Shown: in pieces, positions 1 to 57,814 of the stretch | Layout: the number at the start of each line of letters is the position of its first letter | How positions within the stretch are numbered: the stretch's first letter is position 1 | IMG/VR virus record: IMGVR_UViG_3300035703_000106 | Location: 1 to 57,814 of that record | Source of the DNA: a virus | Length of the DNA stretch: 57,814 bases | Reading direction: 5' to 3' (one strand) | Made by a program: the position numbers and the translations under genes | Notes under the pieces: generated by a model | Database searches by the model: none | Seen by the model: the letters and a program-made list of their open reading frames with translations, nothing else | What the model was told of the DNA's origin: nothing

Positions 1-80
1 GTCTTGTCGAATGGAGTGACAAGTAAAGTGAGGAATCTGAATGTGTAGACTAAATCGCCTGCTTGTTTGATTAATCCCAT
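1..80 (-). CDS. N-terminus of an unidentified phage protein (partial)
   Basis: The first 26 codons of a minus-strand gene lie at the left edge and the rest is outside the window. Translation begins MGLIKQAGDLVYTFRFL and stays open to base 1. The start ATG overlaps the stop of the upstream 121-residue gene by one base (TAATG), which indicates translational coupling. The fragment is too short for a functional call; my impression that T4-like marine phages carry a similar N-terminus is from memory only. Confidence 0.6.
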   Translation of the reverse strand, partial: MGLIKQAGDLVYTFRFLTLLVTPFDK

Positions 81-445
81 TATATCCTCTTTAATTTCTC
101 AATGACTTCCGGATCAGATTCTATTTCTTTTAACTGATTCGGGCGAACATGATTTAAATATTCTAAGAAAGGCTTTATTACCTTCCAGTGTTTAGGTTCT
201 AATCTTAAGCCTAATAGACGTAAGGCTGCATAGTTACCAAATACATTAAAAATTACAATTGTATGATTTAGTATCAAGCGTTCGGATAGAATACCTGTTT
301 CGATATATCTATTCACCAAACGCTTGATATATTTAAACCGCTTTAGATCATCATAAAATTCTTCAGGATCAATTTTACCCTTTGGAGAGTAATAGTGCTT
401 CGCTGCAAATTTTACTAGATCTTCTTCTAGTAAATCATCATCCAT
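80..445 (-). CDS. Conserved-looking hypothetical protein, 121 aa
   Basis: A 121-residue soluble protein with no signal peptide or membrane segment. It has an acidic N-terminus (MDDDLLEEDL), a basic helix around residues 33-48, then a hydrophobic stretch (TIVIFNVFGNYAALRLLGL). It is the last complete gene of the late operon that begins near 9.4 kb, 8 bases downstream of the first repeat protein, and its stop overlaps the next start by one base. I do not recognise the family. Its place suggests a virion or assembly role, which is inference. Confidence 0.65.
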   Translation of the reverse strand: MDDDLLEEDLVKFAAKHYYSPKGKIDPEEFYDDLKRFKYIKRLVNRYIETGILSERLILNHTIVIFNVFGNYAALRLLGLRLEPKHWKVIKPFLEYLNHVRPNQLKEIESDPEVIEKLKRI

Positions 446-453
446 GAATTATC

Positions 454-1674
454 TTATGCGTCCTTGAAGCCGTCGTCTTCTTTCTTTGAAGCTCTTGCGG
501 TAATGTCAAGTGGTTTATTAATAATATTCTTATCACCCTGAAGTGCATCGCCATGACGAGCTGGAGCTTTCTTAGCAGATTTACGCATTGCGTCAAAGGA
601 CTTTTTGTCGACCTTTGGCTCGTTTACGAAATCAGGCATAGGAGTCTTACGAGCAAGTTCTTTCTTTGCATTTGGAGAAAGACCTTCACCAGGAGGAGAA
701 GCTACACCAGGACGCCCGCTGTGTGATGCAGTTGCTGCTTCAGTTTGTACTGATTCTTTCTTCATATCCCAAGGAGCTGGCTTCAGAGAAACCTTATCCT
801 TTGGTTTTGCTTTGGCTGAAGATAGTGCCGCCTTAACCTGCTTATCGGTTAATTTAGCTTCATCTACTTCTTCTTTAGTCATTTTGTCAACAGCTTTAGA
901 GATACCCATATCTCTTTTATATGACTTCTGAAGATTAGCCATGCTTGCGTCTTTTTCTGCACCACGCTTATATTCTCTTCCTGCTAGATTGCGAGAAGCT
1001 TTCTTAACATAAGAACCAAGGGTCTTCTTTGAAAGTTCGTCGAGCTCTTCGACTTCTTCATTTGCCTTAACTTTTACAGAGAATGAATTCTTTTTCATTC
1101 CTAACTTTCCTCTAGCAGTCAATATTCCTGTGGAACGCTTGCTAACCGCTTTACGTGTTTTATCTTCGGTGTCCTTAGATGGAGCTTCTCCACCTTTCCA
1201 AGGATAATCCATAATTTTTCCAGAACGACTATCAGTTCTAGAATCCCAGTCTTTTGTTTTTCTTTGATGTTTCTGTAGGTTAGATCCTGCTTTTTTTGCA
1301 TATGACTTAAGCGTATCTGATGAAAGTTCGTCAAGCTCTTCAACTTCTTCTTTCATGTCGTCTTTTTCATCTTCTTCGTCATCATCTTCTTTATCTTTCG
1401 ACTTCTTGCCTTTTTTCTTGTCCATATAGGCTTGAAGAGCTGGAGGCAGCTTGCCTTCAGAAGTCTGTACTTCGACTTCTTTACCCTTACCTTTACCCTT
1501 AATAGCAGCAGAAACAGTCTTACGACGGTTGTGTAGATATTTGTCGGACTTATCTACATCTCCATCGTTGTCGATATCAGCATCAGCTTTACCAACTGGA
1601 TCTAGTTTCTTCTTTGACGCTTCTTGCACCTGAAGCCAAGCCTGCGCCATCCTTTTAATGTCTTCTGTTTTCAT
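454..1674 (-). CDS. Repeat protein with [LI]DE sites, putative internal head protein
   Basis: A 406-residue, highly charged, low-complexity protein. Residues 31-42 hold an EF-hand or dockerin-like acidic loop (DADIDNDGDVDK). Two copies of a repeat core occur: LDELSSDTLKSYAKKAG at 114-130 and LDELSKKTLGSYVKKAS at 211-227. The same core appears five times in the 540-residue protein encoded just upstream (2266-3888), so the two genes are related by repeat sharing. LDE fits the (I/L)xE consensus of T4 prohead protease gp21, with Glu116 and Glu213 at P1. The N-terminus (MKTEDIKRMAQAW) is a weak match to a capsid-targeting peptide. The likely role is a packaged, protease-processed basic head protein; this is inference from motif and operon position. 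Confidence 0.75.
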   Translation of the reverse strand: MKTEDIKRMAQAWLQVQEASKKKLDPVGKADADIDNDGDVDKSDKYLHNRRKTVSAAIKGKGKGKEVEVQTSEGKLPPALQAYMDKKKGKKSKDKEDDDEEDEKDDMKEEVEELDELSSDTLKSYAKKAGSNLQKHQRKTKDWDSRTDSRSGKIMDYPWKGGEAPSKDTEDKTRKAVSKRSTGILTARGKLGMKKNSFSVKVKANEEVEELDELSKKTLGSYVKKASRNLAGREYKRGAEKDASMANLQKSYKRDMGISKAVDKMTKEEVDEAKLTDKQVKAALSSAKAKPKDKVSLKPAPWDMKKESVQTEAATASHSGRPGVASPPGEGLSPNAKKELARKTPMPDFVNEPKVDKKSFDAMRKSAKKAPARHGDALQGDKNIINKPLDITARASKKEDDGFKDA

Positions 1675-1683
1675 TTTCTTTCC

Positions 1684-1956
1684 TTACATTAGTATGTTAG
1701 AGGCGATGGCGCCTGACATTGCGACTATAGCTACCCAAAATAGCTTATTAATTGTATTTACCGTTACTGCATTCTGTGTTACAAGCTTTTCCAGCTCGTC
1801 AAGTTTAGCAGAGAATTTATTCATACGATCATATTGGGATGCGTACTTTTGTTCCATAGAGATAAGCTTTTCTTCGGCACGAGCAACGGTAATCATTGCT
1901 TCAGAAAGCTTATCTATCTTATTCTCAATACGATCTAATCTGCTATCATCTGACAT
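1684..1956 (-). CDS. Small coiled-coil protein with C-terminal membrane anchor (XhlA-like)
   Basis: About 90 residues from the preferred start MSDDSRLDRIENKIDKL; an in-frame extension to 1986 is possible. Residues 1-65 form a heptad-rich charged coiled coil, followed by one hydrophobic segment (LFWVAIVAMSGAIASNIL) at the C-terminus. This layout resembles XhlA-type haemolysin/holin-accessory proteins. It sits between two tagged head-protein genes. Alternatives are a spanin-like or virion membrane protein. The topology is visible; the function is inferred. Confidence 0.6.
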   Translation of the reverse strand: MSDDSRLDRIENKIDKLSEAMITVARAEEKLISMEQKYASQYDRMNKFSAKLDELEKLVTQNAVTVNTINKLFWVAIVAMSGAIASNILM

Positions 1957-1961
1957 GTCTT

Positions 1962-2273
1962 TTACCATTTTACTTTGTCTGCCCAATAAGCAGCTGACAT
2001 TTTACCTTTTGCAATATTCTTGGCATGACGTGCCTTGAATGATTTGCGACGTGCCTTTTGACGATCAGATTCGCCCTTCTTTGGTGCACCAGCAGTAGTA
2101 ACACCAGCTTGACCGAAACGAATAGTCTTTACCTGGTCACCATCTTTTGCAACCACAATATGACTCTTAGTAGGATGGCTTGGTGTCCCTTTTGGTTTAT
2201 TATACCCCGAGACACCAGCTTGTTTAAGACGGGAATCTTTTTCTTCGTTAATAAAATCCCTGAACTTAATCAT
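1962..2273 (-). CDS. Small basic protein with capsid-targeting-type N-terminus
   Basis: 103 residues, strongly basic. The first ten residues, MIKFRDFINE, match the T4 internal-protein capsid-targeting peptide (MKTYQEFIAE in IPIII, from memory) in length, aromatic at 4 and 7, and I-x-E at 8-10. The C-terminal half (RRKSFKARHAKNIAKGKM, then AYWADKVKW) is a motif I associate with conserved marine T4-like phage proteins of unknown function. Its start overlaps the end of the 540-residue repeat gene by 8 bases. Predicted: targeted into the prohead and cleaved by gp21 after Glu10. Confidence 0.75.
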   Translation of the reverse strand: MIKFRDFINEEKDSRLKQAGVSGYNKPKGTPSHPTKSHIVVAKDGDQVKTIRFGQAGVTTAGAPKKGESDRQKARRKSFKARHAKNIAKGKMSAAYWADKVKW

Positions 2274-3888
2274 TTTTAATCATCTTCTTATCGGTCTTTA
2301 CCATACGAATCCCGACCTTACCGTCTGGACGAACATATTTCTCTGGCTTTTTATCAGCTGATTGTACAGCTTCCTTTGTAAGTTTATCGACAGCCTTATT
2401 GATATTATCTCTGCGATTTGCTCTCTTCATAAGAAGTGTATTATTGTGCTTAACTGGATCTTTTACACCACGTGGGTCAACATATCTGTTACGAGTAACT
2501 TCTGCTTCACGGTTGCCTAGATCATCTTTTGCTTTCTTTACATATGAACCAAGGGTCTTCTTTGAAAGCTCATCGATCTGTTCAGCTTCTTCTTTAGTCA
2601 GTTTATCTGTAGCTCTTGCAATACCTTTCATGCGATTGGCAATGTTACGCTTAATTTCTGGGGATGATTTCCCCATGGAAGAAGAAGCTTGTGCAGCAGC
2701 AACTGCAGCATTTCCAGCCATATTACCTGAAGCTTTCTTTACATACGAACCAAGAGTTGATTTCTTGAGTTCATCGATCTGTTCAGCTTCTTCTTTAGTC
2801 AGTTTATCAGTTGCCTTTGCAATACCTGACATACGTTGACCCATTCTTTTTCTAGCACGTTCGGTCTCAGGATCATTTTTACCAGCTAAAACTTTTGCAG
2901 TATTACCGATCTGATTGGTAGAAGCTTTCTTGATATATGAGCCAAGAGTCTTTTTATCCAGTTCGTCAATCTGTTCAGCTTCTTCATTAGTAAAGCGAGG
3001 TCTACTCATAGGACTGTATCCTGTATTTTTCTTAGGAGACGGTTTAATTACGCCTGATTCAGGTTTTTTGTTATCAGCAGAAGCTCTACTGTCAGCCCTA
3101 CGATCTAACCTACGAGCAGTACTTATTGCCATGACTGCACGAGCAGCACCAGAGATTTCATCAAGCTCTTCAGCTTCTTCTTTGGTAAGTTTGTTAGTTG
3201 CTGTAGAAATACCAATCTGTCTTCCGAGAGCCTTCATATAATTCTTACCACTATCTTTATCACGAACGTCACCTGCTCTATAAGCTTTAGTAACTGCATC
3301 ACCCGCAGCTTTCTTTACATATGAGGTAAGTGTCTTCTTTGAGAGTTCGTCTAGCTCTTCAGCTTCTTCTTTCATCTTAACTTTATAACCAGCATACTGC
3401 TTATCTGTCATACGCTTGGCTTGTGACTTATCTTTATCATCTTTATTGCGATCAGCTTTTTCTTTATCCATACGAATCTTTTGTAATGGAGAAATAGTAA
3501 CCGATTCTTCCATCGATTCATCTTCATCATCTTCGTCACTATTTTCTGCATCAAGGTAATCACGCACAGAACGAATATAGTCAGTTGCCTTAGTAACTTT
3601 ATTCTGTACCCACTCAGGAAGATTATCATCATCCCCGACCATCTTCATAAGTTTCTCATTCGCAGAACAGATCTGACGAAGTTGATTCTTCATCATATCG
3701 CCTTCTTTGTCGTACTCATTTGGGTCTTTTGCTTCAGCAACCTTTTTCGCCTGCCAAGTAGCAATCGCCATTTTCTTTTTCATATCCATGCCAGGATTCT
3801 CACGCTCCATTGCTTTCGCAATCTCTTCGCGCTTTTTCTTTTCAGCAGGAGTAAGTGTCTTTTCTCTCAGATCCTTGAAACTTTTCAT
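2266..3888 (-). CDS. Five-repeat protein with regularly spaced gp21-type cleavage sites
   Basis: 540 residues, very rich in Lys, Glu, Asp and Ala. The N-terminus MKSFKDLRE resembles a capsid-targeting peptide ending in L-x-E. Residues 174-509 contain five units, each opening with E-E-A-E-x-[LI]-D-E and usually continuing LSKKTLGSYVKKAS, then a variable basic stretch and a closing xxKATDKLTK. The [LI]DE glutamates are residues 181, 244, 309, 373 and 440, spacing 63-67. In T4, gp21 cleaves after Glu in (I/L)xE. Cleavage at these sites would release four basic peptides of about 65 residues plus a 100-residue C-terminal piece. This polyprotein reading is inference; the spacing and motifs are directly visible. 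The gene is flanked by other tagged genes in a late operon. Confidence 0.8.
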   Translation of the reverse strand: MKSFKDLREKTLTPAEKKKREEIAKAMERENPGMDMKKKMAIATWQAKKVAEAKDPNEYDKEGDMMKNQLRQICSANEKLMKMVGDDDNLPEWVQNKVTKATDYIRSVRDYLDAENSDEDDEDESMEESVTISPLQKIRMDKEKADRNKDDKDKSQAKRMTDKQYAGYKVKMKEEAEELDELSKKTLTSYVKKAAGDAVTKAYRAGDVRDKDSGKNYMKALGRQIGISTATNKLTKEEAEELDEISGAARAVMAISTARRLDRRADSRASADNKKPESGVIKPSPKKNTGYSPMSRPRFTNEEAEQIDELDKKTLGSYIKKASTNQIGNTAKVLAGKNDPETERARKRMGQRMSGIAKATDKLTKEEAEQIDELKKSTLGSYVKKASGNMAGNAAVAAAQASSSMGKSSPEIKRNIANRMKGIARATDKLTKEEAEQIDELSKKTLGSYVKKAKDDLGNREAEVTRNRYVDPRGVKDPVKHNNTLLMKRANRRDNINKAVDKLTKEAVQSADKKPEKYVRPDGKVGIRMVKTDKKMIKND

Positions 3889-4145
3889 TTTTTAATATTT
3901 CCTTTTTGCTTAGCCCAAAGATCTGGGTCGCCTTTAACTCTGGTTCTACCACCGGTGATGAAGCTATTTACACGTGCCATACCCCACTGCTGCGGAGTAG
4001 TGCCAGGCTTATGACCAACCTTCCAAGCAGCAACACCGCGCTTGTAAACTTGCTTTAGAATTGATAGACTGAATCCACTTTGCTTTGCTTTGTTTGCAAG
4101 GCCTGTGTCAGCTTCTTCTTTGAGATAAGATTTAAAAGTAATCAT
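3885..4145 (-). CDS. Small protein with capsid-targeting-type N-terminus
   Basis: 86 residues. MITFKSYLKE fits the ten-residue capsid-targeting pattern (aromatic at 4 and 7, L-x-E at 8-10). The mature part contains GVAAWKVGHKPGTTPQQWGM and VNSFITGGRTR, a compact motif I associate with a small conserved phage family of unknown function. The gene overlaps both neighbours by four bases (ATGA type), so it is translationally coupled to the nucleotidyltransferase upstream and the repeat protein downstream. No catalytic motif is seen. Confidence 0.75.
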   Translation of the reverse strand: MITFKSYLKEEADTGLANKAKQSGFSLSILKQVYKRGVAAWKVGHKPGTTPQQWGMARVNSFITGGRTRVKGDPDLWAKQKGNIKK

Positions 4146-5548
4146 TTGTCCCCATACATCTGTTTGAATCTTAATGTGTACTGGCTAGGCTTAGTGCCTT
4201 TTTTGCGAGCGGCTTTATCACCTGGTGCATCTTTATATAGATCTGGATTACCGTGGTCAGTTCTCTTGGACATTTTCTTGAAATGTGCATCACGAGCTGC
4301 CTTAGTGGATTTTGATTTAATACCAATTTGGAATGTAGCTGGCTGAGAACCTTTACGATCATCAATGTCTTTATCCTGGCCGACCTCGATCTTTTCATTC
4401 GTAGGTACGCAGTTTGGAACCATCTTACCATTCTTCATCTTGGTGCCAACCTGTCTGTAACCAGGCCAGCACGGTCCTTCTTCGGGTAAGTCAAGAGTCT
4501 TAGGATAACCTTTTTGTCCTGGTTTTAATTTAGGTTTACCGGACATACGGCGTTTACGGATGTTATCCCAGATATTGCTTTCATCAACATCTTCATTCTG
4601 GCCCGGAGTCATCTTCTTTGCCTTCTTAGTAGACTCTGGTGTACCCCAATCAGGCTTATCAGCGTACATGCTTTTGCCTTCTTGTAGTTTCATAGAGAAA
4701 GAAGCAACCTCATACTCTGGGTATTTCTCTTCTACCTTCTCCACTGCGTCAAGCCACTTACGGTATTCATTCGCCTTTGATTCGATAATAACGTAGTTTG
4801 TACCAAGGCGCTTTACTTTACCAATCTCTCCATTCTCTTTAATGACGACTTCATCACCAACTTCGAAGAGTTTACCGTCAACATAGGATTCACGTATATC
4901 TGATACAGGATCAAGCTGGACGTGCTTACGATAGTCTGTAGCTTCCTTTAGTCCCATACCCTTACGAACAGCATTAAAAAGCGCCTTCGAATCTGAATTC
5001 GAAAACGCCTTTGGAAGACCTTGCACAAATGTAGTAAAGTCATTCTCTGATGCAGCTGCACGCATCTTAGATGCGCTCATACCTTCTACGCCTTCTGCAT
5101 CAGGATCGCGCTCGCCCGCGGATACGACCTTAATATCCATGAAGTTATAGAAGCCATGACGGGCTTTTTTACCGTTGTAGTTATTCAGAAGAGCATCGAA
5201 TTCTCTTACACGGTCAGATCCGACAACCATTACGATTCTACGGAAGCCTTCGTCATAGAGTGAAACTGCTACATCGATTGCTGTCTTGATCTTATTGTTC
5301 ATAAGAACGTTGCGTGCATGTCGTGGAAACATCCTACGAACGAACTTAACCTTATCCTTATATTCCAAAGGATTCTTATTATTGTCTGAAGACTGTGACA
5401 GATATAGTCTGTATGGATTCTTACCAGCAGTAGAAGCAAGTTTATCTAACAGCTTCTCATGACCAATCGTCGGCGGATTCATTCTCCCGAAGGAGAAGAA
5501 AACCGTCTTTTCTTCTTCAACTAAATACTGCTTAAACGATCCAATCAT
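4142..5548 (-). CDS. NMNAT/cytidylyltransferase-like nucleotidyltransferase with capsid-targeting-type N-terminus
   Basis: 468 residues. After a targeting-type peptide (MIGSFKQYLVE, L-x-E at 9-11) a nucleotidyltransferase alpha/beta-phosphodiesterase domain begins: FSFGRMNPPTIGH at 18-30 carries the (T/H)xGH signature and SASKMR at 158-163 the second nucleotide-binding signature. Family members transfer NMP from an NTP, for example NMN adenylyl- or phosphate cytidylyl-transfer; the substrate cannot be read here. The C-terminal half (about 205-468) is lysine-rich, ending in a basic tail (PSQYTLRFKQMYGDK) typical of small phage head proteins. A packaged NAD- or nucleotide-metabolising enzyme is a reasonable inference. 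Confidence 0.8.
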   Translation of the reverse strand: MIGSFKQYLVEEEKTVFFSFGRMNPPTIGHEKLLDKLASTAGKNPYRLYLSQSSDNNKNPLEYKDKVKFVRRMFPRHARNVLMNNKIKTAIDVAVSLYDEGFRRIVMVVGSDRVREFDALLNNYNGKKARHGFYNFMDIKVVSAGERDPDAEGVEGMSASKMRAAASENDFTTFVQGLPKAFSNSDSKALFNAVRKGMGLKEATDYRKHVQLDPVSDIRESYVDGKLFEVGDEVVIKENGEIGKVKRLGTNYVIIESKANEYRKWLDAVEKVEEKYPEYEVASFSMKLQEGKSMYADKPDWGTPESTKKAKKMTPGQNEDVDESNIWDNIRKRRMSGKPKLKPGQKGYPKTLDLPEEGPCWPGYRQVGTKMKNGKMVPNCVPTNEKIEVGQDKDIDDRKGSQPATFQIGIKSKSTKAARDAHFKKMSKRTDHGNPDLYKDAPGDKAARKKGTKPSQYTLRFKQMYGDK

Positions 5549-6015
5549 TCTTCGGCCTTTGGATTCTTTCTTTCCATTTCCTTTTTACGAACATCTTTAA
5601 TCATCTTGACTGCAAGACGTTCAATTCTGTTCTTAAAGGCTGGTCTACTAAGACGAGTTTCAATCTCAGCTTTTCTCGCTGGGGTAAGTTCATCCCTTGG
5701 GATGTTCTTTACTATCTTATTATAGATTGCTTTATAAGCTGCGCGGCGAGCTCTTTTCTCTAGAGTTTCTTTGCTAGCAAATCTACGGGCAGCTCTACGC
5801 TTACCCATCTGGATCTTTGCTTTATTACGGCGAATATCTCTAGATTTCTTAAGACGGGTAGCAATCGAAAGAGCTTCATCTACTTCGGTCTCTTCCCCGA
5901 TTGGACCACCTTCACCAACACCAATGGTGCGCTTGCGACGGTAAGCTCTATAGTTAACGAGTTCATCTTCTCCCGGAAGATACTCGACAGTCATCATATC
6001 TTTAAATCTTAGCAT
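5545..6015 (-). CDS. Very basic 156-aa protein, putative DNA-associated head protein
   Basis: 156 residues with a long arginine- and lysine-rich helical region (about 50-150), including RRNKAKIQMGKRRAARRF. The N-terminus MLRFKDMMTVE keeps aromatic-4 and a Glu at 11 but has T-V-E rather than I/L-x-E, so it is only a weak capsid-targeting match. It overlaps the nucleotidyltransferase start by four bases. The charge and location suggest a DNA-binding internal head or assembly protein. No enzyme motif is seen. Confidence 0.65.
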   Translation of the reverse strand: MLRFKDMMTVEYLPGEDELVNYRAYRRKRTIGVGEGGPIGEETEVDEALSIATRLKKSRDIRRNKAKIQMGKRRAARRFASKETLEKRARRAAYKAIYNKIVKNIPRDELTPARKAEIETRLSRPAFKNRIERLAVKMIKDVRKKEMERKNPKAEE

Positions 6016-7248
6016 TTATCTTCTTCCCGGTTTATCCCATCCCTTTAACGTATCTGGTGAGAAGTTGTTGAATGAAAATTCCATTCGATCAACGATCTTC
6101 ACCGCATCACCACCAAGCTTATCTATAGCCACATAACCCTCTGGACCTGTAGTCTTAAATCCGTTACGAGTCTTAACAAAATGTTTAGTTTTAGATAATT
6201 TATTAAGTATATTTATAAGTTTTAATTTTGCTAAAACGATCATTTTCTGCAAATCGAACATCAATTTCAGGGATTTTTTATTCTCATTTGAAAAAAATCT
6301 TAGGATTTCGTCACGCTTTTTGATTTGGGCGGCCTTACCTTTTTCGGTGTTGCGGCTTTCGATTTCTTTTTGGTAGCGGGCTTTGATCCATCTGACGAGA
6401 CCGTTGGTGTGGGCTGCGGTGTCGGTGACGATGGTTCCGGCTCTGACAAAGGTGTTATTGTAGGTTTCGATGAGGACTGCGAGCTCTCTGTTGGCTTCGA
6501 GTTCTCGTAGTGTATTCCCAGCAATTTGGTTAAAGATTTTACCAGCTTCTGAAAGATATTCATTGACCATCTCCGTTTCTTGTGAAGTCATTGTTAAATT
6601 CGTCAAGTCACGGAGCATAGCATCCTGCGACCAAATGTTCTTGGATTTCTTAAACTTACTTATATCTACCCCATACGAGGCGCGCATAGATTCAAATGTG
6701 CTACCGGTGTAAGAGGTATGCCAGACAATACCAATCTTTGCAGATCTAACGTTCTTTGCAGCATCTGAATTTGCAGGGATAGCATATACAATTGTATTCG
6801 GATGGAAGGTAACATATTGTTCTCCGTCTATGGTCTCTGTAGACAAATCACCGGGTCCGAAGAGGAAATCTCCCTGTACCACACCGGTAATTCCCAGTTC
6901 AGGCAAGTATCTGAGTGCCAGTTTGAGTTTATCTGCAAGATCACCAGAAGTATCAGCATCGACGTCAGCTGAAGATTTGTAGACTTTAGGGTTCTTGTTG
7001 AAAATTCCTTTCTTGGCCACGAAAAATTTATTATCACTCGGATCAATACCAGCAAAAATAGCAGGAGCACCATCCCACTTAACACTGACGTTTCCAGCAT
7101 GTGTTCCTTTCAACATATCACGAAGAGACCTAAGAGCAAGGATTGCTTCCCTTGCGCCTTTTACACCACCATATAATACGCGGTCTTCCACATGTGTCAT
7201 GTGGGTATTCTTTTGTTCTGTTATAAATGATTCGAAGTTTTCCATCAT
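6016..7248 (-). CDS. Ligase-like covalent nucleotidyltransferase with capsid-targeting-type N-terminus
   Basis: 410 residues. The start reads MMENFESFITE; from the second Met it is a ten-residue capsid-targeting pattern ending I-T-E. VKWDGAP at 56-62 matches motif I (KxDG) of ATP-dependent DNA/RNA ligases and capping enzymes, Lys57 being the predicted nucleotide-attachment residue. Downstream GVVQGDFLFGPGDL and a late GDAVKIVDRMEF segment sit where ligase motifs III-IV and V are expected. I associate this with the phage family DUF6267, from memory. Predicted: an RNA- or DNA-ligase-type enzyme that may be delivered with the DNA. It could instead be a sealed nucleotidyltransferase fold without ligase activity. 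Confidence 0.7.
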   Translation of the reverse strand: MMENFESFITEQKNTHMTHVEDRVLYGGVKGAREAILALRSLRDMLKGTHAGNVSVKWDGAPAIFAGIDPSDNKFFVAKKGIFNKNPKVYKSSADVDADTSGDLADKLKLALRYLPELGITGVVQGDFLFGPGDLSTETIDGEQYVTFHPNTIVYAIPANSDAAKNVRSAKIGIVWHTSYTGSTFESMRASYGVDISKFKKSKNIWSQDAMLRDLTNLTMTSQETEMVNEYLSEAGKIFNQIAGNTLRELEANRELAVLIETYNNTFVRAGTIVTDTAAHTNGLVRWIKARYQKEIESRNTEKGKAAQIKKRDEILRFFSNENKKSLKLMFDLQKMIVLAKLKLINILNKLSKTKHFVKTRNGFKTTGPEGYVAIDKLGGDAVKIVDRMEFSFNNFSPDTLKGWDKPGRR

Positions 7249-8603
7249 TGGGTAATCTCTTGCCAGGTTAAAGCTAAAGTAGCATCATCATTATTTGTAG
7301 TAGGAACTACAGCAAAGGTTAATATGTCTCCGGCGCTATCTGCTTCGATTATTTTACGAGTAAGCTGTAAACCATGATTAAAATGATCGGAAAGATCTAC
7401 AGGATCAATGGTTTCTTGTCCGAAAAATACCCCCTGGAAAACAGTTGTACCACCTGTAATACCAGTAGCAGATAAATCATACTCTACAGCCGAACCCGAG
7501 TCTGTTAAATTCCATGATGCGTTTGTAAGTGTACAATCTTTTATAATTTTATACACAAATCCGGTGTTTTGAATCCCATACATAGTTAAAAGTCTAGGAA
7601 TAACTACCGCATCTGTATGATTTTCTCTTAGTTTAATTGATATCATAGGATTGTTAATGGAATTTGTTAAGTTTTTACCTGTAATAGGATTAGACACCGC
7701 TCTCGTAATACCGATCTGTTCATATCCACCTTCAGAAATAACCGTAGAACAAATCTGTTTAAGCATACTGCTAGATTCAGTCGCCCCCGTGTTTGTAATT
7801 TCATAACGAATAGGAAGAGTTGCTGTAGTAATATAAGTGCCAATAGTCTCATTCGCATGGTGAAAAATGTGGCAAATAATATATTGACCGTTAATAACAA
7901 AACCGGATCTTACAGAACCAACCCCGAGCCATTCTATATCAACCCAGAAAATATGGGACTTGGATAAATCTATAGTAACACCGCTTAAACCGGTACCATC
8001 CAACTTATCTACGTTCCACTGAGATTGGGGTATACGGGTGTTTACTATTTCACCAGTAACGTAACTACGCTTAACAATATACTTATCGAGCCCATCTTGC
8101 TCTAGATATATTCCATTATACTTGCCGAAGTATCCTACGCGCTGTCTAAGATTGTTTTTTGCCGATGCAAAGGTCATAGTGTTCATAATGAATAGACTTT
8201 TGCCGGGTTGATATCCAAATGTTCTATCAGTTTCTCGGACAATTTCATCGCCACTAGCTGTACCAACGGTTAAATCTACCAATGCTTGATTTGCATTATG
8301 GGCAACGGTAGTTGTCCCGGTTCTTTTACTATTCCACTTGTTATTACTTCCAGGGTATCTAAAAGAGCTATCAAATATTGTATGGGGATGAGATATTCTT
8401 AAACGCCCGAAAGCATCTTGTTGTGCGCTTAAGTTTCCAACTGTAGAATAGCTTGCTGCACCACCTAGTACAGCATCAACAGGAAAACGATTCGAAGTAG
8501 TAACCACATCGCCATTCTTATTGGCAATCATATTGACTTCGAAAATATCGTCGTTCTTCTGAGGACGATTTTTACTATTGCGACTTAAGCTATATTGTAC
8601 CAT
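7245..8603 (-). CDS. Virion structural protein (capsid decoration or fibre type)
   Basis: 452 residues, beta-rich, with many Gly, Thr, Ser and Asn and no Cys cluster or enzyme motif. The AFGRLRISHPHTIFDSSF segment (about 64-81) is a signature I recognise from large structural proteins of marine T4-like and related phages. There is no capsid-targeting N-terminus (MVQYSLSRNSKN). It lies inside the late operon and overlaps the ligase-like gene by four bases. It is likely exposed on the virion; head decoration, fibre or baseplate cannot be separated from sequence alone. Confidence 0.65.
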   Translation of the reverse strand: MVQYSLSRNSKNRPQKNDDIFEVNMIANKNGDVVTTSNRFPVDAVLGGAASYSTVGNLSAQQDAFGRLRISHPHTIFDSSFRYPGSNNKWNSKRTGTTTVAHNANQALVDLTVGTASGDEIVRETDRTFGYQPGKSLFIMNTMTFASAKNNLRQRVGYFGKYNGIYLEQDGLDKYIVKRSYVTGEIVNTRIPQSQWNVDKLDGTGLSGVTIDLSKSHIFWVDIEWLGVGSVRSGFVINGQYIICHIFHHANETIGTYITTATLPIRYEITNTGATESSSMLKQICSTVISEGGYEQIGITRAVSNPITGKNLTNSINNPMISIKLRENHTDAVVIPRLLTMYGIQNTGFVYKIIKDCTLTNASWNLTDSGSAVEYDLSATGITGGTTVFQGVFFGQETIDPVDLSDHFNHGLQLTRKIIEADSAGDILTFAVVPTTNNDDATLALTWQEITQ

Positions 8604-8604
8604 A

Positions 8605-9402
8605 TTAGCCCCATTTATTTTCTAAAAATAGTTTATTGATTCCATCAACAGTATCAATTGTATGAGGCGATTTACCTTTAGTTCTTAAACGACCTTGGAA
8701 TCGTAAACCTGCTGATCGTGCTTCTGTACCATCGGGAAACTTCAGTTTGCCCCCGCCATAAGCCAGACGAATTTCAACTTGGATTTCACCTTTTAGTCTT
8801 GGAATGGGAAGTTTAAATGGATTCTTACCAAGATAGAATAATCCTGCACCACCAATCTGAATATAATACACACCTTTTTTATTATAGTGCTTTTCGATAA
8901 ACTGAGCATCAGTAACAACTTTGGTATTGATATCTTTTAATAAGCCTTGTGCCTTTAAAAGATCTCTACCTTTTTTAGATACCTTAATTGGAATACCATC
9001 AATGTCTTTGTGATATTCAACTGGATCTAATTTCCTTGCAGCCATAATATATGCATCAAGATCTTTTTTCTTTGGTTCAACTGCAGCAAGTAATAATTCT
9101 TCATCTGCAGGATCCATCTTTTTAGCAGCAGTAAACTTCTGACTCTTCATATCATAAATGAAAGAACCTCCGCCCATTTGATCATCGGCTGAAAGCTTAA
9201 CTTCAATATTAAATGGCTTACCGTTTAATTTACCTTCAATATCGCCAGCACCAACATTAGAAAAACCTGCAGCTGGTTTATCGCCTGGTTTAAAGAAATT
9301 GAGGCCTGATTGTATAATTGCATTGTAAATTTTTAATTCATAATCTAAACCTTTTTGGCCAGACATAGCTTTCTCCGATATAAAAGATTTAAATGACTGC
9401 AT
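8605..9402 (-). CDS. PD-(D/E)XK nuclease-like protein with a near-perfect capsid-targeting N-terminus
   Basis: 265 residues. MQSFKSFISE matches the T4 internal-protein targeting peptide in length, aromatic spacing and terminal I-x-E, so gp21 cleavage after Glu10 is predicted. The next domain carries the restriction-endonuclease-fold pattern: Glu22 in a helix (DYELKIYNAI), Asp54 in GAGDIEG, and Glu67-Val-Lys69 in FNIEVKLS, i.e. D-x12-ExK. That predicts Mg-dependent DNA or RNA cleavage. It is the first gene of the late operon and follows a TATAAATA promoter by 30 bases. A packaged nuclease aimed at host DNA or at incoming rivals is inference; a DNA-end-processing role is an alternative. Confidence 0.75.
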   Translation of the reverse strand: MQSFKSFISEKAMSGQKGLDYELKIYNAIIQSGLNFFKPGDKPAAGFSNVGAGDIEGKLNGKPFNIEVKLSADDQMGGGSFIYDMKSQKFTAAKKMDPADEELLLAAVEPKKKDLDAYIMAARKLDPVEYHKDIDGIPIKVSKKGRDLLKAQGLLKDINTKVVTDAQFIEKHYNKKGVYYIQIGGAGLFYLGKNPFKLPIPRLKGEIQVEIRLAYGGGKLKFPDGTEARSAGLRFQGRLRTKGKSPHTIDTVDGINKLFLENKWG

Positions 9403-9431
9403 GTTAATCTCTCTTTGAACAATGTTTCTTG

Positions 9432-9439
9432 TATTTATA
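9432..9439 (-). promoter_or_regulatory. T4-type late promoter (TATAAATA)
   Basis: The minus strand reads an exact TATAAATA, the T4 late-promoter -10 consensus used by gp55. It lies 30 bases before the nuclease-like gene that opens the head-protein operon. It also sits just past a rho-independent terminator, so the late operon is insulated from upstream transcription. Confidence 0.75.
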
Positions 9440-9476
9440 TAAAAAAATAGCCAGGCTTTCGCCCAGCTATTTTCTC
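9440..9476 (-). terminator. Rho-independent terminator
   Basis: On the minus strand AAAATAGC pairs with GCTATTTT, with an inner GGGC-GAAA-GCC arm, followed by seven T. It closes the transcript carrying the 82-residue and 58-residue small genes. Confidence 0.85.
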
Positions 9477-9492
9477 GTACAAGGAGGAATTT

Positions 9493-9741
9493 TTAGTAGG
9501 AATAGATGTAAACGTCAGCAGTTTTGGAAAGAGTAAGAGGAAGCGACTGATTGTAGCGATACACGCCCATACGATGTCCACGACCTTGAAGCTTGACGTA
9601 CATCGGCTTAGGACCAAAGGCGCGTTCCTTGTTGGCTTCTTTTACCAACTTGCGGATGCCTTTCACAAGGCTCATATCTTCTTGGTCAGCAAGATTAACG
9701 GTGCCGATGTAGGAAGCGGTACGGTTTTCTTTGATGATCAT
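9493..9741 (-). CDS. Hypothetical protein, 82 aa
   Basis: 82 residues, basic, starting MIIKENRTASYIGTVNLADQ. There is no signal peptide or membrane segment. A beta-rich C-terminus contains MYVKLQGRGHRMGVYRYN. The start lies two bases after the stop of the 58-residue gene and has an AGAAGGAATT ribosome binding site inside that gene's end. The two form a short operon between a composite promoter at 9944-9972 and the terminator at 9440-9476. Not recognised. Confidence 0.7.
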   Translation of the reverse strand: MIIKENRTASYIGTVNLADQEDMSLVKGIRKLVKEANKERAFGPKPMYVKLQGRGHRMGVYRYNQSLPLTLSKTADVYIYSY

Positions 9742-9743
9742 GA

Positions 9744-9920
9744 TTAGAATTCCTTCTGGAGTTTTGCGATGTTTTCAGGAGTGCCAGATACGGTAATTTC
9801 TGGATTACCCCCACCAGGACCAAATGTGATCCAAGATTCAAGTTTTAGATCGAACTGATCGAGGGTGGAAAGAAAGTCCTGGATCGGGCAGTCCCATGCG
9901 ATATCGAAAGTGTGGGTCAT
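9744..9920 (-). CDS. Hypothetical protein, 58 aa
   Basis: A 58-residue gene beginning MTHTFDIAWDCPIQDF and ending ENIAKLQKEF. It has a strong AAAAGGAGAATCACT ribosome binding site and follows the promoter at 9944-9972. It is acidic and soluble with one Cys. The Gly-rich turn (FGPGGGNPEI) and the IAKLQ helix suggest a small alpha/beta domain. No family is recognised. It is the first gene of a two-gene operon. Confidence 0.7.
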   Translation of the reverse strand: MTHTFDIAWDCPIQDFLSTLDQFDLKLESWITFGPGGGNPEITVSGTPENIAKLQKEF

Positions 9921-9943
9921 AGTGATTCTCCTTTTGTAGGATC

Positions 9944-9972
9944 ACTATACAAAAAAATAGGGGACTTGTAAA
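9944..9972 (-). promoter_or_regulatory. Sigma70-type early promoter of the TTTACA class
   Basis: The minus strand reads GGGGATTTACA as -35 (9967-9972), a 17-base spacer, then TATAGT as -10 (9944-9949). It shares the G-run plus TTTACA pattern with at least five other promoters in the window. The -35 lies inside the loop and arm of the pstS terminator hairpin. Confidence 0.7.
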
Positions 9973-9983
9973 TCCCCTATTTT
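9954..9983. terminator. Bidirectional terminator hairpin after pstS
   Basis: An 11-bp perfect stem AAAATAGGGGA / TCCCCTATTTT with an 8-base loop. T-runs follow on both strands. It terminates pstS on the minus strand and overlaps the promoter of the downstream small operon. Confidence 0.8.
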
Positions 9984-10001
9984 CATTTTTTTAGAAAAAA
10001 A

Positions 10002-10961
10002 TTACAGGCCTGATGCTTCTTCCTGGGTCTTTGCAAGTTCAGGATCTGGGACTAGTCCATACTGTGCTAGTGCACCATCTGGTCCTGCCATGTCGTCGCT
10101 TAAAAAGAATTCTACGTACTCTTTCAGTCCAGGAATAACACCGATATGTGCATTCTTAACGTAGAAGTAAAGTGGACGGCTGATAGGATAATCACCACTT
10201 GAGATTGTCTCTACGCTAGGTGATACACCACTTACAGTAGCAACTTCTAACTTATCAGTGTTGTTCTGATAGAAGCTAAGACCGAAGACACCAAGTGCTG
10301 TCTTGTTTGCATCGAGACGTGAAAGTGTTTCGGTATAGTCACCATCGATATCTACAGAAGCACCATCAGTACGAACCTTGACACATGCTTTCTTCTGGTC
10401 ATCGTCTAGCTTCTCAACACCAAGAGCTTCCTTACATCCAGCTTCCATAACCTTTACGTCGAACACTTCGCGTGTACCGTGCTTGGTTCCTGGGATGTAG
10501 GCAAGAATCTCAACTTCTGGTAGAGCAGGATCTATGTCACTCCAGAGTTTAGCAGTGCTGCTTTCGTGTAGTGCGGTATAGAGCTGGAGAACGGTTAGGT
10601 CCTTGATATTCAGTTGACCGATGTTTGATGCAAATACAATGCCATCATAACCGAAACGTACTTCGGTGATTTTACCGATAGCAGCTTCACACTTCGCCCA
10701 TTCTTCATCTTTCATCTTAGAAGAACTATTGGCGATGTCTACAGTATTTTCACCAACACCTTCACAAAGCTTTTTGCGGCCTGCACCAGAACCACCACCT
10801 TCTACAACAGGCGATGGGAAGTCAAAATTTTCACCAAATGCTTCTGCTACAATAGTTGCATATGGTAGTACCGTTGAAGAACCAGTTACTTGAATCTGGT
10901 CACGAGCATTTGCAGCAGTTGCTACAGTGAGAGCAAGAATCGTGGATAGTACTAATTTCAT
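10002..10961 (-). CDS. pstS: PstS-like periplasmic phosphate-binding protein
   Basis: 319 residues with a clear Sec signal peptide (MKLVLSTILALTVATAANA). Residues that bind phosphate in the PstS family are recognisable: GSSTVLPYA near the mature N-terminus, GGGSGAGRK, and NSSSKMKDEEW. In the host periplasm it would capture phosphate for the host Pst ABC transporter, a known auxiliary metabolic gene of marine T4-like phages that helps supply phosphate for DNA synthesis. It is monocistronic, ends at a strong hairpin terminator, and has a leader able to fold over its ribosome binding site (10970-11028). Confidence 0.93.
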   Translation of the reverse strand: MKLVLSTILALTVATAANARDQIQVTGSSTVLPYATIVAEAFGENFDFPSPVVEGGGSGAGRKKLCEGVGENTVDIANSSSKMKDEEWAKCEAAIGKITEVRFGYDGIVFASNIGQLNIKDLTVLQLYTALHESSTAKLWSDIDPALPEVEILAYIPGTKHGTREVFDVKVMEAGCKEALGVEKLDDDQKKACVKVRTDGASVDIDGDYTETLSRLDANKTALGVFGLSFYQNNTDKLEVATVSGVSPSVETISSGDYPISRPLYFYVKNAHIGVIPGLKEYVEFFLSDDMAGPDGALAQYGLVPDPELAKTQEEASGL

Positions 10962-10969
10962 GAATAACT

Positions 10970-11028
10970 CCGTTGCGATTGATTTTATTCGAGTACTTAT
11001 GGTACGCGAGGTGTTACTACCGCAACGG
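10970..11028 (-). promoter_or_regulatory. pstS leader with a stem that can hide the ribosome binding site
   Basis: In the minus-strand leader CCGTTGCG (11021-11028) pairs perfectly with CGCAACGG (10970-10977). The second arm runs into the pstS Shine-Dalgarno (ACGGAG), 8 bases before the ATG. The 43-base loop could fold further (CGCGTACC, AGTACTCG). This suggests control of translation by opening of the stem; no known riboswitch class is recognised. Confidence 0.45.
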
Positions 11029-11059
11029 TGACGCTATGATTTTGGTACACCACGAATTA

Positions 11060-11290
11060 TTATACGCCAAGGATACGGCCAATGTCTTCTTTGAAACCCT
11101 TCTGAGGATTACGAACAAGATGTTCGTGTACTTGTTCGAAGTAGAATGCAGCATCCTCTGCACCGTGCTTATGCAATGCATGAGCTGCAGCTTCGAGGAA
11201 GTCCATGACTTCATAGAGAGATACACGACCATCGGTGGCAAGAGCACCACGATGAGTTTTACCGGCGCGCTGATTCAACCCAACCTCCAT
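11060..11290 (-). CDS. Hypothetical protein, 76 aa
   Basis: 76 residues beginning MEVGLNQRAGKTHRG. The C-terminal part (VSLYEVMDFLEAAAHALHKH, then YFEQVHEHLVRN) is amphipathic and helical, and looks like a real folded domain. It overlaps the end of the upstream 61-residue gene by 32 bases, and its start is weakly supported by a ribosome site. A competing reading frame at 11017-11250 looks unnatural and was rejected. Function unknown. Confidence 0.55.
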   Translation of the reverse strand: MEVGLNQRAGKTHRGALATDGRVSLYEVMDFLEAAAHALHKHGAEDAAFYFEQVHEHLVRNPQKGFKEDIGRILGV

Positions 11291-11444
11291 CTTTCAGTTT
11301 TTCTTTGAAGTTAGCAAATTCTTGTTTCGTAAGAATTAGTAACGATCCAGGCACTTTGTCTTCTTTGTATTCTCGAACATAGTAACCATATGTGCCCATC
11401 GATATTTGATAGGTATGGTCGAACTTCTCGTGTTTGAATTTCAT
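11259..11444 (-). CDS. Hypothetical protein, 61 aa
   Basis: Starts MKFKHEKFDHTYQISMGTYG, with its ATG overlapping the stop of the 48-residue membrane gene (ATGA). That coupling picks this start over the Met three codons upstream. Basic and soluble, with Tyr-rich beta segments (YQISMGTYGYYVREYKED). No family recognised. It belongs to the small-gene tail of the DUF932 operon. Confidence 0.6.
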   Translation of the reverse strand: MKFKHEKFDHTYQISMGTYGYYVREYKEDKVPGSLLILTKQEFANFKEKLKDGGWVESARR

Positions 11445-11587
11445 TGACCCCATCCGTCGTTGTCTTTTTTTGGGTATTTCTTTTGTCGTTTATCTGATTC
11501 TGACTCTGCCCTTTTTCTAAGAGCAGAGTCGATGAAGTACCAGATGAACGGCAGGTATGCAACAACCATTGCAATCGCTAACGCCAT
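11441..11587 (-). CDS. Small single-span membrane protein, 48 aa
   Basis: 48 residues: MALAIAMVVAYLPFIWYFID forms one membrane helix, followed by a very basic cytoplasmic tail (KRAESESDKRQKKYPKKD). It lies between DUF932 and the 61-residue gene and overlaps the latter's start by four bases. The layout is typical of phage membrane microproteins; no specific role can be read. Confidence 0.55.
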   Translation of the reverse strand: MALAIAMVVAYLPFIWYFIDSALRKRAESESDKRQKKYPKKDNDGWGQ

Positions 11588-11624
11588 TATAGTAACCTAT
11601 TTCGTATTATTCGTAAACCCCAGA

Positions 11625-12578
11625 TTAGGCAGCGAGTGCAAACTCGACTGCCTTTTCTGCTGCTTTGATCTTGCGCAGCTGGTTCTGACCGAACCACTGG
11701 CTGTGCAAGCGGTTATCTGCGTTGCGACCCTGAAGGTGATCGGTGACGAAGGTAACCGAGTTAAACGCCTGCCACCAAGTACCTTCTGCGAATTCTGCAC
11801 CAGGCTGGGTTTCCAGAACGTCGAGAGACTGAAGAGCCATACGAGAGATGGTGTCTTTCGTAACCTCTTTCTGCTTATCCTGACCAGAGGTAAGCGGGAA
11901 GACTTCGTTGTAGTACTGGAGCAGAGACTCAACCGAGAAACGCTTGGAACCAAGGAACTGAGCCATCTCTTTGTACTTGGCGAATTTCTCGTGTGCAATA
12001 CCAAGAGTGGTTTTTACCGAGTCAGCGTCGAAAGCGGTACGGTGACCGACTTTCACTGCACGATCAGCTTGGCTATTCAAAGCGAAGGTAAGCGTGTTGT
12101 TGCAGACGACACGGATAGGGGTGAAGCGAACGTCAATGGACTTACCGTAGACGTGGGGGTTGCTGAAGAGGAAGTAGGAATCAACCTGGTCACCACCGAA
12201 CAGATCGAACGATTCTTTTACCTTAGCAAGTGCCCAGACATACTGACCGCCTTTAAGCGAACCAGCGGTGTGCATCTCCATATCACCAGCAAGAACGTAT
12301 TCGTTGAAGAACTCGAAGGCTTGCTCGTTCTGGAGCGGGTGCCAGTTTTCACCCACGTTGGTCAGGATCTTGCCATCGGTCTCGCGCACGAGCGATTTCT
12401 GACCAGTCTTAACTTTCTTACCATTGAACTCGATGAAGGATTCGACCTCGTGAACCTTCCAGTCGACGCCAGCTTTCTGCATCATCTGAACAGGGGTGAG
12501 GTCGTTGCTAACCTCGGTACCAAGACCATGCCAGGGAAGTTCACCAGCGTAAGCCATCGTTTCAACCATATGTGCCAT
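11625..12578 (-). CDS. DUF932 family phage/plasmid-type protein
   Basis: 317 residues from MAHMVETMAYAGELPWHGLG, chosen because AGGAGAATATATC precedes this Met; an upstream in-frame Met lacks a ribosome site. The opening (PWHGLGTEV), VRFTPIRVVCNNTLTFAL and the WQAFNSVTFVTDH segment match the DUF932/LGT_TIGR03299 family of phage and plasmid proteins of unknown function. It is downstream of a 45-residue gene and the strong early promoter at 12767-12795, so early expression is likely. A long antisense open frame covering it (11460-12626) is a shadow. Confidence 0.85.
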   Translation of the reverse strand: MAHMVETMAYAGELPWHGLGTEVSNDLTPVQMMQKAGVDWKVHEVESFIEFNGKKVKTGQKSLVRETDGKILTNVGENWHPLQNEQAFEFFNEYVLAGDMEMHTAGSLKGGQYVWALAKVKESFDLFGGDQVDSYFLFSNPHVYGKSIDVRFTPIRVVCNNTLTFALNSQADRAVKVGHRTAFDADSVKTTLGIAHEKFAKYKEMAQFLGSKRFSVESLLQYYNEVFPLTSGQDKQKEVTKDTISRMALQSLDVLETQPGAEFAEGTWWQAFNSVTFVTDHLQGRNADNRLHSQWFGQNQLRKIKAAEKAVEFALAA

Positions 12579-12603
12579 GATATATTCTCCTATTGGGGTT
12601 TGA

Positions 12604-12741
12604 TTAGAGACGACCGAAAGACTTGATAGCATCGCCATCGACGAGCTCTTTTTGAGCTTGGACGAGGGCGATTGTTTTTTCTTTTGCCGAGGTGATGATG
12701 ATGTAGCCTTTAGCGGTAGTAGCGATCCAGTCTTTCGTCAT
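12604..12741 (-). CDS. Small early protein, 45 aa
   Basis: 45 residues (MTKDWIATTAKGYIIITSAK at the start, ending KSFGRL). An AAGGAGATACCCG ribosome site follows an early promoter whose leader is almost identical to the one before the plus-strand operon at 53.3 kb. Soluble, mildly basic. Being first in an early operon suggests a host-takeover or regulatory peptide; this is inference. Confidence 0.65.
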   Translation of the reverse strand: MTKDWIATTAKGYIIITSAKEKTIALVQAQKELVDGDAIKSFGRL

Positions 12742-12766
12742 CGGGTATCTCCTTGTTGATAGTAGT

Positions 12767-12795
12767 AATATAAGGCTTTTGATTTGAAATGTAAA
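12767..12795 (-). promoter_or_regulatory. Early promoter with conserved leader (copy A)
   Basis: TTTACA (12790-12795), 17-base spacer, TATATT (12767-12772), preceded by GGGGG and an A/T-rich upstream tract. The sequence from the G-run to the ribosome site matches the copy at 53271-53325 at all but about one position. Confidence 0.85.
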
Positions 12796-12800
12796 CCCCC

Positions 12801-13655
12801 TTATTCAGTTTTTTTGAAAAAAATATTCTGCTCTTTTTCTCTATCGTCCAGGTCATACACTGATCTGTACTTGTTGTTAGTTCGAATGACTTCTCCCAAG
12901 ACACTTAGAGTTTCATTACCCCATTCATCATAGCCGAAGTTCCAGATTGCATTCGTGTCCTTAGGAAAACAGCTTCCCCCAAATCCCTTCTTACCGTCGA
13001 ACCCAGGAACCTTCGTATGGGAATGACCAATACGTTCATCATTCCCAATAGCAGTAGCGATAACATTATATCGTGCTCCTACGGACTCAACAAGATCTTT
13101 CCATTGGTTGAACCATACCACCTTTGTAGCAAGGAATGAGTTAATCCCGTATTTCACAAAACTGGCTTCGGCAGGCGTCATGTAATGAACTGGGGCTGGA
13201 TTACAATTCGAATTAAATTTATAAAGCTTATACACCTTCTTGGTGTAGCTCGGATCCCCACCAAGAATATGGAATTTGGGATTCAGGAATTCATCAAAGG
13301 CATTCCGCTCAGTAAGGAATTCAGGGTTATACACAAACCTCTTATGATCACATAGCTCTTGGATAAGATCTGGGGTGACAGTAGATTTAATAATAACTAT
13401 ACCAGAGTCAATCTTTCTTAGTTGAGCAACTACTTCCCAGATAGATCGAGCATCTATATTACCACTTTCTTCCATCGGAGTAGATACACAGACGAATGTA
13501 TAATCCGGCTGAAATCTTTCTAGGTCATCTATATTTGAATATCCCTTATATGGGTCTACGATTAGGATATCATTCGAGTTATTTCGAAATCCGAATTCGA
13601 CGGCCTTACCTACGAATCCATAACCAATAATAGCAATCTTTGCGGGTTTATCCAT
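12801..13655 (-). CDS. UDP-glucose/GDP-mannose dehydrogenase family enzyme
   Basis: 284 residues. An N-terminal NAD-binding Rossmann motif (IAIIGYGFVGKAVE, 7-20) and the conserved VSTPMEESGNID are followed by the central helix with Lys168 and Asn172 (SFVKYGINSF) and the catalytic cysteine Cys229 in GFGGSCFPKD. The family oxidises nucleotide-sugar C6 alcohol to the acid using two NAD. It is shorter than usual (about 390-450) and lacks the C-terminal sugar-nucleotide-binding domain. A catalytically ruined paralogue lies at 27850-28695. The operon context includes a UDG-like gene (8-base overlap). A sugar or nucleotide-modification role is possible. Confidence 0.8.
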   Translation of the reverse strand: MDKPAKIAIIGYGFVGKAVEFGFRNNSNDILIVDPYKGYSNIDDLERFQPDYTFVCVSTPMEESGNIDARSIWEVVAQLRKIDSGIVIIKSTVTPDLIQELCDHKRFVYNPEFLTERNAFDEFLNPKFHILGGDPSYTKKVYKLYKFNSNCNPAPVHYMTPAEASFVKYGINSFLATKVVWFNQWKDLVESVGARYNVIATAIGNDERIGHSHTKVPGFDGKKGFGGSCFPKDTNAIWNFGYDEWGNETLSVLGEVIRTNNKYRSVYDLDDREKEQNIFFKKTE

Positions 13656-14007
13656 TTAAGAATTCCTTACACTCATCTAGTTTTTGTCGAATAAATTTAT
13701 GATCATTCACCTGTCGGTTGAGAGGTGAGGGGTGCGGCAAAGTAAAATGGGAAATATTAATATCTGTTAGATATTTCGAGACTGTTGGTCCCCATGCAAC
13801 TACTTTATCATGGCCGGAAATAGAACTACACAAGAAGTCATAATCTATGTTCTTCTTATCCCAGTGTGGATCTGATGATAGATTTGTAAATGCTACTTTA
13901 TCTACCCCGAGATAGTCTAGCCACTCTTGGAATCTAGATACAGCGCCACCTTTTCTAGGTACCGACAGCTTAGTGGGGTTTAGCCCGATTACAATCACAT
14001 TTTTCAT
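13648..14007 (-). CDS. Uracil-DNA glycosylase superfamily-like protein
   Basis: 119 residues. VIGLNPTK at the N-terminus corresponds to motif 1 (GxNP) and LPHPSPLNRQ near residue 92 to motif 3 (HPSPLN) of the uracil-DNA glycosylase superfamily. WGPTVSKYL between them fits the conserved strand-helix. It is shorter than bacterial family-4 enzymes (about 200), so it is minimal. Likely excises or binds damaged or modified bases. Competing assignment: DUF1643-type proteins, which share the N-terminal NP motif. It overlaps the dehydrogenase start by eight bases. Confidence 0.65.
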   Translation of the reverse strand: MKNVIVIGLNPTKLSVPRKGGAVSRFQEWLDYLGVDKVAFTNLSSDPHWDKKNIDYDFLCSSISGHDKVVAWGPTVSKYLTDINISHFTLPHPSPLNRQVNDHKFIRQKLDECKEFLNG

Positions 14008-14026
14008 AATAACATCTTAACAAAAT

Positions 14027-14677
14027 TTAAAGAAGTAGTAAATCTTTATTCTTCAAATCGTTGAAGTGAAATCCTAGAATAGCACTACGTCGGATAGTTT
14101 CTCCATTTACCACTCTATGATTCCATCCAGTGTTAATGAACCAAATCTCTCCTGGATTCATCTTCAACTGATGCACACCTTCTTTATCCCTGAACTCAAG
14201 AACCGAATCATTTTGATTTAAACAGATTTGTGCTCTACATATAACACTTGTATCTGCATCGATATGCCAGTTGAGCTCGTGATCCCCCTTCATCTCGCTC
14301 ATTCGGAAACGATATACGTTATGAAACAGTTGATCTAGGATGGGTTTGGTGTATCTTAGATTATATGACAAATCCCATTTAGTATAGAGATATTCATTTA
14401 TATCATCAGAAGAATCTTCGATTCTTTTCTGTAGAAGGATCTGGCGATATTTATTCGCCACATGAAATACTTCTTCATAGTTGCAGTTTTGACTAATACC
14501 ATAATTATCGCCACCGATATCATTACCGCTATAGGTGTCAAGAATGTAGTTTAACTCATCAACAACATTAGAAGATACCATTCCTATCTTTTCAAAGGTC
14601 TTCAACTTATCTCTTTTAGGACCAGTACCTCCCACTCTAGTTCGTTTGCTTTTCACTATCAAACATTTCTCAGCCAT
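14027..14677 (-). CDS. Fe(II)/2-oxoglutarate oxygenase, Asp/Asn beta-hydroxylase-like
   Basis: 216 residues from MAEKCLIVKSKRT, selected because GGAAACGTAGAT precedes it. The core carries NWHIDADTS (His-x-Asp metal pair), then WNHRVVNGETIRRSAIL with the distal His and an Arg expected to bind 2-oxoglutarate. Family members hydroxylate amino-acid side chains or small molecules. It is one of five oxygenase-like genes in the window. The start overlaps the upstream gene's stop by eight bases. Substrate unknown. Confidence 0.75.
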   Translation of the reverse strand: MAEKCLIVKSKRTRVGGTGPKRDKLKTFEKIGMVSSNVVDELNYILDTYSGNDIGGDNYGISQNCNYEEVFHVANKYRQILLQKRIEDSSDDINEYLYTKWDLSYNLRYTKPILDQLFHNVYRFRMSEMKGDHELNWHIDADTSVICRAQICLNQNDSVLEFRDKEGVHQLKMNPGEIWFINTGWNHRVVNGETIRRSAILGFHFNDLKNKDLLLL

Positions 14678-15254
14678 ATCTACGTTTCCATTCTTCAACA
14701 GTAATTTCTGGTAACTGTGGTTTTTTACCGTTATATATTATATTTTGCCAGCAATCTTTTCCAAAATCGCTTTTACAAGTAAGCATCATATCATCAGCCA
14801 TATGCCATGGGGTTTGGGTTCTATATTCTAATTTAACCCCAAAATATTTTATTGCTTGTCTTCGCGAAAGAGATTGCATAGAGATAAAAGCTGTTTCATA
14901 ACCTTTAATATATTCTAACTGATAGGGTAGAATTCTCATTGTCGGACTAAGAAATGTATCAGTCTTTGGATTTGTGAATCTTCTGTAATCTCTGTAAATA
15001 TAGGTTCTAGTCAAAACCCTATAACAATTATTATAGTATTTTTGAACTGTGGAAAATGCCATCGGTTTATCACCATCAAAGAGAAAAAACCATTCTGGAT
15101 AATTTAAAAATGTGTCCGGAAGAATACTAAACCATTCAATGTTTCTTTTATCATATAGATTATTTTCTCTACCTATTCTTTTTAGTTCATTCTTGAAATT
15201 ATCTATACCATATTCTCTTAGAGTTATGACTTTTTGATCAATCGTATAAACCAT
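14670..15254 (-). CDS. Hypothetical protein, possible GNAT-like fold, about 194 aa
   Basis: Starts MVYTIDQKVITLREYG, or five codons earlier at 15269. It is rich in aromatic residues, with WFFLFDGDKPMAFSTVQKYY followed by TRTYIYRDYRRF, which resembles the central strands of an N-acetyltransferase fold, but no clear acetyl-CoA loop is visible. It overlaps the end of the desaturase by about 30 bases and the start of the oxygenase by eight, so all three are co-translated. The function is not established. Confidence 0.6.
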   Translation of the reverse strand: MVYTIDQKVITLREYGIDNFKNELKRIGRENNLYDKRNIEWFSILPDTFLNYPEWFFLFDGDKPMAFSTVQKYYNNCYRVLTRTYIYRDYRRFTNPKTDTFLSPTMRILPYQLEYIKGYETAFISMQSLSRRQAIKYFGVKLEYRTQTPWHMADDMMLTCKSDFGKDCWQNIIYNGKKPQLPEITVEEWKRRYG

Positions 15255-15865
15255 GCTGCAGGGTCCCATTCATACCATTTCTTACCAATCTGCCAATCTC
15301 TAGGCCGATCATGATGATTTGCATGCCAACCTTCACCGCCAGTAAAGATGTTGACGAATGCAGAGTTTCTTACCTTTTCACCAGAGTGACAGATCGTATT
15401 TAGTAGTCCAAACCCCAGATATCCCCAGAAAATAGGAAGACCGATAAAAATTAGCCACCAAGAACCGGGAAGTATTATTACCCCTCCGACAATGGTAACC
15501 ATTCTAATTATATGGTGATGTTTATAGAACCACATAACCCTTGGATTCTTCAATAGATCTACTACATGTCTATGCTTAATAGCAGGAACTTTAAATGTAG
15601 AGGTAAGAATCTTCCAAACTGGTTGGTGCTTCGGAGAGTGAGGGTCCTTTGGTGTATCAGAATAATTGTGATGTAACCGATGTACACCAACCCATCCCAA
15701 AACAGGACCTGCACCAGACAGTGGGCCTAAGATTAGAACGAGATATTCATACCAAACGCCTGCTTCAAAAGCTCTATGAGAAAAATATCTATGATATCCA
15801 GCAGATATTACTATAGAAGATAGAATCAACCACCAGATAAAACTATAGATCAGAATTTCAATCAT
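15224..15865 (-). CDS. Acyl-CoA/fatty-acid desaturase
   Basis: 213 residues, hydrophobic with several membrane segments. The three histidine boxes of membrane desaturases are intact: HRYFSH at 25-30, HRLHH at 62-66 and HANHH near the C-terminus. Di-iron enzymes of this family introduce double bases-chain unsaturation into acyl chains in the host membrane. Somewhat short compared with bacterial delta-9 enzymes (about 250-300). Such genes occur in marine T4-like phages and may adjust membrane fluidity. It has its own TTTACA/TATAAT promoter (15929-15957) and a leader of about 60 bases. Confidence 0.88.
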   Translation of the reverse strand: MIEILIYSFIWWLILSSIVISAGYHRYFSHRAFEAGVWYEYLVLILGPLSGAGPVLGWVGVHRLHHNYSDTPKDPHSPKHQPVWKILTSTFKVPAIKHRHVVDLLKNPRVMWFYKHHHIIRMVTIVGGVIILPGSWWLIFIGLPIFWGYLGFGLLNTICHSGEKVRNSAFVNIFTGGEGWHANHHDRPRDWQIGKKWYEWDPAAWFIRLIKKS

Positions 15866-15928
15866 ACTAAATTATCTCTTTAATTAATGTCGCTGCATAA
15901 TATCTATCCCCGCCTAAGATACTCTTAT

Positions 15929-15957
15929 ATTATACCTAGGCAGGGAAGATTTGTAAA
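15929..15957 (-). promoter_or_regulatory. Sigma70-type early promoter before the desaturase
   Basis: GGGGATTTACA with the -35 at 15952-15957, a 17-base spacer, and a perfect TATAAT at 15929-15934. The leader to the ATG is about 60 bases with a GGCGGGGATAG segment. The -35 lies four bases from the stop of the upstream gene. Confidence 0.85.
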
Positions 15958-15961
15958 TCCC

Positions 15962-16408
15962 CTATTTTGCAAGAGGATTATCTAGTGCTTCTTGCAGAGC
16001 TTGTTTCATATCTTTCTCAAGGGTTCTCATAGTATCACGAACATCCTTTTCGGTTTCCCGATTCAGATTTTCCATGATGCGAAGACGATCATCGATATCA
16101 CGCTGAGTCTCTTTTACCCTACGTGATGCATCTTCTGACACACCTTCTACTCTTAGAATATCCTTACGAAGATCATCTTTGATATCTCTGGTATAGTCAA
16201 TTGCGTCTTCTAGTTTCTGCAGCTGCAGTTCATTTGCCGCTTGTATTGCAGTAATATCGATATTCTGGATAATCTCCTTCATATCCATATAGTCTTTGTA
16301 AAACTCAAAGCCACCCCAGAGAGCACCGCCAGCGGTAGATAGTGCGGTAAGGATGATCATCATCTTACCGCCTCGAAATGTCATGCCAGCGAATTCAAAC
16401 TCTGCCAT
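15962..16408 (-). CDS. Membrane-anchored coiled-coil protein
   Basis: 148 residues: one N-terminal membrane helix (MMIILTALSTAGGALWGGF, about 16-34) followed by a long charged coiled coil (about 45-140). The shape resembles inner-membrane spanin subunits or XhlA-like proteins, although no proline-rich region or lipoprotein partner is fused. It lies 8 bases after the EF-hand membrane protein. Together they may form part of the lysis or envelope cassette; inference only. Confidence 0.6.
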   Translation of the reverse strand: MAEFEFAGMTFRGGKMMIILTALSTAGGALWGGFEFYKDYMDMKEIIQNIDITAIQAANELQLQKLEDAIDYTRDIKDDLRKDILRVEGVSEDASRRVKETQRDIDDRLRIMENLNRETEKDVRDTMRTLEKDMKQALQEALDNPLAK

Positions 16409-16416
16409 TTATTCAC

Positions 16417-16815
16417 TCACTCTTCTGAATCGCTTTTACCTTTAAGGTAAGCCTGTGCACCGAAGAAGGCAGCAACTAAACCAGCGATAGCTACGAAATA
16501 GGTCGGAGCAATATCACCAATAATCTGTGCAGCACCTTCAATTGAAAAGAAACTTGTTACCAGGATAAGGACTGGGTAAAGAAGCATACCCCAAAGAGCA
16601 AACCATGCCATTTGGCGGATCTGATCTTCTTTCTTATCTTCATTCTCCAGCATTCTTTTCTTATGTTCGAAATCCGAAACTTCTCTTGCTCTTGCCATTT
16701 CATCATCAGTGATGATACCATCACCATCTGTATCGAGGAAGTTATACGAAGAATCTTTTTCTAAAGTCTTTGCTTCTACTTTTGGTGTTCTTGTTCTAGG
16801 CGTTCTTGCAGCCAT
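16417..16815 (-). CDS. Two-span membrane protein with an EF-hand loop, holin candidate
   Basis: 132 residues. A basic N-terminus is followed by a canonical EF-hand calcium loop (DTDGDGIITDDE, about 28-39), a charged linker, then two membrane helices (about 71-90 and 104-122) with a short turn and a charged tail. Two spans and a charged C-terminus fit a class II holin, but the EF-hand is unusual and would allow calcium sensing. An extended -10 promoter precedes it. A structural or membrane-remodelling role is an alternative. Confidence 0.6.
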   Translation of the reverse strand: MAARTPRTRTPKVEAKTLEKDSSYNFLDTDGDGIITDDEMARAREVSDFEHKKRMLENEDKKEDQIRQMAWFALWGMLLYPVLILVTSFFSIEGAAQIIGDIAPTYFVAIAGLVAAFFGAQAYLKGKSDSEE

Positions 16816-16834
16816 TATCTTCTCCTATAGTTGT

Positions 16835-16843
16835 ATTATACCA
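16835..16843 (-). promoter_or_regulatory. Possible extended -10 promoter
   Basis: The minus strand reads TGGTATAAT (TGn plus TATAAT) about 20 bases before the EF-hand membrane gene. No good -35 is present at 17 bases. Confidence 0.5.
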
Positions 16844-16866
16844 TAAAGCAGATCAAAGCAGCATAA

Positions 16867-17250
16867 TTAGTTTTCAAATTGCAGTTCACGAAGTTGCTGA
16901 AGCTCTTGTTCTAGCTTCTGGACTTCAAGTTGTTTCTTTCTTAGTTCCAGTTCATAAAGCTTATTACAATCAATTCTGGACTTTACTCTTTTGCCAAGGG
17001 GTATAACAATTCTACTATACACCCCCACGTCACCGATTTGATTACCCATATCCTTATCGATAATACCGGTGACACCAAACTCTAACTGAGTGGCAGATCC
17101 AATCGCATTTGAGCAATCTAAATCCCCCGCTCGAAATTGGTCAGACTGATAATTCATAGAGGACCCAGGAATAGCTAAGTTCAGGGAAGAACTTGTATCA
17201 GCTAAAGCAGGTAATCCCATCAACATGAATAAAATAGCATAATATTTCAT
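16867..17250 (-). CDS. Secreted protein with C-terminal coiled coil, 127 aa
   Basis: A Sec signal peptide (MKYYAILFMLMGLPALA) precedes a mature domain with two Cys (DLDCSNAIGS and RIDCNKL), beta-type segments (QLEFGVTGIID, VGVYSRIVIPLG), then a Gln/Leu/Glu coiled coil. The two Cys could form a periplasmic disulfide. Proteins of this type occur in marine T4-like phages, by memory, without known function. Last gene of the secreted cassette running 20.0-16.9 kb. Confidence 0.7.
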   Translation of the reverse strand: MKYYAILFMLMGLPALADTSSSLNLAIPGSSMNYQSDQFRAGDLDCSNAIGSATQLEFGVTGIIDKDMGNQIGDVGVYSRIVIPLGKRVKSRIDCNKLYELELRKKQLEVQKLEQELQQLRELQFEN

Positions 17251-17256
17251 TTCGCC

Positions 17257-17637
17257 TCACTTTTTTATTTTTGAGCAAATCTTCGATGATATACCCGAAG
17301 CCCCTATATTTTCTTTTACTAGTTTCGATAATGTGCAAATATAAACTACACTATCCTTATCTTTATCCCTAATATATACATCAAACGTTTTTGTTTCAAG
17401 ATAACCTACTCTTAAAACTCTTTCGGGTGTCGCAAACTTAATTGGTTCCCATTCCCCAGAAAAAACACCAATCTCATAATGTTCTGCATCATTTCTTCTA
17501 TTATATAACGAAAGAGTGGTTACCATTATACCATCTACATATGACGGATCTAATTTCGGATACGTCGGGATCATCTCGTGTGCGCTACCGATAGATGGCA
17601 GCGCACACATTAGAGTTACACATAACAACCTTTTCAT
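17257..17637 (-). CDS. Secreted protein, possible chaperone-like beta domain, 126 aa
   Basis: A signal peptide (MKRLLCVTLMCALPSIGSA) is followed by an all-beta domain. LSLYNRRNDAEHYEIGVFSG and a later RVLRVGYLETKTFDVYIR resemble the strand pattern of immunoglobulin-like periplasmic fimbrial chaperones, but this is only a shape resemblance. Two Cys in the C-terminal third may pair. It sits between two other secreted genes with 2-7 base gaps. Function unknown. Confidence 0.65.
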   Translation of the reverse strand: MKRLLCVTLMCALPSIGSAHEMIPTYPKLDPSYVDGIMVTTLSLYNRRNDAEHYEIGVFSGEWEPIKFATPERVLRVGYLETKTFDVYIRDKDKDSVVYICTLSKLVKENIGASGISSKICSKIKK

Positions 17638-17638
17638 C

Positions 17639-18139
17639 TTATTTAGCGATGCATTCGGCGGTTACGAGAGCGGTATAGTTACCACCAGGTAGCGGCTTAT
17701 TATAACCATATGCAGCTTCCGAAGTAACTTTGAACCAAACAGTTCCAGCTTCTGTTAAATCGAATTCTACCACGTTATCGTATTCTACTTTATTTGTTTC
17801 ATACGCTGACATGGCAGGAGCAGTTACTTCTGCTACTTCTACATCGCCTGACCAGTTTACAATATCAGGTAGGTTTGGGCTTGATGAGAAACTATTTGGC
17901 CAAGTAACTTTTGCCAGATATGAATCTGCAAGTGCAACATCATAACGGATCTTAGGCATGACACCACCGTCTGCTGGTACAGTACTGAGTACGTCTGGGG
18001 TTGGCTGACCATATACACCACGTACATCGGTGTATATAGAGCATTTTGATTCGACTCTACCGTTGATCGGTGCTTCTATAGCAACAGCAGAGGTTGCAAT
18101 AGCCGAAAAACCGAGAGCCACTAAAGTCTTCTTGAACAT
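17639..18139 (-). CDS. Secreted beta-rich protein, 166 aa
   Basis: A signal peptide (MFKKTLVALGFSAIATSAVA) is followed by a mature domain with a Cys near each end (SKCSIYTDV and TAECIAK), likely bridged. The composition (Ser, Thr, Val, Asp, few Lys) and the two-Cys sandwich recall pilin or fimbrial subunits, with ALADSYLAKVTWPNSFSS as a core strand pair. No usher or pilin motif can be proven. It is immediately upstream of the chaperone-like gene. Confidence 0.65.
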   Translation of the reverse strand: MFKKTLVALGFSAIATSAVAIEAPINGRVESKCSIYTDVRGVYGQPTPDVLSTVPADGGVMPKIRYDVALADSYLAKVTWPNSFSSSPNLPDIVNWSGDVEVAEVTAPAMSAYETNKVEYDNVVEFDLTEAGTVWFKVTSEAAYGYNKPLPGGNYTALVTAECIAK

Positions 18140-18154
18140 TTTAGTCCCCTTGTT

Positions 18155-19048
18155 TTAATTTCCATCATATTGCAACCTAACCATATCATTATGGGTTTGA
18201 TCAGAGGCTAGGCTTCTCAATAAGCTTGTGTTATCAGGAATTTCACTATCTTCTAATGTTAATGTCTCTTCATAAGTGCCACCCTGAATAACAACACTAT
18301 AGTACGAATCTAATTTAGGAAGAGCAGCAAGAGCTTTTAACATCGCTTCTTGCTGAGCAACATCGGCAATCTCTTCAGCCGCACCACCGATTGATAGAGC
18401 AGCTTCGATATCCAATTCGCCTTCTGGTTCTTCCTCTTCTTTTATTTCCTTCTCTTCTACTTCTTCTCCAATTGGATATTCTTTTTCCAACTGGGCTTGG
18501 ACCCACTCATTATAGTACGGATCTTCTATATTTTCTCTATTCAATAAACCATTAGCTAACAAGTATTTATATAATGCATCCAAATAACCGGGACAGGATG
18601 GGTCAGTAATCGGATTATAACAAGTGTCGTACTTGTAATTATAGATCACTGTTACGTTACTTAGTGTCCCATCCCCGTCTACACCAATCTCTCCGTCCCC
18701 GAGCGCCTCGCGCGGGATCGGTAGCACTGGATCATATCTAACCAGCGTGTTACCTGGTAATCCATCCCATACATCATTCGATTCATAAGAATATCCTTCA
18801 CCAAGTGCATTCTCATTACGAACATATACTGTAGCATCTGAGTTCGGATCTTTCTGAATCGTATAGCGTCGAAGAACCCCATTCACAGCTAATCCAGCTT
18901 GTGGTGGGAGAACGTCACCCATATTCCAGGTGTATCCGTTAATGGTAGCATTACCAGTTTGGCCTACAATAACCTCAGAGGAGGAGTAAGAGCCCCAACA
19001 GAGCGCCAATGCCAAGACCACCTTTGGCAGTACTCTTGTCGTCTTCAT
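18155..19048 (-). CDS. Secreted acidic protein, 297 aa
   Basis: The start MKTTRVLPKVVLALALCWG is fixed by a perfect GGAGGAATATGG site; the longer frame to 19135 is not needed. After the signal peptide comes a beta-rich domain (VIVGQTGNATINGYTWNMGD), a Cys pair (TCYNPITDPSCPGY), and an extremely acidic region around 195-215 (VEEKEIKEEEEPEGE). It overlaps the upstream secreted gene by 74 bases. No enzyme motif. Probably periplasmic or surface located; partner of the neighbouring secreted proteins by context. Confidence 0.7.
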   Translation of the reverse strand: MKTTRVLPKVVLALALCWGSYSSSEVIVGQTGNATINGYTWNMGDVLPPQAGLAVNGVLRRYTIQKDPNSDATVYVRNENALGEGYSYESNDVWDGLPGNTLVRYDPVLPIPREALGDGEIGVDGDGTLSNVTVIYNYKYDTCYNPITDPSCPGYLDALYKYLLANGLLNRENIEDPYYNEWVQAQLEKEYPIGEEVEEKEIKEEEEPEGELDIEAALSIGGAAEEIADVAQQEAMLKALAALPKLDSYYSVVIQGGTYEETLTLEDSEIPDNTSLLRSLASDQTHNDMVRLQYDGN

Positions 19049-19553
19049 CCATATTCCTCCATCTGCTACGGAGACCATTCCCCTTTGGCTTTTGTTCTTC
19101 TTCCATCGTCCAAGCTGCTTTTGCTTCTTCACCAATCATACCATCATAAGGACAAGGTGTTCCGGCGTTCATCATAGCTTCGAACACGCCAGGGTCTTGA
19201 CACATAGTTGAAACTGCAGCAACTTTCATACCCATGTCATATAATGTCTTAGCATTTTTCAAACGCTCACAGTTAATATCCCTGACAGTCTTACCTGCAG
19301 AGAGACCAAGAATTTGGGTTTGAACCGCACCAGCTACGCCAACCGTACAACTGTCGGTAGTAGAACTATTAATGGTTGGTGCAACCGCAGTAGATGGAGG
19401 TGAATATACTGTGGTGGTAGAATTAGAATCTACTACGGAATCAGTTTCGGATCTGGTACAGATATAACCTTCAGGACAAGTTGTTGAAGATTCTTGCGCT
19501 GAAACTGATCCAGCAAATAAGCATAAAGTTATAACTAATAATTTTCTAAACAT
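18975..19553 (-). CDS. Secreted protein with hydrophobic C-terminal tail, 192 aa
   Basis: A signal peptide (MFRKLLVITLCLFAGSVSA), a Ser/Thr-rich linker (about 35-66), a domain with at least six Cys, and a C-terminal Gly/Leu membrane tail (GIGALLGLLLLL). The layout is that of a periplasmic protein anchored at both ends or C-terminally. It shares 74 bases with the start of the next secreted gene. A one-mismatch late-promoter-like sequence lies upstream (19605-19612). Function unknown. Confidence 0.7.
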   Translation of the reverse strand: MFRKLLVITLCLFAGSVSAQESSTTCPEGYICTRSETDSVVDSNSTTTVYSPPSTAVAPTINSSTTDSCTVGVAGAVQTQILGLSAGKTVRDINCERLKNAKTLYDMGMKVAAVSTMCQDPGVFEAMMNAGTPCPYDGMIGEEAKAAWTMEEEQKPKGNGLRSRWRNMDEDDKSTAKGGLGIGALLGLLLLL

Positions 19554-19634
19554 TCTATTATCCTTACAATTCGGTCATAATAAAAAGTTCAGTCGCTTCG
19601 GGTTTATTTATGTATATATCTTTCTACAATAAAA

Positions 19635-19659
19635 AAAGGGAAGCAAAAAGCTTCCCTTT
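19635..19659. terminator. Terminator hairpin after the small outer-membrane-like gene
   Basis: AAAGGGAAGC / GCTTCCCTTT, a 10-bp stem with a five-base loop. T-runs follow on the minus strand (TTTTTTTATTG). It ends the tmRNA and beta-barrel-like gene transcript. Confidence 0.85.
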
Positions 19660-19682
19660 CCTTTTCTCTTATTTAGATAAGA

Positions 19683-20012
19683 TTAGAATTCGAAACGAAC
19701 GCCAACCTGAGCATCTTCATAAGCCATATCTGCGTCTGCCTGAACAGCACCAAATACATGGACTGCATTGCTTAGACCGTAAGCAGCTTCAACACTTACG
19801 CCATCGAAGGTAAGACCGTCGGTGTTAGCGGTAGCATAGAGACGTGGTGCAACGGCAAAATCGCCGAATGCAAGATCAGGACCCGCTTCAAGTGCAACTG
19901 CTTCATTCTCTACTGAATAAGCAGCTTCACCTGAAACGCCGAGATAAGGGTTAGCGAAAGCTGAAGTGGCGAGGGTTGCAGCAGCTACAGTAGAAAGAAG
20001 AAATTTCATCAT
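19683..20012 (-). CDS. Small secreted beta-barrel-like (outer membrane type) protein, 109 aa
   Basis: A signal peptide (MMKFLLSTVAAATLATSAFA) and a short mature chain of alternating hydrophobic strands (VSGEAAYSVENEAVALEAGP, FAVAPRLYATAN, AYGLSNAVHVFGAVQADA), ending VGVRFEF. A terminal Phe in an alternating strand is the outer-membrane beta-signal. About eight short strands could form a small or oligomeric barrel. AAAGGAAATATAAA is the ribosome site. It lies right after the tmRNA gene and may share its transcript. A receptor-masking or superinfection role is speculation. Confidence 0.7.
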   Translation of the reverse strand: MMKFLLSTVAAATLATSAFANPYLGVSGEAAYSVENEAVALEAGPDLAFGDFAVAPRLYATANTDGLTFDGVSVEAAYGLSNAVHVFGAVQADADMAYEDAQVGVRFEF

Positions 20013-20039
20013 TTTATATTTCCTTTGAGATTAGAGTTA

Positions 20040-20345
20040 AGTGGTCCGTTCTGTTTCTAGGTGGAACCATACCCAAAGTACTTAAGCAGCTAGTGCGTAA
20101 GCCTTAGGAGCAAAGTTATCGTTTGCATTTATTAGGTTTGACCGATACGAGGTCATCCGGTAATCTCCACGTCTTTTCAACACCTGTCGAATCCCTTTCG
20201 GCCCCATCAAAAGTACACCCAGACCTCTAGAAGTCTATCGTTTGTGTCGCAAACTAAGGAATTCAAACCCTCGCAGAAAAAACCTATTCCGCTACATGTT
20301 ACCCTAGAGTGTACTTTTGGTGGAGCCGCCGGTATCGAAACCGGG
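20040..20345 (-). ncRNA. ssrA: Circularly permuted two-piece tmRNA (ssrA)
   Basis: On the minus strand the acceptor piece comes first: a T-arm (CCGGT-TTCGAT-ACCGG) then CGGCTCC-A-CCA ending at 20318. The coding piece starts at 20205 with GGGGCCG, which pairs completely with CGGCTCC and includes G3-U70, the alanine identity pair. GGGATTCGACAGG follows, the conserved 5' tmRNA motif. The tag frame (20126-20082) encodes ANDNFAPKAYALAA then TAA. The processed loop is bracketed by a 10-bp inverted repeat (20209-20218 and 20309-20318) that extends the acceptor stem. Acceptor-before-coding order is the permutation known in alphaproteobacteria. It would rescue stalled ribosomes and tag proteins. Exact ends are approximate; a TATAAT box lies near 20450 on this strand without a clear -35. 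Confidence 0.93.
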
Positions 20346-20489
20346 TCCAGAATGTTTATCGTCTGCTTCAACGATTACAGATACTATTTAACCATATCTA
20401 CTCTTGATTGTACATATCTTATTCCAATTCCTTTATCAGATGTGATAATTATAACACATCCGTCTGAGTCATAGAATATATGTCTATCT

Positions 20490-20717
20490 TTACTTTGTCT
20501 GTAAGTGGTCATCCGGATTAATACGTCCCCATTTAATCTTTAGCCAGATTCTTTCGTGAACATAATAATCAACACTCAGAAGAATGTGTAGAATAGTAGC
20601 AAATCCTGTTGCGCTACCTAAATTACCCGTGAACATATAAGTCCAAATAATAGTAAATAACCACGCAGTTAATCTATAAGTTATCATTCGAACTAATGTT
20701 CTCTTATGAGTTTCCAT
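20490..20717 (-). CDS. DUF2061 membrane protein
   Basis: 75 residues from METHKRTLVRMITYRLTAWL; a TTG start four codons earlier is less likely. The pattern KRTLVRMITYRLTAW, two membrane helices and a C-terminal VHERIWLKIKWG matches the DUF2061 family of small two-span inner-membrane proteins of unknown function, common in marine bacteria. It overlaps the end of the dNMP kinase gene by 14 bases. Confidence 0.8.
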   Translation of the reverse strand: METHKRTLVRMITYRLTAWLFTIIWTYMFTGNLGSATGFATILHILLSVDYYVHERIWLKIKWGRINPDDHLQTK

Positions 20718-21216
20718 GTTTTTTTCCAATCAAATGTTTATGTAGATCATAGATGTTGCGGTACAGTTGTTCTAACGTACCGTTGTTATCAATAATGTAG
20801 TCTGCCATCCAAGGTTCAAGAGACATGCTAGACTTTGGTTCGGTCTCTAGCCAATCACTGCGATCGACCCAGATAGTATAGTCGACGATACCGTTGTTCT
20901 TAATAGCATGGAACTCACGCTTGTTACGCAAGCCACAGTAGATATCAGAGACCTCGAAGATTTCACGGCCAATACGAGCCAGATCATCTTTGCAATAGTC
21001 AGAAATTAGATTGTACCATTCAGCACGATGGTTATGTCTATCTGCAAAGCAATCGTGTACCGAGTCATAGCCGTATTGATCTTTGAGTGCAGGGTAGACG
21101 ACATTCTCTGCACAGTGTACACTAGACGATTTGAACTTTAGTCCAAACATCACATTAAGATATTCAGCAACGGTATCTTTGCCGTGCCGACCATGACCAA
21201 TAATAAGCAGTTTCAT
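20704..21216 (-). CDS. Deoxynucleoside monophosphate kinase-like P-loop protein
   Basis: 170 residues. The P-loop is GHGRHGKDT (7-15), followed by VAEYLNVMFGLKF, which matches the start of T4 gp1-type deoxynucleotide kinases. A DRSDWL element and a central NKREFHAI region fit the base-binding lid. It would phosphorylate dNMPs to dNDPs for DNA synthesis, together with the dCMP deaminase and ThyX nearby. It is shorter than T4 gp1 (241). Confidence 0.8.
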   Translation of the reverse strand: MKLLIIGHGRHGKDTVAEYLNVMFGLKFKSSSVHCAENVVYPALKDQYGYDSVHDCFADRHNHRAEWYNLISDYCKDDLARIGREIFEVSDIYCGLRNKREFHAIKNNGIVDYTIWVDRSDWLETEPKSSMSLEPWMADYIIDNNGTLEQLYRNIYDLHKHLIGKKHGNS

Positions 21217-21223
21217 TGTACAC

Positions 21224-21784
21224 CTATGGTTTGTAGAAGATATGTTGATCGATCATAGCAACACGAGTCATTTCCTTTGACCAGTACGGCTTGACCCGTT
21301 TGGTATGATAATACAAAGCACCGTCTGTAACATCACCGATTTGCTTATGATACACACTTTGTGCGATAAAGTAAATATCATTATAGACTTTTTTATCAGT
21401 TGGTTTCTTATTTTTCTTTCGAGCAGTCCAACTAAACTGTTTTCTTTGATGTACTACATCACACACCCCATCTGGGAATTGTGGATGTTCAGTACGATTC
21501 AGCGTAACATTCGCCACAGCAATCTGTCCAATCTCTGATTCACCTCTTGCTTCGAAGTACATATTCTTTGCTAGACATTCGATGCTTTTGCTGTCTTCAG
21601 GTGTTTCAATGATTGCATAGATTAACTTTAAGTTCTCCTCTTCATTCATAACAGGAAGTGGTGGCTGATTATACGGACCTATGTTTACCACAGGCTCGGG
21701 TGTGCTTTTTACATTTTCTAATGGAGTGCAACCTACAGGGGTAAGTCCCACGATGCAAATGCACATGACTTTCATCATTTTCAT
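21224..21784 (-). CDS. SleB/CwlJ-type cell-wall hydrolase, predicted lipoprotein
   Basis: 186 residues. The N-terminus is hydrophobic with a lipobox-like LTPVGC ending at Cys19. The catalytic domain shows the Hydrolase_2 signature: AKNMYFEARGESEIGQIAVA (about 66-85, with the essential Glu), VTLNRTEHPQFPDGVC, and a C-terminal ALYYHTKRVKPYW. It cleaves peptidoglycan glycan strands and is the best endolysin candidate in the window. A lipid anchor would place it at the membrane, needing export or holin action; this is unusual for an endolysin. Confidence 0.85.
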   Translation of the reverse strand: MKMMKVMCICIVGLTPVGCTPLENVKSTPEPVVNIGPYNQPPLPVMNEEENLKLIYAIIETPEDSKSIECLAKNMYFEARGESEIGQIAVANVTLNRTEHPQFPDGVCDVVHQRKQFSWTARKKNKKPTDKKVYNDIYFIAQSVYHKQIGDVTDGALYYHTKRVKPYWSKEMTRVAMIDQHIFYKP

Positions 21785-21836
21785 TTGTCGTCTCTTTTGT
21801 AGTTTGTGGATTAGGAAGGTAAAAGACCTTCTGCGA

Positions 21837-22040
21837 TCATTCTAATTTTTTGATGCCAAGAGACCAATTCTCGGCGGCATCTTCTACGTAGTGGAGCGAT
21901 CTATCTGGAAATTCCTCTGTAAAGAATAATCGCCCATTATCATCGAAGTATTGAACATAGGCAAGTTCACTTTTAAAATCAAAGTGAACCTCTGCTCTAC
22001 CTCTTCCATCGTTTGCGTGATACGTAGAAATCTTTCCCAT
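21837..22040 (-). CDS. Hypothetical protein, 67 aa
   Basis: 67 residues, acidic and beta-rich, with GRAEVHFDFKSELAYVQYFD and a C-terminal AENWSLGIKKLE. No signal peptide. It lies three bases after the oxygenase stop and so is probably co-transcribed. I associate it with small conserved marine T4-like phage proteins but cannot name a family. Confidence 0.65.
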   Translation of the reverse strand: MGKISTYHANDGRGRAEVHFDFKSELAYVQYFDDNGRLFFTEEFPDRSLHYVEDAAENWSLGIKKLE

Positions 22041-22043
22041 GTA

Positions 22044-22718
22044 TTACTCCCACTCGATATCTTCTATGATTTGGTTTCTTAGGGAAATCGCTTTGCGATC
22101 TGTATCGGTCCCTATTCTATCGTTTAATACCTTATAGGCTAATGTAATACGATCACAGCCTGCATATGCTGCATGCCAGCAGTGATGATCAGGCTCATCA
22201 TATTTACCGAAATAATACCATCTACATTGCCATCCAGGTACATCCTGAATCGTTACAATCTTCTGCTCTTTATTATCAAAGTATTTGAAATAACCATTAC
22301 CGGTTTCTGACCAAGTGAAAAGGATCTGATAGGCATTCGCATTCCAGTTGGTATGCCATCCTACGAATCCACCTGGAGGATAGTAATTAAAGAGCGCGCT
22401 TGAATGCACACCAAGTACCTCAGGAAATTTCTTCTTTACAGTATACTCGATATCTTTCCACTTTCCTGGATCTTTCTGAGCCATCTGGGAGACTGGCTGA
22501 GAAAAGTGTTGTTCAGGAAATCCAGAATGTTTACTACCCAATTTCATCTGGGCAAATAGATAATCTTCGTTACAGTATCTTTCCCCATTACTTGGAGCAT
22601 CTTCCGGATCAAAGAAATGATATTTAGAATCATTATAACCCTCGATGGATCTGAAGGTATTCACAAATCCATCGAGAATATTTAAAAGCTCTTTATTTCG
22701 AATAATGACTTCAGTCAT
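22044..22718 (-). CDS. Fe(II)/2OG oxygenase-like protein
   Basis: 224 residues from MTEVIIRNKELLNILDG, set by GAGGAATTCCTAC upstream and an 8-base overlap with thyX. The core reads FNYYPPGGFVGWHTNWNA, then HHCWHAAYAGCDRITLAYK. The proximal motif is His-Thr-Asn rather than the usual His-x-Asp, a distal His and an Arg are present, so metal binding may be unusual. This is a common 2OG-oxygenase-like family of marine T4-like phages. Substrate unknown. Confidence 0.7.
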   Translation of the reverse strand: MTEVIIRNKELLNILDGFVNTFRSIEGYNDSKYHFFDPEDAPSNGERYCNEDYLFAQMKLGSKHSGFPEQHFSQPVSQMAQKDPGKWKDIEYTVKKKFPEVLGVHSSALFNYYPPGGFVGWHTNWNANAYQILFTWSETGNGYFKYFDNKEQKIVTIQDVPGWQCRWYYFGKYDEPDHHCWHAAYAGCDRITLAYKVLNDRIGTDTDRKAISLRNQIIEDIEWE

Positions 22719-23400
22719 GTAGGAATTCCTCAGCCATCGGGAAGATTCTGGCAATAGCATAAGCTACACATCTAGCTACTTCCATATGTTCTTTCTGCGT
22801 ACCATTACCAGATCGAAGGTCGATATAATGAATCCAAGAACGAAGGGTTCCATTCATATAGAGATGGCTAACTGTATTTCCCTCGGGAAGTACACACCGA
22901 GCTTGTTCCTTTGCAATGCCGATTTCTTTACTAGTAGCCCACTTGTAAGCCATTTGGGCTTCATGAATAACTTGCATTTGCTTCATAGCCCAAGTTTTCT
23001 GGATCTCAACGTTATCGCATGGAATACTGTTCTGACGATTTTTAGGATCTTGAAGTCGGGCTTCTTTTAGAACAAAGGAGTTATCAAGAGCGGTAGGATC
23101 GGCGTAGCGCTGGCTGAATTCCTGGAAGCTAAAGCTTCTGTGTCGGAGGATCTGCCTTGCGATGTCACGGGTGGTCTCGATTCCGATAGTGGCACTTGCC
23201 ATCTCGAGCGGTGACCAGTGTTTCCATTCAATGAGTCGTCGGATAAGTTTCTCTCCGGTTTCTGTGTTGAACTGGTTAGCTGGGTTAGATACTCTGGCAC
23301 AGTAGGCAATAAGCTCGAGCGCATCATGAAATTTATCCTTGAATTCAGGAGCAGGGGTGGGTTCTACTACAAGGTAAGCTTTTGGATTGTAATACTGCAT
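22711..23400 (-). CDS. thyX: Flavin-dependent thymidylate synthase ThyX
   Basis: 229 residues. The ThyX signature RHRSFSFQEFSQRY (RHRxxSxxExSxRY) is intact near residue 80, with the N-terminal active region HWSPLEMASATI and C-terminal DLRSGNGTQKEHMEVAR. It makes dTMP from dUMP using FAD, NADPH and methylene-folate, supporting phage DNA synthesis. Its presence makes the thymidylate-synthase-fold protein at 30622-31362 redundant for dTMP, hinting at a different role there. Confidence 0.95.
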   Translation of the reverse strand: MQYYNPKAYLVVEPTPAPEFKDKFHDALELIAYCARVSNPANQFNTETGEKLIRRLIEWKHWSPLEMASATIGIETTRDIARQILRHRSFSFQEFSQRYADPTALDNSFVLKEARLQDPKNRQNSIPCDNVEIQKTWAMKQMQVIHEAQMAYKWATSKEIGIAKEQARCVLPEGNTVSHLYMNGTLRSWIHYIDLRSGNGTQKEHMEVARCVAYAIARIFPMAEEFLHD

Positions 23401-23401
23401 A

Positions 23402-23692
23402 TTACTCTCCGATAGCCAGAAGCGGATTACGCGCTCCTTTCATCTCAGCACCACCTTGCAGATACTTCTGATATGCACGGCCATTGACCTTATACTTAAT
23501 GAAACGCTTATTGGTTTCATTCTTATTTGGATTCTCGATGGTAATAACAATATCCTTACCATTCTTCACAGCTGCCATCTTGTTCAGCATCTTGTCACCA
23601 TCGGTCACACCGATACCAGCGGTAGACATAGAGCTACGACGTTCACCCTTTGAAGTCTTGGTGACGCCACTTGATTTTTTACCTTTAGCCAT
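23402..23692 (-). CDS. Conserved-looking basic hypothetical protein, 96 aa
   Basis: 96 residues with a Lys/Ser-rich N-terminus (MAKGKKSSGVTKTSKGERRS), then a compact domain with KDIVITIENPNKNETNKRF and AYQKYLQGGAE. It could bind nucleic acid through the basic tail. It lies directly upstream of thyX with one base between. Not recognised. Confidence 0.65.
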   Translation of the reverse strand: MAKGKKSSGVTKTSKGERRSSMSTAGIGVTDGDKMLNKMAAVKNGKDIVITIENPNKNETNKRFIKYKVNGRAYQKYLQGGAEMKGARNPLLAIGE

Positions 23693-23695
23693 AAT

Positions 23696-24184
23696 TCACT
23701 CCTTAATATAATACCAGATCATGTCCGGTCCAGTTTGATAATTTTTTCCGCATCTTTCTTCTACGGCTCTTTTCACATCGGTCAGCTCTATGTCATGACC
23801 ACATATATATCCGCCTTTTTTTACCTTTGGCTCCCAAAGTTTAATATCGCCTTTAACTGCCGAATAGCTATGATCAGCATCAATAAAGACGAAATCAAGG
23901 GATTCATTTTCAAAATCATGAACGGCTTGTGTAGTCTTTTTACGGTGAATAATAGCTCTTGAGTTACTCTCCGCGTATTCTAAAACCTCTTTACAGTATC
24001 TTTTATACTCAGGGGATTCACCCCAGATATCAACCCCATGCAGAGTTAATTGAGGACAATTCTCAATTAAGTGTTTAAAGGTTACGCCTTCTTGTACACC
24101 TAACTCGGCACCAGATGTAAAGTTATTGGTTTTGACTAGACTCTCTAGCCAAAGCTTTCTATGGTTTTCTGGATGTTTTGTCAT
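23696..24184 (-). CDS. Class I SAM methyltransferase (Methyltransf_24 type)
   Basis: 162 residues. The SAM-binding motif I is GAELGVQEGVTF (about 25-36), motif II LHGVDIWG, and the acidic core FVFIDADHSYSAVKGDI is followed by GGYICGHDI, all characteristic of Methyltransf_24 small-molecule or sugar methyltransferases. Its start overlaps the gp41 stop (ATGA-like junction at 24184). Substrate unknown; sugar or glycan methylation is plausible. Confidence 0.8.
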   Translation of the reverse strand: MTKHPENHRKLWLESLVKTNNFTSGAELGVQEGVTFKHLIENCPQLTLHGVDIWGESPEYKRYCKEVLEYAESNSRAIIHRKKTTQAVHDFENESLDFVFIDADHSYSAVKGDIKLWEPKVKKGGYICGHDIELTDVKRAVEERCGKNYQTGPDMIWYYIKE

Positions 24185-25563
24185 TAAAATTTAAAATCCT
24201 GGAACTTTTCTTTTTCAGCGTTATTGATATCGGTCTTATCGAAGACTGGTGTATCATCTACTAGATTATGATCAGTAGAATCAGCATCGAATAGCCTCAT
24301 CTTAGCTCTATCTATCCCAACAATGAAACGCTTATTCTTATTGGGATCGTTGTAACGGTTCTTAAGTTGTTTAACCATGATCTGACCTTGCGCCTCCAAT
24401 TCTTCGTTGGAGACCATTGCAAACATCAGGTCGGCGGTAGCGGGTAGTCCAAAAGACTCGGACGTATCTTCAAGCCCAGGATCCGAGCTACTGTAACCAG
24501 TACGTGTCGTCTGCGTTGCAGAGATGATCGGTAGGTTGAATTCGACTGCAAGTCCGCGAAGCTCCTCTGCGATTGCTTTAATATATGCATAGCTATTTAC
24601 CGCTCCACCCATTTTCATACGAGATGACGAGCAGATATTGAGATAGTCTATCATAATCATCTGAGGAATGAAACCCTTTTTTAGCTTCAATTCGTTCAAT
24701 AGTGATCGGAAGTGGTTAGCATTTGCCTGACCGGTAGGATATTCCTTAATAATCAGTTTACCGTTAGTCTTTGTCTTCAGTTTGTTAACCGCATTGGAGA
24801 ACATCTCTTTGCTCATGTTCTCGATCTGGTCAATCGGGATATCAAGCAGGTTTGCGTCAATACGTTCAGCAATACGTTCTTCACTCATTTCCATAGTGAT
24901 GTATAGAACGTTCTTACCTAGGTTAAGAGCACTAGCAGCAAGATGACACATAAAAAGAGACTTCCCAACACCTGTGCCAGCCAGAACGATGTTGAGAGTT
25001 TTATTAGGAAGTCCTCCCTTTGTGATGGTGTTAAGGAGCTCGATGTCGAAGGGGATTCTTTCCTCTTGCTCATGATAGAACGCGTATCTTTCAAGTACAT
25101 TCTCCAAATAGTCGTGGCCGATGTTCGTATCAAAGGTAACTGCCAATGCCTTCTGTAGCAAATCAGGCAATGCATCTTTCGTAAGCTTCTGGTGCTTACC
25201 ATCAATGACCGAGATTGATTCCATAATCGCATTGAACAGTGCACGATCCTGGCACCATTTCTCTGTACGATTATAAAGCCAAGCCTCGTCAGCTTCATCC
25301 TTCTTAAAGATTTCAGGTAGGATTTCTACTGCATGACGATACTGTTCATCAGTAAAACCGTTTGACTCGTCAATCTCGATCTTAAATGTTTCTGCATTGG
25401 GCAGCTTATTGTACTTTGCAACAAACTTCGCTACCTCACGAAACATCTGCTGGTATACACCGTCGAAGTATTCTGGACGAATGAAGGGCAACACTCGACG
25501 CATATACCCTTCATTCGTTAGCAGATTACGTAGAACAGTCTGTTCAATATTCGCATTAATCAC
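24184..25563 (-). CDS. 41: Replicative DnaB-family helicase gp41
   Basis: 459 residues from a GTG start (VINANIEQTVLRNLL), chosen because it overlaps the upstream stop by eight bases, follows GAGGG, and matches the T4 gp41 N-terminus; an in-frame extension to 25713 is not protein-like. Walker A is AGTGVGKS, Walker B MIMIDYLN, and the RecA-core arginine region KQLKNRYNDPNKNKRF is present. It is the 5'-3' hexameric helicase of the phage replisome, acting with a primase. Length is close to T4 (475). Confidence 0.93.
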   Translation of the reverse strand: MINANIEQTVLRNLLTNEGYMRRVLPFIRPEYFDGVYQQMFREVAKFVAKYNKLPNAETFKIEIDESNGFTDEQYRHAVEILPEIFKKDEADEAWLYNRTEKWCQDRALFNAIMESISVIDGKHQKLTKDALPDLLQKALAVTFDTNIGHDYLENVLERYAFYHEQEERIPFDIELLNTITKGGLPNKTLNIVLAGTGVGKSLFMCHLAASALNLGKNVLYITMEMSEERIAERIDANLLDIPIDQIENMSKEMFSNAVNKLKTKTNGKLIIKEYPTGQANANHFRSLLNELKLKKGFIPQMIMIDYLNICSSSRMKMGGAVNSYAYIKAIAEELRGLAVEFNLPIISATQTTRTGYSSSDPGLEDTSESFGLPATADLMFAMVSNEELEAQGQIMVKQLKNRYNDPNKNKRFIVGIDRAKMRLFDADSTDHNLVDDTPVFDKTDINNAEKEKFQDFKF

Positions 25564-25831
25564 TTTTATTATTTTCCCTCGTAACAGAATTCTCCAGTAT
25601 GTTTGATAGTACCATAGCTGCAGTGTTCTGTAAATCAAGATTTGTCTCTGCATCCAAACCTTCATCAGGACTGGATACAATCTCGAAATTAAAAGTAAGG
25701 TGCTCGCCATCATTCGAGACCTGGAGCCGTTTATAGTTAATCACAGTCTCTGTGAATTCTCCGGTGAGGATCCGTATATCCCAGTTCTCACCTTCGCCTG
25801 GGATTAGCTCATAATCAATATTTTCTTTCAT
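25556..25831 (-). CDS. Hypothetical acidic protein, 91 aa
   Basis: 91 residues, acidic (pI low), beta-rich N-terminal part (YELIPGEGENWDIRILTGEF) and a C-terminal helix (AAMVLSNILEN). It overlaps gp41 by eight bases, with the gp41 GTG inside its last codons, so the two are coupled. I associate this with a small conserved gene adjacent to gp41 in marine T4-like phages, from memory; function unknown. Confidence 0.7.
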   Translation of the reverse strand: MKENIDYELIPGEGENWDIRILTGEFTETVINYKRLQVSNDGEHLTFNFEIVSSPDEGLDAETNLDLQNTAAMVLSNILENSVTRENNKSD

Positions 25832-25859
25832 GTTTTAAACCTTAAGCTAAGACACATTA

Positions 25860-26780
25860 TTACGGATCACCCAAATCGCCATTAAAGCCTTTATATCTCA
25901 ATTTGGGAATCATATTACTTGCATTAAATACTATTCTATGCAATAATCTATTTTCCATATCCTCAAAGGCATATCTTTTATGAATACCAAATAGTTGTTC
26001 TGCAATTAGAACATCACCATCTTCCCAGTGGTGGTCATATACAAATTTAGGTTGGGTAATATATTCTAATATATTTTTTAACCAAGCGGCCTTTTCATTT
26101 TCCGGAATTCCTCTAACATCATAAACCTGCGACGGAGAGATATTTAATCCTACCTGGCCATAAATATTTTCCACAACTAGTTTATGCCAGATTTGTTTTT
26201 TAATCATTTCTTCTACTCTATTTCCAGTGTCTTTTCTTCTTTTCACCTGATCATCATCTTTTTTCCATTTATGATTCCCATATTGAATTTCTATATTGGA
26301 ATATAACTCTTTTTCTTCTGCTGATAAATGGTTATATGCTATAATATTATTAGTGAAACTTGTTATTGAACCTTTACTTCCTTGTTTTGAATAAAGATAA
26401 ACAAATGGTCTTCTATGCGGCTTATCTGGTTGATTATTATGCCATTCTAAATCCCCATGATGACCAAAAAGTCCTGGTTCACCATATATCGGATGTTTTT
26501 TATTGGTGACTCTCATAATTGAATTAAATTCTCTACTGAGCAATATAGATTTAATATTATTATGAGCTCTGTCAAAGTCCTCTCTCCGGAATGCCTCCGT
26601 ATCACCAAAGGATAAACAGAATTCCGTTTCTTCTTCTGGGGTTAAATCTTGTCCTCTAAACACAACACAAGTGTTTTTAATAATAAGATCTAGTACTTGC
26701 CTTTTATCAGCCTGGGATAAACTTTGTATAGGTGTATGAATTATAACTGTCCATCCGTTTTCGTGTATACTATACTCCAT
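25860..26780 (-). CDS. TauD/TfdA-like dioxygenase
   Basis: 306 residues, AT-rich relative to its neighbours. VVFRGQDLTPEEETEFCLSF near the N-terminus and the C-terminal block ending NRLLHRIVF match TauD-type 2OG dioxygenases; distal His is in LFGIHKRY. The proximal motif is ambiguous: HHGD at 107-110 or WHNN at 113-116, where the family has WHxD. Inserted between uvsX (one-base overlap) and a small gene upstream of gp41. Possibly oxidises a small sulfonate- or amino-acid-like substrate, or has lost activity. Confidence 0.75.
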   Translation of the reverse strand: MEYSIHENGWTVIIHTPIQSLSQADKRQVLDLIIKNTCVVFRGQDLTPEEETEFCLSFGDTEAFRREDFDRAHNNIKSILLSREFNSIMRVTNKKHPIYGEPGLFGHHGDLEWHNNQPDKPHRRPFVYLYSKQGSKGSITSFTNNIIAYNHLSAEEKELYSNIEIQYGNHKWKKDDDQVKRRKDTGNRVEEMIKKQIWHKLVVENIYGQVGLNISPSQVYDVRGIPENEKAAWLKNILEYITQPKFVYDHHWEDGDVLIAEQLFGIHKRYAFEDMENRLLHRIVFNASNMIPKLRYKGFNGDLGDP

Positions 26781-27847
26781 TATTCCTCCGAATCTTCTAT
26801 TTCAGTTTCCACAATAGCATCCATACTTACAAGAGACTCATGACCAATGCTGTATTGCTTTTGGATGAATTCCTTAAAGTCTGTACGACTAAAGATCGGA
26901 TCCCAGAATTCTTTCGTAAGGGTAGCATCAAGACGAACCTTACCAGATAGTACTTCGCCAGTCTTTGGATTAAACCCTTCATACCAACCCATAGAAGGGT
27001 TACGCACGTACCCGCCAGCTTTACCGACTTCGGTCAGACCAGAGTATTTCTGTACGCCACCTTCCCAGTTAACGGTAATCGGAATCTTAGACTTCTCTTT
27101 GACGTAACGAGATTTCTCTACGTTAATAACAAAGTTATAGCCAACAATCTCGGTGCCTTTCTTTTCCTGCTGACGACCGAGGATCCAGATGTTATCTGCA
27201 GAGTAATAGATGCCAGTACCGCCAGACACGATTGCTTTCGGGAACAAACCCATCTCCTGATAGGTATGGTTAACCGCAATCATTGGGATGTCTTTCATCG
27301 CAAGATAAGGCGTTGCCATACGGAACAAACCTTTCAATGCCTTCGCGCGAGACATATCAGCAACTGATTTCTCGTTCAGTGCATCTTCCATTTCTTTCTT
27401 CGAAGCAAGGTTACCAATAGAGTCGATAACCACGATAACCTTATCATCGCGGCTCAAGGCTTCAAGCTGGTTAATCATATCGAACTTCAGTTCTTCTACG
27501 TTCGTAATCGGCGTGTGAAGAACACGATTGGTGTCAATACCGAACTGTTTAAAGTAGGAAGCAGGCGAACCGAATTCCGAATCATAGAAAAGCATAACCG
27601 ATTCAGGGTATTTGTTCATATACGCAGCAGCCATAAGCAATGCGAATGACGTCTTAAAGTGCTTTGACGGACCAGCTAGCACTGTAAGACCTGGTGCAAG
27701 ACCACCGTCGATCGAACCAGATAGAGCCACGTTTACCATCGGCACGTCAGTCGTTACCATATCTTTTTCATTAAAGAACTTTGACTCAGAAAGCACCTCA
27801 GTGGCTTTCAGCTTGGAGTTCTTTTTCAGTTTATCCATAATGCTCAT
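26780..27847 (-). CDS. uvsX: RecA-like recombinase UvsX
   Basis: 355 residues. Walker A is AGPSKHFKTSF (about 58-68), Walker B VIVVIDSIGNL, followed by an L1/L2-type region (SVADMSRAKALKGLFRMATP) and IPMIAVNHTYQEMG. These match T4 UvsX (391). It forms filaments on ssDNA for strand exchange, loaded by UvsY (52206-52649) and remodelled by UvsW. Its stop overlaps the TauD-like start by one base. Confidence 0.95.
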   Translation of the reverse strand: MSIMDKLKKNSKLKATEVLSESKFFNEKDMVTTDVPMVNVALSGSIDGGLAPGLTVLAGPSKHFKTSFALLMAAAYMNKYPESVMLFYDSEFGSPASYFKQFGIDTNRVLHTPITNVEELKFDMINQLEALSRDDKVIVVIDSIGNLASKKEMEDALNEKSVADMSRAKALKGLFRMATPYLAMKDIPMIAVNHTYQEMGLFPKAIVSGGTGIYYSADNIWILGRQQEKKGTEIVGYNFVINVEKSRYVKEKSKIPITVNWEGGVQKYSGLTEVGKAGGYVRNPSMGWYEGFNPKTGEVLSGKVRLDATLTKEFWDPIFSRTDFKEFIQKQYSIGHESLVSMDAIVETEIEDSEE

Positions 27848-27849
27848 AA

Positions 27850-28695
27850 TTATTCCTCTCTATTTAAATAGCCATCATTAATCTTACCAGCTTCTTTGAG
27901 AAGTGTAAACCTCTCATTAAAGCGAGTAAGCATTTTTAAGCTATTATTTGCTCCGACACGGTCGCACCCGCGCTTCTTTCTTGGGGTAGGAACTCTAGAA
28001 CAACCACCACCAACTCTTGGATCAGAACTAATATAAGTCGACACTGTATGGTAATCCCCACCAAATTCTTGGATAACATCATAAAGCTGGTTATAGAATG
28101 TATGCTTCAGCGTAATAAAAGATGAGATAGATGATTCAATGAATGCTGCTTCGACCGGAGAAACGTGTGCGCTCTGGGAGATATTAAAGGTAGAGAACCT
28201 ATAATAAATCTCTTGAACTGCCATGGTGGAATTTGGCGCACCGCCCATGATATGGAACGGAATCTGAAGTTTCTCTTCAATATGATTTGTTTCGGTTGGC
28301 ACATCAGGGTTATAGACAATGCGAGCATTCCGGCGACAGATCCTATCGACAAGATCGACCGATAGAGTTGTTTTAATAACAACACCAGCATGTGTGCTAC
28401 TCAATACGCGAACAACATCCGATTCCAATTGAGATGCTTCGACCAAACCGTCTTCATCGATGTTTACTTCAGTACAAACGAATACAATATTCGGTCCCCA
28501 TTCAAGTAGGTCTTCAATATGCTTATTGACATTGTCCACTAGTAAGATTTGATTTCTAGGCTTAGTAAAGGCATATTCTAGGGTTTTAGCAGTAGTATTT
28601 GTACCGATAATACCTACCCCAAAGAACTGTTTAGATGTATCAACATTCGATTCGAATTGTTCTTTTTCATCTGTAATTTCATTTTCTTCTGTCAT
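27850..28695 (-). CDS. Degenerate UDP-sugar dehydrogenase paralogue
   Basis: 281 residues aligning end to end with the dehydrogenase at 12801-13655: GVGIIGTNTTAKTLEYAF (Rossmann), NIVFVCTEVNID, ARIVYNPDVPTETN, FHIMGGAP and VSPVEAAFIESSISSFITLK. The catalytic residues are gone: Lys becomes Glu, Asn becomes Ser, and the GGSCFPKD loop is replaced by a basic rearranged segment (RKKRGCDRVGANNS). It also has a 22-residue acidic N-terminal extension. Likely a non-catalytic or neofunctionalised copy, for example a binding or regulatory subunit. It sits between uvsX and the dCMP deaminase. Confidence 0.75.
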   Translation of the reverse strand: MTEENEITDEKEQFESNVDTSKQFFGVGIIGTNTTAKTLEYAFTKPRNQILLVDNVNKHIEDLLEWGPNIVFVCTEVNIDEDGLVEASQLESDVVRVLSSTHAGVVIKTTLSVDLVDRICRRNARIVYNPDVPTETNHIEEKLQIPFHIMGGAPNSTMAVQEIYYRFSTFNISQSAHVSPVEAAFIESSISSFITLKHTFYNQLYDVIQEFGGDYHTVSTYISSDPRVGGGCSRVPTPRKKRGCDRVGANNSLKMLTRFNERFTLLKEAGKINDGYLNREE

Positions 28696-29136
28696 TTAGA
28701 CAAATCCCCATTCTACATTTGCTTCATTAAAGATACTTTTTGACAACTCCCAAGACTCTGCCCAGCGAGGATTCGTCGGGTCGCCATCCATAACCACACG
28801 CTTTACGCCAACTTGGGTAATGCCCAGCGCGCATTGATCGCAGCAAGGAAGTCCAGAAACATAGATCGTAGCACCATCTAGCGACACGCCATTGTAGGTA
28901 GCATTATAGATCACGTTCTTTTCTGCGTGTACGATATACTTATACTTGAGTGAACGGTCAGTCAGACGTTCGTCTGTGTCTTCGATGTTACGTGGAAATC
29001 CATTATAGCCAGTGCTAAGCACTTGACCCTTTGGGCTAACTGCTACTGCACCAATCTTACTTGACGGATCTTTCGACCAGGTTGCAACCAACCTAGCCAT
29101 CTCCATATATCGTCTATCCCACTTATTGATATCCAC
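28696..29136 (-). CDS. dCMP deaminase
   Basis: 146 residues from a GTG start (MDINKWDRRYMEMARLVATW) with GGAGGAGTAATTACAA upstream. Zinc-site motifs are HAEKNVIYNA and GLPCCDQCALG. It converts dCMP to dUMP, feeding ThyX. Its start lies inside the end of the small lipoprotein-like gene. Length fits T4 Cd-type enzymes (about 190) less the extension. Confidence 0.92.
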   Translation of the reverse strand: MDINKWDRRYMEMARLVATWSKDPSSKIGAVAVSPKGQVLSTGYNGFPRNIEDTDERLTDRSLKYKYIVHAEKNVIYNATYNGVSLDGATIYVSGLPCCDQCALGITQVGVKRVVMDGDPTNPRWAESWELSKSIFNEANVEWGFV

Positions 29137-29341
29137 TTGTAATTACTCCTCCTAATGCTACGGCAAACACTGCTACCATACCGCCAAAGCCAATCGGGCT
29201 TTTTTCAAATTCTTCTCTTTCAGCTGCACATCCAGCCAATAATAGTAATAGTACCGCAGCTTTAGACAATCGAATACCCCATTGAACGGAATAGTCGATC
29301 CATTGCAATCCTATAATCCATTGGATTAGTACGAATAGCAT
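29123..29341 (-). CDS. Small lipoprotein-like membrane peptide
   Basis: Up to 72 residues, or 48 from a TTG start at 29269, which would leave the chain (SKAAVLLLLLAGC) as a lipoprotein signal with lipobox LLAGC, followed by a charged stretch and a hydrophobic C-terminal segment (GGMVAVFAVALGGVIT). It overlaps the end of asnB on one side and the dCMP deaminase GTG on the other. It may be an outer-membrane spanin or envelope peptide; evidence is only topology. Confidence 0.5.
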   Translation of the reverse strand: MLFVLIQWIIGLQWIDYSVQWGIRLSKAAVLLLLLAGCAAEREEFEKSPIGFGGMVAVFAVALGGVITSGYQ

Positions 29342-30620
29342 TTGTCTTTAGTGGATGTTTATCCCGATTTAGGATTTCCGGCGGAACGATATCGGCAAAC
29401 GTTTGCTTCAGTACTTTCTTTTCGCCATTACGTTCTATATATGGGGTATTCATTGCATGCTTACAGATCGATGGTGCAAGGAACGGTGAACGTGTTTCAA
29501 TAGTGTACCGCATCATGGTACGATCGATCTTAGGCATATGGTAATATGGCAGTTCGCAGAACATGTCCGACATTTGGCTATCATATTCTTTGGCACGACG
29601 ATATCCACCAAACAGTTCATCTGCACCATCACCAGTCATAACTGCATAGAAACCAAGCTCACGTAGCTTCTTAGCCATAGCAATCTGTGGCTTAACAGAA
29701 CCAAGATCGACAGGCGACTGGTGTACGATCAGTGCTTCATAGTCAGTCACATCATCAAGCTTAACGTGGTGCATGGTGTCACCAAGATGCAATGCGAGAT
29801 TAGCGAAGCCTTTCTCTGCATTGTCGACATGCACAGCAGTGACTTCACGACCGAGTTGCTTGATCAGTCCATAGATGATAGTGCTATCCAGACCGCCAGA
29901 GAGCAGAACAGCTACATCACGTTGACCACCAAGACGAAGCTCTGTAGCTTTCAATAGATCAGCGCGCAAGTTAGTGCACGAGACCTTGTTCCAGTCCCAA
30001 TACTCGTACACTGCACCTTTATAGTAGTAGTGACCAGGCGGGATCTGTTTGATTTCATTCCACGGAGTACGTGCATCAGGTGAATAACCCCACTTCATAG
30101 TATTCGACATAAACACTTCATCACGGGTCGTCGGGGCAAGATGGATTAGAATATCAATCTCAGATGCCAACGCTTCCATATCAGTACGATAATAGACTGG
30201 CTTCTGGCTAAGATAGTCAGTAGCTGCAATAATGTTACTATTGTACATGGTAACAAATGACCAGAAGCCGTCGAATTTATGGAATGCATCAAAGATGCCC
30301 AAGGGTTGATGAAATGGGTCAAAGGGGACTGGGTGGTTCCAAAACTCTTCGATAGCACATTCGATGTCAGTATTGTAGCCGAGTTCTTTATAGTTGAAAA
30401 TCTCACCAACAAAGAGTGCAGGCGGATTGCTATTGATTGGCTGGATACAGACTGCTGGATCCAGATTAACAAACGGCAGACTGTAGTGGGCGAACTGGAT
30501 CTCACCTTTATGACCGAAACGCAGATAACCTTTGTAGCCGGGAAGGCCACGATAGCTCATATGTTCAATGAGTTGGCTGAGATCTTGTGGCAGATCCTTA
30601 CCGGCAATAAATCCACACAT
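29262..30620 (-). CDS. asnB: Glutamine-dependent asparagine synthetase
   Basis: 452 residues. It begins MCGFIAG with the N-terminal nucleophile Cys2 of the glutaminase domain. The C-terminal ATP-pyrophosphatase domain has VAVLLSGGLDSTII (SGGxDS) and MTGDGADELFGGYRR. It makes asparagine from aspartate with glutamine as the amine donor; members may instead amidate other carboxylates such as lipid or sugar acids. Slightly shorter than bacterial AsnB (about 550). AsnB-like genes occur in marine T4-like phages. One-base gap from the TS-fold gene. Confidence 0.9.
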   Translation of the reverse strand: MCGFIAGKDLPQDLSQLIEHMSYRGLPGYKGYLRFGHKGEIQFAHYSLPFVNLDPAVCIQPINSNPPALFVGEIFNYKELGYNTDIECAIEEFWNHPVPFDPFHQPLGIFDAFHKFDGFWSFVTMYNSNIIAATDYLSQKPVYYRTDMEALASEIDILIHLAPTTRDEVFMSNTMKWGYSPDARTPWNEIKQIPPGHYYYKGAVYEYWDWNKVSCTNLRADLLKATELRLGGQRDVAVLLSGGLDSTIIYGLIKQLGREVTAVHVDNAEKGFANLALHLGDTMHHVKLDDVTDYEALIVHQSPVDLGSVKPQIAMAKKLRELGFYAVMTGDGADELFGGYRRAKEYDSQMSDMFCELPYYHMPKIDRTMMRYTIETRSPFLAPSICKHAMNTPYIERNGEKKVLKQTFADIVPPEILNRDKHPLKTNAIRTNPMDYRIAMDRLFRSMGYSIV

Positions 30621-30621
30621 A

Positions 30622-31362
30622 TTATACTCCTATTAGTTTGCCAAGGGCAAAGCGATCATTCTCAAAGCAGTGTAAGCTAGTTGAGCTGAAATGTAAATAG
30701 CCAACTTGGGCATCGATGCCGCTTTTGTCAATCATCCATTGTGTAAGACGATTGGCAAAGTATAGATCGTTATGTAGGTGTCGCACGACGTCGCACGAGC
30801 GCATGTGATACGAACAATGTAGTTGTCCACCACGTTCCATAAAGTGCCAGCCGAATGAGCATGGTACACGCTCACCAAGGTTAGCTGCTACGATATCCTC
30901 AGGAAACCACATAGGAACATAACACTGACGAGTGGTGCTATCTTTCTTGAGTAGCTCTACAGCATCGCCAAGGTTACCGGTCTTAAAGCGGATGCCATCC
31001 ATACTCGGTGCCCACATACGTTCTGGATACGAATGCGAGAATGCTTCTTGGTTCTTAGACAGATACTTCTCTGTATCTTTGAGCCACATAGTATGAGAAG
31101 GCGGTGGATTCAGAGGAATCCCGCCTGTACGTTCTTCGAAGTGTACATCAGCCCATGGTTGGGATGCACCGAGTTCATAGGATGCATGATTACTATCAGC
31201 ATACATCGGTGCTACTAGATCAGCGTGAAGAATCTCCAGGAAGATAGGCGGAGAGGTCGTACCCTGCCAAGCGCCCGTCTTTATCTGATATCCTTGGTGA
31301 TACAATAATTTTCGGAGGTTCTTTAGACCCTCTGCTAGTGTTCGACCTGATACCCTGTTCAT
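30622..31362 (-). CDS. Thymidylate-synthase-fold protein, possible dCMP hydroxymethylase
   Basis: 246 residues. The core VPCSFGWHF has the catalytic Cys (Cys168), and LHCSYHMRSCD (181-191) contains the RSxD motif of thymidylate synthases. Eight residues after that Asp, where E. coli ThyA has Asn177, this protein has Asp199; T4 dCMP hydroxymethylase gp42 has Asp179 at that site. With ThyX in the genome, a cytosine-specific reaction making 5-hydroxymethyl-dCMP is plausible. Asn198 is adjacent, so a one-residue alignment shift would weaken this. It overlaps the upstream cytidylyltransferase by 143 bases. Confidence 0.7.
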   Translation of the reverse strand: MNRVSGRTLAEGLKNLRKLLYHQGYQIKTGAWQGTTSPPIFLEILHADLVAPMYADSNHASYELGASQPWADVHFEERTGGIPLNPPPSHTMWLKDTEKYLSKNQEAFSHSYPERMWAPSMDGIRFKTGNLGDAVELLKKDSTTRQCYVPMWFPEDIVAANLGERVPCSFGWHFMERGGQLHCSYHMRSCDVVRHLHNDLYFANRLTQWMIDKSGIDAQVGYLHFSSTSLHCFENDRFALGKLIGV

Positions 31363-31762
31363 TACTAACCCTTTCTCTCAATCCAGATGAAGAGAACCTG
31401 TGGTTCCTCTTATTATAATAAATGTCAATGCCAAGTTGTCTACATTCTTCTTTACCAGTAAAGTCCTTGAACCTATACTCTTCGCCGATAATACGAATGT
31501 TAATTGGATACATCTGTAGAATATCTATTAGATCTGCCTCAGTATGATACGGCACAATCTCATCCACATAGCTGACAGCTGCCAACTGGGAGTAACGTTC
31601 TACAATTGTTTGCACTGGCTTATTCTTTTCTATTCTATCAACAGATGGGTCGATCTGTAAACCACAAATAAGATAGTCGCACACACTTTTTGCTTCGCGG
31701 AGCATGGCAATATGCCCCGCGTGCAAAAGATCAAAGGTGGAAGCAGTAAATCCTATTTTCAT
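31220..31762 (-). CDS. Glycerol-3-phosphate cytidylyltransferase-like nucleotidyltransferase
   Basis: 180 residues. FTASTFDLLHAGHIAML (5-21) holds the HxGH motif and HRFSSSGLRER the (I/F)SSSxxR signature; together they fit glycerol-3-phosphate or related cytidylyltransferases (usual length about 130). The last 45 residues (after SGLRERVSNEQ) are encoded in an overlap with the TS-fold gene and are probably not folded. Makes CDP-alditols or activates a small phosphate for envelope or DNA modification. Its start overlaps the 84-residue gene by one base. Confidence 0.85.
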   Translation of the reverse strand: MKIGFTASTFDLLHAGHIAMLREAKSVCDYLICGLQIDPSVDRIEKNKPVQTIVERYSQLAAVSYVDEIVPYHTEADLIDILQMYPINIRIIGEEYRFKDFTGKEECRQLGIDIYYNKRNHRFSSSGLRERVSNEQGIRSNTSRGSKEPPKIIVSPRISDKDGRLAGYDLSAYLPGDSSR

Positions 31763-32016
31763 TAAATACTATCGTATTTCTTTTTCCATGCACTGCCATT
31801 GGTACGAAGACCTTCGGAAGCGAGCAATTGTTGATACATGATCCGAACCACCTCATTGCGGTTCGGGGCGTTCTGGATATCCCGGATAGTCTGTGCCTTC
31901 GCGGTCTTCTGACCCATAGTGCGAACATCACGCTTACTTACCATTTCAACAGAAGCAGCTTTTGCTTCTTCGAAAGGAAGAGTCTCGAGCGATTTAACGA
32001 ATTCTTGATATTCCAT
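31762..32016 (-). CDS. Conserved-looking hypothetical protein, 84 aa
   Basis: 84 residues, helical and basic: MEYQEFVKSLETLPFEEAKA, then NEVVRIMYQQLLASEGL and KKKYDSI. I associate it with a small protein widely kept in marine T4-like phages, from memory. It is joined to both neighbours by TAATG overlaps, so it is translated as part of the early operon starting at 32214. Function unknown. Confidence 0.7.
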   Translation of the reverse strand: MEYQEFVKSLETLPFEEAKAASVEMVSKRDVRTMGQKTAKAQTIRDIQNAPNRNEVVRIMYQQLLASEGLRTNGSAWKKKYDSI

Positions 32017-32189
32017 TATATGGCAAACTCCTCTTGTTCGTGGATTTCGAGCTCATCTACATGGCTATCATTTTTCAGATCGATCAGGGTCGATTCAGTA
32101 ACCCATTGATCCATGAGGATGTAGTCCTTTTCCCCATAGCGGTTGAAAAGCCATTCGTAGTATGTGACACGATAACGAAGTTCAGTCAT
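32016..32189 (-). CDS. Small early protein, 57 aa
   Basis: 57 residues beginning MTELRYRVTYYEWLFNRYGE, with an acidic C-terminus. AAAGGGAGATACAAG is its ribosome site, 25 bases after the early promoter at 32214-32242. Its TAATG junction couples it to the 84-residue gene. It is the promoter-proximal early gene of a metabolic operon; no motif is seen. Confidence 0.7.
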   Translation of the reverse strand: MTELRYRVTYYEWLFNRYGEKDYILMDQWVTESTLIDLKNDSHVDELEIHEQEEFAI

Positions 32190-32213
32190 CTTGTATCTCC
32201 CTTTGATAGGAGT

Positions 32214-32242
32214 AATATAAGACTTTACTTTTGAAATGTAAA
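32214..32242 (-). promoter_or_regulatory. Early promoter with conserved leader (copy C)
   Basis: GGGGGTTTACA (-35 at 32237-32242), 17-base spacer, TATATT (32214-32219). The whole leader to the ribosome site resembles copies at 12767 and 53275. Confidence 0.85.
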
Positions 32243-32262
32243 CCCCCTATTTTGGAAATATT

Positions 32263-33018
32263 TTATATCCCCAGGAGTTTCCAGAATGCATGATGGGAAG
32301 CTTTAGGATGTCCCTTAAAAAGATTTTTCATAATTAATCGGATCTTTTCTTTAGGAACATAGTAGAAATCGCTACGGCGTTTGTAGGCTAATACATAATC
32401 CATAGGATTAAAGATCTTTTCTAGCGGGTCTATTTCGTTATGCCATTCTGCTACTACAACTGGGCGCCACGCCTTTATGGTTTTTAGCCCACCATCAAGG
32501 ACGTGCGGTTCCCATCCCTCAACATCAATCTTAATAAGGTCTACATCTTGAAAGTTATACGAGTCTAACGTGTTTACATCCAATGTTTTAAATTCGAAAT
32601 TTTTATTAGACTTTACTAAATGGTGTCCCTTTTCTATTTCTTCTTCTTTCATAAAACGGGAAGTACCGCATCTATCATATTTCATTTTATAATAAAGAGA
32701 AGAAGGTTTATCCGATAAGCCTGTATTATAGGAAATGGTATTCGTTACATTAAATTCTTTTAAGTTACTATTCAGACATTCATAAAACGGGGGGCAAGGC
32801 TCAAAGGTATGAACTTCTTTAAAATAGGGGGAAAGACCAATAGCCATCTGCCCTACATTACTACCAATATCAATACATGTTCTACGCTTATCTTTATCTG
32901 GAAGAAAGTATTCTACCGTGAACTCTGCCATATGGTTTTGCCATTCAGCGGGTGACCAATTGCTTAGCCCATTATCATTCTCGGTGTCAATTACCCACCA
33001 ACCGTTTAATTTTTTCAT
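32263..33018 (-). CDS. FkbM-family SAM methyltransferase
   Basis: 251 residues. CIDIGSNVGQMAIGLSPYF (about 48-66) is the SAM-binding motif, followed by VHTFEPCPPFYECLNSNL and the FkbM signature DLIKIDVEGWEPHVLDGG. Family members methylate hydroxyls of sugars and secondary metabolites. One-base overlap with the primase-like gene. The operon ends at 32263, just before promoter copy C. Confidence 0.9.
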   Translation of the reverse strand: MKKLNGWWVIDTENDNGLSNWSPAEWQNHMAEFTVEYFLPDKDKRRTCIDIGSNVGQMAIGLSPYFKEVHTFEPCPPFYECLNSNLKEFNVTNTISYNTGLSDKPSSLYYKMKYDRCGTSRFMKEEEIEKGHHLVKSNKNFEFKTLDVNTLDSYNFQDVDLIKIDVEGWEPHVLDGGLKTIKAWRPVVVAEWHNEIDPLEKIFNPMDYVLAYKRRSDFYYVPKEKIRLIMKNLFKGHPKASHHAFWKLLGI

Positions 33019-33950
33019 TATACGTTCCTATATGCGTATTCTAGAGCTCTATCAGCTTCTACATTTAATGGTCTATTCTCGTACCAATTACCGTTTTCAT
33101 TATCAAATTGTTTACAAAGTTCTGCGATCTGGGCAGATGTAATAGGATATTCCTTCTCGATCGCGCGTGCGGCGATCGCGACCATCATCTGATACATCTT
33201 GTGATACCAACCTGTATTGGTAATAGTAACATATTCTGCAGCAAGCTTCTTAGGCCAGAATGGACAATCGTGATAGCTATTCCAATAGATTCCCGTGTTC
33301 TGCATCATAGATTTGCGGTGGTTTACTACTTGATCTGCTAGCTCAGGAGGTAGTCGATCGAGAAAGCTATTGCCACTCTTAGCCCTATCTACGTAGGGGT
33401 ATTTAGCAAGTAGATCAGATACGCAGAGTGGGACATTGCCGCCACTAAAAATAAAATTAAAAGCATCAGCATACGTCGCAGGGATGTAATACATTCGGCT
33501 GAGGTCTTTACATTGTTTGTCTCCTGCGTCGTTAAGATGCGATTGCAGGGCGAACCAGAAATGTTTAATATCTGATGTCGGTATATGCCGGTCAAGCTCG
33601 AAGACAAGCCGAAACTTTGGTTTATCAGGACGCGAGCTTGCAGTAGAATAACAAACATACCGCCAGCCAGCAGTCCGTGAATTAACATAATCATTTAAAT
33701 CTCCATTAATCTCGACGTCATCAACATCAACAGCACACCAACCTCCCCAAGCAAGTACATTTTTGTTTGAGCGTGTGGTTCCAGCTTCGTATACAGCAGG
33801 AGAAATAAGTTCTGCATCTTTCTTACCTTTCTTTGGTTGTTTAGCCAAACCATAAAGTAATTTCTCTAGCTGGTCAAAGCTAGAGAAATCCATTCTACGA
33901 TATGTCTTATTATCAAACTGGCTCTTAAAGAGCGTTAGGGAGATAGTCAC
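33018..33950 (-). CDS. Archaeo-eukaryotic primase-like (primase-polymerase) protein
   Basis: 310 residues. GGWCAVDVDDVE (69-80) contains the paired catalytic acids D75 and D77/D78, then a CYSTASSRPDKPKFRLVFEL strand-turn and CKDLSRMYYIPA, which resembles the conserved Asp-x-x-Arg element of plasmid and phage AEP primases. The C-terminal half is helical, like PriCT-type domains. T4's own primase gp61 is a DnaG-type protein and is not seen in this window, so this could supply primers for gp41 and gp43 or act in repair. Assigned by motif only. Confidence 0.65.
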   Translation of the reverse strand: MTISLTLFKSQFDNKTYRRMDFSSFDQLEKLLYGLAKQPKKGKKDAELISPAVYEAGTTRSNKNVLAWGGWCAVDVDDVEINGDLNDYVNSRTAGWRYVCYSTASSRPDKPKFRLVFELDRHIPTSDIKHFWFALQSHLNDAGDKQCKDLSRMYYIPATYADAFNFIFSGGNVPLCVSDLLAKYPYVDRAKSGNSFLDRLPPELADQVVNHRKSMMQNTGIYWNSYHDCPFWPKKLAAEYVTITNTGWYHKMYQMMVAIAARAIEKEYPITSAQIAELCKQFDNENGNWYENRPLNVEADRALEYAYRNV

Positions 33951-34594
33951 TTTATACCACCATCATATGAATCGAAAGCCCAATATCTTTCCTTACACCA
34001 CCAACATTTTTTACAAGGCGACTTAGAACTAATAATGCAACTATTTGTTAGCGTAGAAAGTTCTTCAATGCCAAATTTTTTATACTGTGCAGCAATGAAT
34101 TTTTTATCTACAATAGCCCACGGAAATTCATATGGATGTTTTGTATAAAGTTCTTTTATACGATTATCGTCATTCCATATATCGGTTTCTCTAGCACTTG
34201 GCCCACCTAAACTAATACCATCTAACACCGCTTTACAGTGATATCTTTCATTAAGATATTTTCTTGAAACACGGGTCATTTCAATCTTCGTACCATCTGG
34301 ACTAATATAAGGAACCACGGTTAAAGGTTGGATCAGGTCATAACCGGTCTGATCAGTAATCCATCGGATTATGTTTTCTACTGTTTCATACGGTTTAATA
34401 CTAGGTTTAGATACATCATATCCTGTTACTGGATAAATGTATACCCCATCTTTTCTATCCTGAGCCATTTTAACAAGGAGATAAAGAATAAGAGAAGAAT
34501 CAATACCGCCAGATAGTTGTACCCCGATCGATTTAAAAGATCGGGGAAACTTTTCGAAGAAATCTAGTATAATACCCTCGTGTTCTAGTAGCAT
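33947..34594 (-). CDS. QueC-like 7-cyano-7-deazaguanine synthase / PP-loop ATPase
   Basis: 215 residues from a Met overlapping the MazG-like stop by one base. SIGVQLSGGIDSSLILYLL holds the ATP-pyrophosphatase P-loop (SGGIDSS). The C-terminus has the zinc-type cysteine cluster PCKKCWWCKERYWAF expected of QueC (C-x2-C-x2-C). QueC turns CDG into preQ0, used for tRNA queuosine or phage DNA 7-deazaguanine. No queD, queE or dpdA partner is visible here, so another PP-loop role cannot be excluded. Confidence 0.7.
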   Translation of the reverse strand: MLLEHEGIILDFFEKFPRSFKSIGVQLSGGIDSSLILYLLVKMAQDRKDGVYIYPVTGYDVSKPSIKPYETVENIIRWITDQTGYDLIQPLTVVPYISPDGTKIEMTRVSRKYLNERYHCKAVLDGISLGGPSARETDIWNDDNRIKELYTKHPYEFPWAIVDKKFIAAQYKKFGIEELSTLTNSCIISSKSPCKKCWWCKERYWAFDSYDGGIK

Positions 34595-35007
34595 TAGAAA
34601 GCCGAATTTAGATCGCCATGGTTTCCATAATGGGAAGGCGGTTGCCAATCAGAGGGTTTAATCAGATCCGGCAATCCAAACGGATTCGGTCTACCAGGCT
34701 TTACACCAGGCTCTTTCTGCATGTTTGCCCAGTGGACACGGTTCCAAGCATCGCTAGCATTCACACCAAACACATCCAGTGTACCGATAGCAAAGACGCA
34801 TAGGTCGATCAGACCATCTACAATCTCTTCTGGATTCTTAGTAGCATATGCTGCCACAGTCTCGTCCAGCTCTTCTTTACACATTGACAGACGAAACTCT
34901 AGGTATTTGTCCATCAGTTCTTTATTGTCTTTGTTCTTCTCAAACCAATCGCGTACACCAAACTTATCGTGCATGTCACGGATATCATTTGCCCAGTTAT
35001 AACTCAT
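34594..35007 (-). CDS. MazG-like nucleoside triphosphate pyrophosphohydrolase
   Basis: 137 residues from MSYNWANDIRDMHDKFG, set by GGAGAATAAT upstream. The all-alpha NTP-PPase motif is MCKEELDETVAA, then EEIVDGLIDLCVFAIGTL (E-x-x-D). It hydrolyses (d)NTPs or alarmone-like nucleotides; MazG-like genes are common in marine phages. It has its own TTTACG/TATAAT promoter. A C-terminal tail with PGRPNPFGLPDLIKP is characteristic of the phage form. Confidence 0.85.
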   Translation of the reverse strand: MSYNWANDIRDMHDKFGVRDWFEKNKDNKELMDKYLEFRLSMCKEELDETVAAYATKNPEEIVDGLIDLCVFAIGTLDVFGVNASDAWNRVHWANMQKEPGVKPGRPNPFGLPDLIKPSDWQPPSHYGNHGDLNSAF

Positions 35008-35033
35008 ATTATTCTCCATTCATTTATGTTCAT

Positions 35034-35062
35034 ATTATACATCATTTGATATTGTTCGTAAA
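35034..35062 (-). promoter_or_regulatory. Sigma70-type promoter before the MazG-like gene
   Basis: TTTACG (35057-35062), 17-base spacer, TATAAT (35034-35039). It lies between the MazG-like start and the preceding 74-residue gene. Confidence 0.75.
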
Positions 35063-35065
35063 TAC

Positions 35066-35290
35066 TTATGTATTACTATATTCTACAACCTTCACAAGGG
35101 AATCGGTCCGGTCACCGTCTTTCCTCCATATCTCCGAAGCTTCCTCAGCTTCCCAGAAATTATCAAATAGCACCGGATATATCATACCAAATCCTATATA
35201 ATCCCTTTCCGTCTTAGTCGACAATTGATCTTCAGTGACGTAAACCCAATCATCTCCCATCTTAACCTTTATGGCATACGTTTTACTCAT
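35066..35290 (-). CDS. Hypothetical protein, 74 aa
   Basis: 74 residues: [20 protein letters not shown], then a [20 protein letters not shown] segment. Soluble, mixed alpha/beta, possibly a small domain for binding nucleic acids or proteins. Four-base overlap with the end of gp43 (ATGA). Not recognised. Confidence 0.65.
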
Positions 35291-37806
35291 CCAAATATAT
35301 CCTCCAATGTAATACGTTCCTCGGAGCTCCAGCCGATTGCTTGCAAGATAGGTTCAAGTGGCTCTAGGAATGTCTTTTCGAATTGCTTATCGTAGTCGAC
35401 ATATTTATGGAGATTTAATTCGGGCGGCAGATAGTCCGGATAGGCGATTACATTCTCTTTGATAGGATTCGGCAGCTTCAGATAGGCGAACTTAATCTTT
35501 TCACCTTCCTTAATGGTCTCGTACTTGTTCTCGAGACCTTTCTCTTTCAGGTAGTGGTTATAGAGCAAAGCAGCCCGGACGTGGATCGGGCAGCCTTTTG
35601 AATAGATGTCACGCTTATCCGCCCACTTGTTAATCTCAGTAACACCGCGGGGGAAGGAAGCATTCTCTGGATGCAGATTGCGGAACTCGGCCTTAAAGTT
35701 CTGGATAAAGCGCTGCGTGCCTTTCTCGTCACCGGCGATCATAAGCTTAAATGCCTTCTTAAACTTATCCCGCACAATCTCAGGGGTAGACGACTTAATG
35801 GCTTCAATACCCATGATCTTCATCTTCGGCTCAGCGTACTGGACACCTTCGGAGTTATGGACGTTCAGGATGTAGCGCTTCTTTGCCTGCCAGATGCCAC
35901 GGTCAGCGATAACCTCACGCTCCATAACCATACGCGGCTGGTAGCATTTCATATGCTTAAACAGTTCCTCCATTGAACCTTCGAACATCTTATTAAAGTG
36001 GTTATCACACACTTCGGATAGGAATGCTACCGGGTCTTTTGGTTTAAACTTTTCGATGAACTGAGAGAAATCCACATACACAGAGTCGGTGTCAATAGCG
36101 ATTACATAGTCTTTATCCGTACCAAGGATCTTGTTCAGTTCAGCGTTCACCGCACGTTCACACCACTTAATAACGAACTGACCAGTCAGCGTAATACCTT
36201 CCGCGATGCGCAGATCAAAGTAACGGTAGTACTGGTTACCTAATGCACCGAAGAGACTGTTAAGCAGAATCTTAATCGCCATCTGACGGTTGTTCAGCTG
36301 GTTAATCTCGCGTTCAATCTCTGGGGTAGGTGTCTTCTGATATGCAGACTGTGCTGCAAGCATCTTCTTCTTAGTAGCTTTACGGTCTGCATAGTAGTCT
36401 ACAATGATCTTAGGCATAACACCTTCTACATCTTTACGATACACAGAACCATTTGCCGCGACTGCGATGTCACGTGCAGCTTGTGCTGGATGCATGACAG
36501 GGCCAGACCGGAGGTAATAATCCACACCGCCCATGAGCATATCTGACGGATCCTTAAGCAAAGTCTCTGGCGACATGTTCCACTGGGCGATGATGTTAGG
36601 ATACAGAGAGTTAAGGTCGAAGCTAACCACCCACTTATACATGGCTGGAACAACTTCCTTCACGTACCCGCCCGCGAACTTTACATCGATCTTTTCGCTG
36701 CGCTTCTTATGTGGCACCGCAATCTTTTTGGCATTCAGCTCGCGATAGACGATCGAATCCCAGATAGCTGTAGTACCAAATGCATCTGAATAGTTTACGC
36801 CTGCACGATACGCAATCGTAAGGCAAAGTGTAATCAGTTCCATCTTTTGGTCAATACGTTCTACCAGTTCGACGTCTTTGATGTTATAGTCGATATACAG
36901 CTGATGGTTTTCGTTGTACAGATTGCGAAGGTTACCATATTCTTCATATGACAACTTACGTTCACCGAGCACCACATATGCAATATGGTCTAGCTTATAG
37001 GATTCCTGTGCACCGTAGCTATAGCCGAACTTCTGGAACAAGTCATAGTAATCCATCTGGGCAATACCCACAATGTCATACATGTCCATATTCTTATTCT
37101 TAAACTGGACTGACTTCTTCTCGATCATACCCCACGGCGAAAGCGACTTAGCAGCTTTCTCGTCACCCAGACGCGCAATGCGGTTAATGATATAAGGCAT
37201 ATCGAAGAATCGCATGTTCCATCCAGTAATGGCGTCAGGGTAATCGCTTTTCCAGAACGTAAGGAACTTAACCAGCAGTTCAACCTCTGATTCGCACTTA
37301 TGGTACTGAATCAGAATGTCTTTATGGCTTGACTTGCTAATATCCCAGTCTTTTAATCCCCAGACGTGATAGACACTGCTACGGCTGGTCTTGAGAGTAA
37401 TTGCAGTGATTGGATGTGCCGCTTCTTCTGGGGTGGGGAATCCAGCATCGGAATAAACTTCGATATCGATGTTTGCCACATTCAGGAACGACCGGTCGAA
37501 CTTAATGTCACTTGGAAATTTGCTAGTAATGAACTGGTGGATGTAGTTCGTATTACCCCAGAACTTAAAGCCGATCACGTCTTCGTACTGTTGCATAAAG
37601 TCACGGGCATCGCCCATGCTATCGAACTGCATAGGTGCTACAGATTGACCTTCCATAGTAGTCCACTCAGACTCTTTGTCACCGTTGTTGGGAACAAAGA
37701 GAGTGGGGCAGAACTTATATTTCTGTGTGATCGGTGTACCGTTATCGGTATAGCCACGATAAAGGATTTGGTTGCCAAAGCGGGCGACGTTGGTGTAAAA
37801 AGACAT
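35287..37806 (-). CDS. 43: Family B DNA polymerase gp43
   Basis: 839 residues. Exonuclease motifs include NIDIEVY and [14 protein letters not shown]; polymerase motif A is [20 protein letters not shown], motif [20 protein letters not shown], motif [13 protein letters not shown]. This is the T4-type replicative polymerase with 3'-5' proofreading; T4 gp43 is 898. It works with clamp gp45, loader gp44/62 and helicase gp41. Expression is probably controlled by RegA and by a G-run promoter at 37828-37856. Confidence 0.97.
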
Positions 37807-37827
37807 AGTACCTCCATGATTACGTTT

Positions 37828-37856
37828 ATTCTACCACAGGATGGAGCTACCGTATA
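37828..37856 (-). promoter_or_regulatory. Variant early promoter before gp43
   Basis: GGGGGTATACG (-35 TATACG at 37851-37856), 17-base spacer, TAGAAT (37828-37833). The G-run and spacing match the TTTACA promoters, with weaker boxes. It overlaps the end of the upstream oxygenase gene. Confidence 0.6.
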
Positions 37857-38434
37857 CCCCCTATGACAGCCACTAAATGCAATCTGGTTTCTCTACTAGA
37901 ATTAAATGCCGTATGGTGCTTTGTAGTATCTGCCATCCACCATTTATTTAACTCAAGATGTTTTACCTCATCTTCTATTACCATGAAACACCCTTCTTGG
38001 GTTTTTATTGGATAGTGTAATCTAGGCATTCCTTCATCCACATGCCAAGTTAAGCAAGTTTTAGGCTCCGATTTAAATATCCTAATCCTACCTAAAATAT
38101 ATCTTTCATTTAAAGTATTATAGATTTCTTCAAAAACGGTTCCTTTAAAAATATTACAAAGAATTGTAAAGTCTTTTTCGTGTAATCTTATTTTTTTATC
38201 CGGTACTTCTATCTTAACAATACCGTCTTCTTTTATTATCTTTTTATTAGACCAGTCTTTTAAAAGACTACCGGTGGCAAGGGTATAATCATGTTCAAAT
38301 CCAGGAATGGTGTTTAGTCCTATTTGTCCATGACGGTCTAAACACTTAATCATTTCGGGAGTTAATCTTTTTAAAAGATTAGGAAATTTAGGAAGATCTG
38401 TTATTTCTTCAAAATGACTCACTTTTATCTCCAT
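37847..38434 (-). CDS. Fe(II)/2OG oxygenase, Asp/Asn hydroxylase-like
   Basis: 195 residues. CLTWHVDEGMPRLHYPIKTQ carries His-x-Asp, TTKHHTAFNSSRETRLHLVA the distal His and the 2OG-binding Arg; GCFMVIEDEVKHLELNKWW lies between. AT-rich compared with gp43 next to it, suggesting later acquisition. It overlaps the 79-residue gene by 26 bases. Probable amino-acid or small-molecule hydroxylase; substrate unknown. Confidence 0.8.
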   Translation of the reverse strand: MEIKVSHFEEITDLPKFPNLLKRLTPEMIKCLDRHGQIGLNTIPGFEHDYTLATGSLLKDWSNKKIIKEDGIVKIEVPDKKIRLHEKDFTILCNIFKGTVFEEIYNTLNERYILGRIRIFKSEPKTCLTWHVDEGMPRLHYPIKTQEGCFMVIEDEVKHLELNKWWMADTTKHHTAFNSSRETRLHLVAVIGGIR

Positions 38435-38648
38435 GATATTTTCGCATAATATTGTGATTCTCTACAATGTCCATTAGATTTGATTGTGCTTCCATTGCAG
38501 TTAAAAACTCACTTCCATCTTCAACATGATTAATTATGTTCCAAAACATCTCTTTGTCGATATTTCGAGCCATACAGTAATCCACAACCGCGGCCATTAT
38601 GTAATCAAACTCCGTCAGACCGAGGTGATTCGTTTCTTCTTTATCCAT
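38409..38648 (-). CDS. Hypothetical helical protein, 79 aa
   Basis: 79 residues, acidic and helical: LGLTEFDYIMAAVVDYCMAR and VEDGSEFLTAMEAQSNLMDI. No membrane segment. Its ribosome site GGAGGT lies in the 3' arm of a 9-bp hairpin (38653-38683). Function unknown. Confidence 0.65.
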   Translation of the reverse strand: MDKEETNHLGLTEFDYIMAAVVDYCMARNIDKEMFWNIINHVEDGSEFLTAMEAQSNLMDIVENHNIMRKYHGDKSESF

Positions 38649-38652
38649 AGAA

Positions 38653-38683
38653 AAATACCTCCATGCTGTGCACAGAGGTATTT
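38653..38683 (-). promoter_or_regulatory. Hairpin covering the ribosome site of the 79-residue gene
   Basis: AAATACCTC (minus strand, 38675-38683) pairs with GAGGTATTT (38653-38661) around a 13-base loop. The second arm contains the Shine-Dalgarno GGAGGT. An AATAAATA late-promoter-like box overlaps its upstream edge. Confidence 0.45.
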
Positions 38684-38703
38684 ATTTGTTTTAAATTATG
38701 ATT

Positions 38704-38757
38704 TTACTTCTTTTTACCGTTTATAAAATCTAATTCTTCGTCGGTATATGGCCACAT
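38704..38757 (-). CDS. Micro-ORF, 17 aa (MWPYTDEELDFINGKKK)
   Basis: 17 codons. The ATG overlaps the stop of the 20-codon micro-ORF (TAATG), inside which lies its AACGGCGG upstream region. The acidic middle and basic tail look protein-like, and short MWPYT-type peptides occur in marine T4-like phage genomes in my recollection. Low certainty because of size. Confidence 0.4.
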   Translation of the reverse strand: MWPYTDEELDFINGKKK

Positions 38758-38819
38758 TATTTGCCGCCGTTCTTTTTCTCGGTAAGGGAACGAAGATATG
38801 AGTGATCTGGATCTAACAT
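38757..38819 (-). CDS. Micro-ORF, 20 aa
   Basis: Reads MLDPDHSYLRSLTEKKNGGK. Ribosome site AAAGGAATAAGCAT is at good distance, and it follows the 75-residue gene by four bases. Together with the 17-codon ORF it forms a coupled pair. Size prevents firm calling. Confidence 0.4.
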   Translation of the reverse strand: MLDPDHSYLRSLTEKKNGGK

Positions 38820-38823
38820 ATGC

Positions 38824-39051
38824 TTATTCCTTTTTGGAAACGAAAGAATACATTTCCTGGGCCTTCTTCATAAGCTCGTCCATGCTATAAGGCGTATATG
38901 CGTTAGCAGCTTTTGCTTCTTCAATAGTAGCTTTGCCAATCGCCATCATCTTTTCCCAGTACTGTATATTCAAAGCAGTCTGCTTGTCCATGTAGTCTTT
39001 TGCCATCTCGAGGACATCGGCACGAATTTCGAAGGGGTTCTTATTGCTCAT
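38824..39051 (-). CDS. Conserved-looking helical protein, 75 aa
   Basis: 75 residues from MSNKNPFEIRADVLEMAKDY with an AAAGGAGCTAAAA site. Entirely helical, with KKAQEMYSFVSKKE at the end. The NPFEIRADVL motif is one I associate with a small conserved protein of marine T4-like phages. Overlaps the 66-residue gene by 11 bases. Role unknown, possibly a structural or chaperone helical bundle. Confidence 0.7.
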   Translation of the reverse strand: MSNKNPFEIRADVLEMAKDYMDKQTALNIQYWEKMMAIGKATIEEAKAANAYTPYSMDELMKKAQEMYSFVSKKE

Positions 39052-39241
39052 TTTTAGCTCCTTTAGACATTTTATCAAAATTGTATTTCATCATATTTTC
39101 AGTATTGTCAAGAAGCATAGTGGCGAACTGGGTCTGGGCCTCAATATATTTGTGCGCCATAGCATTTAGTTCTGGATCTTTAATAACAGTATTAGTGAAA
39201 GTCTTCTTAGCTTGTTGGAAATAGTTTACTATTATTTTCAT
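39041..39241 (-). CDS. Helical protein, possibly phasin-like, 66 aa
   Basis: 66 residues: VNYFQQAKKTFTNTVIKDPE then AQTQFATMLLDNTENMMKYN. Amphipathic helices recall phasin-like or coat proteins. Adjacent to another all-helical small gene of similar composition, so they may be distant paralogues or partners. Function not known. Confidence 0.6.
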   Translation of the reverse strand: MKIIVNYFQQAKKTFTNTVIKDPELNAMAHKYIEAQTQFATMLLDNTENMMKYNFDKMSKGAKNEQ

Positions 39242-39294
39242 TTTCAGTCTCCTGTGTTGTGATGGGGAGAGATTATCCTCTCCCCTGTGTGTTA

Positions 39295-39531
39295 TTACAT
39301 TCTGCGACCGTAAGCACCTTGAAGCGCAAGAGCTTCAATATCATATCTGCTAAGACCGATATCAAGAAGTTCAGCATCTGAAAGTCTAGATAGTTCTTTC
39401 AACGTGCTCTTATACATCTTGTGCTTAGCATAATTGATGCGAACGATTTCACCCAATCTTGAGATTAGGTTAATTATTTCAGAGATTGGACTCTGTAAGT
39501 AGTTGGTGATTGTTAGTATGTAGTGTGTCAT
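39295..39531 (-). CDS. DUF1127 domain protein
   Basis: 78 residues. The C-terminal TLKELSRLSDAELLDIGLSR is the DUF1127 signature (L-x-x-L-x-D-x-x-L-x-D-I-G-L-x-R), typical of small alphaproteobacterial proteins, some of which bind RNA and tune phosphate or sRNA metabolism. GAGGAAAAAAC precedes the start. It overlaps the Hsp20 gene by 53 bases. Probably host-derived. Confidence 0.85.
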   Translation of the reverse strand: MTHYILTITNYLQSPISEIINLISRLGEIVRINYAKHKMYKSTLKELSRLSDAELLDIGLSRYDIEALALQGAYGRRM

Positions 39532-39952
39532 GTTTTTCCTCGTGATGACCGATTTCGATTCGACGAGGACGCAGTTCTTCTGGGATTACGTACTTCAGAC
39601 TAACTGACAATACTCCATCCTTAAGATCTGCTCCGATTACGTGTACGTGTTCAGACAGCCTAAACGTGCGCTTAAACTTTTTGGTGGAAATACCACGGTG
39701 AATGTATTCGCGCTTATTTGTATCGAATTCCCCAGTGACGGTCAATGTGCGGTCTTTAACCTCGATTGACAGAGCATCTTTTGGAAAACCAGCAACGGCA
39801 AGCTCGATTAGATAATCGGTGTCGCCAGTTCGAATAATATTGTGTGGGGGATAATGATCGTTTGCGTGTTTAGCAACGTGATCTAGCTCATTCAACAGAT
39901 GATCGAAACCAATAAATGAGCCACGGGGAAATAGTTGTTGTACGCCTGTCAT
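39479..39952 (-). CDS. Small heat-shock protein Hsp20
   Basis: 157 residues from MTGVQQLFPRGSFIGF, set by AAAAAGGAGAACGAC; the longer frame to 40027 overlaps the late promoter. The alpha-crystallin domain is clear: YLIELAVAGFPKDALSIEVK, then HRGISTKKFKRTFRLSEHVH and LKDGVLSVSL, followed by the PRRIEI C-terminal anchor. It is a holdase for folding of virion proteins, and Hsp20 genes are common in T4-like cyanophages. A TATAAATA late promoter lies 63 bases upstream. Confidence 0.93.
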   Translation of the reverse strand: MTGVQQLFPRGSFIGFDHLLNELDHVAKHANDHYPPHNIIRTGDTDYLIELAVAGFPKDALSIEVKDRTLTVTGEFDTNKREYIHRGISTKKFKRTFRLSEHVHVIGADLKDGVLSVSLKYVIPEELRPRRIEIGHHEEKHDTLHTNNHQLLTESNL

Positions 39953-40014
39953 GTCGTTCTCCTTTTTACAAGCAAGACTTTTTATGCGACCGGTTACTTC
40001 CGCATCGCCAGCTG

Positions 40015-40022
40015 TATTTATA
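40015..40022 (-). promoter_or_regulatory. T4-type late promoter (TATAAATA) before Hsp20
   Basis: Exact consensus on the minus strand, 63 bases before the Hsp20 ATG. It gives late timing for the chaperone. Confidence 0.65.
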
Positions 40023-40053
40023 CCCATTTACCTATTACCATACTGAATACCCG

Positions 40054-40656
40054 TTATACATTTTTAGATACACGTACGTTACGAGACAATGATGCTTCTA
40101 TATTACCTTCGATACCAAATGAAATACCTAATCTAGTTCCATAAGGTTCTACTAGATGATATTGTCCTCTTGGAACCCATATCATACTACCAGGTTTAAA
40201 AGTAGAAGTATATAATAAATTAGCTTCTTCCTTATTTAGACTTTTTTTAGCATCATCTTTATAATATTCAATATTATTCGCCTCCCACATAGACCATTCT
40301 ACATTACCTAATACTTGTAAATAAAGGACGTCCATTACGTCTCGATGGATTCGAAAACTTTTTGATTTATTAGTAAACCCACCAAAGAAGTGAGTGGTAA
40401 TTGAATTACTGGGAAATGTAGATTTTAATTCTTTTATAATATCTTTTACAAATGCGGGTGCCGAATTTCTTTGTTCTATTGCAGTTAATGTAAATGATAA
40501 TTTAGATCCATTCAATACCCTATGATTATCTGGATGAGTATCTAGTAACATCAATGTTTGTTTCCAACCGAAAACTGATTCCGGAGGCAATTCATAATCA
40601 TTCGGTCTATGATATTTCCGGCTACGAATTGCCTCTTTAAAACTGTCATCAAACAT
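40054..40656 (-). CDS. Cupin/JmjC-like Fe(II) oxygenase
   Basis: 200 residues. FRIHRDVMDVLYLQVLGNVE (101-120) gives the His104-x-Asp106 pair, and FKPGSMIWVPRGQYHLVEPY the distal His167 in the cupin_4/JmjC pattern. Such enzymes hydroxylate protein or ribosomal side chains or small molecules. AT-rich. One-base junction with regA upstream. Substrate unknown. Confidence 0.8.
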   Translation of the reverse strand: MFDDSFKEAIRSRKYHRPNDYELPPESVFGWKQTLMLLDTHPDNHRVLNGSKLSFTLTAIEQRNSAPAFVKDIIKELKSTFPSNSITTHFFGGFTNKSKSFRIHRDVMDVLYLQVLGNVEWSMWEANNIEYYKDDAKKSLNKEEANLLYTSTFKPGSMIWVPRGQYHLVEPYGTRLGISFGIEGNIEASLSRNVRVSKNV

Positions 40657-41066
40657 TATTTATTACCGATATTATACTTCGGGCAAAGCTCCCATTCATC
40701 TTTTTCTTTAAATGGGATAATCTTAATTTGTCTAAGCGGTGCACAATCTAGATTACCTGCACCAGCAAGTTTAATTAATCCCCAATCACTTAAAAGGGTA
40801 GTGATCGTATTTCTACGCTGAATATCATTCATCTCTAGATTCGATTTCTTACCGTCAAGGAGAAATAACTCCTTAAAATGAACGATAAAATATCTACCCT
40901 GCTTATGTAGAATGTGACATGATTGGAATAGTTTTTTATCTTTGCGTGATGCTACACCAATACGGGTAAGTGTTTCACGAACTTTTAGGAAATCATCTGG
41001 TTCGTCCAGAATAACTTCTAGCATATCCTGTGGTGTCCAATGGACATTATTATTTTCTTCTACCAC
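40656..41066 (-). CDS. regA: RegA translational repressor
   Basis: 136 residues. The core VRETLTRIGVASRKDKKLFQ and SCHILHKQGRYFIVHFKELF is nearly T4 RegA (122). It binds AU-rich ribosome sites of early mRNAs and shuts off translation. The N-terminus carries about 18 extra residues and the C-terminus is longer. It overlaps gp62 by 17 bases. Confidence 0.95.
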   Translation of the reverse strand: MVEENNNVHWTPQDMLEVILDEPDDFLKVRETLTRIGVASRKDKKLFQSCHILHKQGRYFIVHFKELFLLDGKKSNLEMNDIQRRNTITTLLSDWGLIKLAGAGNLDCAPLRQIKIIPFKEKDEWELCPKYNIGNK

Positions 41067-41430
41067 CTTTTGTTACCTTCTCTCTCAAATTCAATATTTG
41101 GTCGGATGTCAACAGTGGTAGAACTTGGCGGGCTTTTTCATTGCTATAGCCATAGTATTCTTTCACCACTTCAACATCATTTACCAATTCAGGTTTATCC
41201 CATTTCGAGAAGCGTTTACGCTTCCTAACAATATTTATAAGAAAAGAGAATTGTAGTTTTTTATCGAGATGGTGGTTGCGGTTCATCTCGTTTGCTGCTA
41301 GTACAGTATCACTAAAGTAACTGAGTGACCTGTTAATAGTAAAGGGGATATATGCTTTCTCGGTTACCTCGTCGACCATAAGATCTTTCTTAGTATCGTT
41401 AATAGCATTTACATATTCAAATGGATTCAT
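41050..41430 (-). CDS. 62: Clamp loader small subunit gp62
   Basis: 126 residues from MNPFEYVNAINDTKKDLM (a TTG two codons earlier is unlikely). AYIPFTINRSLSYFSDTVLA and NEMNRNHHLDKKLQFSFLIN are diagnostic of T4-type gp62, followed by VKEYYGYSNEKARQVL. With gp44 it loads the gp45 sliding clamp. It overlaps both the PLP-enzyme-like gene and regA. Confidence 0.9.
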   Translation of the reverse strand: MNPFEYVNAINDTKKDLMVDEVTEKAYIPFTINRSLSYFSDTVLAANEMNRNHHLDKKLQFSFLINIVRKRKRFSKWDKPELVNDVEVVKEYYGYSNEKARQVLPLLTSDQILNLREKVTKGGRRK

Positions 41431-42244
41431 TATCAAGTTCCTGTTGTATTAGGTCACGTATTCGATCTGTGATGCAGATCTTATTATCGCCATCAAATGC
41501 CCACATCCATATATCAGCGGGTTTGAGATTATTATCTATGCAATATCTCTCTTGTATACCCTTGGCCTTTCTGGTTATATAAGTCGCATCAAACTTAGGC
41601 AATATCTCATTGGCTACTGAACAAGCGTTAGAGTTAAAATAACTATAACCGAAATATTTGTCAATTGGTACAGTTAAACTCATAGGTAAATTATCAGAGA
41701 AAACGATTCCAGCTCGAATACCACCTAATAAAAAGTTTTTACTTAGACTAAATGCCACCGCATCAAATATCTCTAAACCAGTATTCAATTTATCGAGTGT
41801 AGTACCGTAGAAGGCACAGTCTAAAAAAATCTTAGAACCATTATTTTCACAATGGGTAATCATATCATTAAACCAAGGAGTAACCCCTCCTTCATGATTC
41901 GGCTGACTTACCAGTACGTAGCTATTAGGTGGGATCTGATCATAGGTATCGATCCCTAGATTATTATACGACTTTACTAGGACTTTGTAAAATCTATAAT
42001 CAGTATTGAACCAGCAGATCTGATCATATTTTTTATGTATATGAGCTACCTGGTGGAATATTGCATCGTGGATTCCGTTTGTAATAGCCCATTGTTTTTT
42101 ATATTCAGCACCAGAAAATCTATGAATCCATTTTACCCAAGATTTATGATAAAGTTTCAGATCTTCTATATGACATTTATTTTTAATAGGAATATTTTGG
42201 AGCTCTTTTTGTATTTGGGTAGGACAAAAACTATATACGGTCAT
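41417..42244 (-). CDS. PLP-dependent aminotransferase-fold protein
   Basis: 275 residues. SQPNHEGGVTPW (113-124) fits the NPxNPTG loop of class I/II aminotransferases, FLDCAFYGTT contains Asp142 that pairs with the PLP ring nitrogen, and FSLSKNFLLGGIRAG has Lys169, the Schiff-base lysine. It is shorter than ordinary aminotransferases (about 350-400), lacking most of the small domain. Inserted between the kinase-like gene and gp62. Likely makes or modifies an amino-compound; substrate unknown. I know of no counterpart in T4. Confidence 0.75.
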   Translation of the reverse strand: MTVYSFCPTQIQKELQNIPIKNKCHIEDLKLYHKSWVKWIHRFSGAEYKKQWAITNGIHDAIFHQVAHIHKKYDQICWFNTDYRFYKVLVKSYNNLGIDTYDQIPPNSYVLVSQPNHEGGVTPWFNDMITHCENNGSKIFLDCAFYGTTLDKLNTGLEIFDAVAFSLSKNFLLGGIRAGIVFSDNLPMSLTVPIDKYFGYSYFNSNACSVANEILPKFDATYITRKAKGIQERYCIDNNLKPADIWMWAFDGDNKICITDRIRDLIQQELDNESI

Positions 42245-42780
42245 ACTAACTCCTCTAATCTTTTAGAGATATTAGGAGTAATTTTAGATAACCATTCACG
42301 AATCTCAAGAAGAGCGTAAGGTTTTAATTCCTCTGTTCTTTCTCTCATATATTTAAAGTCGAACATTATAACCTTTCCATTCTTCTTAGTCATATTTGAT
42401 AGTGCACCATTTAATTTATACATATTAATCTCTTTAAAATAGTGATAGATTTCTACAATCTGATCTTCAATATCAGGAATATCATTGTGCCCGCGAATTA
42501 ATAAATCAGGACCGTAATATTCTTGTATAATGTATTTCTCTTGATAATTAATATCTACTAATTTAGGAACCCAATCTTTATCTCTAAATCTTAAAAGGGA
42601 ATTAGTCTCTGCCAACCATTTCTTTTCAATGTAATCTACAGATTGCTCAGATACTTTACCATTAACAGTAATACCGTTTTTTATAAAATAACGTTTTATT
42701 AAAGTCTTATCATCATTTAAATATACAGAAGCAACCCTTCCTATATTAGGATCTGGGTGTCTGTAAGGCTCCCAGATCAT
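42241..42780 (-). CDS. Protein-kinase-fold protein (APH/RIO-like)
   Basis: 179 residues. DKTLIKRYFIKNG provides a glycine-poor ATP-lobe with a Lys, KYIIQEYYGPDLL the hinge, and MYKLNGALSNMTKKNGKVIM followed by FDF matches the catalytic loop (usual HxD..N) and the DFG-like metal site. The catalytic Asp appears replaced (KLNGALSNM), so activity is uncertain. Four-base overlaps join it to glutaredoxin and to the PLP-enzyme-like gene, suggesting a shared pathway, e.g. modifying an amino-sugar. Confidence 0.6.
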   Translation of the reverse strand: MIWEPYRHPDPNIGRVASVYLNDDKTLIKRYFIKNGITVNGKVSEQSVDYIEKKWLAETNSLLRFRDKDWVPKLVDINYQEKYIIQEYYGPDLLIRGHNDIPDIEDQIVEIYHYFKEINMYKLNGALSNMTKKNGKVIMFDFKYMRERTEELKPYALLEIREWLSKITPNISKRLEELV

Positions 42781-43049
42781 TCAATTCCACTATCAATCGT
42801 TGGCCATTGAACACGTTCGATTCTATCAGAGATAATCGTCTTTGTTAACTCCGTAGAACTACCTCTTTGGATATCTACACCATCATAATAGAGTTGAGGA
42901 ACAGTTCTATGGCCTTTTGATTCCATAAAGCTCATTGCTTCTGAATCGTGCTCTACATCAATCATTGTATACTCAAATCCCCATTCGTCAAGTTTCTTCT
43001 TCAGATTTCGGCAATAAAAACATTTATCCTTACTATAAAGTTTAAGCAT
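42777..43049 (-). CDS. Glutaredoxin
   Basis: 90 residues. The redox motif is KCFYCRN (CxxC at 10-13), with MESKGHRTVPQLYYDGVDIQ giving the cis-Pro and glutathione-binding loop. It supplies electrons to ribonucleotide reductase or other reductions, like T4 NrdC. The ribosome site is GAGGGAATC. Located between dexA and the kinase-like gene. Confidence 0.9.
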   Translation of the reverse strand: MLKLYSKDKCFYCRNLKKKLDEWGFEYTMIDVEHDSEAMSFMESKGHRTVPQLYYDGVDIQRGSSTELTKTIISDRIERVQWPTIDSGIE

Positions 43050-43058
43050 GATTCCCTC

Positions 43059-43670
43059 CTAGAATGCCGTAACGGCCTGTACCAACGATTGCATACGCAT
43101 TACGTCCATACTTACATCATGACAAGGATCATGCTTTACGAAATGTTCAGCAAGACCATTGGGAATAAATCCTGGATCAATATCAGCTCCGTACGAGATG
43201 CCTTCGATATAACTAATCGTATCTCGTACTAGCCACCAGTCATACGGTTCTGGGTTACCGGTACATTTCATAAGAGAAGTCATAAACACAGGGTCAAACG
43301 TATTGCGTCTAGTATATACCTTCTTAAGGTTCGTACACTTGTTTACTACAAAGAAGTTATAGAGTTCAGCAATCGATTTATCATCAGGGCGAGGAGCAAT
43401 CTTTTTCTGTGCTTCTTTGTTCTGTTCAGACCACCACCGCACGGTGTCCTTTTCGATCTTACGACCATATGATTTCACTTGATCCGCAACATCAAACTTA
43501 ATATAGTTGCACTTATCAACCAATTCCTGATAGGTGTACGGATCTTTCTCAAACCGCATTGGATCATAGTTTAACATAGCAAAAGAAATCACAACACCAT
43601 CGACCGGGTTCTGTGATAAAGTCTCGAAGTCATAAATTGTACAAATATCCAATCCTCGGAATCCTTTCAT
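43059..43670 (-). CDS. dexA: DexA-like 3'-5' exonuclease
   Basis: 203 residues. The DEDD fold is marked by CTIYDFETLSQNPVDGVV (Asp-x-Glu) and a distal MTSLMKCTGNPE, ending with HDVSMDVMRMQSL, the His/Asp ExoIII motif. It matches T4 DexA (227), which degrades ssDNA. It follows a 34-residue membrane gene by a four-base overlap. Confidence 0.88.
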   Translation of the reverse strand: MKGFRGLDICTIYDFETLSQNPVDGVVISFAMLNYDPMRFEKDPYTYQELVDKCNYIKFDVADQVKSYGRKIEKDTVRWWSEQNKEAQKKIAPRPDDKSIAELYNFFVVNKCTNLKKVYTRRNTFDPVFMTSLMKCTGNPEPYDWWLVRDTISYIEGISYGADIDPGFIPNGLAEHFVKHDPCHDVSMDVMRMQSLVQAVTAF

Positions 43671-43771
43671 TGTACCAAAACTCTTACAGTAGCTTCATGC
43701 AAAGCCTTAAACACCTTTGCATCATCATAGAGTAGAATAACAATAAGCAATAGTGCAAGTACTCCTCTCAT
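43667..43771 (-). CDS. Membrane micro-protein, 34 aa
   Basis: 34 codons, MRGVLALLLIVILLYDDAKV at the start, one membrane span then a basic tail. Its start overlaps the gp44 stop by four bases (ATGA) and its stop overlaps the dexA start by four bases. Two tight overlaps make it a real coupled gene. Function unknown. Confidence 0.65.
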   Translation of the reverse strand: MRGVLALLLIVILLYDDAKVFKALHEATVRVLVQ

Positions 43772-44706
43772 TTGATTTGTACCTCTGTCATAATCTCAGT
43801 CATACAAGCTACAAGGTTCAGTTCGTGATCTGCCACAAAGGCAGCTTTATATTGATAGTCAGCCAGGATTAAAACCAGTTGTGGGATAGATACAGGCTGG
43901 ACTTTATCAGCCATACGATCATACAGGCCACGAATAATCGCAGATGTATCTAGATCCATATGGTTAACTACCCAACTACGCATAGTCTTAAAGTCTTTAC
44001 CCTTCAGAGCGTCAAACAGTTTGTTGAACTGGTCATTTGATGCTGTTGCAGAGGTAAGGAGATTAAACTCGCCATCGATACAGTTGCGTTGGGTTTCGTT
44101 AATGACACGGCGCCAGTCAGGAACATAGCGCATGATTACATCCACCAACTGCTTCGGATCGCCTTTTACATTCTCCTTCTGGAGAATAAACTTTAGGCGA
44201 GACAGGAACAGCTCTGCAATCTTCGGCAGTTCATCCTTTGGAACGTTAAAGTCATACACAGCACAACGGGAATGCAGTGGTTCAATGATACGATTCTTAA
44301 AGTTACAGGTTAGAATAAATCGGCAATTGTCTGAGAATTGTTCAATGAAACCGCGAAGAGCTGGTTGGGTTGACTGTGGGTTCAGGTAGTCAGCTTCATC
44401 TAGGATAATAACCTTATATCCACCACTCAGAGAGACAGTAGATGCAAACTGACGGATCTTACCACGAAGGGTTTCGATGTTACCTTCTTCGGATCCGTTA
44501 ATAACAATATAGTCTAGACCAAGCTCTTCACATAGAGCACGGGCAGCAGTTGTCTTACCGATGCCAGCAGTACCGGTGAAAAGCATATTCTGCAATTCAC
44601 CAGTATTAAGCATCTGCTGCAAAGATTTCTTCACAGCAGATGGCAAGAGCGTTTCGTTCAGGGATTTAGGCCGATACTTTTCGACCCAGAGAAAGTCTTT
44701 CGACAT
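43768..44706 (-). CDS. 44: Clamp loader large subunit gp44 (AAA+)
   Basis: 312 residues. Walker A is GTAGIGKTTAARAL, Walker B VIILDEADYLNPQ, and the arginine finger region IIEPLHSRCAVYDF shows an SRC motif. It matches T4 gp44 (319). It loads clamp gp45 together with gp62 by ATP hydrolysis. Its own promoter is at 44734-44762 inside the upstream small gene's 3' region. Confidence 0.95.
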   Translation of the reverse strand: MSKDFLWVEKYRPKSLNETLLPSAVKKSLQQMLNTGELQNMLFTGTAGIGKTTAARALCEELGLDYIVINGSEEGNIETLRGKIRQFASTVSLSGGYKVIILDEADYLNPQSTQPALRGFIEQFSDNCRFILTCNFKNRIIEPLHSRCAVYDFNVPKDELPKIAELFLSRLKFILQKENVKGDPKQLVDVIMRYVPDWRRVINETQRNCIDGEFNLLTSATASNDQFNKLFDALKGKDFKTMRSWVVNHMDLDTSAIIRGLYDRMADKVQPVSIPQLVLILADYQYKAAFVADHELNLVACMTEIMTEVQIK

Positions 44707-44733
44707 GTGTACTCCAATTTCAATTGAATATTC

Positions 44734-44762
44734 ATTATATGGTATTAGGAGTAAAAAGTAAA
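44734..44762 (-). promoter_or_regulatory. Sigma70-type promoter before gp44
   Basis: TTTACT (44757-44762), 17-base spacer, TATAAT (44734-44739), followed by a 28-base leader to the gp44 ATG. Confidence 0.75.
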
Positions 44763-44765
44763 CCT

Positions 44766-44960
44766 TTATTCCTGGTTTTGGTGTGCTTCACACATCGCAA
44801 CAATCTGTACGCACTGGTCACGAAGCTGACCGATAGTGGTAAGTTCTTCCCCACGGAATCCACCGCGCTGTACAATAGTATCAATAACGGCAATGGTACT
44901 ACGACCGATACGGTTAGCAAGGTTAATCATTTGGTCATTTTGAGTAGGCGCTTTTGCCAT
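44766..44960 (-). CDS. Hypothetical protein, 64 aa
   Basis: 64 residues from MAKAPTQNDQMINLANRIGR, with GGAGAATGATT as ribosome site. Helical; contains TIVQRGGFRGEELTTIGQLR and a C-terminal CVQIVAMCEAHQNQE. It lies between clamp gp45 and loader gp44, a place where marine T4-like phages keep a small unknown protein. It could interact with the clamp. Confidence 0.7.
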   Translation of the reverse strand: MAKAPTQNDQMINLANRIGRSTIAVIDTIVQRGGFRGEELTTIGQLRDQCVQIVAMCEAHQNQE

Positions 44961-44962
44961 AA

Positions 44963-45652
44963 TCATTCTCCATAAGTTGAGGTTTTTTCAAGAGCAATCC
45001 AGTAGTTCACTTTCTTTTCAGTATGAGAAAACTTGGACATAAGTTTAGAAGACAGACTGACATTATAATCGCCAGGCAAGATCTTGAGGTTCTGAATGTT
45101 CAGAATAAAGTTAAAGCTTTCGCTTTCGTATTTACCTGCCAATTCAATCGTAAATGTATTCGAAGTAGCATTTTCAGGATCGAATACGGTCAGTGCAATT
45201 GCACCATTCGATGGCGTAATAGCCACAGATGTATGACCAAGAGCGGACGTAGCGCGCTTAATCTTATTCAAAGTATCTTGGTCAAGAGTAAATGTTACCT
45301 CAAAGTCGTTCATAGCCGAGGCTTTGGTAAGCATAGTGCTATTTGGAGAGGTAAGCATCTCTGTTTCGGTAAAGAAGTATTTAATCTTTGACCGGCCAAC
45401 TGAGTCAGAGATAACAGCAAACTTTTCCTCGAACTTAACCTGCGGTTCATCAACAAGAGATAGAACGCCCAGGAATTCGTTGAGGTCGTAGATTCCAAAC
45501 TCGGATGGGAATTCCACATCCACTACAGCAGTCGTCAAGATGTTACGAGCTTCAGAGATCGTAGAAACCTGATTGCCTGGATGGAATACGATGTTACTAT
45601 TAATGCCAGAAAAATTCTTGAGTACTTGGGTGGTGTATTCAGTAAGTTTCAT
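44963..45652 (-). CDS. 45: Sliding clamp gp45
   Basis: 229 residues, matching T4 gp45 (228). Recognised by length, position between gp46 and gp44, and two repeated beta-alpha-beta domains (KLTEYTTQVLKNFSGINSNI, LDQDTLNKIKRATSALG). It forms the trimeric ring that tethers gp43 and, with gp55, activates late promoters. A weak promoter-like TATATT precedes it. Confidence 0.92.
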   Translation of the reverse strand: MKLTEYTTQVLKNFSGINSNIVFHPGNQVSTISEARNILTTAVVDVEFPSEFGIYDLNEFLGVLSLVDEPQVKFEEKFAVISDSVGRSKIKYFFTETEMLTSPNSTMLTKASAMNDFEVTFTLDQDTLNKIKRATSALGHTSVAITPSNGAIALTVFDPENATSNTFTIELAGKYESESFNFILNIQNLKILPGDYNVSLSSKLMSKFSHTEKKVNYWIALEKTSTYGE

Positions 45653-45691
45653 AGTGTATCCTTTTCATAATATAAAGCATTGTACAATAGA

Positions 45692-47428
45692 TCAGGCTGC
45701 TTGTACACCCCAATCCTTCATTTTCGAGAAGTTTTTATCCTTAAAGAACTCAATCTTATTCTTGAATTTGCCATCAAGGATTTCACCCTTATGGCTAATA
45801 ACGAATACGTTTGTATCATCGTCAAGCGAATACAAGATCTTCATGAGATTCTCTACACCGTCATGATCCAAGGAGGAGTCGAATGTTTCGTCCAGTACCA
45901 GTAGGTTAGTAGCAACAGAGTTCTTCATCTTAGCGATCATACGCCAAGTAAACAGAAGAGCAAGGTCAATACGTTGCTTTTCGCCTTCGGAGAAACTATC
46001 GTAGGTAAATGCGTCACGATGTCTGGACTTAATCGTCTCTTGGAAACTCTCGTCCAGATTAAAGTGCACAAAGAAATCTAGGATCTGTAGATATTTATTC
46101 ACAAGGTTATTAATGATAGGGATATACTGCTTAATAACCTTTGTCTTAATACCTGTATCTTTCAGCATCTCTGCCATGACTGAGTTATACGAGAACTCTT
46201 CGTTCAGTTTCATACGCTCTTCCATAAGAGCATCTTTCTCAGAGTTCATATCGGTCAGTTCTTGGTTCGCTCGCGCGAGGTCGCCCGTACGCGAGGTTAG
46301 ACGGGTGATATCATCATTTAAAGTCTGAATAGCATTCTGTAGTCTCTTGATCGACTGACCATTCGAATGAATAGTAGATTGCTTTTCGCGAATCACTTCT
46401 GCTGATTCTGTAAATTTATCGATCGTTTCTGTTACTGCAGCAGCTTCTTCGTCTGCCTTGCGGATAGCGCTTTGTAGTTCGCGGGCGCGAGAGCGAGCGT
46501 GATCGAGCTTAGAGTTGCGAGTCTCTTCTGAGATTTCTTGTGTACACGTAGGACACTGAGAGTTGGTCTCATAGAACTTAGCGTCATTTACCACATTCTT
46601 TACCTGCGTAGTAAACTGCGCACGATATTGTAATAGGATTTGTTTACGATCATGGGCACTATTCAGTGCTTCACTTACCTTATCATTCTCTTTCTCAATG
46701 AACGATGACAGTTCTGCATTTTCTGCTAACAGTCCGTCAATCTCGTCTCTTGCTTCTGTAATCTGGTTCTTTTTAGAATTAATCTCTTCCTGATTCATAG
46801 CGGTGATATCACGAATATATTTCTTCTGCGCATCAATCTGATTCTTTTTCAGATCCAGCTGGTAGTTCAGATCCTTCAGCTTCTCTTTTAGTGTAGCATT
46901 CTTTTCTTTTACAAGGATATTCATCTTAGAGAAGACGTTAATGTCTAGCAGATCCTCGATAACCTCTCTACGATATTGTGCAGAGAGTTGCATGAATGGA
47001 ATAAAAGATGAACTACCAAGAACAACAATCTGGTGGAACGATTTATGATTCAATTTAATAATGTTCTGTTCTAGGATTCTTTGATATTCTTTCGAATGCG
47101 AATCCTGGTTGATTAGAACATTATTCTTCCAAATCTCAAAGACCTGTGGTTTAACCCCCCGGATAATCTTAAAGTCAGCTTTGCCTACGCTAAACTCAAT
47201 CTCTACCACGCAGTTTTTATTGTTAATAGAGTTAACCAACTGTGGCTTATTAATATTGCGGTGTGGCTTACCAAACAATGCGAATGACATAGCATCCAAC
47301 ATTGTAGACTTACCTGCACCATTATGACCAACAATCAGTGTCGATTTATGTGTAGTTAGGTCCATCTCGGTGAAGCTATCCCCAGTGGACATAAAGTTAC
47401 GCCACCGCAGTTTCTTAAAGTAAATCAT
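45692..47428 (-). CDS. 46: Recombination nuclease subunit gp46 (SbcC/Rad50-like)
   Basis: 578 residues. Walker A is VGHNGAGKSTMLDAMSFALF, the zinc-hook is CPTC near the centre (NSQCPTCTQEIS), flanked by coiled coils, then the ABC signature FSEGEKQRIDLALLF and Walker B LLVLDETFDSSLD. With gp47 it resects DNA ends for recombination. Four-base overlap with gp47. Confidence 0.96.
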   Translation of the reverse strand: MIYFKKLRWRNFMSTGDSFTEMDLTTHKSTLIVGHNGAGKSTMLDAMSFALFGKPHRNINKPQLVNSINNKNCVVEIEFSVGKADFKIIRGVKPQVFEIWKNNVLINQDSHSKEYQRILEQNIIKLNHKSFHQIVVLGSSSFIPFMQLSAQYRREVIEDLLDINVFSKMNILVKEKNATLKEKLKDLNYQLDLKKNQIDAQKKYIRDITAMNQEEINSKKNQITEARDEIDGLLAENAELSSFIEKENDKVSEALNSAHDRKQILLQYRAQFTTQVKNVVNDAKFYETNSQCPTCTQEISEETRNSKLDHARSRARELQSAIRKADEEAAAVTETIDKFTESAEVIREKQSTIHSNGQSIKRLQNAIQTLNDDITRLTSRTGDLARANQELTDMNSEKDALMEERMKLNEEFSYNSVMAEMLKDTGIKTKVIKQYIPIINNLVNKYLQILDFFVHFNLDESFQETIKSRHRDAFTYDSFSEGEKQRIDLALLFTWRMIAKMKNSVATNLLVLDETFDSSLDHDGVENLMKILYSLDDDTNVFVISHKGEILDGKFKNKIEFFKDKNFSKMKDWGVQAA

Positions 47429-48486
47429 GCAATCTCCAGTGCTTGGGCTTCTGTGAGCAGATTACGCATGCTGGACTTCAGCCGGTCTTTATCTAGATCA
47501 GTGTCCACCGCGTCTACATAGCTATCGAGCAGTTCACCTGTATCCTCTACAGATACAGCTTCATCCTCTACATTCTCGCCAAGGAATTCGTTAAAGTTCT
47601 CTGCGATTTTCAGATCATGAATCTTCTGTGATTGTATTCTATCAATAAACCGATCGAATGTAAACAGATCACTCTTGCTAATAACAACAACCTTCACAAA
47701 TTTGTTATCTAGATGAGAAGTGTCATACATCGAATAGTCGACATTCGAATCATCGTAGACAATACGTTCGAAGAGTCTATGTGGGTTTGGAATCTTTGTT
47801 AGTTCTCTCGTAGCAGTGTCAAGCACGTGGAATCCTTTCTCATCACCAGCATCTGACCAAAAGAATTCAGACTGTGTGCCAAGATAGTGGATGTTATCTC
47901 TCTGTGAACCTACGTGGAAGTGACCAGAGATTACTTTTTCAAATCGAGAGAATAAGCTATGATTTAGACCAGCGTGAGATGGTACACCACGAAGAACATC
48001 GAATCCCATAAGCTCAAGATGTCCACCCAACCAGTCTGCTTTACAGTTGTTGATAAAGGACATAGATCGGTCATAGTTCTCTTGACAAATCCATGGGAGC
48101 ATAGCAAGGTTGAACCCATCTAGATCGAGTACGGTCGGCTCCATGTGAATAGTGACTTCACCCATATAGTGACCAAGTAGTTCTTTCAGTGCGTTCAGTT
48201 CGTTAGTGTTTTTGTAAAACGTGTCATGGTTTCCAGGAATGACATCCATGTGCATTCCGTACTCTCGCAGTTTTGCAAGAAAAGACTTCCGGTAACGATG
48301 AAGTGACTTAAAGTTAATGAACTTGCGATTATCAAAAACGTCACCAAGATGGATGATGCGTTTGATATTGTTCTCGCGTAGATACGGGAAGAATACATCG
48401 CTATAAAAAAGATCAGCATTATCTGCAAAAATATCAGAAGAATTCCGAATACCAGTGTGAGTATCATTTAAAATAGCCACCTTCAT
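47425..48486 (-). CDS. 47: Recombination nuclease subunit gp47 (SbcD/Mre11-like)
   Basis: 353 residues from MKVAILNDTHTGIRNSS, chosen because its ATG overlaps the epimerase stop (ATGA). The metallophosphoesterase motifs NDTHTG, HLGDVFDNRKF, VIPGNHDTFY and SGHFHVGS are intact. Partner of gp46 in end resection. Length matches T4 gp47 (339). Confidence 0.95.
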   Translation of the reverse strand: MKVAILNDTHTGIRNSSDIFADNADLFYSDVFFPYLRENNIKRIIHLGDVFDNRKFINFKSLHRYRKSFLAKLREYGMHMDVIPGNHDTFYKNTNELNALKELLGHYMGEVTIHMEPTVLDLDGFNLAMLPWICQENYDRSMSFINNCKADWLGGHLELMGFDVLRGVPSHAGLNHSLFSRFEKVISGHFHVGSQRDNIHYLGTQSEFFWSDAGDEKGFHVLDTATRELTKIPNPHRLFERIVYDDSNVDYSMYDTSHLDNKFVKVVVISKSDLFTFDRFIDRIQSQKIHDLKIAENFNEFLGENVEDEAVSVEDTGELLDSYVDAVDTDLDKDRLKSSMRNLLTEAQALEIA

Positions 48487-49202
48487 TGTAAAATATCCTT
48501 TGTAGGTTTCCAACCGAGTTTGGTTAGATATTCAATATCAGCAACTGTGACTTTTCGTTCATTTGGGGTTGGATCATAACGAATCTCGCCTTCGAATCCG
48601 AACTTTTGAGCGAGTAATAGAACAGGTACAGTCAAACCAGTCCCGATGTCTACGACAGGATCTATCTTATTATAGTTCTTCATGATTGTAAATATAGCAG
48701 AACAAAGATCTTCTACGTGAATAAAATCTCTAAAATGTTCAGCGTTAATATACTTTACTCGACCTTGTTCAAGCATTCTGTAAAGCATATCTTCTCGACC
48801 AGGCCAGACAGTATGGAATCTCATACCAACAGATCGATTTAAAGCTTGGGCTTGTAATTCGTTCATCTTCTTAGTAGTTGCGTATGGGTTATTCCACCAT
48901 TCTTTTGCATTTGAAGAAGAAGCATATAGAAACTTACACTTAGTTCCATTCACAAAGTTAACAGCGCATTCCATCCCGCCTACGTTGTTATCATAATATT
49001 TTTCTGGATCTTCAATTGATTTCCTAACCCCTGCAAACGCAGCAAGATGAATCAAATAATCATGAACATCATACTTATTCCAATTAGATTGTTTACAAAC
49101 ATCGCCTTCAAAAGAAGTAACCAAATATCCTTTATCAATAAGATATGTCCTCAGATTGGATCCAATCATACCTTCTGCACCAGTTAAAAGTACTGTCTTC
49201 AT
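48483..49202 (-). CDS. NAD-dependent sugar epimerase/dehydratase (extended SDR)
   Basis: 239 residues. VLLTGAEGMIGSNL is the Rossmann GxxGxxG motif, LIHLAAFAGVRKSIEDP the substrate loop, SSSNAKEWWNNPYATTKKM the Ser...YxxxK catalytic triad. It acts on nucleotide sugars. Inserted between gp55 and gp47 where T4 has no such gene; four-base overlap at both sides keeps it in the operon. May serve with the UDP-sugar dehydrogenase at 12.8 kb in glycan or DNA-sugar modification. Confidence 0.88.
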   Translation of the reverse strand: MKTVLLTGAEGMIGSNLRTYLIDKGYLVTSFEGDVCKQSNWNKYDVHDYLIHLAAFAGVRKSIEDPEKYYDNNVGGMECAVNFVNGTKCKFLYASSSNAKEWWNNPYATTKKMNELQAQALNRSVGMRFHTVWPGREDMLYRMLEQGRVKYINAEHFRDFIHVEDLCSAIFTIMKNYNKIDPVVDIGTGLTVPVLLLAQKFGFEGEIRYDPTPNERKVTVADIEYLTKLGWKPTKDILQ

Positions 49203-49798
49203 CCGAAAATCTCTCCAAGGTCAGAATCACTAGAAGAAACAGTTTCCCGTTTTTTACGTTCTTTTTTCTTCTCTTCTTTTACAATCGAATCAAAATAAGT
49301 ATCTTTTTCTTTCAATTGATCGATCTTACCTTTCAATTGGTCGACAAAAGCATGTGCAGCTGCAATCGATTCTTCATCCGCATTCGCGAGCGCGAACTCA
49401 TCGAATGGGCTTTGGGAGATAAATTTAATCTTAATGTCTTGCTGCTTCTTTTCCTTTGCGATCCTACGAAGGAAAGCATACCAGCAGATCTGGGTAAAGT
49501 AAGCAAATCCGTTTGGTAATCCAGAACGTGTTGCTGCTTCAATATCATAGTTGTGGATGGCTTTTAAGCAGTTCTCGACAGCATCCATTACCATTTCGTC
49601 ACGGTAAGTGTATCGAATGAAGTTCACCTTATGGGATAATCCTTCAGCAATCTTTAGGAAGGATATAGCAATGTAGTTGGTGACCTTTGGTATTTCTTTG
49701 CCAGCTGCTTCAGCTTCTTTTACTGACTTAATATATTCTACAAGGGCTTGGCTAAAGTCTCTATTATTTACATAGTGTGGTTTATCTTTTGGTTTCAT
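49199..49798 (-). CDS. 55: Late transcription sigma factor gp55
   Basis: 199 residues (T4: 185). VTNYIAISFLKIAEGLSHKV and the DAVENCLKAIHNYD segment are region-2-like, NGFAYFTQICWYAFLRRIAK is characteristic of phage gp55. The C-terminus (SSSDSDLGEIFG) fits the sliding-clamp-binding tail. It directs host RNA polymerase to TATAAATA promoters; five such sites occur in this window. Its own promoter (49824-49852) is a strong early type. Confidence 0.93.
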   Translation of the reverse strand: MKPKDKPHYVNNRDFSQALVEYIKSVKEAEAAGKEIPKVTNYIAISFLKIAEGLSHKVNFIRYTYRDEMVMDAVENCLKAIHNYDIEAATRSGLPNGFAYFTQICWYAFLRRIAKEKKQQDIKIKFISQSPFDEFALANADEESIAAAHAFVDQLKGKIDQLKEKDTYFDSIVKEEKKKERKKRETVSSSDSDLGEIFG

Positions 49799-49823
49799 TA
49801 TATACTCCTAGCATATCTTACTG

Positions 49824-49852
49824 ATTATAAATCAGAATCAAGGGTTTGTAAA
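49824..49852 (-). promoter_or_regulatory. Sigma70-type promoter before gp55
   Basis: TTTACA (49847-49852), 17-base spacer, TATAAT (49824-49829) with perfect -10. Confidence 0.85.
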
Positions 49853-49875
49853 CAAAATATTTTTAATTTAGGGGA

Positions 49876-49903
49876 TTTACAAATGTAAAAATATCGGTAT
49901 AAT
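49876..49903 (+). promoter_or_regulatory. Plus-strand sigma70 promoter diverging from gp55
   Basis: GGGGATTTACA (-35 at 49876-49881), 16-base spacer, TATAAT (49898-49903). Downstream is GAGGAGG and a possible GTG with only 19 codons, then antisense to the genes that end at 49933 and to uvsW. Confidence 0.6.
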
Positions 49904-49932
49904 AAAAGAGTGCTTTTGAGGAGGATAGAATA

Positions 49933-50325
49933 CTAGTGCATCCTCGGGCGAAGAGAAACGATCTTATCTTTATCCGAGTCAGACATTTCTTCTAAAACCT
50001 CATCGAGAGGGGATTTAGGTATTTTTCTCATATTTTCTAAGTGGTTAATATATTGGGCTACAATAAAATCATGAGGATTAGCTATAGATGTAATATGATA
50101 AAAATTCAAACTAATCAGTTGATCAGTTCTTTCCTGATATAACATAAAAGGCCTGAAAGTATAATAACGAGTACTACTTTGCCAATCCTCGGCCGAAATA
50201 ATTAGAAAAGCGTTTCGAATAATAACAGATTCAGGCGAATCTTCTGATTGGAAATCGGGCCAATCGATTACTTCACATATTAGCTCTTCCCCACCTTGAA
50301 GGCGCATCTGTTTATATTCTTTCAT
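49933..50325 (-). CDS. Conserved-looking hypothetical protein, 130 aa
   Basis: 130 residues. RLQGGEELICEVIDWPDFQS at the N-terminus resembles an Sm-like beta fold, and a central RPFMLYQERTDQLISLNFYH follows. C-terminal tail is acidic. It sits between uvsW (four-base overlap) and the divergent promoter at 49876. I associate it with a small conserved gene next to uvsW in marine T4-like phages. Function unknown. Confidence 0.65.
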   Translation of the reverse strand: MKEYKQMRLQGGEELICEVIDWPDFQSEDSPESVIIRNAFLIISAEDWQSSTRYYTFRPFMLYQERTDQLISLNFYHITSIANPHDFIVAQYINHLENMRKIPKSPLDEVLEEMSDSDKDKIVSLRPRMH

Positions 50326-51824
50326 TTCAGGTCCACTTCATAAATTTTATATTCGAACTCTTGCTTTATATACATCTTCACTCTTTCCAGTGAGTGTTCT
50401 AAGGTGTAGTTCTTCCGACCTTTCCAATGTAGATCATCAGCAATATCATAAAGACGTGCAATTGATCCATCATCAGACTTTCTTAATCCTCTTCCGATGG
50501 ATTGTAACACCCTAATCTGGGATTTACTCGGGGAAGCAAAAATGATGTTGTGAAGGTTACGGATATTAATACCAGTAGAGAAAGTACCAAGTGACGCCAC
50601 GATAATCGCATTTTTCTGGGTCTCTACAATCTTACGGATAGCTTCACGATCGCTTGTGTCCGTATCGCCTGATACGAAAAACACTTTTCGATTCTCATGA
50701 GCTTTATCCTTGATTAGGTCGTACAGCGGCTTGCCGTGTTTGTCGACGAAGTTGAATAGTACTAAGGTATTTCCATTCAAGTCCAAAGCAAGATTGCTAA
50801 TAAGCTTATTACGAGAATCATTTCGAACAATGTAGTCCAGTTCGGATTGGTAATCTTGTTTTCCCCAGTTTTTACGAACTTCTTCAGGATGTTTTAGTAA
50901 TAGGATTGTAATATTTAACTTTGATAATGTGTCTTCATCCTGAAGCTTTTTTGTCGTGGTTACATTATATATCTTTCCAAAAAGTCCTTGAAGTACGAGC
51001 TCGTGTGTCTGCGAACCGTCTAGCGTACCAGTAGTACCCCATCTGTATTCCGCTTCTTTACACTTGTCCATGATTGTAGTCAGAGACTTAGATTTGAACC
51101 CGTGACATTCATCACCAACGACAGCACCAAATTGTTCAAACCACTTCGGCGGTAACTTATAGATCGACTGCCAAGTTGAAATAACGATATCTTTGTCGGT
51201 ATCTTTATCTCGTCCAGAATAAATCCTGTGGGCACAGTCTTCGACCGGCATACCGTAATCGGCGAAGTCGTTGTACATCTGTTCAACCAACGATGTTGTT
51301 GGTACAATAATAAGGACTTTCCGACCTTTCTGCCGTAAACTACAAAGGTATCTTTGGACCAGGGTATAGATAATAAGTGATTTTCCAGATCCTGTAGGGG
51401 ATATGAGTACTGCCCTTTTTCTATGAAGTCCTTCGCATACTGCATCGAACTGATAGTCTCTGATATCAATTGGCTTACCCCTTGATTGTAATTCTAGTCC
51501 ATCGATAAATGATTTTATATCTTCAGGATTAATATCGATGTATGCATCCGGTCTTCCATAAAAGTTATTATGCTCTACCTCAATTTTATAATTTCTAGGC
51601 TTTGCAAACTCTGCAAGGAATGGATATAGACCTACAGGTAATTCCATTGTATTAAGATTAAAGAGCCGGATCTTTCCGTCCCAGACACGATTCTTATAAA
51701 GTGGCATAAACTTATAACCAGGAACAAAGAACGAAAAGAACTCAGTCAGTTCATTCGCTATTCCAAAGTCACACCCAATGTGCATTACAGAATGGTTTTT
51801 ATTTTTTACTTTAATGATATCCAT
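50322..51824 (-). CDS. uvsW: UvsW-type superfamily 2 helicase
   Basis: 500 residues (T4: 503). N-terminal HARE-like region, then Walker A in ISPTGSGKSLIIYTLVQRY, DECH box in VVGDECHGFKS, motif III GTTGTLDGS, motif VI VLQSIGRGLRKSDDG. It unwinds branched DNA and R-loops at replication origins and helps switch to recombination-dependent replication. Confidence 0.95.
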   Translation of the reverse strand: MDIIKVKNKNHSVMHIGCDFGIANELTEFFSFFVPGYKFMPLYKNRVWDGKIRLFNLNTMELPVGLYPFLAEFAKPRNYKIEVEHNNFYGRPDAYIDINPEDIKSFIDGLELQSRGKPIDIRDYQFDAVCEGLHRKRAVLISPTGSGKSLIIYTLVQRYLCSLRQKGRKVLIIVPTTSLVEQMYNDFADYGMPVEDCAHRIYSGRDKDTDKDIVISTWQSIYKLPPKWFEQFGAVVGDECHGFKSKSLTTIMDKCKEAEYRWGTTGTLDGSQTHELVLQGLFGKIYNVTTTKKLQDEDTLSKLNITILLLKHPEEVRKNWGKQDYQSELDYIVRNDSRNKLISNLALDLNGNTLVLFNFVDKHGKPLYDLIKDKAHENRKVFFVSGDTDTSDREAIRKIVETQKNAIIVASLGTFSTGINIRNLHNIIFASPSKSQIRVLQSIGRGLRKSDDGSIARLYDIADDLHWKGRKNYTLEHSLERVKMYIKQEFEYKIYEVDLK

Positions 51825-51838
51825 GAAAATATATATAC

Positions 51839-51846
51839 TATAAATA
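51839..51846 (+). promoter_or_regulatory. T4-type late promoter (TATAAATA), plus strand
   Basis: Exact consensus, 22 bases before the plus-strand 113-residue gene and in the uvsW intergenic space. It drives the only late-type plus-strand gene here. Confidence 0.75.
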
Positions 51847-51867
51847 AAATGAAAAAGGAATAAGAAA

Positions 51868-52209
51868 ATGCCATTTATTGTTACTGAACAACTAACACCG
51901 CAAAATCCTAGTGTAATTCTTAATTCTTTAGAAGAAGCAAAAGACTTTTTAATATATGAAGGTATGACTATAGAAGAAAATATATCAATACTAGATAATT
52001 TTAATGATCCTTTCTGGGCAGCTAATAGAGAATCTTTAATTGAAACAATGACTAATATAGATTTTCAATGGGATCAGGATATGCAGACCTTAACTAGAAC
52101 ACTTGTATTTTCTTCTGAAAGTGCCTATGTTAATCTTAGAAGAATCCTTAATAGAACAATGCCTGCTATGGAAAGGGATATTTCTGTACTTAATACAGAT
52201 GTTATTTAA
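51868..52209 (+). CDS. Plus-strand hypothetical protein, 113 aa
   Basis: 113 residues, very AT-rich coding. VTEQLTPQNPSVILNSLEEA, then WAANRESLIETMTNIDFQWD and SESAYVNLRRILN. Ribosome site AAAAAGGAATAAGAAA. Convergent with uvsY, overlapping its stop by four bases. Late promoter and composition suggest a virion-associated protein of recent origin; no family recognised. Confidence 0.7.
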   Translation: MPFIVTEQLTPQNPSVILNSLEEAKDFLIYEGMTIEENISILDNFNDPFWAANRESLIETMTNIDFQWDQDMQTLTRTLVFSSESAYVNLRRILNRTMPAMERDISVLNTDVI

Positions 52210-52649
52210 GCCCCAGCTTCAAACATCTTCCACTTAATCATGTTACCGATTGTTTGATGACGCCATTTGATATTATCTATGATTTCTATTAAGGTCTCCA
52301 CGATGACCTTCCATTCGTCGATTCGCTCTTGTGATTTACGAATATCAGTATCGGCATCATAGTAATAGTCCATTTCACCTTTCAGAACACGTAGACCTTC
52401 GAACGGATCGAATACCCAGCCTCGGGATTCGATCTGTTCTTTTGTCATCTTACCGTTATAATAAAGCCACTTGTCTTTCAACAGAACTTTCTGTTCTGCT
52501 TCATAGCGCTTCAATGTAAGTTTAGCTTCTGCTAGCAAAGGTAAGTACTTTGCATGCAACATAGGACTTTGTCGGGATGCTTCATCCAATGATCCTACGA
52601 TCTTAGAATCTTTTTCCCACATCTCAAGAATTTTTTCAAGGTAGTTCAT
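52206..52649 (-). CDS. uvsY: Recombination mediator UvsY
   Basis: 147 residues (T4: 137). LEKILEMWEKDSKIVGSLDE, LHAKYLPLLAEAKLTLKRY and NIKWRHQTIGNMIKWKMFEA are the UvsY signature. It loads UvsX onto gp32-coated DNA. Its promoter at 52674-52702 has perfect -35-type TTTACA and TATAAT boxes. Confidence 0.93.
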   Translation of the reverse strand: MNYLEKILEMWEKDSKIVGSLDEASRQSPMLHAKYLPLLAEAKLTLKRYEAEQKVLLKDKWLYYNGKMTKEQIESRGWVFDPFEGLRVLKGEMDYYYDADTDIRKSQERIDEWKVIVETLIEIIDNIKWRHQTIGNMIKWKMFEAGA

Positions 52650-52673
52650 ACTATTCTCCGGTTAATTCAAAGC

Positions 52674-52702
52674 ATTATATAATTTTTAAAGGTAAATGTA
52701 AA
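52674..52702 (-). promoter_or_regulatory. Sigma70-type promoter before uvsY
   Basis: TTTACA (52697-52702), 17-base spacer, TATAAT (52674-52679), immediately after the tail-tube-like stop codon. Confidence 0.85.
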
Positions 52703-53209
52703 TCAAGAAAACTCGAAAGAGTCATATCTGAAAGTGATGGGAAAAGAGATAGACTCGACAGATGTAGTGGATGATGCGAACTCTATAGTACCTATATCAG
52801 TTGGAAAGGCGTTCTTATACTGGATTGTTCTAACCTTTATATTTGAACTGTTCAAGATTATAACTGAGATATCATACATCGATGTATCTTCTAGACCAGC
52901 TCTAAGATGCTGAGGTTTCTGGTTCTCCTGAACCAATCCACTCATCCAATCATATATCTCATTATATACGTACATAGATTCATCCATGATTGCATTAATG
53001 CTAAGTTCACCGAAGACCAGTTTATCACCTGGTTGATACGTGTCAGATCTTCTGAAAGCAGTCATAGCAGGTGATAGACTAACGGAAGGATGAGAAACAC
53101 CATTCGCAAAAAACTCTAAGTTGCCAAATCTTTTTCTGTTGATGATAATCTTAAAGCCAGTAGGCTGAAGATAGTTTGGGTTTTGGAGAGTCGTAGTTGT
53201 AGTAGCCAT
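52703..53209 (-). CDS. Tail tube / tail-completion-like structural protein (gp19 family)
   Basis: 168 residues (T4 gp19: 163). It shows the gp19-type pattern PTGFKIIINRKRFGNLEFFA, a Pro/Ser-rich loop, KLVFGELSINAIMDESMYVY, EIYDWMSGL, and a final FPITFRYDSFEF. T4 gp3 shares this fold, and in marine T4-like phages a gene at this place is often called gp3, so either is possible. A late promoter lies 25 bases upstream. Confidence 0.78.
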   Translation of the reverse strand: MATTTTTLQNPNYLQPTGFKIIINRKRFGNLEFFANGVSHPSVSLSPAMTAFRRSDTYQPGDKLVFGELSINAIMDESMYVYNEIYDWMSGLVQENQKPQHLRAGLEDTSMYDISVIILNSSNIKVRTIQYKNAFPTDIGTIEFASSTTSVESISFPITFRYDSFEFS

Positions 53210-53233
53210 AACGGATCCTCTGTTGGTTATCTG

Positions 53234-53241
53234 TATTTATA
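53234..53241 (-). promoter_or_regulatory. T4-type late promoter (TATAAATA) before the tail gene
   Basis: Exact consensus on the minus strand, 25 bases before the tail-tube-like ATG. It overlaps the upstream region of the plus-strand early operon promoter. Confidence 0.75.
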
Positions 53242-53274
53242 TGAAAAAAGTTTGGAAAAAACTCACAAAGGGGG

Positions 53275-53303
53275 TTTACATTTCAAACCAAAAGCCTTAT
53301 ATT
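53275..53303 (+). promoter_or_regulatory. Early promoter with conserved leader (copy B), plus strand
   Basis: GGGGGTTTACA (-35 at 53275-53280), 17-base spacer, TATATT (53298-53303). The leader to AACAAGGAGATACC is identical to copy A apart from one or two bases, but faces the opposite way. Confidence 0.85.
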
Positions 53304-53330
53304 ACTACTATCAACAAGGAGATACCGATC

Positions 53331-53549
53331 ATGATGACCTTCGAACAAACCGGCAACACCTTCACTTCTACCAACTCGATCAAGCCGGTTATCATCAACA
53401 AGAACCATGCTAACCAGTACATGCTCTTTACTCCCGAAGGTCGTCTGCTCGATAACTTCACCTCCGCTGGTCCTTTCGTAGACTTTGAATCGGCTAAGCG
53501 TAACGCAGAATGCAACGTTGGTATGGCAATGAACTGGAGTGACTTCTAA
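53331..53549 (+). CDS. Small early protein, 72 aa
   Basis: 72 residues from the MMTFEQTGNTFTSTNS start, set by AACAAGGAGATACCGATC. Contains QYMLFTPEGRLLDNF and a C-terminal CNVGMAMNWSDF. First gene of a four-gene plus-strand operon, promoter copy B to terminator 54001. Function unknown; probably host takeover. Confidence 0.75.
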   Translation: MMTFEQTGNTFTSTNSIKPVIINKNHANQYMLFTPEGRLLDNFTSAGPFVDFESAKRNAECNVGMAMNWSDF

Positions 53550-53638
53550 TGACTGCTGCAATCATCCCTGTTGTCTTTTTGGTTGTAATCGTGTTTGGTG
53601 GTGCTATCATCGAAACCTTCCTTGAGGAGAAGAACTAA
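53549..53638 (+). CDS. Membrane micro-protein, 29 aa
   Basis: 29 codons, one hydrophobic span (MTAAIIPVVFLVVIVFGGAI) and an acidic tail. Both ends join neighbours by TAATG overlaps, which supports translation. Confidence 0.6.
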   Translation: MTAAIIPVVFLVVIVFGGAIIETFLEEKN

Positions 53639-53820
53639 TGGTTAATGTCTATCCAATCACTGGCAAAGTGTGGTACCGCGAAAGCACAGATGAATGGGTG
53701 CTGGAGCTTGAAGGTTCTATCAACGATACACACTTCATTAGTCGACACGCCGAACCTGGTAACACTGCTCCAGAAGATGTTGCAGGACTACCTTCGCTGT
53801 ATAAAGAGGAAACAAACTAA
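53638..53820 (+). CDS. Hypothetical protein, 60 aa
   Basis: 60 residues: MVNVYPITGKVWYRESTDEW, then LEGSINDTHFISRHAE. GAGGAGAAGAACTA lies just before its ATG inside the previous gene. Soluble, acidic. Function unknown. Confidence 0.7.
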   Translation: MVNVYPITGKVWYRESTDEWVLELEGSINDTHFISRHAEPGNTAPEDVAGLPSLYKEETN

Positions 53821-53996
53821 TGACTTTTAGCGAATACTTCAACAACATCATCAAGTTCATTGTACTTGTTGTTACTGTGATTATATTAGACCATCCTGAA
53901 AAGATTGGGCAATGGAAAGCTGAAATGGATATCGGCTACGATTCTGTCTGGGCTGAGTATGTCTACGACTGTGACTGCACAGAGGCTTTGGAATAA
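53820..53996 (+). CDS. Small membrane-associated protein, 58 aa
   Basis: 58 codons. MTFSEYFNNIIKFIVLVVTV begins with an amphipathic helix and one membrane span, then an acidic, Cys-containing tail (DCDCTEALE). Overlaps the previous stop by one base (TAATG) and ends five bases before a double terminator. Confidence 0.65.
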   Translation: MTFSEYFNNIIKFIVLVVTVIILDHPEKIGQWKAEMDIGYDSVWAEYVYDCDCTEALE

Positions 53997-54000
53997 AAAA

Positions 54001-54057
54001 GGGCAGCCGAAGCTGCCCAGTTGGAGTTGGGAGAGGTTTAACCCTCTCCCTTTTTTT
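54001..54057. terminator. Double hairpin terminator, bidirectional
   Basis: GGGCAGC-CGAA-GCTGCCC (54001-54018) then GGGAGAGG / CCTCTCCC (54029-54050) followed by seven T. It ends the plus-strand operon and, from the other side, follows gp23's stop. Confidence 0.9.
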
Positions 54058-54064
54058 ATGCAAA

Positions 54065-55414
54065 TTAGCCGAGGATATTATCAACTCTGAAAATTCTATA
54101 ATACTGGTTGGTTTTTGCGGTTGCAAGACCATCAGCAGGAGCTGAACCAACGAATGGGTTTGAAGCCATACCGTAGCGGGTCTTGAAGCCGATCTTAGGC
54201 TGGAATGATTCTTCCGCAACAGCACGTACCATGGTTAGTGGAACGTATGGGCAGTAGAACACGCCTGCGTCGTATGGGTTTGTACCCTTGTAGCCAACGT
54301 TGATATAATCACCGGTTGCATATGGGTCGATGTAGATACGCATACGGCCGTTCATAACACCAGCGAAGGTGTTGCCGGTATCGTCTACGTTTAGATTGGT
54401 TGACATAGCTGGTGAATAGTCAAGCATGCCTGAAGCTGCAAGAGCTGACGCAACGTCTGAAGAAACGATTGCGAAGTTACCCTTACCACGACGGGTTTCT
54501 TTTGCGATGGTATTTGCTTCACGCTCGAGCTGAAGAATAAGACCTTTGATCTTTTCTACTGACCAACGGCCATCAGCATCGGTTGAAAGGTTGAAGATAC
54601 CACGGATAGCAACGTTTGAAGTAAGCGCACCGGTCTTAGCTTGGCTGTTGATGGTACGGATAACTTCACGGTTGATTTCTGCAAGAATCTCGGTTGACAG
54701 AATGTTTGCAAGCTCTGTCTCTGCGTCAAGACCGTGGATAGCCTTAAGGTCCTGTGCAAGTTCTAGAGTGTATTCTGCTTTCAGAGCGCGTGACTTTGCA
54801 GTAACGGTTGCTTTTTCAATGGTGAATCCCATTTCAGCGAAGCCTTCGCCAGCGCCATCACCCAGAGCTTCTGCTTCTGCGGTTGAGTAGTTGTCGCCAA
54901 GGTAAGGACCGGTACGTGAGTCGTCGATGCTGCTGTCGGTAGTACGAAGACCGGTTGAAGAGTCGTCGCTTAGACCAACAAGACCTGAAGAGCCTGAAGA
55001 GCCGTTACCGGTGGTTGAAGAGTCGCCTGAGAAGCCAACAGCTGCTTCGTTGAAGAGAGCTTCGTCGCCAGATACTACGCCAGCTTTGGTTTTTCTGTAG
55101 CGTGACTTCATAGCGAAGATAAGGCCGGTAGGACCGGTCATTGGCTGAACACCAGCAACGTCATAAGCCATCATGTTAGGCATTGCACGACGTACAAGTG
55201 AGATAAGAACTGGGTTCCAGTTAGCAGCAACTGAAGTGTTGTTTACTGGTGCAGCTTCGTTCAGGTAGTTCTGCTGAGCAGCTTGCTGAGCAAATTCTCT
55301 CTCCTGGTTTTCAAGCATAACAGCAGTAACTGCACGACGGTGTGCGTCCTTAATGCTGTGTCCTTCGTTGAGCACTGGTGCCCATTTTTCTGTTAAACGA
55401 TCATAAGATTCCAT
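54065..55414 (-). CDS. 23: Major capsid protein gp23
   Basis: 449 residues (T4: 521). NPVLISLVRRAMPNMMAYDV and PMTGPTGLIFAMKSRY are diagnostic; LNE53-Ala fits the gp21 cleavage that removes the first 53 residues. A Ser/Gly/Asp-rich segment (128-175) stands in the place of the outward insertion domain loop and is unusually low-complexity. It builds the head hexamers. Confidence 0.97.
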   Translation of the reverse strand: MESYDRLTEKWAPVLNEGHSIKDAHRRAVTAVMLENQEREFAQQAAQQNYLNEAAPVNNTSVAANWNPVLISLVRRAMPNMMAYDVAGVQPMTGPTGLIFAMKSRYRKTKAGVVSGDEALFNEAAVGFSGDSSTTGNGSSGSSGLVGLSDDSSTGLRTTDSSIDDSRTGPYLGDNYSTAEAEALGDGAGEGFAEMGFTIEKATVTAKSRALKAEYTLELAQDLKAIHGLDAETELANILSTEILAEINREVIRTINSQAKTGALTSNVAIRGIFNLSTDADGRWSVEKIKGLILQLEREANTIAKETRRGKGNFAIVSSDVASALAASGMLDYSPAMSTNLNVDDTGNTFAGVMNGRMRIYIDPYATGDYINVGYKGTNPYDAGVFYCPYVPLTMVRAVAEESFQPKIGFKTRYGMASNPFVGSAPADGLATAKTNQYYRIFRVDNILG

Positions 55415-55431
55415 CTTCTGATTCTCCTAAA

Positions 55432-56370
55432 TTACTTATTGGTTTTTCTAAGGGCGTTAATGTAGGCAGCCATGTTACCTGATAGCTGAACTTCTTCAGA
55501 CTCGGTTTCATCAACTGATTCTACAAGTGATGGTGAAGTTTTAGTAGCTTTTTTGAAGTAAGCTTCTTTAATAGTCTTAACTTTGTCAGCGAATACTTCT
55601 TCGCTTTCGAAATCAAGATCTTCAGATAGCTTAACAAGCTTTTCAACTTCGGTTTCTGCAAGACCACGAGCTGCTTCACGGATAACTTCGTAACGCTTAT
55701 AACTTTCTAGCTCTTCTTTCATTGCGATCATTGCTTCGGTCTGTTCGTTCAGAGAAGCTTCAAGAGCTTCGTTCTGTTCTGCCAGATCATCAACTAGGTC
55801 AACTTTGGAATCTGGAACAGCAATATATGACTCTACGAATAGGGCCTGTAGCTTGTCCATGAACTCTTCTGCGATTTCAGAACGGAGACCGTTATGAATT
55901 GCAACTTCGTTCTCTTTCATCCAATTTTCAACTACGTAGTTCAGGTATCCATCAACCTTCTCAACCATATCGGCTTTGAATGAATCGACTTCTTCCTGAA
56001 GTGAGACTTCGTAATTTTCTTCGAGACGTGCAATCTCTTCGGTTAGCTTTGATTTGATCGCAGCTTCGAAAATGATTGCGGCTTTACCCTTGAATCCTTC
56101 GGATAGGGTAGCTTCTTCAGAGATTAGAGCTTCTAAATCATCTGAGAAGTCATAGTCTTCTGATTGCTTCTCTGGATCGCCAGTAACTCTTTTACCCATA
56201 GGTTCAGAATTACTTTTGTCACCCTTGCGCTTAGTTGCAGTTTTACCAGCAGCAGATGCGCTTTTTACGGAAGCAATAGACTGTTCTTCGGCATTGTTAG
56301 GATCGTGAGCTTCAACAACATTCTCGTCATCATCGAGCTCAGCATCCTGTCTTTTAAATTGATCAGTCAT
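55432..56370 (-). CDS. 22: Prohead scaffold protein gp22
   Basis: 312 residues, acidic with long helical coiled coils (about 85-270). FEAAIKSKLTEEIARLEENY and VEKLVKLSEDLDFESEEVFA resemble phage gp22. It assembles the core inside the prohead and is digested by gp21. It lies between gp21 and gp23 in canonical order. Confidence 0.9.
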   Translation of the reverse strand: MTDQFKRQDAELDDDENVVEAHDPNNAEEQSIASVKSASAAGKTATKRKGDKSNSEPMGKRVTGDPEKQSEDYDFSDDLEALISEEATLSEGFKGKAAIIFEAAIKSKLTEEIARLEENYEVSLQEEVDSFKADMVEKVDGYLNYVVENWMKENEVAIHNGLRSEIAEEFMDKLQALFVESYIAVPDSKVDLVDDLAEQNEALEASLNEQTEAMIAMKEELESYKRYEVIREAARGLAETEVEKLVKLSEDLDFESEEVFADKVKTIKEAYFKKATKTSPSLVESVDETESEEVQLSGNMAAYINALRKTNK

Positions 56371-56379
56371 GTGACTCTC

Positions 56380-57036
56380 CTATTTGTTTTTCAGTAACGA
56401 GAGGAAATTCTTGAACTCGCGTGTTTGTGCCTCATAAAGGTCCGCTCTCGGAGTTTTTCTAATTTCAGTCTCAATTCTTTCAATTTCTCGAGCTTCGATA
56501 ATACCATTATTCCATACCCATTCTACACCTTCCATAATTCCATTAACGAAAGCTTGAGGTGCGGATGGATCTTGGACGATGTCGACGGTATTCAACATGA
56601 AATCGTCTTTGACATACATAACGCCATTTCTCTGTTCGAGACTTCCCATACCACGAGTTGAAACACCCAGTTGAACACCACCCTCTAGTAAACCTTGAAC
56701 TATTTTACCCATTGGAGTATTCAGTATGCGTGCTTTACCCATCACATTATTACCTTCCATACGAAGATCGGTAATGAGATGGGATACCTTATCAAGATTC
56801 ACAGTTGGACCATCTGGATGGTTTAATTCCCCAACTGCTCTTCCAGTTTTAACTTGCGAATCAACATATCTATTCACCGCATTTTCCATTACGGCTTTTG
56901 GGTAGATACGTCCATTTCTATTCTTGCCTTCGGCCTGAGCAAAGATACCTTCGATAACGAAGTTCTTGTCTCCGTTCTCTTTTTTCTCGACGATGCACTG
57001 AACATCATTCTCGGTATATTCTGTGATCAGCTTCAT
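56380..57036 (-). CDS. 21: Prohead maturation protease gp21
   Basis: 218 residues (T4: 212). The serine-protease residues are visible: GELNHPDGP with His73 and GVQLGVSTRGMGS with Ser126. It cleaves core and shell proteins after Glu in (I/L)xE during head maturation. Many candidate substrates with that motif occur in the 0.4-9.4 kb operon. It overlaps the small tagged gene upstream by one base. Confidence 0.95.
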   Translation of the reverse strand: MKLITEYTENDVQCIVEKKENGDKNFVIEGIFAQAEGKNRNGRIYPKAVMENAVNRYVDSQVKTGRAVGELNHPDGPTVNLDKVSHLITDLRMEGNNVMGKARILNTPMGKIVQGLLEGGVQLGVSTRGMGSLEQRNGVMYVKDDFMLNTVDIVQDPSAPQAFVNGIMEGVEWVWNNGIIEAREIERIETEIRKTPRADLYEAQTREFKNFLSLLKNK

Positions 57037-57251
57037 TATTTGCCCCCGGCCATTTTTATAAACTGAGTTGCGGCTTTCTTCGCATCTTCAGGAGAATTAT
57101 AGGAATCTAATTTCTCCGAATCGATATAAGCCACATACTTATTCTTATCTTTGTGAATCATGACATTATGCTTATCTATTTTGCCATCAAAAACATGCTG
57201 ACCTGCAGGCATGTTCTTTTTAGCTTCGCGTATCTGAGCAAAAGTCTTCAT
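57036..57251 (-). CDS. Small protein with capsid-targeting-type N-terminus
   Basis: 71 residues. MKTFAQIREAKK has the aromatic at 4 and I-R-E at 7-9. The rest (VFDGKIDKHNVMIHKDKNKY) is a small beta-like domain ending IKMAGGK. It is the gene just before gp21, where T4 has prohead core proteins gp67/gp68, so it may replace them. Confidence 0.75.
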   Translation of the reverse strand: MKTFAQIREAKKNMPAGQHVFDGKIDKHNVMIHKDKNKYVAYIDSEKLDSYNSPEDAKKAATQFIKMAGGK

Positions 57252-57282
57252 TTTAATACACTCAATAATTTAAATTCTATTT

Positions 57283-57290
57283 TATTTATA
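57283..57290 (-). promoter_or_regulatory. T4-type late promoter (TATAAATA) of the head operon
   Basis: Exact consensus on the minus strand, 32 bases before the small tagged gene that opens the gp21-gp22-gp23 run. Confidence 0.75.
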
Positions 57291-57314
57291 TAAATTAACT
57301 TTTTTAAATATTAG

Positions 57315-57814
57315 TCAATACCAACCATTTTCATAGTCTATGAGATATAATTGTTCAATACGATCTATTTGTTTTCTATCTAGATCTGGTTTATTCATAC
57401 TTGTTTTCATTCTATGAAAATCAGGCGGGTTAGTTTTTATACCTAATTTATCGTTCATAAATTCTATACATTTATATGTGTCTTTTATATCAAATATTTC
57501 ATCAAATCTATCTGGTGTACCCATCCACCAACTTTGAGATTCTAGATGTTCATTCCAATATTCTTTACTCTCTAACAGATCCAGTAGCTGGTCTATATGG
57601 TAATCGTGTTGACGAAAAGGTCCGAATGCTGTATCTTGATATATTTGCAAATATCCTGATACGAATCTTTTTATCGGATCCCTTTTTATAGCTACCCTTA
57701 TACTATCTTTTCTAAAAAAATCTTTAAAAGTCGTATCTTCATGATTTAACCATTGAGATACCCTTCCCGATCTTCTACAGCCAGTGTGATTTAAATAGGC
57801 AAACTCCGAAAGAT
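57315..57814 (-). CDS. Sulfotransferase-like protein (5' end outside the window)
   Basis: About 166 codons open to the right edge. The segment SIRVAIKRDPIKRFVSGYLQ matches the 3'-phosphate-binding motif of sulfotransferases (R-x-P-x-x-R-x-x-S-x-Y). Then FDEIFDIKDTYKCIEFMNDK and a C-terminal PDLDRKQIDRIEQLYLIDYE fit the Sulfotransfer_2 family. The 5'-phosphosulfate loop would lie outside the window. AT-rich; likely modifies a sugar or protein with sulfate from PAPS. Confidence 0.72.
   Translation of the reverse strand, partial: LSEFAYLNHTGCRRSGRVSQWLNHEDTTFKDFFRKDSIRVAIKRDPIKRFVSGYLQIYQDTAFGPFRQHDYHIDQLLDLLESKEYWNEHLESQSWWMGTPDRFDEIFDIKDTYKCIEFMNDKLGIKTNPPDFHRMKTSMNKPDLDRKQIDRIEQLYLIDYENGWY

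Follow-up and report, generated by a model that had tools for sequence, protein, structure and literature searches.

The stretch of DNA analysed here (the window) is a viral record of 57,814 bases. It encodes a circularly permuted tmRNA on its minus strand, at approximately 20040-20379. The gene begins with the acceptor piece (the 3' tRNA-like segment), which is followed by an intervening sequence (IVS) and then by the coding piece with the tag. The features of the locus are listed in the direction of the gene.

20490..20717, minus strand: gene for a 75-aa DUF2061 small membrane protein, upstream of the tmRNA (PF09834, 30.6 bits, cut-off 23.1)
20384..20512, minus strand: 42-aa ORF conserved in relatives L005-L007; its end lies 4 nt ahead of the RF04321 match
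20318..20379, minus strand: acceptor piece (T-arm, 3' acceptor strand and encoded CCA); RF04321 model position 1 lies at 20379
20329..20345, minus strand: T-arm, CCCGGTTTCGATACCGG
20322..20328, minus strand: 3' acceptor strand CGGCTCC, with U70 paired to G3
20309..20319, minus strand: 5' arm of the precursor clamp, CAAAAGTACAC, starting within the CCA
20206..20317, minus strand: IVS, 112 nt, non-coding and not in the mature tmRNA
20208..20218, minus strand: 3' arm of the precursor clamp, GTGTACTTTTG
20040..20205, minus strand: coding piece (5' acceptor strand GGGGCCG, GGATTCGAC, tag frame and 3' helix), with its 3' end taken from the RF01849 match
20194-20186, minus strand: GGATTCGAC
20082..20126, minus strand: tag codons and TAA stop, ANDNFAPKAYALAA, from ARAGORN
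19683..20012, minus strand: downstream gene, 109 aa, with a signal peptide-like N-terminus (beta-barrel-like by eye), which also follows the tmRNA in L005-L007

ARAGORN called a permuted tmRNA (tmRNA*) at 19991-20412 with the tag ANDNFAPKAYALAA. The Rfam model for permuted tmRNA, RF04321, matched 20082-20379 with 112.8 bits against a cut-off of 47. The alphaproteobacterial model, RF01849, matched 20040-20431 with 96.3 bits against a cut-off of 50; this match spans the full model (1-355) and is gapped, with a poor fit in the 3' half of the coding piece. All three agree with the sequence-only reading, which had described a phage-borne, circularly permuted tmRNA of the alphaproteobacterial type and had named RF01849 and ARAGORN as the means of checking it. 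That reading placed the gene at 20040-20345, but the acceptor piece reaches further, to about 20379, and the 5' end of this piece is approximate (20379 by RF04321, 20412 by ARAGORN and 20431 by RF01849).

The acceptor stem forms as had been read by eye. GGGGCCG (20205-20199) and CGGCTCC (20328-20322) pair at 7/7 positions, G3·U70 included. The CCA is encoded at 20320-20318, the spacer runs from 20317 to 20206, and the coding piece begins with GGGGCCG at 20205. The conserved GGATTCGAC motif does follow the acceptor strand, as proposed, and this strand can be specified as the 5' one, in the coding piece. The T-loop differs from that of most relatives, and the T-arm is unlike the GGGGGCGGTACCC type of the near relatives L005 and L006. 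These two share the flanks, the downstream gene and the tag with the window but differ from it in one block made up of T-arm, acceptor and IVS. Within this block, acceptor pair 4 is G-C in the window and C-G in L005 and L006, a compensatory change of both strands. The G3-U70 pair is G-U in 63/63 distinct phage genes with an IVS of at least 50 nt, including that of the window.

An inverted repeat of 10 bp had been proposed to bridge the two pieces. The repeat is present and is 11 bp long (CAAAAGTACAC/GTGTACTTTTG), but it does not bridge the mature pieces. Since it lies almost wholly inside the IVS that is removed, it clamps the precursor. In the 63 distinct phage genes with an IVS of at least 50 nt, 89% of clamp positions pair in the fixed register, with 3.9 pair types per position; when the clamp is slid by one to three positions, at most 59% pair. 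These genes were selected by acceptor pairing (at least 6/7), and clamp pairing played no part in the selection. In the window, AT at 20207-20206 together with the 3' clamp arm gives UGAU facing ACCA, with a C74-A mismatch. The phage genes likewise continue the precursor helix beyond the clamp with A76-U, C75-G, a C74·A mismatch (57/63) and A73-U. Because the helix passes through ACCA/UGAU, the entire CCA is buried in the precursor. The clamp thus covaries strongly across phages and stacks on the acceptor stem via ACCA/UGAU. It may hasten pairing of the split acceptor, offer a substrate for processing and span long IVSs.

The IVS has a median length of 81 nt in 79 phage genes and 34 nt in 78 sampled bacterial genes. 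A strong clamp is present in a minority of the bacterial genes (for example, L206 and L215) and absent from most. In the window, no significant ORF fills the spacer (coverage 0.51, shuffle p 0.56), and the fold of the IVS interior is at chance level (z 0.19). Two other kinds of content were considered and rejected. For a relic of a tRNA or T-arm in the spacer of the window, suggested by GGTTTGAATTCC, no T-arm motif was found above shuffles, and ARAGORN scores were low. For a structured cargo RNA in non-coding IVSs, the z scores of the interior folds spread around zero.

The tag of the window, ANDNFAPKAYALAA, has an open frame, a stop codon and a hydrophobic AA end. Each of the 33 distinct phage tags has an intact frame and a final AA (LAA in 29), which makes the window tag chemically ordinary. 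The exact tag is coded in 6 viral contigs, and none of the 84,980 genomes of bacteria and archaea searched matched its exact coding. A host could not be identified by an identical tag, as none of the bacterial genomes searched carries it. The peptide that had been proposed as phage-specific is therefore so by sequence but not by chemistry, since it has the usual end for proteolysis. Elsewhere in the window, a DUF932 protein (11625-12638) has the C-terminus ...VEFALAA, which resembles the end of an ssrA tag and is possibly a built-in degradation signal or a product of chance.

The record is a fragment of a T4-like phage, as had been suggested by eye. Gp23, gp21, a tail tube protein, gp43 DNA polymerase, a gp41-like helicase, gp44/45, gp46/47, UvsX and a late sigma factor were identified. 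The polymerase is closest to that of Kyanoviridae phage C48C1 (54% identity), and C48C1 has no RF04321 match. Two further proteins were observed in the window: a fatty-acid desaturase-like protein, by eye (15224-15865), and a PstS-like phosphate-binding protein with a weak PHROG match (10002-10961).

A 24-base signature of the gene was found in at least 119 IMG/VR stretches but in only 18 from the set of 84,980 genomes of bacteria and archaea. A tree of 143 core sequences sets the phage genes apart from the sampled bacterial genes with two label changes; since a single motif served to retrieve the phage genes, this separation may be overstated. The window lies beside L007, L005, L006 and L008 in this tree. 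RF04321 also matched above its cut-off, without annotation, in the isolate phages Phosso, RcXuper, RcRudolph, Cp1R7A-A1 and vB_EliS-L02. Nucleotide matches to the window tmRNA in INPHARED were limited to Rhodobacter phage RcXuper and Sinorhizobium phage Phosso. The genes of these two are permuted like that of the window, with the tags ANENFAPMEMRLAA and ANDNVSTKVALAA and IVSs of 109 and 410 nt, respectively. The alphaproteobacterial tmRNA represented by Caulobacter ssrA and RF01849 has the same gene order, G3-U70, a tag of the form ANDN...AA and an encoded CCA.

The tmRNAs of mycobacteriophages and Bacillus phage G are one-piece and unpermuted, and that of DS6A consists of the tRNA-like domain only. 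They are, like the tmRNA of the window, encoded by the phage (PMC4131195). A two-piece tmRNA has been described in Methylophilales phage Melnitz, a T4-like phage of OM43. The same study counted 53 phage tmRNAs of the two-piece type (50 from marine or aquatic samples) and gave a permuted tmRNA for 17/47 contigs of the Melnitz cluster (PMC9004378). The sequence-only reading had called a permuted form in a T4-like phage striking. Such a form was already published (PMC9004378) and is common in IMG/VR, and the window gene is therefore an addition to a documented group. Melnitz ssrA (MZ577097) resembles it as an alphaproteobacterial-type two-piece tmRNA of a T4-like phage of the Kyanoviridae with the same type of clamp (TAAACACTT / AAGTGTTTATGAT). 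It differs in that its IVS holds an ORF and in its tag and neighbours. A riboswitch has been reported beside the Melnitz tmRNA, whereas an Rfam search of the window found none.

We put the probability at roughly 0.8 that the two-piece tmRNA encoded by this phage is functional; it would be processed and charged and would rescue stalled ribosomes and tag their products via host factors. The gene has complete anatomy, acceptor pairing with a compensatory change, conserved identity elements, a covarying clamp and an intact tag. Points that count against a working gene are the gapped fit to RF01849, the unusual T-loop, the lack of a nearby promoter above chance and the absence of SmpB from the contig, which is a fragment. 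RNase P and 3' processing, alanylation, the use of SmpB and ClpXP and a benefit to the phage would be expected from established tmRNA biology. The two acceptor strands would pair as one transcript folds, and the ends of the IVS would lengthen this pairing to a single helix of about 20 bp through ACCA/UGAU. Host enzymes would then remove the IVS, with RNase P cutting at G20205, 3' nucleases trimming to the encoded CCA and perhaps RNase III cutting in the clamp. Two RNAs would remain, joined by the acceptor stem, and host AlaRS would charge the product with alanine via G3-U70. Relying on host SmpB, the phage tmRNA would free ribosomes stalled in infection, and the products would be tagged with ANDNFAPKAYALAA for host ClpXP-type proteolysis.

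The same RNA could instead act as a decoy and block host trans-translation by binding SmpB or ribosomes of the host. Such a role has been proposed for the RNA of mycobacteriophage DS6A, which is tRNA-like only. Inhibitory tmRNA-like phage RNA has precedent (PMC4131195; PMC11915505), and no SmpB was found on the window's 57.8-kb contig, itself a fragment, which would suit a decoy. However, the DS6A form has no tag, whereas the phage genes keep the tag frame, stop and AA end in 33/33 cases, all needless for a decoy, and we consider this explanation unlikely. Slightly less likely still is a tag whose purpose is specific to the phage, for example to label host proteins for recycling or to steer proteins away from proteolysis. 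The tag sequence is phage-specific and selective degradation has been speculated upon (PMC9004378), but the ALAA C-terminus is an ordinary proteolysis signal, in line with the LAA end of 29/33 phage tags, and tmRNA has no known means of selecting host proteins. The least probable of the alternatives is a decaying copy, captured from a host or left by imprecise prophage excision. Although prophage fragments of ssrA exist (PMC9004378), both pieces are complete here and the acceptor carries a compensatory change. In addition, the lineage of the phage genes is separate from the bacterial genes sampled, the exact tag occurs in none of the bacterial genomes searched, and T4-like genes surround the tmRNA. 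A working tmRNA gene is thus the reading that we prefer, and the value of the window gene lies mainly in its phage-specific tag and its lack of annotation.

The tmRNA is probably made as part of a single transcript from an operon of dNMP kinase, DUF2061, 42-aa ORF, tmRNA and 109-aa ORF. The position of the 42-aa ORF suggests read-through of the operon into the tmRNA. The 109-aa protein had no Pfam or PHROG match. Sequences characteristic of a T4 late promoter, TATAAATA and TTAAATA, occur at chance frequency, and there is no TATAAATA at the tmRNA; the upstream TTAAATA therefore does not support a late promoter. Matches to sigma-70 promoters near the tmRNA are at background level, with no nearby promoter above chance. 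A hairpin followed by T-rich sequence at 19635-19659 could, on the minus strand, terminate the tmRNA operon.

In relatives of the window, the spacer itself can hold a protein gene. A sense ORF longer than in shuffles (p at most 0.05, uncorrected) was found in 16 of 35 IVSs of at least 95 nt, and 4 further homologues bring the number of distinct phage IVSs with a small protein gene to 20/79, about a quarter. These nested genes (L018/L067/L079, L098, L027, L046, L052, L093, L109, L114, L116 and others) include HNH endonucleases in L018 (PHROG 2e-25) and L098 (1.7e-11) and several small membrane-like proteins. Pairwise dN/dS is about 0.05-0.27 in five groups of IVS ORFs. The tmRNA genes that carry ORFs retain the acceptor stem, tag and clamp, with 9.1/10 clamp positions paired compared to 4.0 in shuffles. 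The ORF in the IVS of L109 resembles the end of Melnitz gene 85, the gene directly upstream of the Melnitz tmRNA. The proteins encoded in the IVSs of L046 and L027 had no homologues among the cultured phages in INPHARED. In the isolate Melnitz (MZ577097.1, L255:834-975), the IVS is 142 nt long and contains GGAG-ATG and an open, unannotated ORF that starts with ATG at 855 (MFKWLSKTRLVV...). As an isolate carries such an ORF, assembly error is not the cause.

Some of these genes are found both inside and outside the spacer. One, ORF-A, is the IVS ORF of L046 and L219, and the DUF2061 protein of the window is 33% identical to it over 63 aa (E 2e-11, pairwise). At the same place in L007, which has a nearly identical tmRNA, there is no DUF2061 gene. 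ORF-A lies inside the IVS at 9/16 loci (3 of the 9 judged by eye, 2 of these 3 running off the contig end) and elsewhere at the others, 2 of which retain nothing but remnants of the clamp. In L221 and L222, ORF-A is flanked by clamp-like ends and the tmRNA pieces were not found; these may be what is left of a tmRNA that was lost from around its cargo. A second ORF, ORF-B, is inside the IVS in 15/20 cases (3 of the 15 judged by eye), and the other 5 are distant stand-alone homologues.

We somewhat favor the idea that small protein genes, for both membrane proteins and HNH homing endonucleases, use the spacer of the split phage tmRNA as a landing site. These genes would be expressed from the precursor, excised without splicing and able to move between the slot and the flanks of the tmRNA. 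The window would then represent the outside state, with the clamp and a long IVS kept and the DUF2061 gene just upstream. An analogue is the IVS of Coxiella burnetii 23S rRNA, an excised spacer with an S23p ORF (PMC4990558), although it belongs to another RNA and the window IVS itself has no ORF. The tmRNA database paper mentions a tRNA and a repetitive element as contents of IVSs, and names homing endonuclease genes for group I introns alone (PMC11915505). A search that covered mainly open-access text yielded no account of a protein gene inside the IVS of a permuted tmRNA, and such nested genes in phage tmRNAs appear to be undescribed so far. The spacer must be discarded, yet phages seem to carry whole genes there under a conserved clamp. 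If true, this would amount to a niche like that of an intron but without the need for self-splicing, and it is open to testing in the isolated phage Melnitz.
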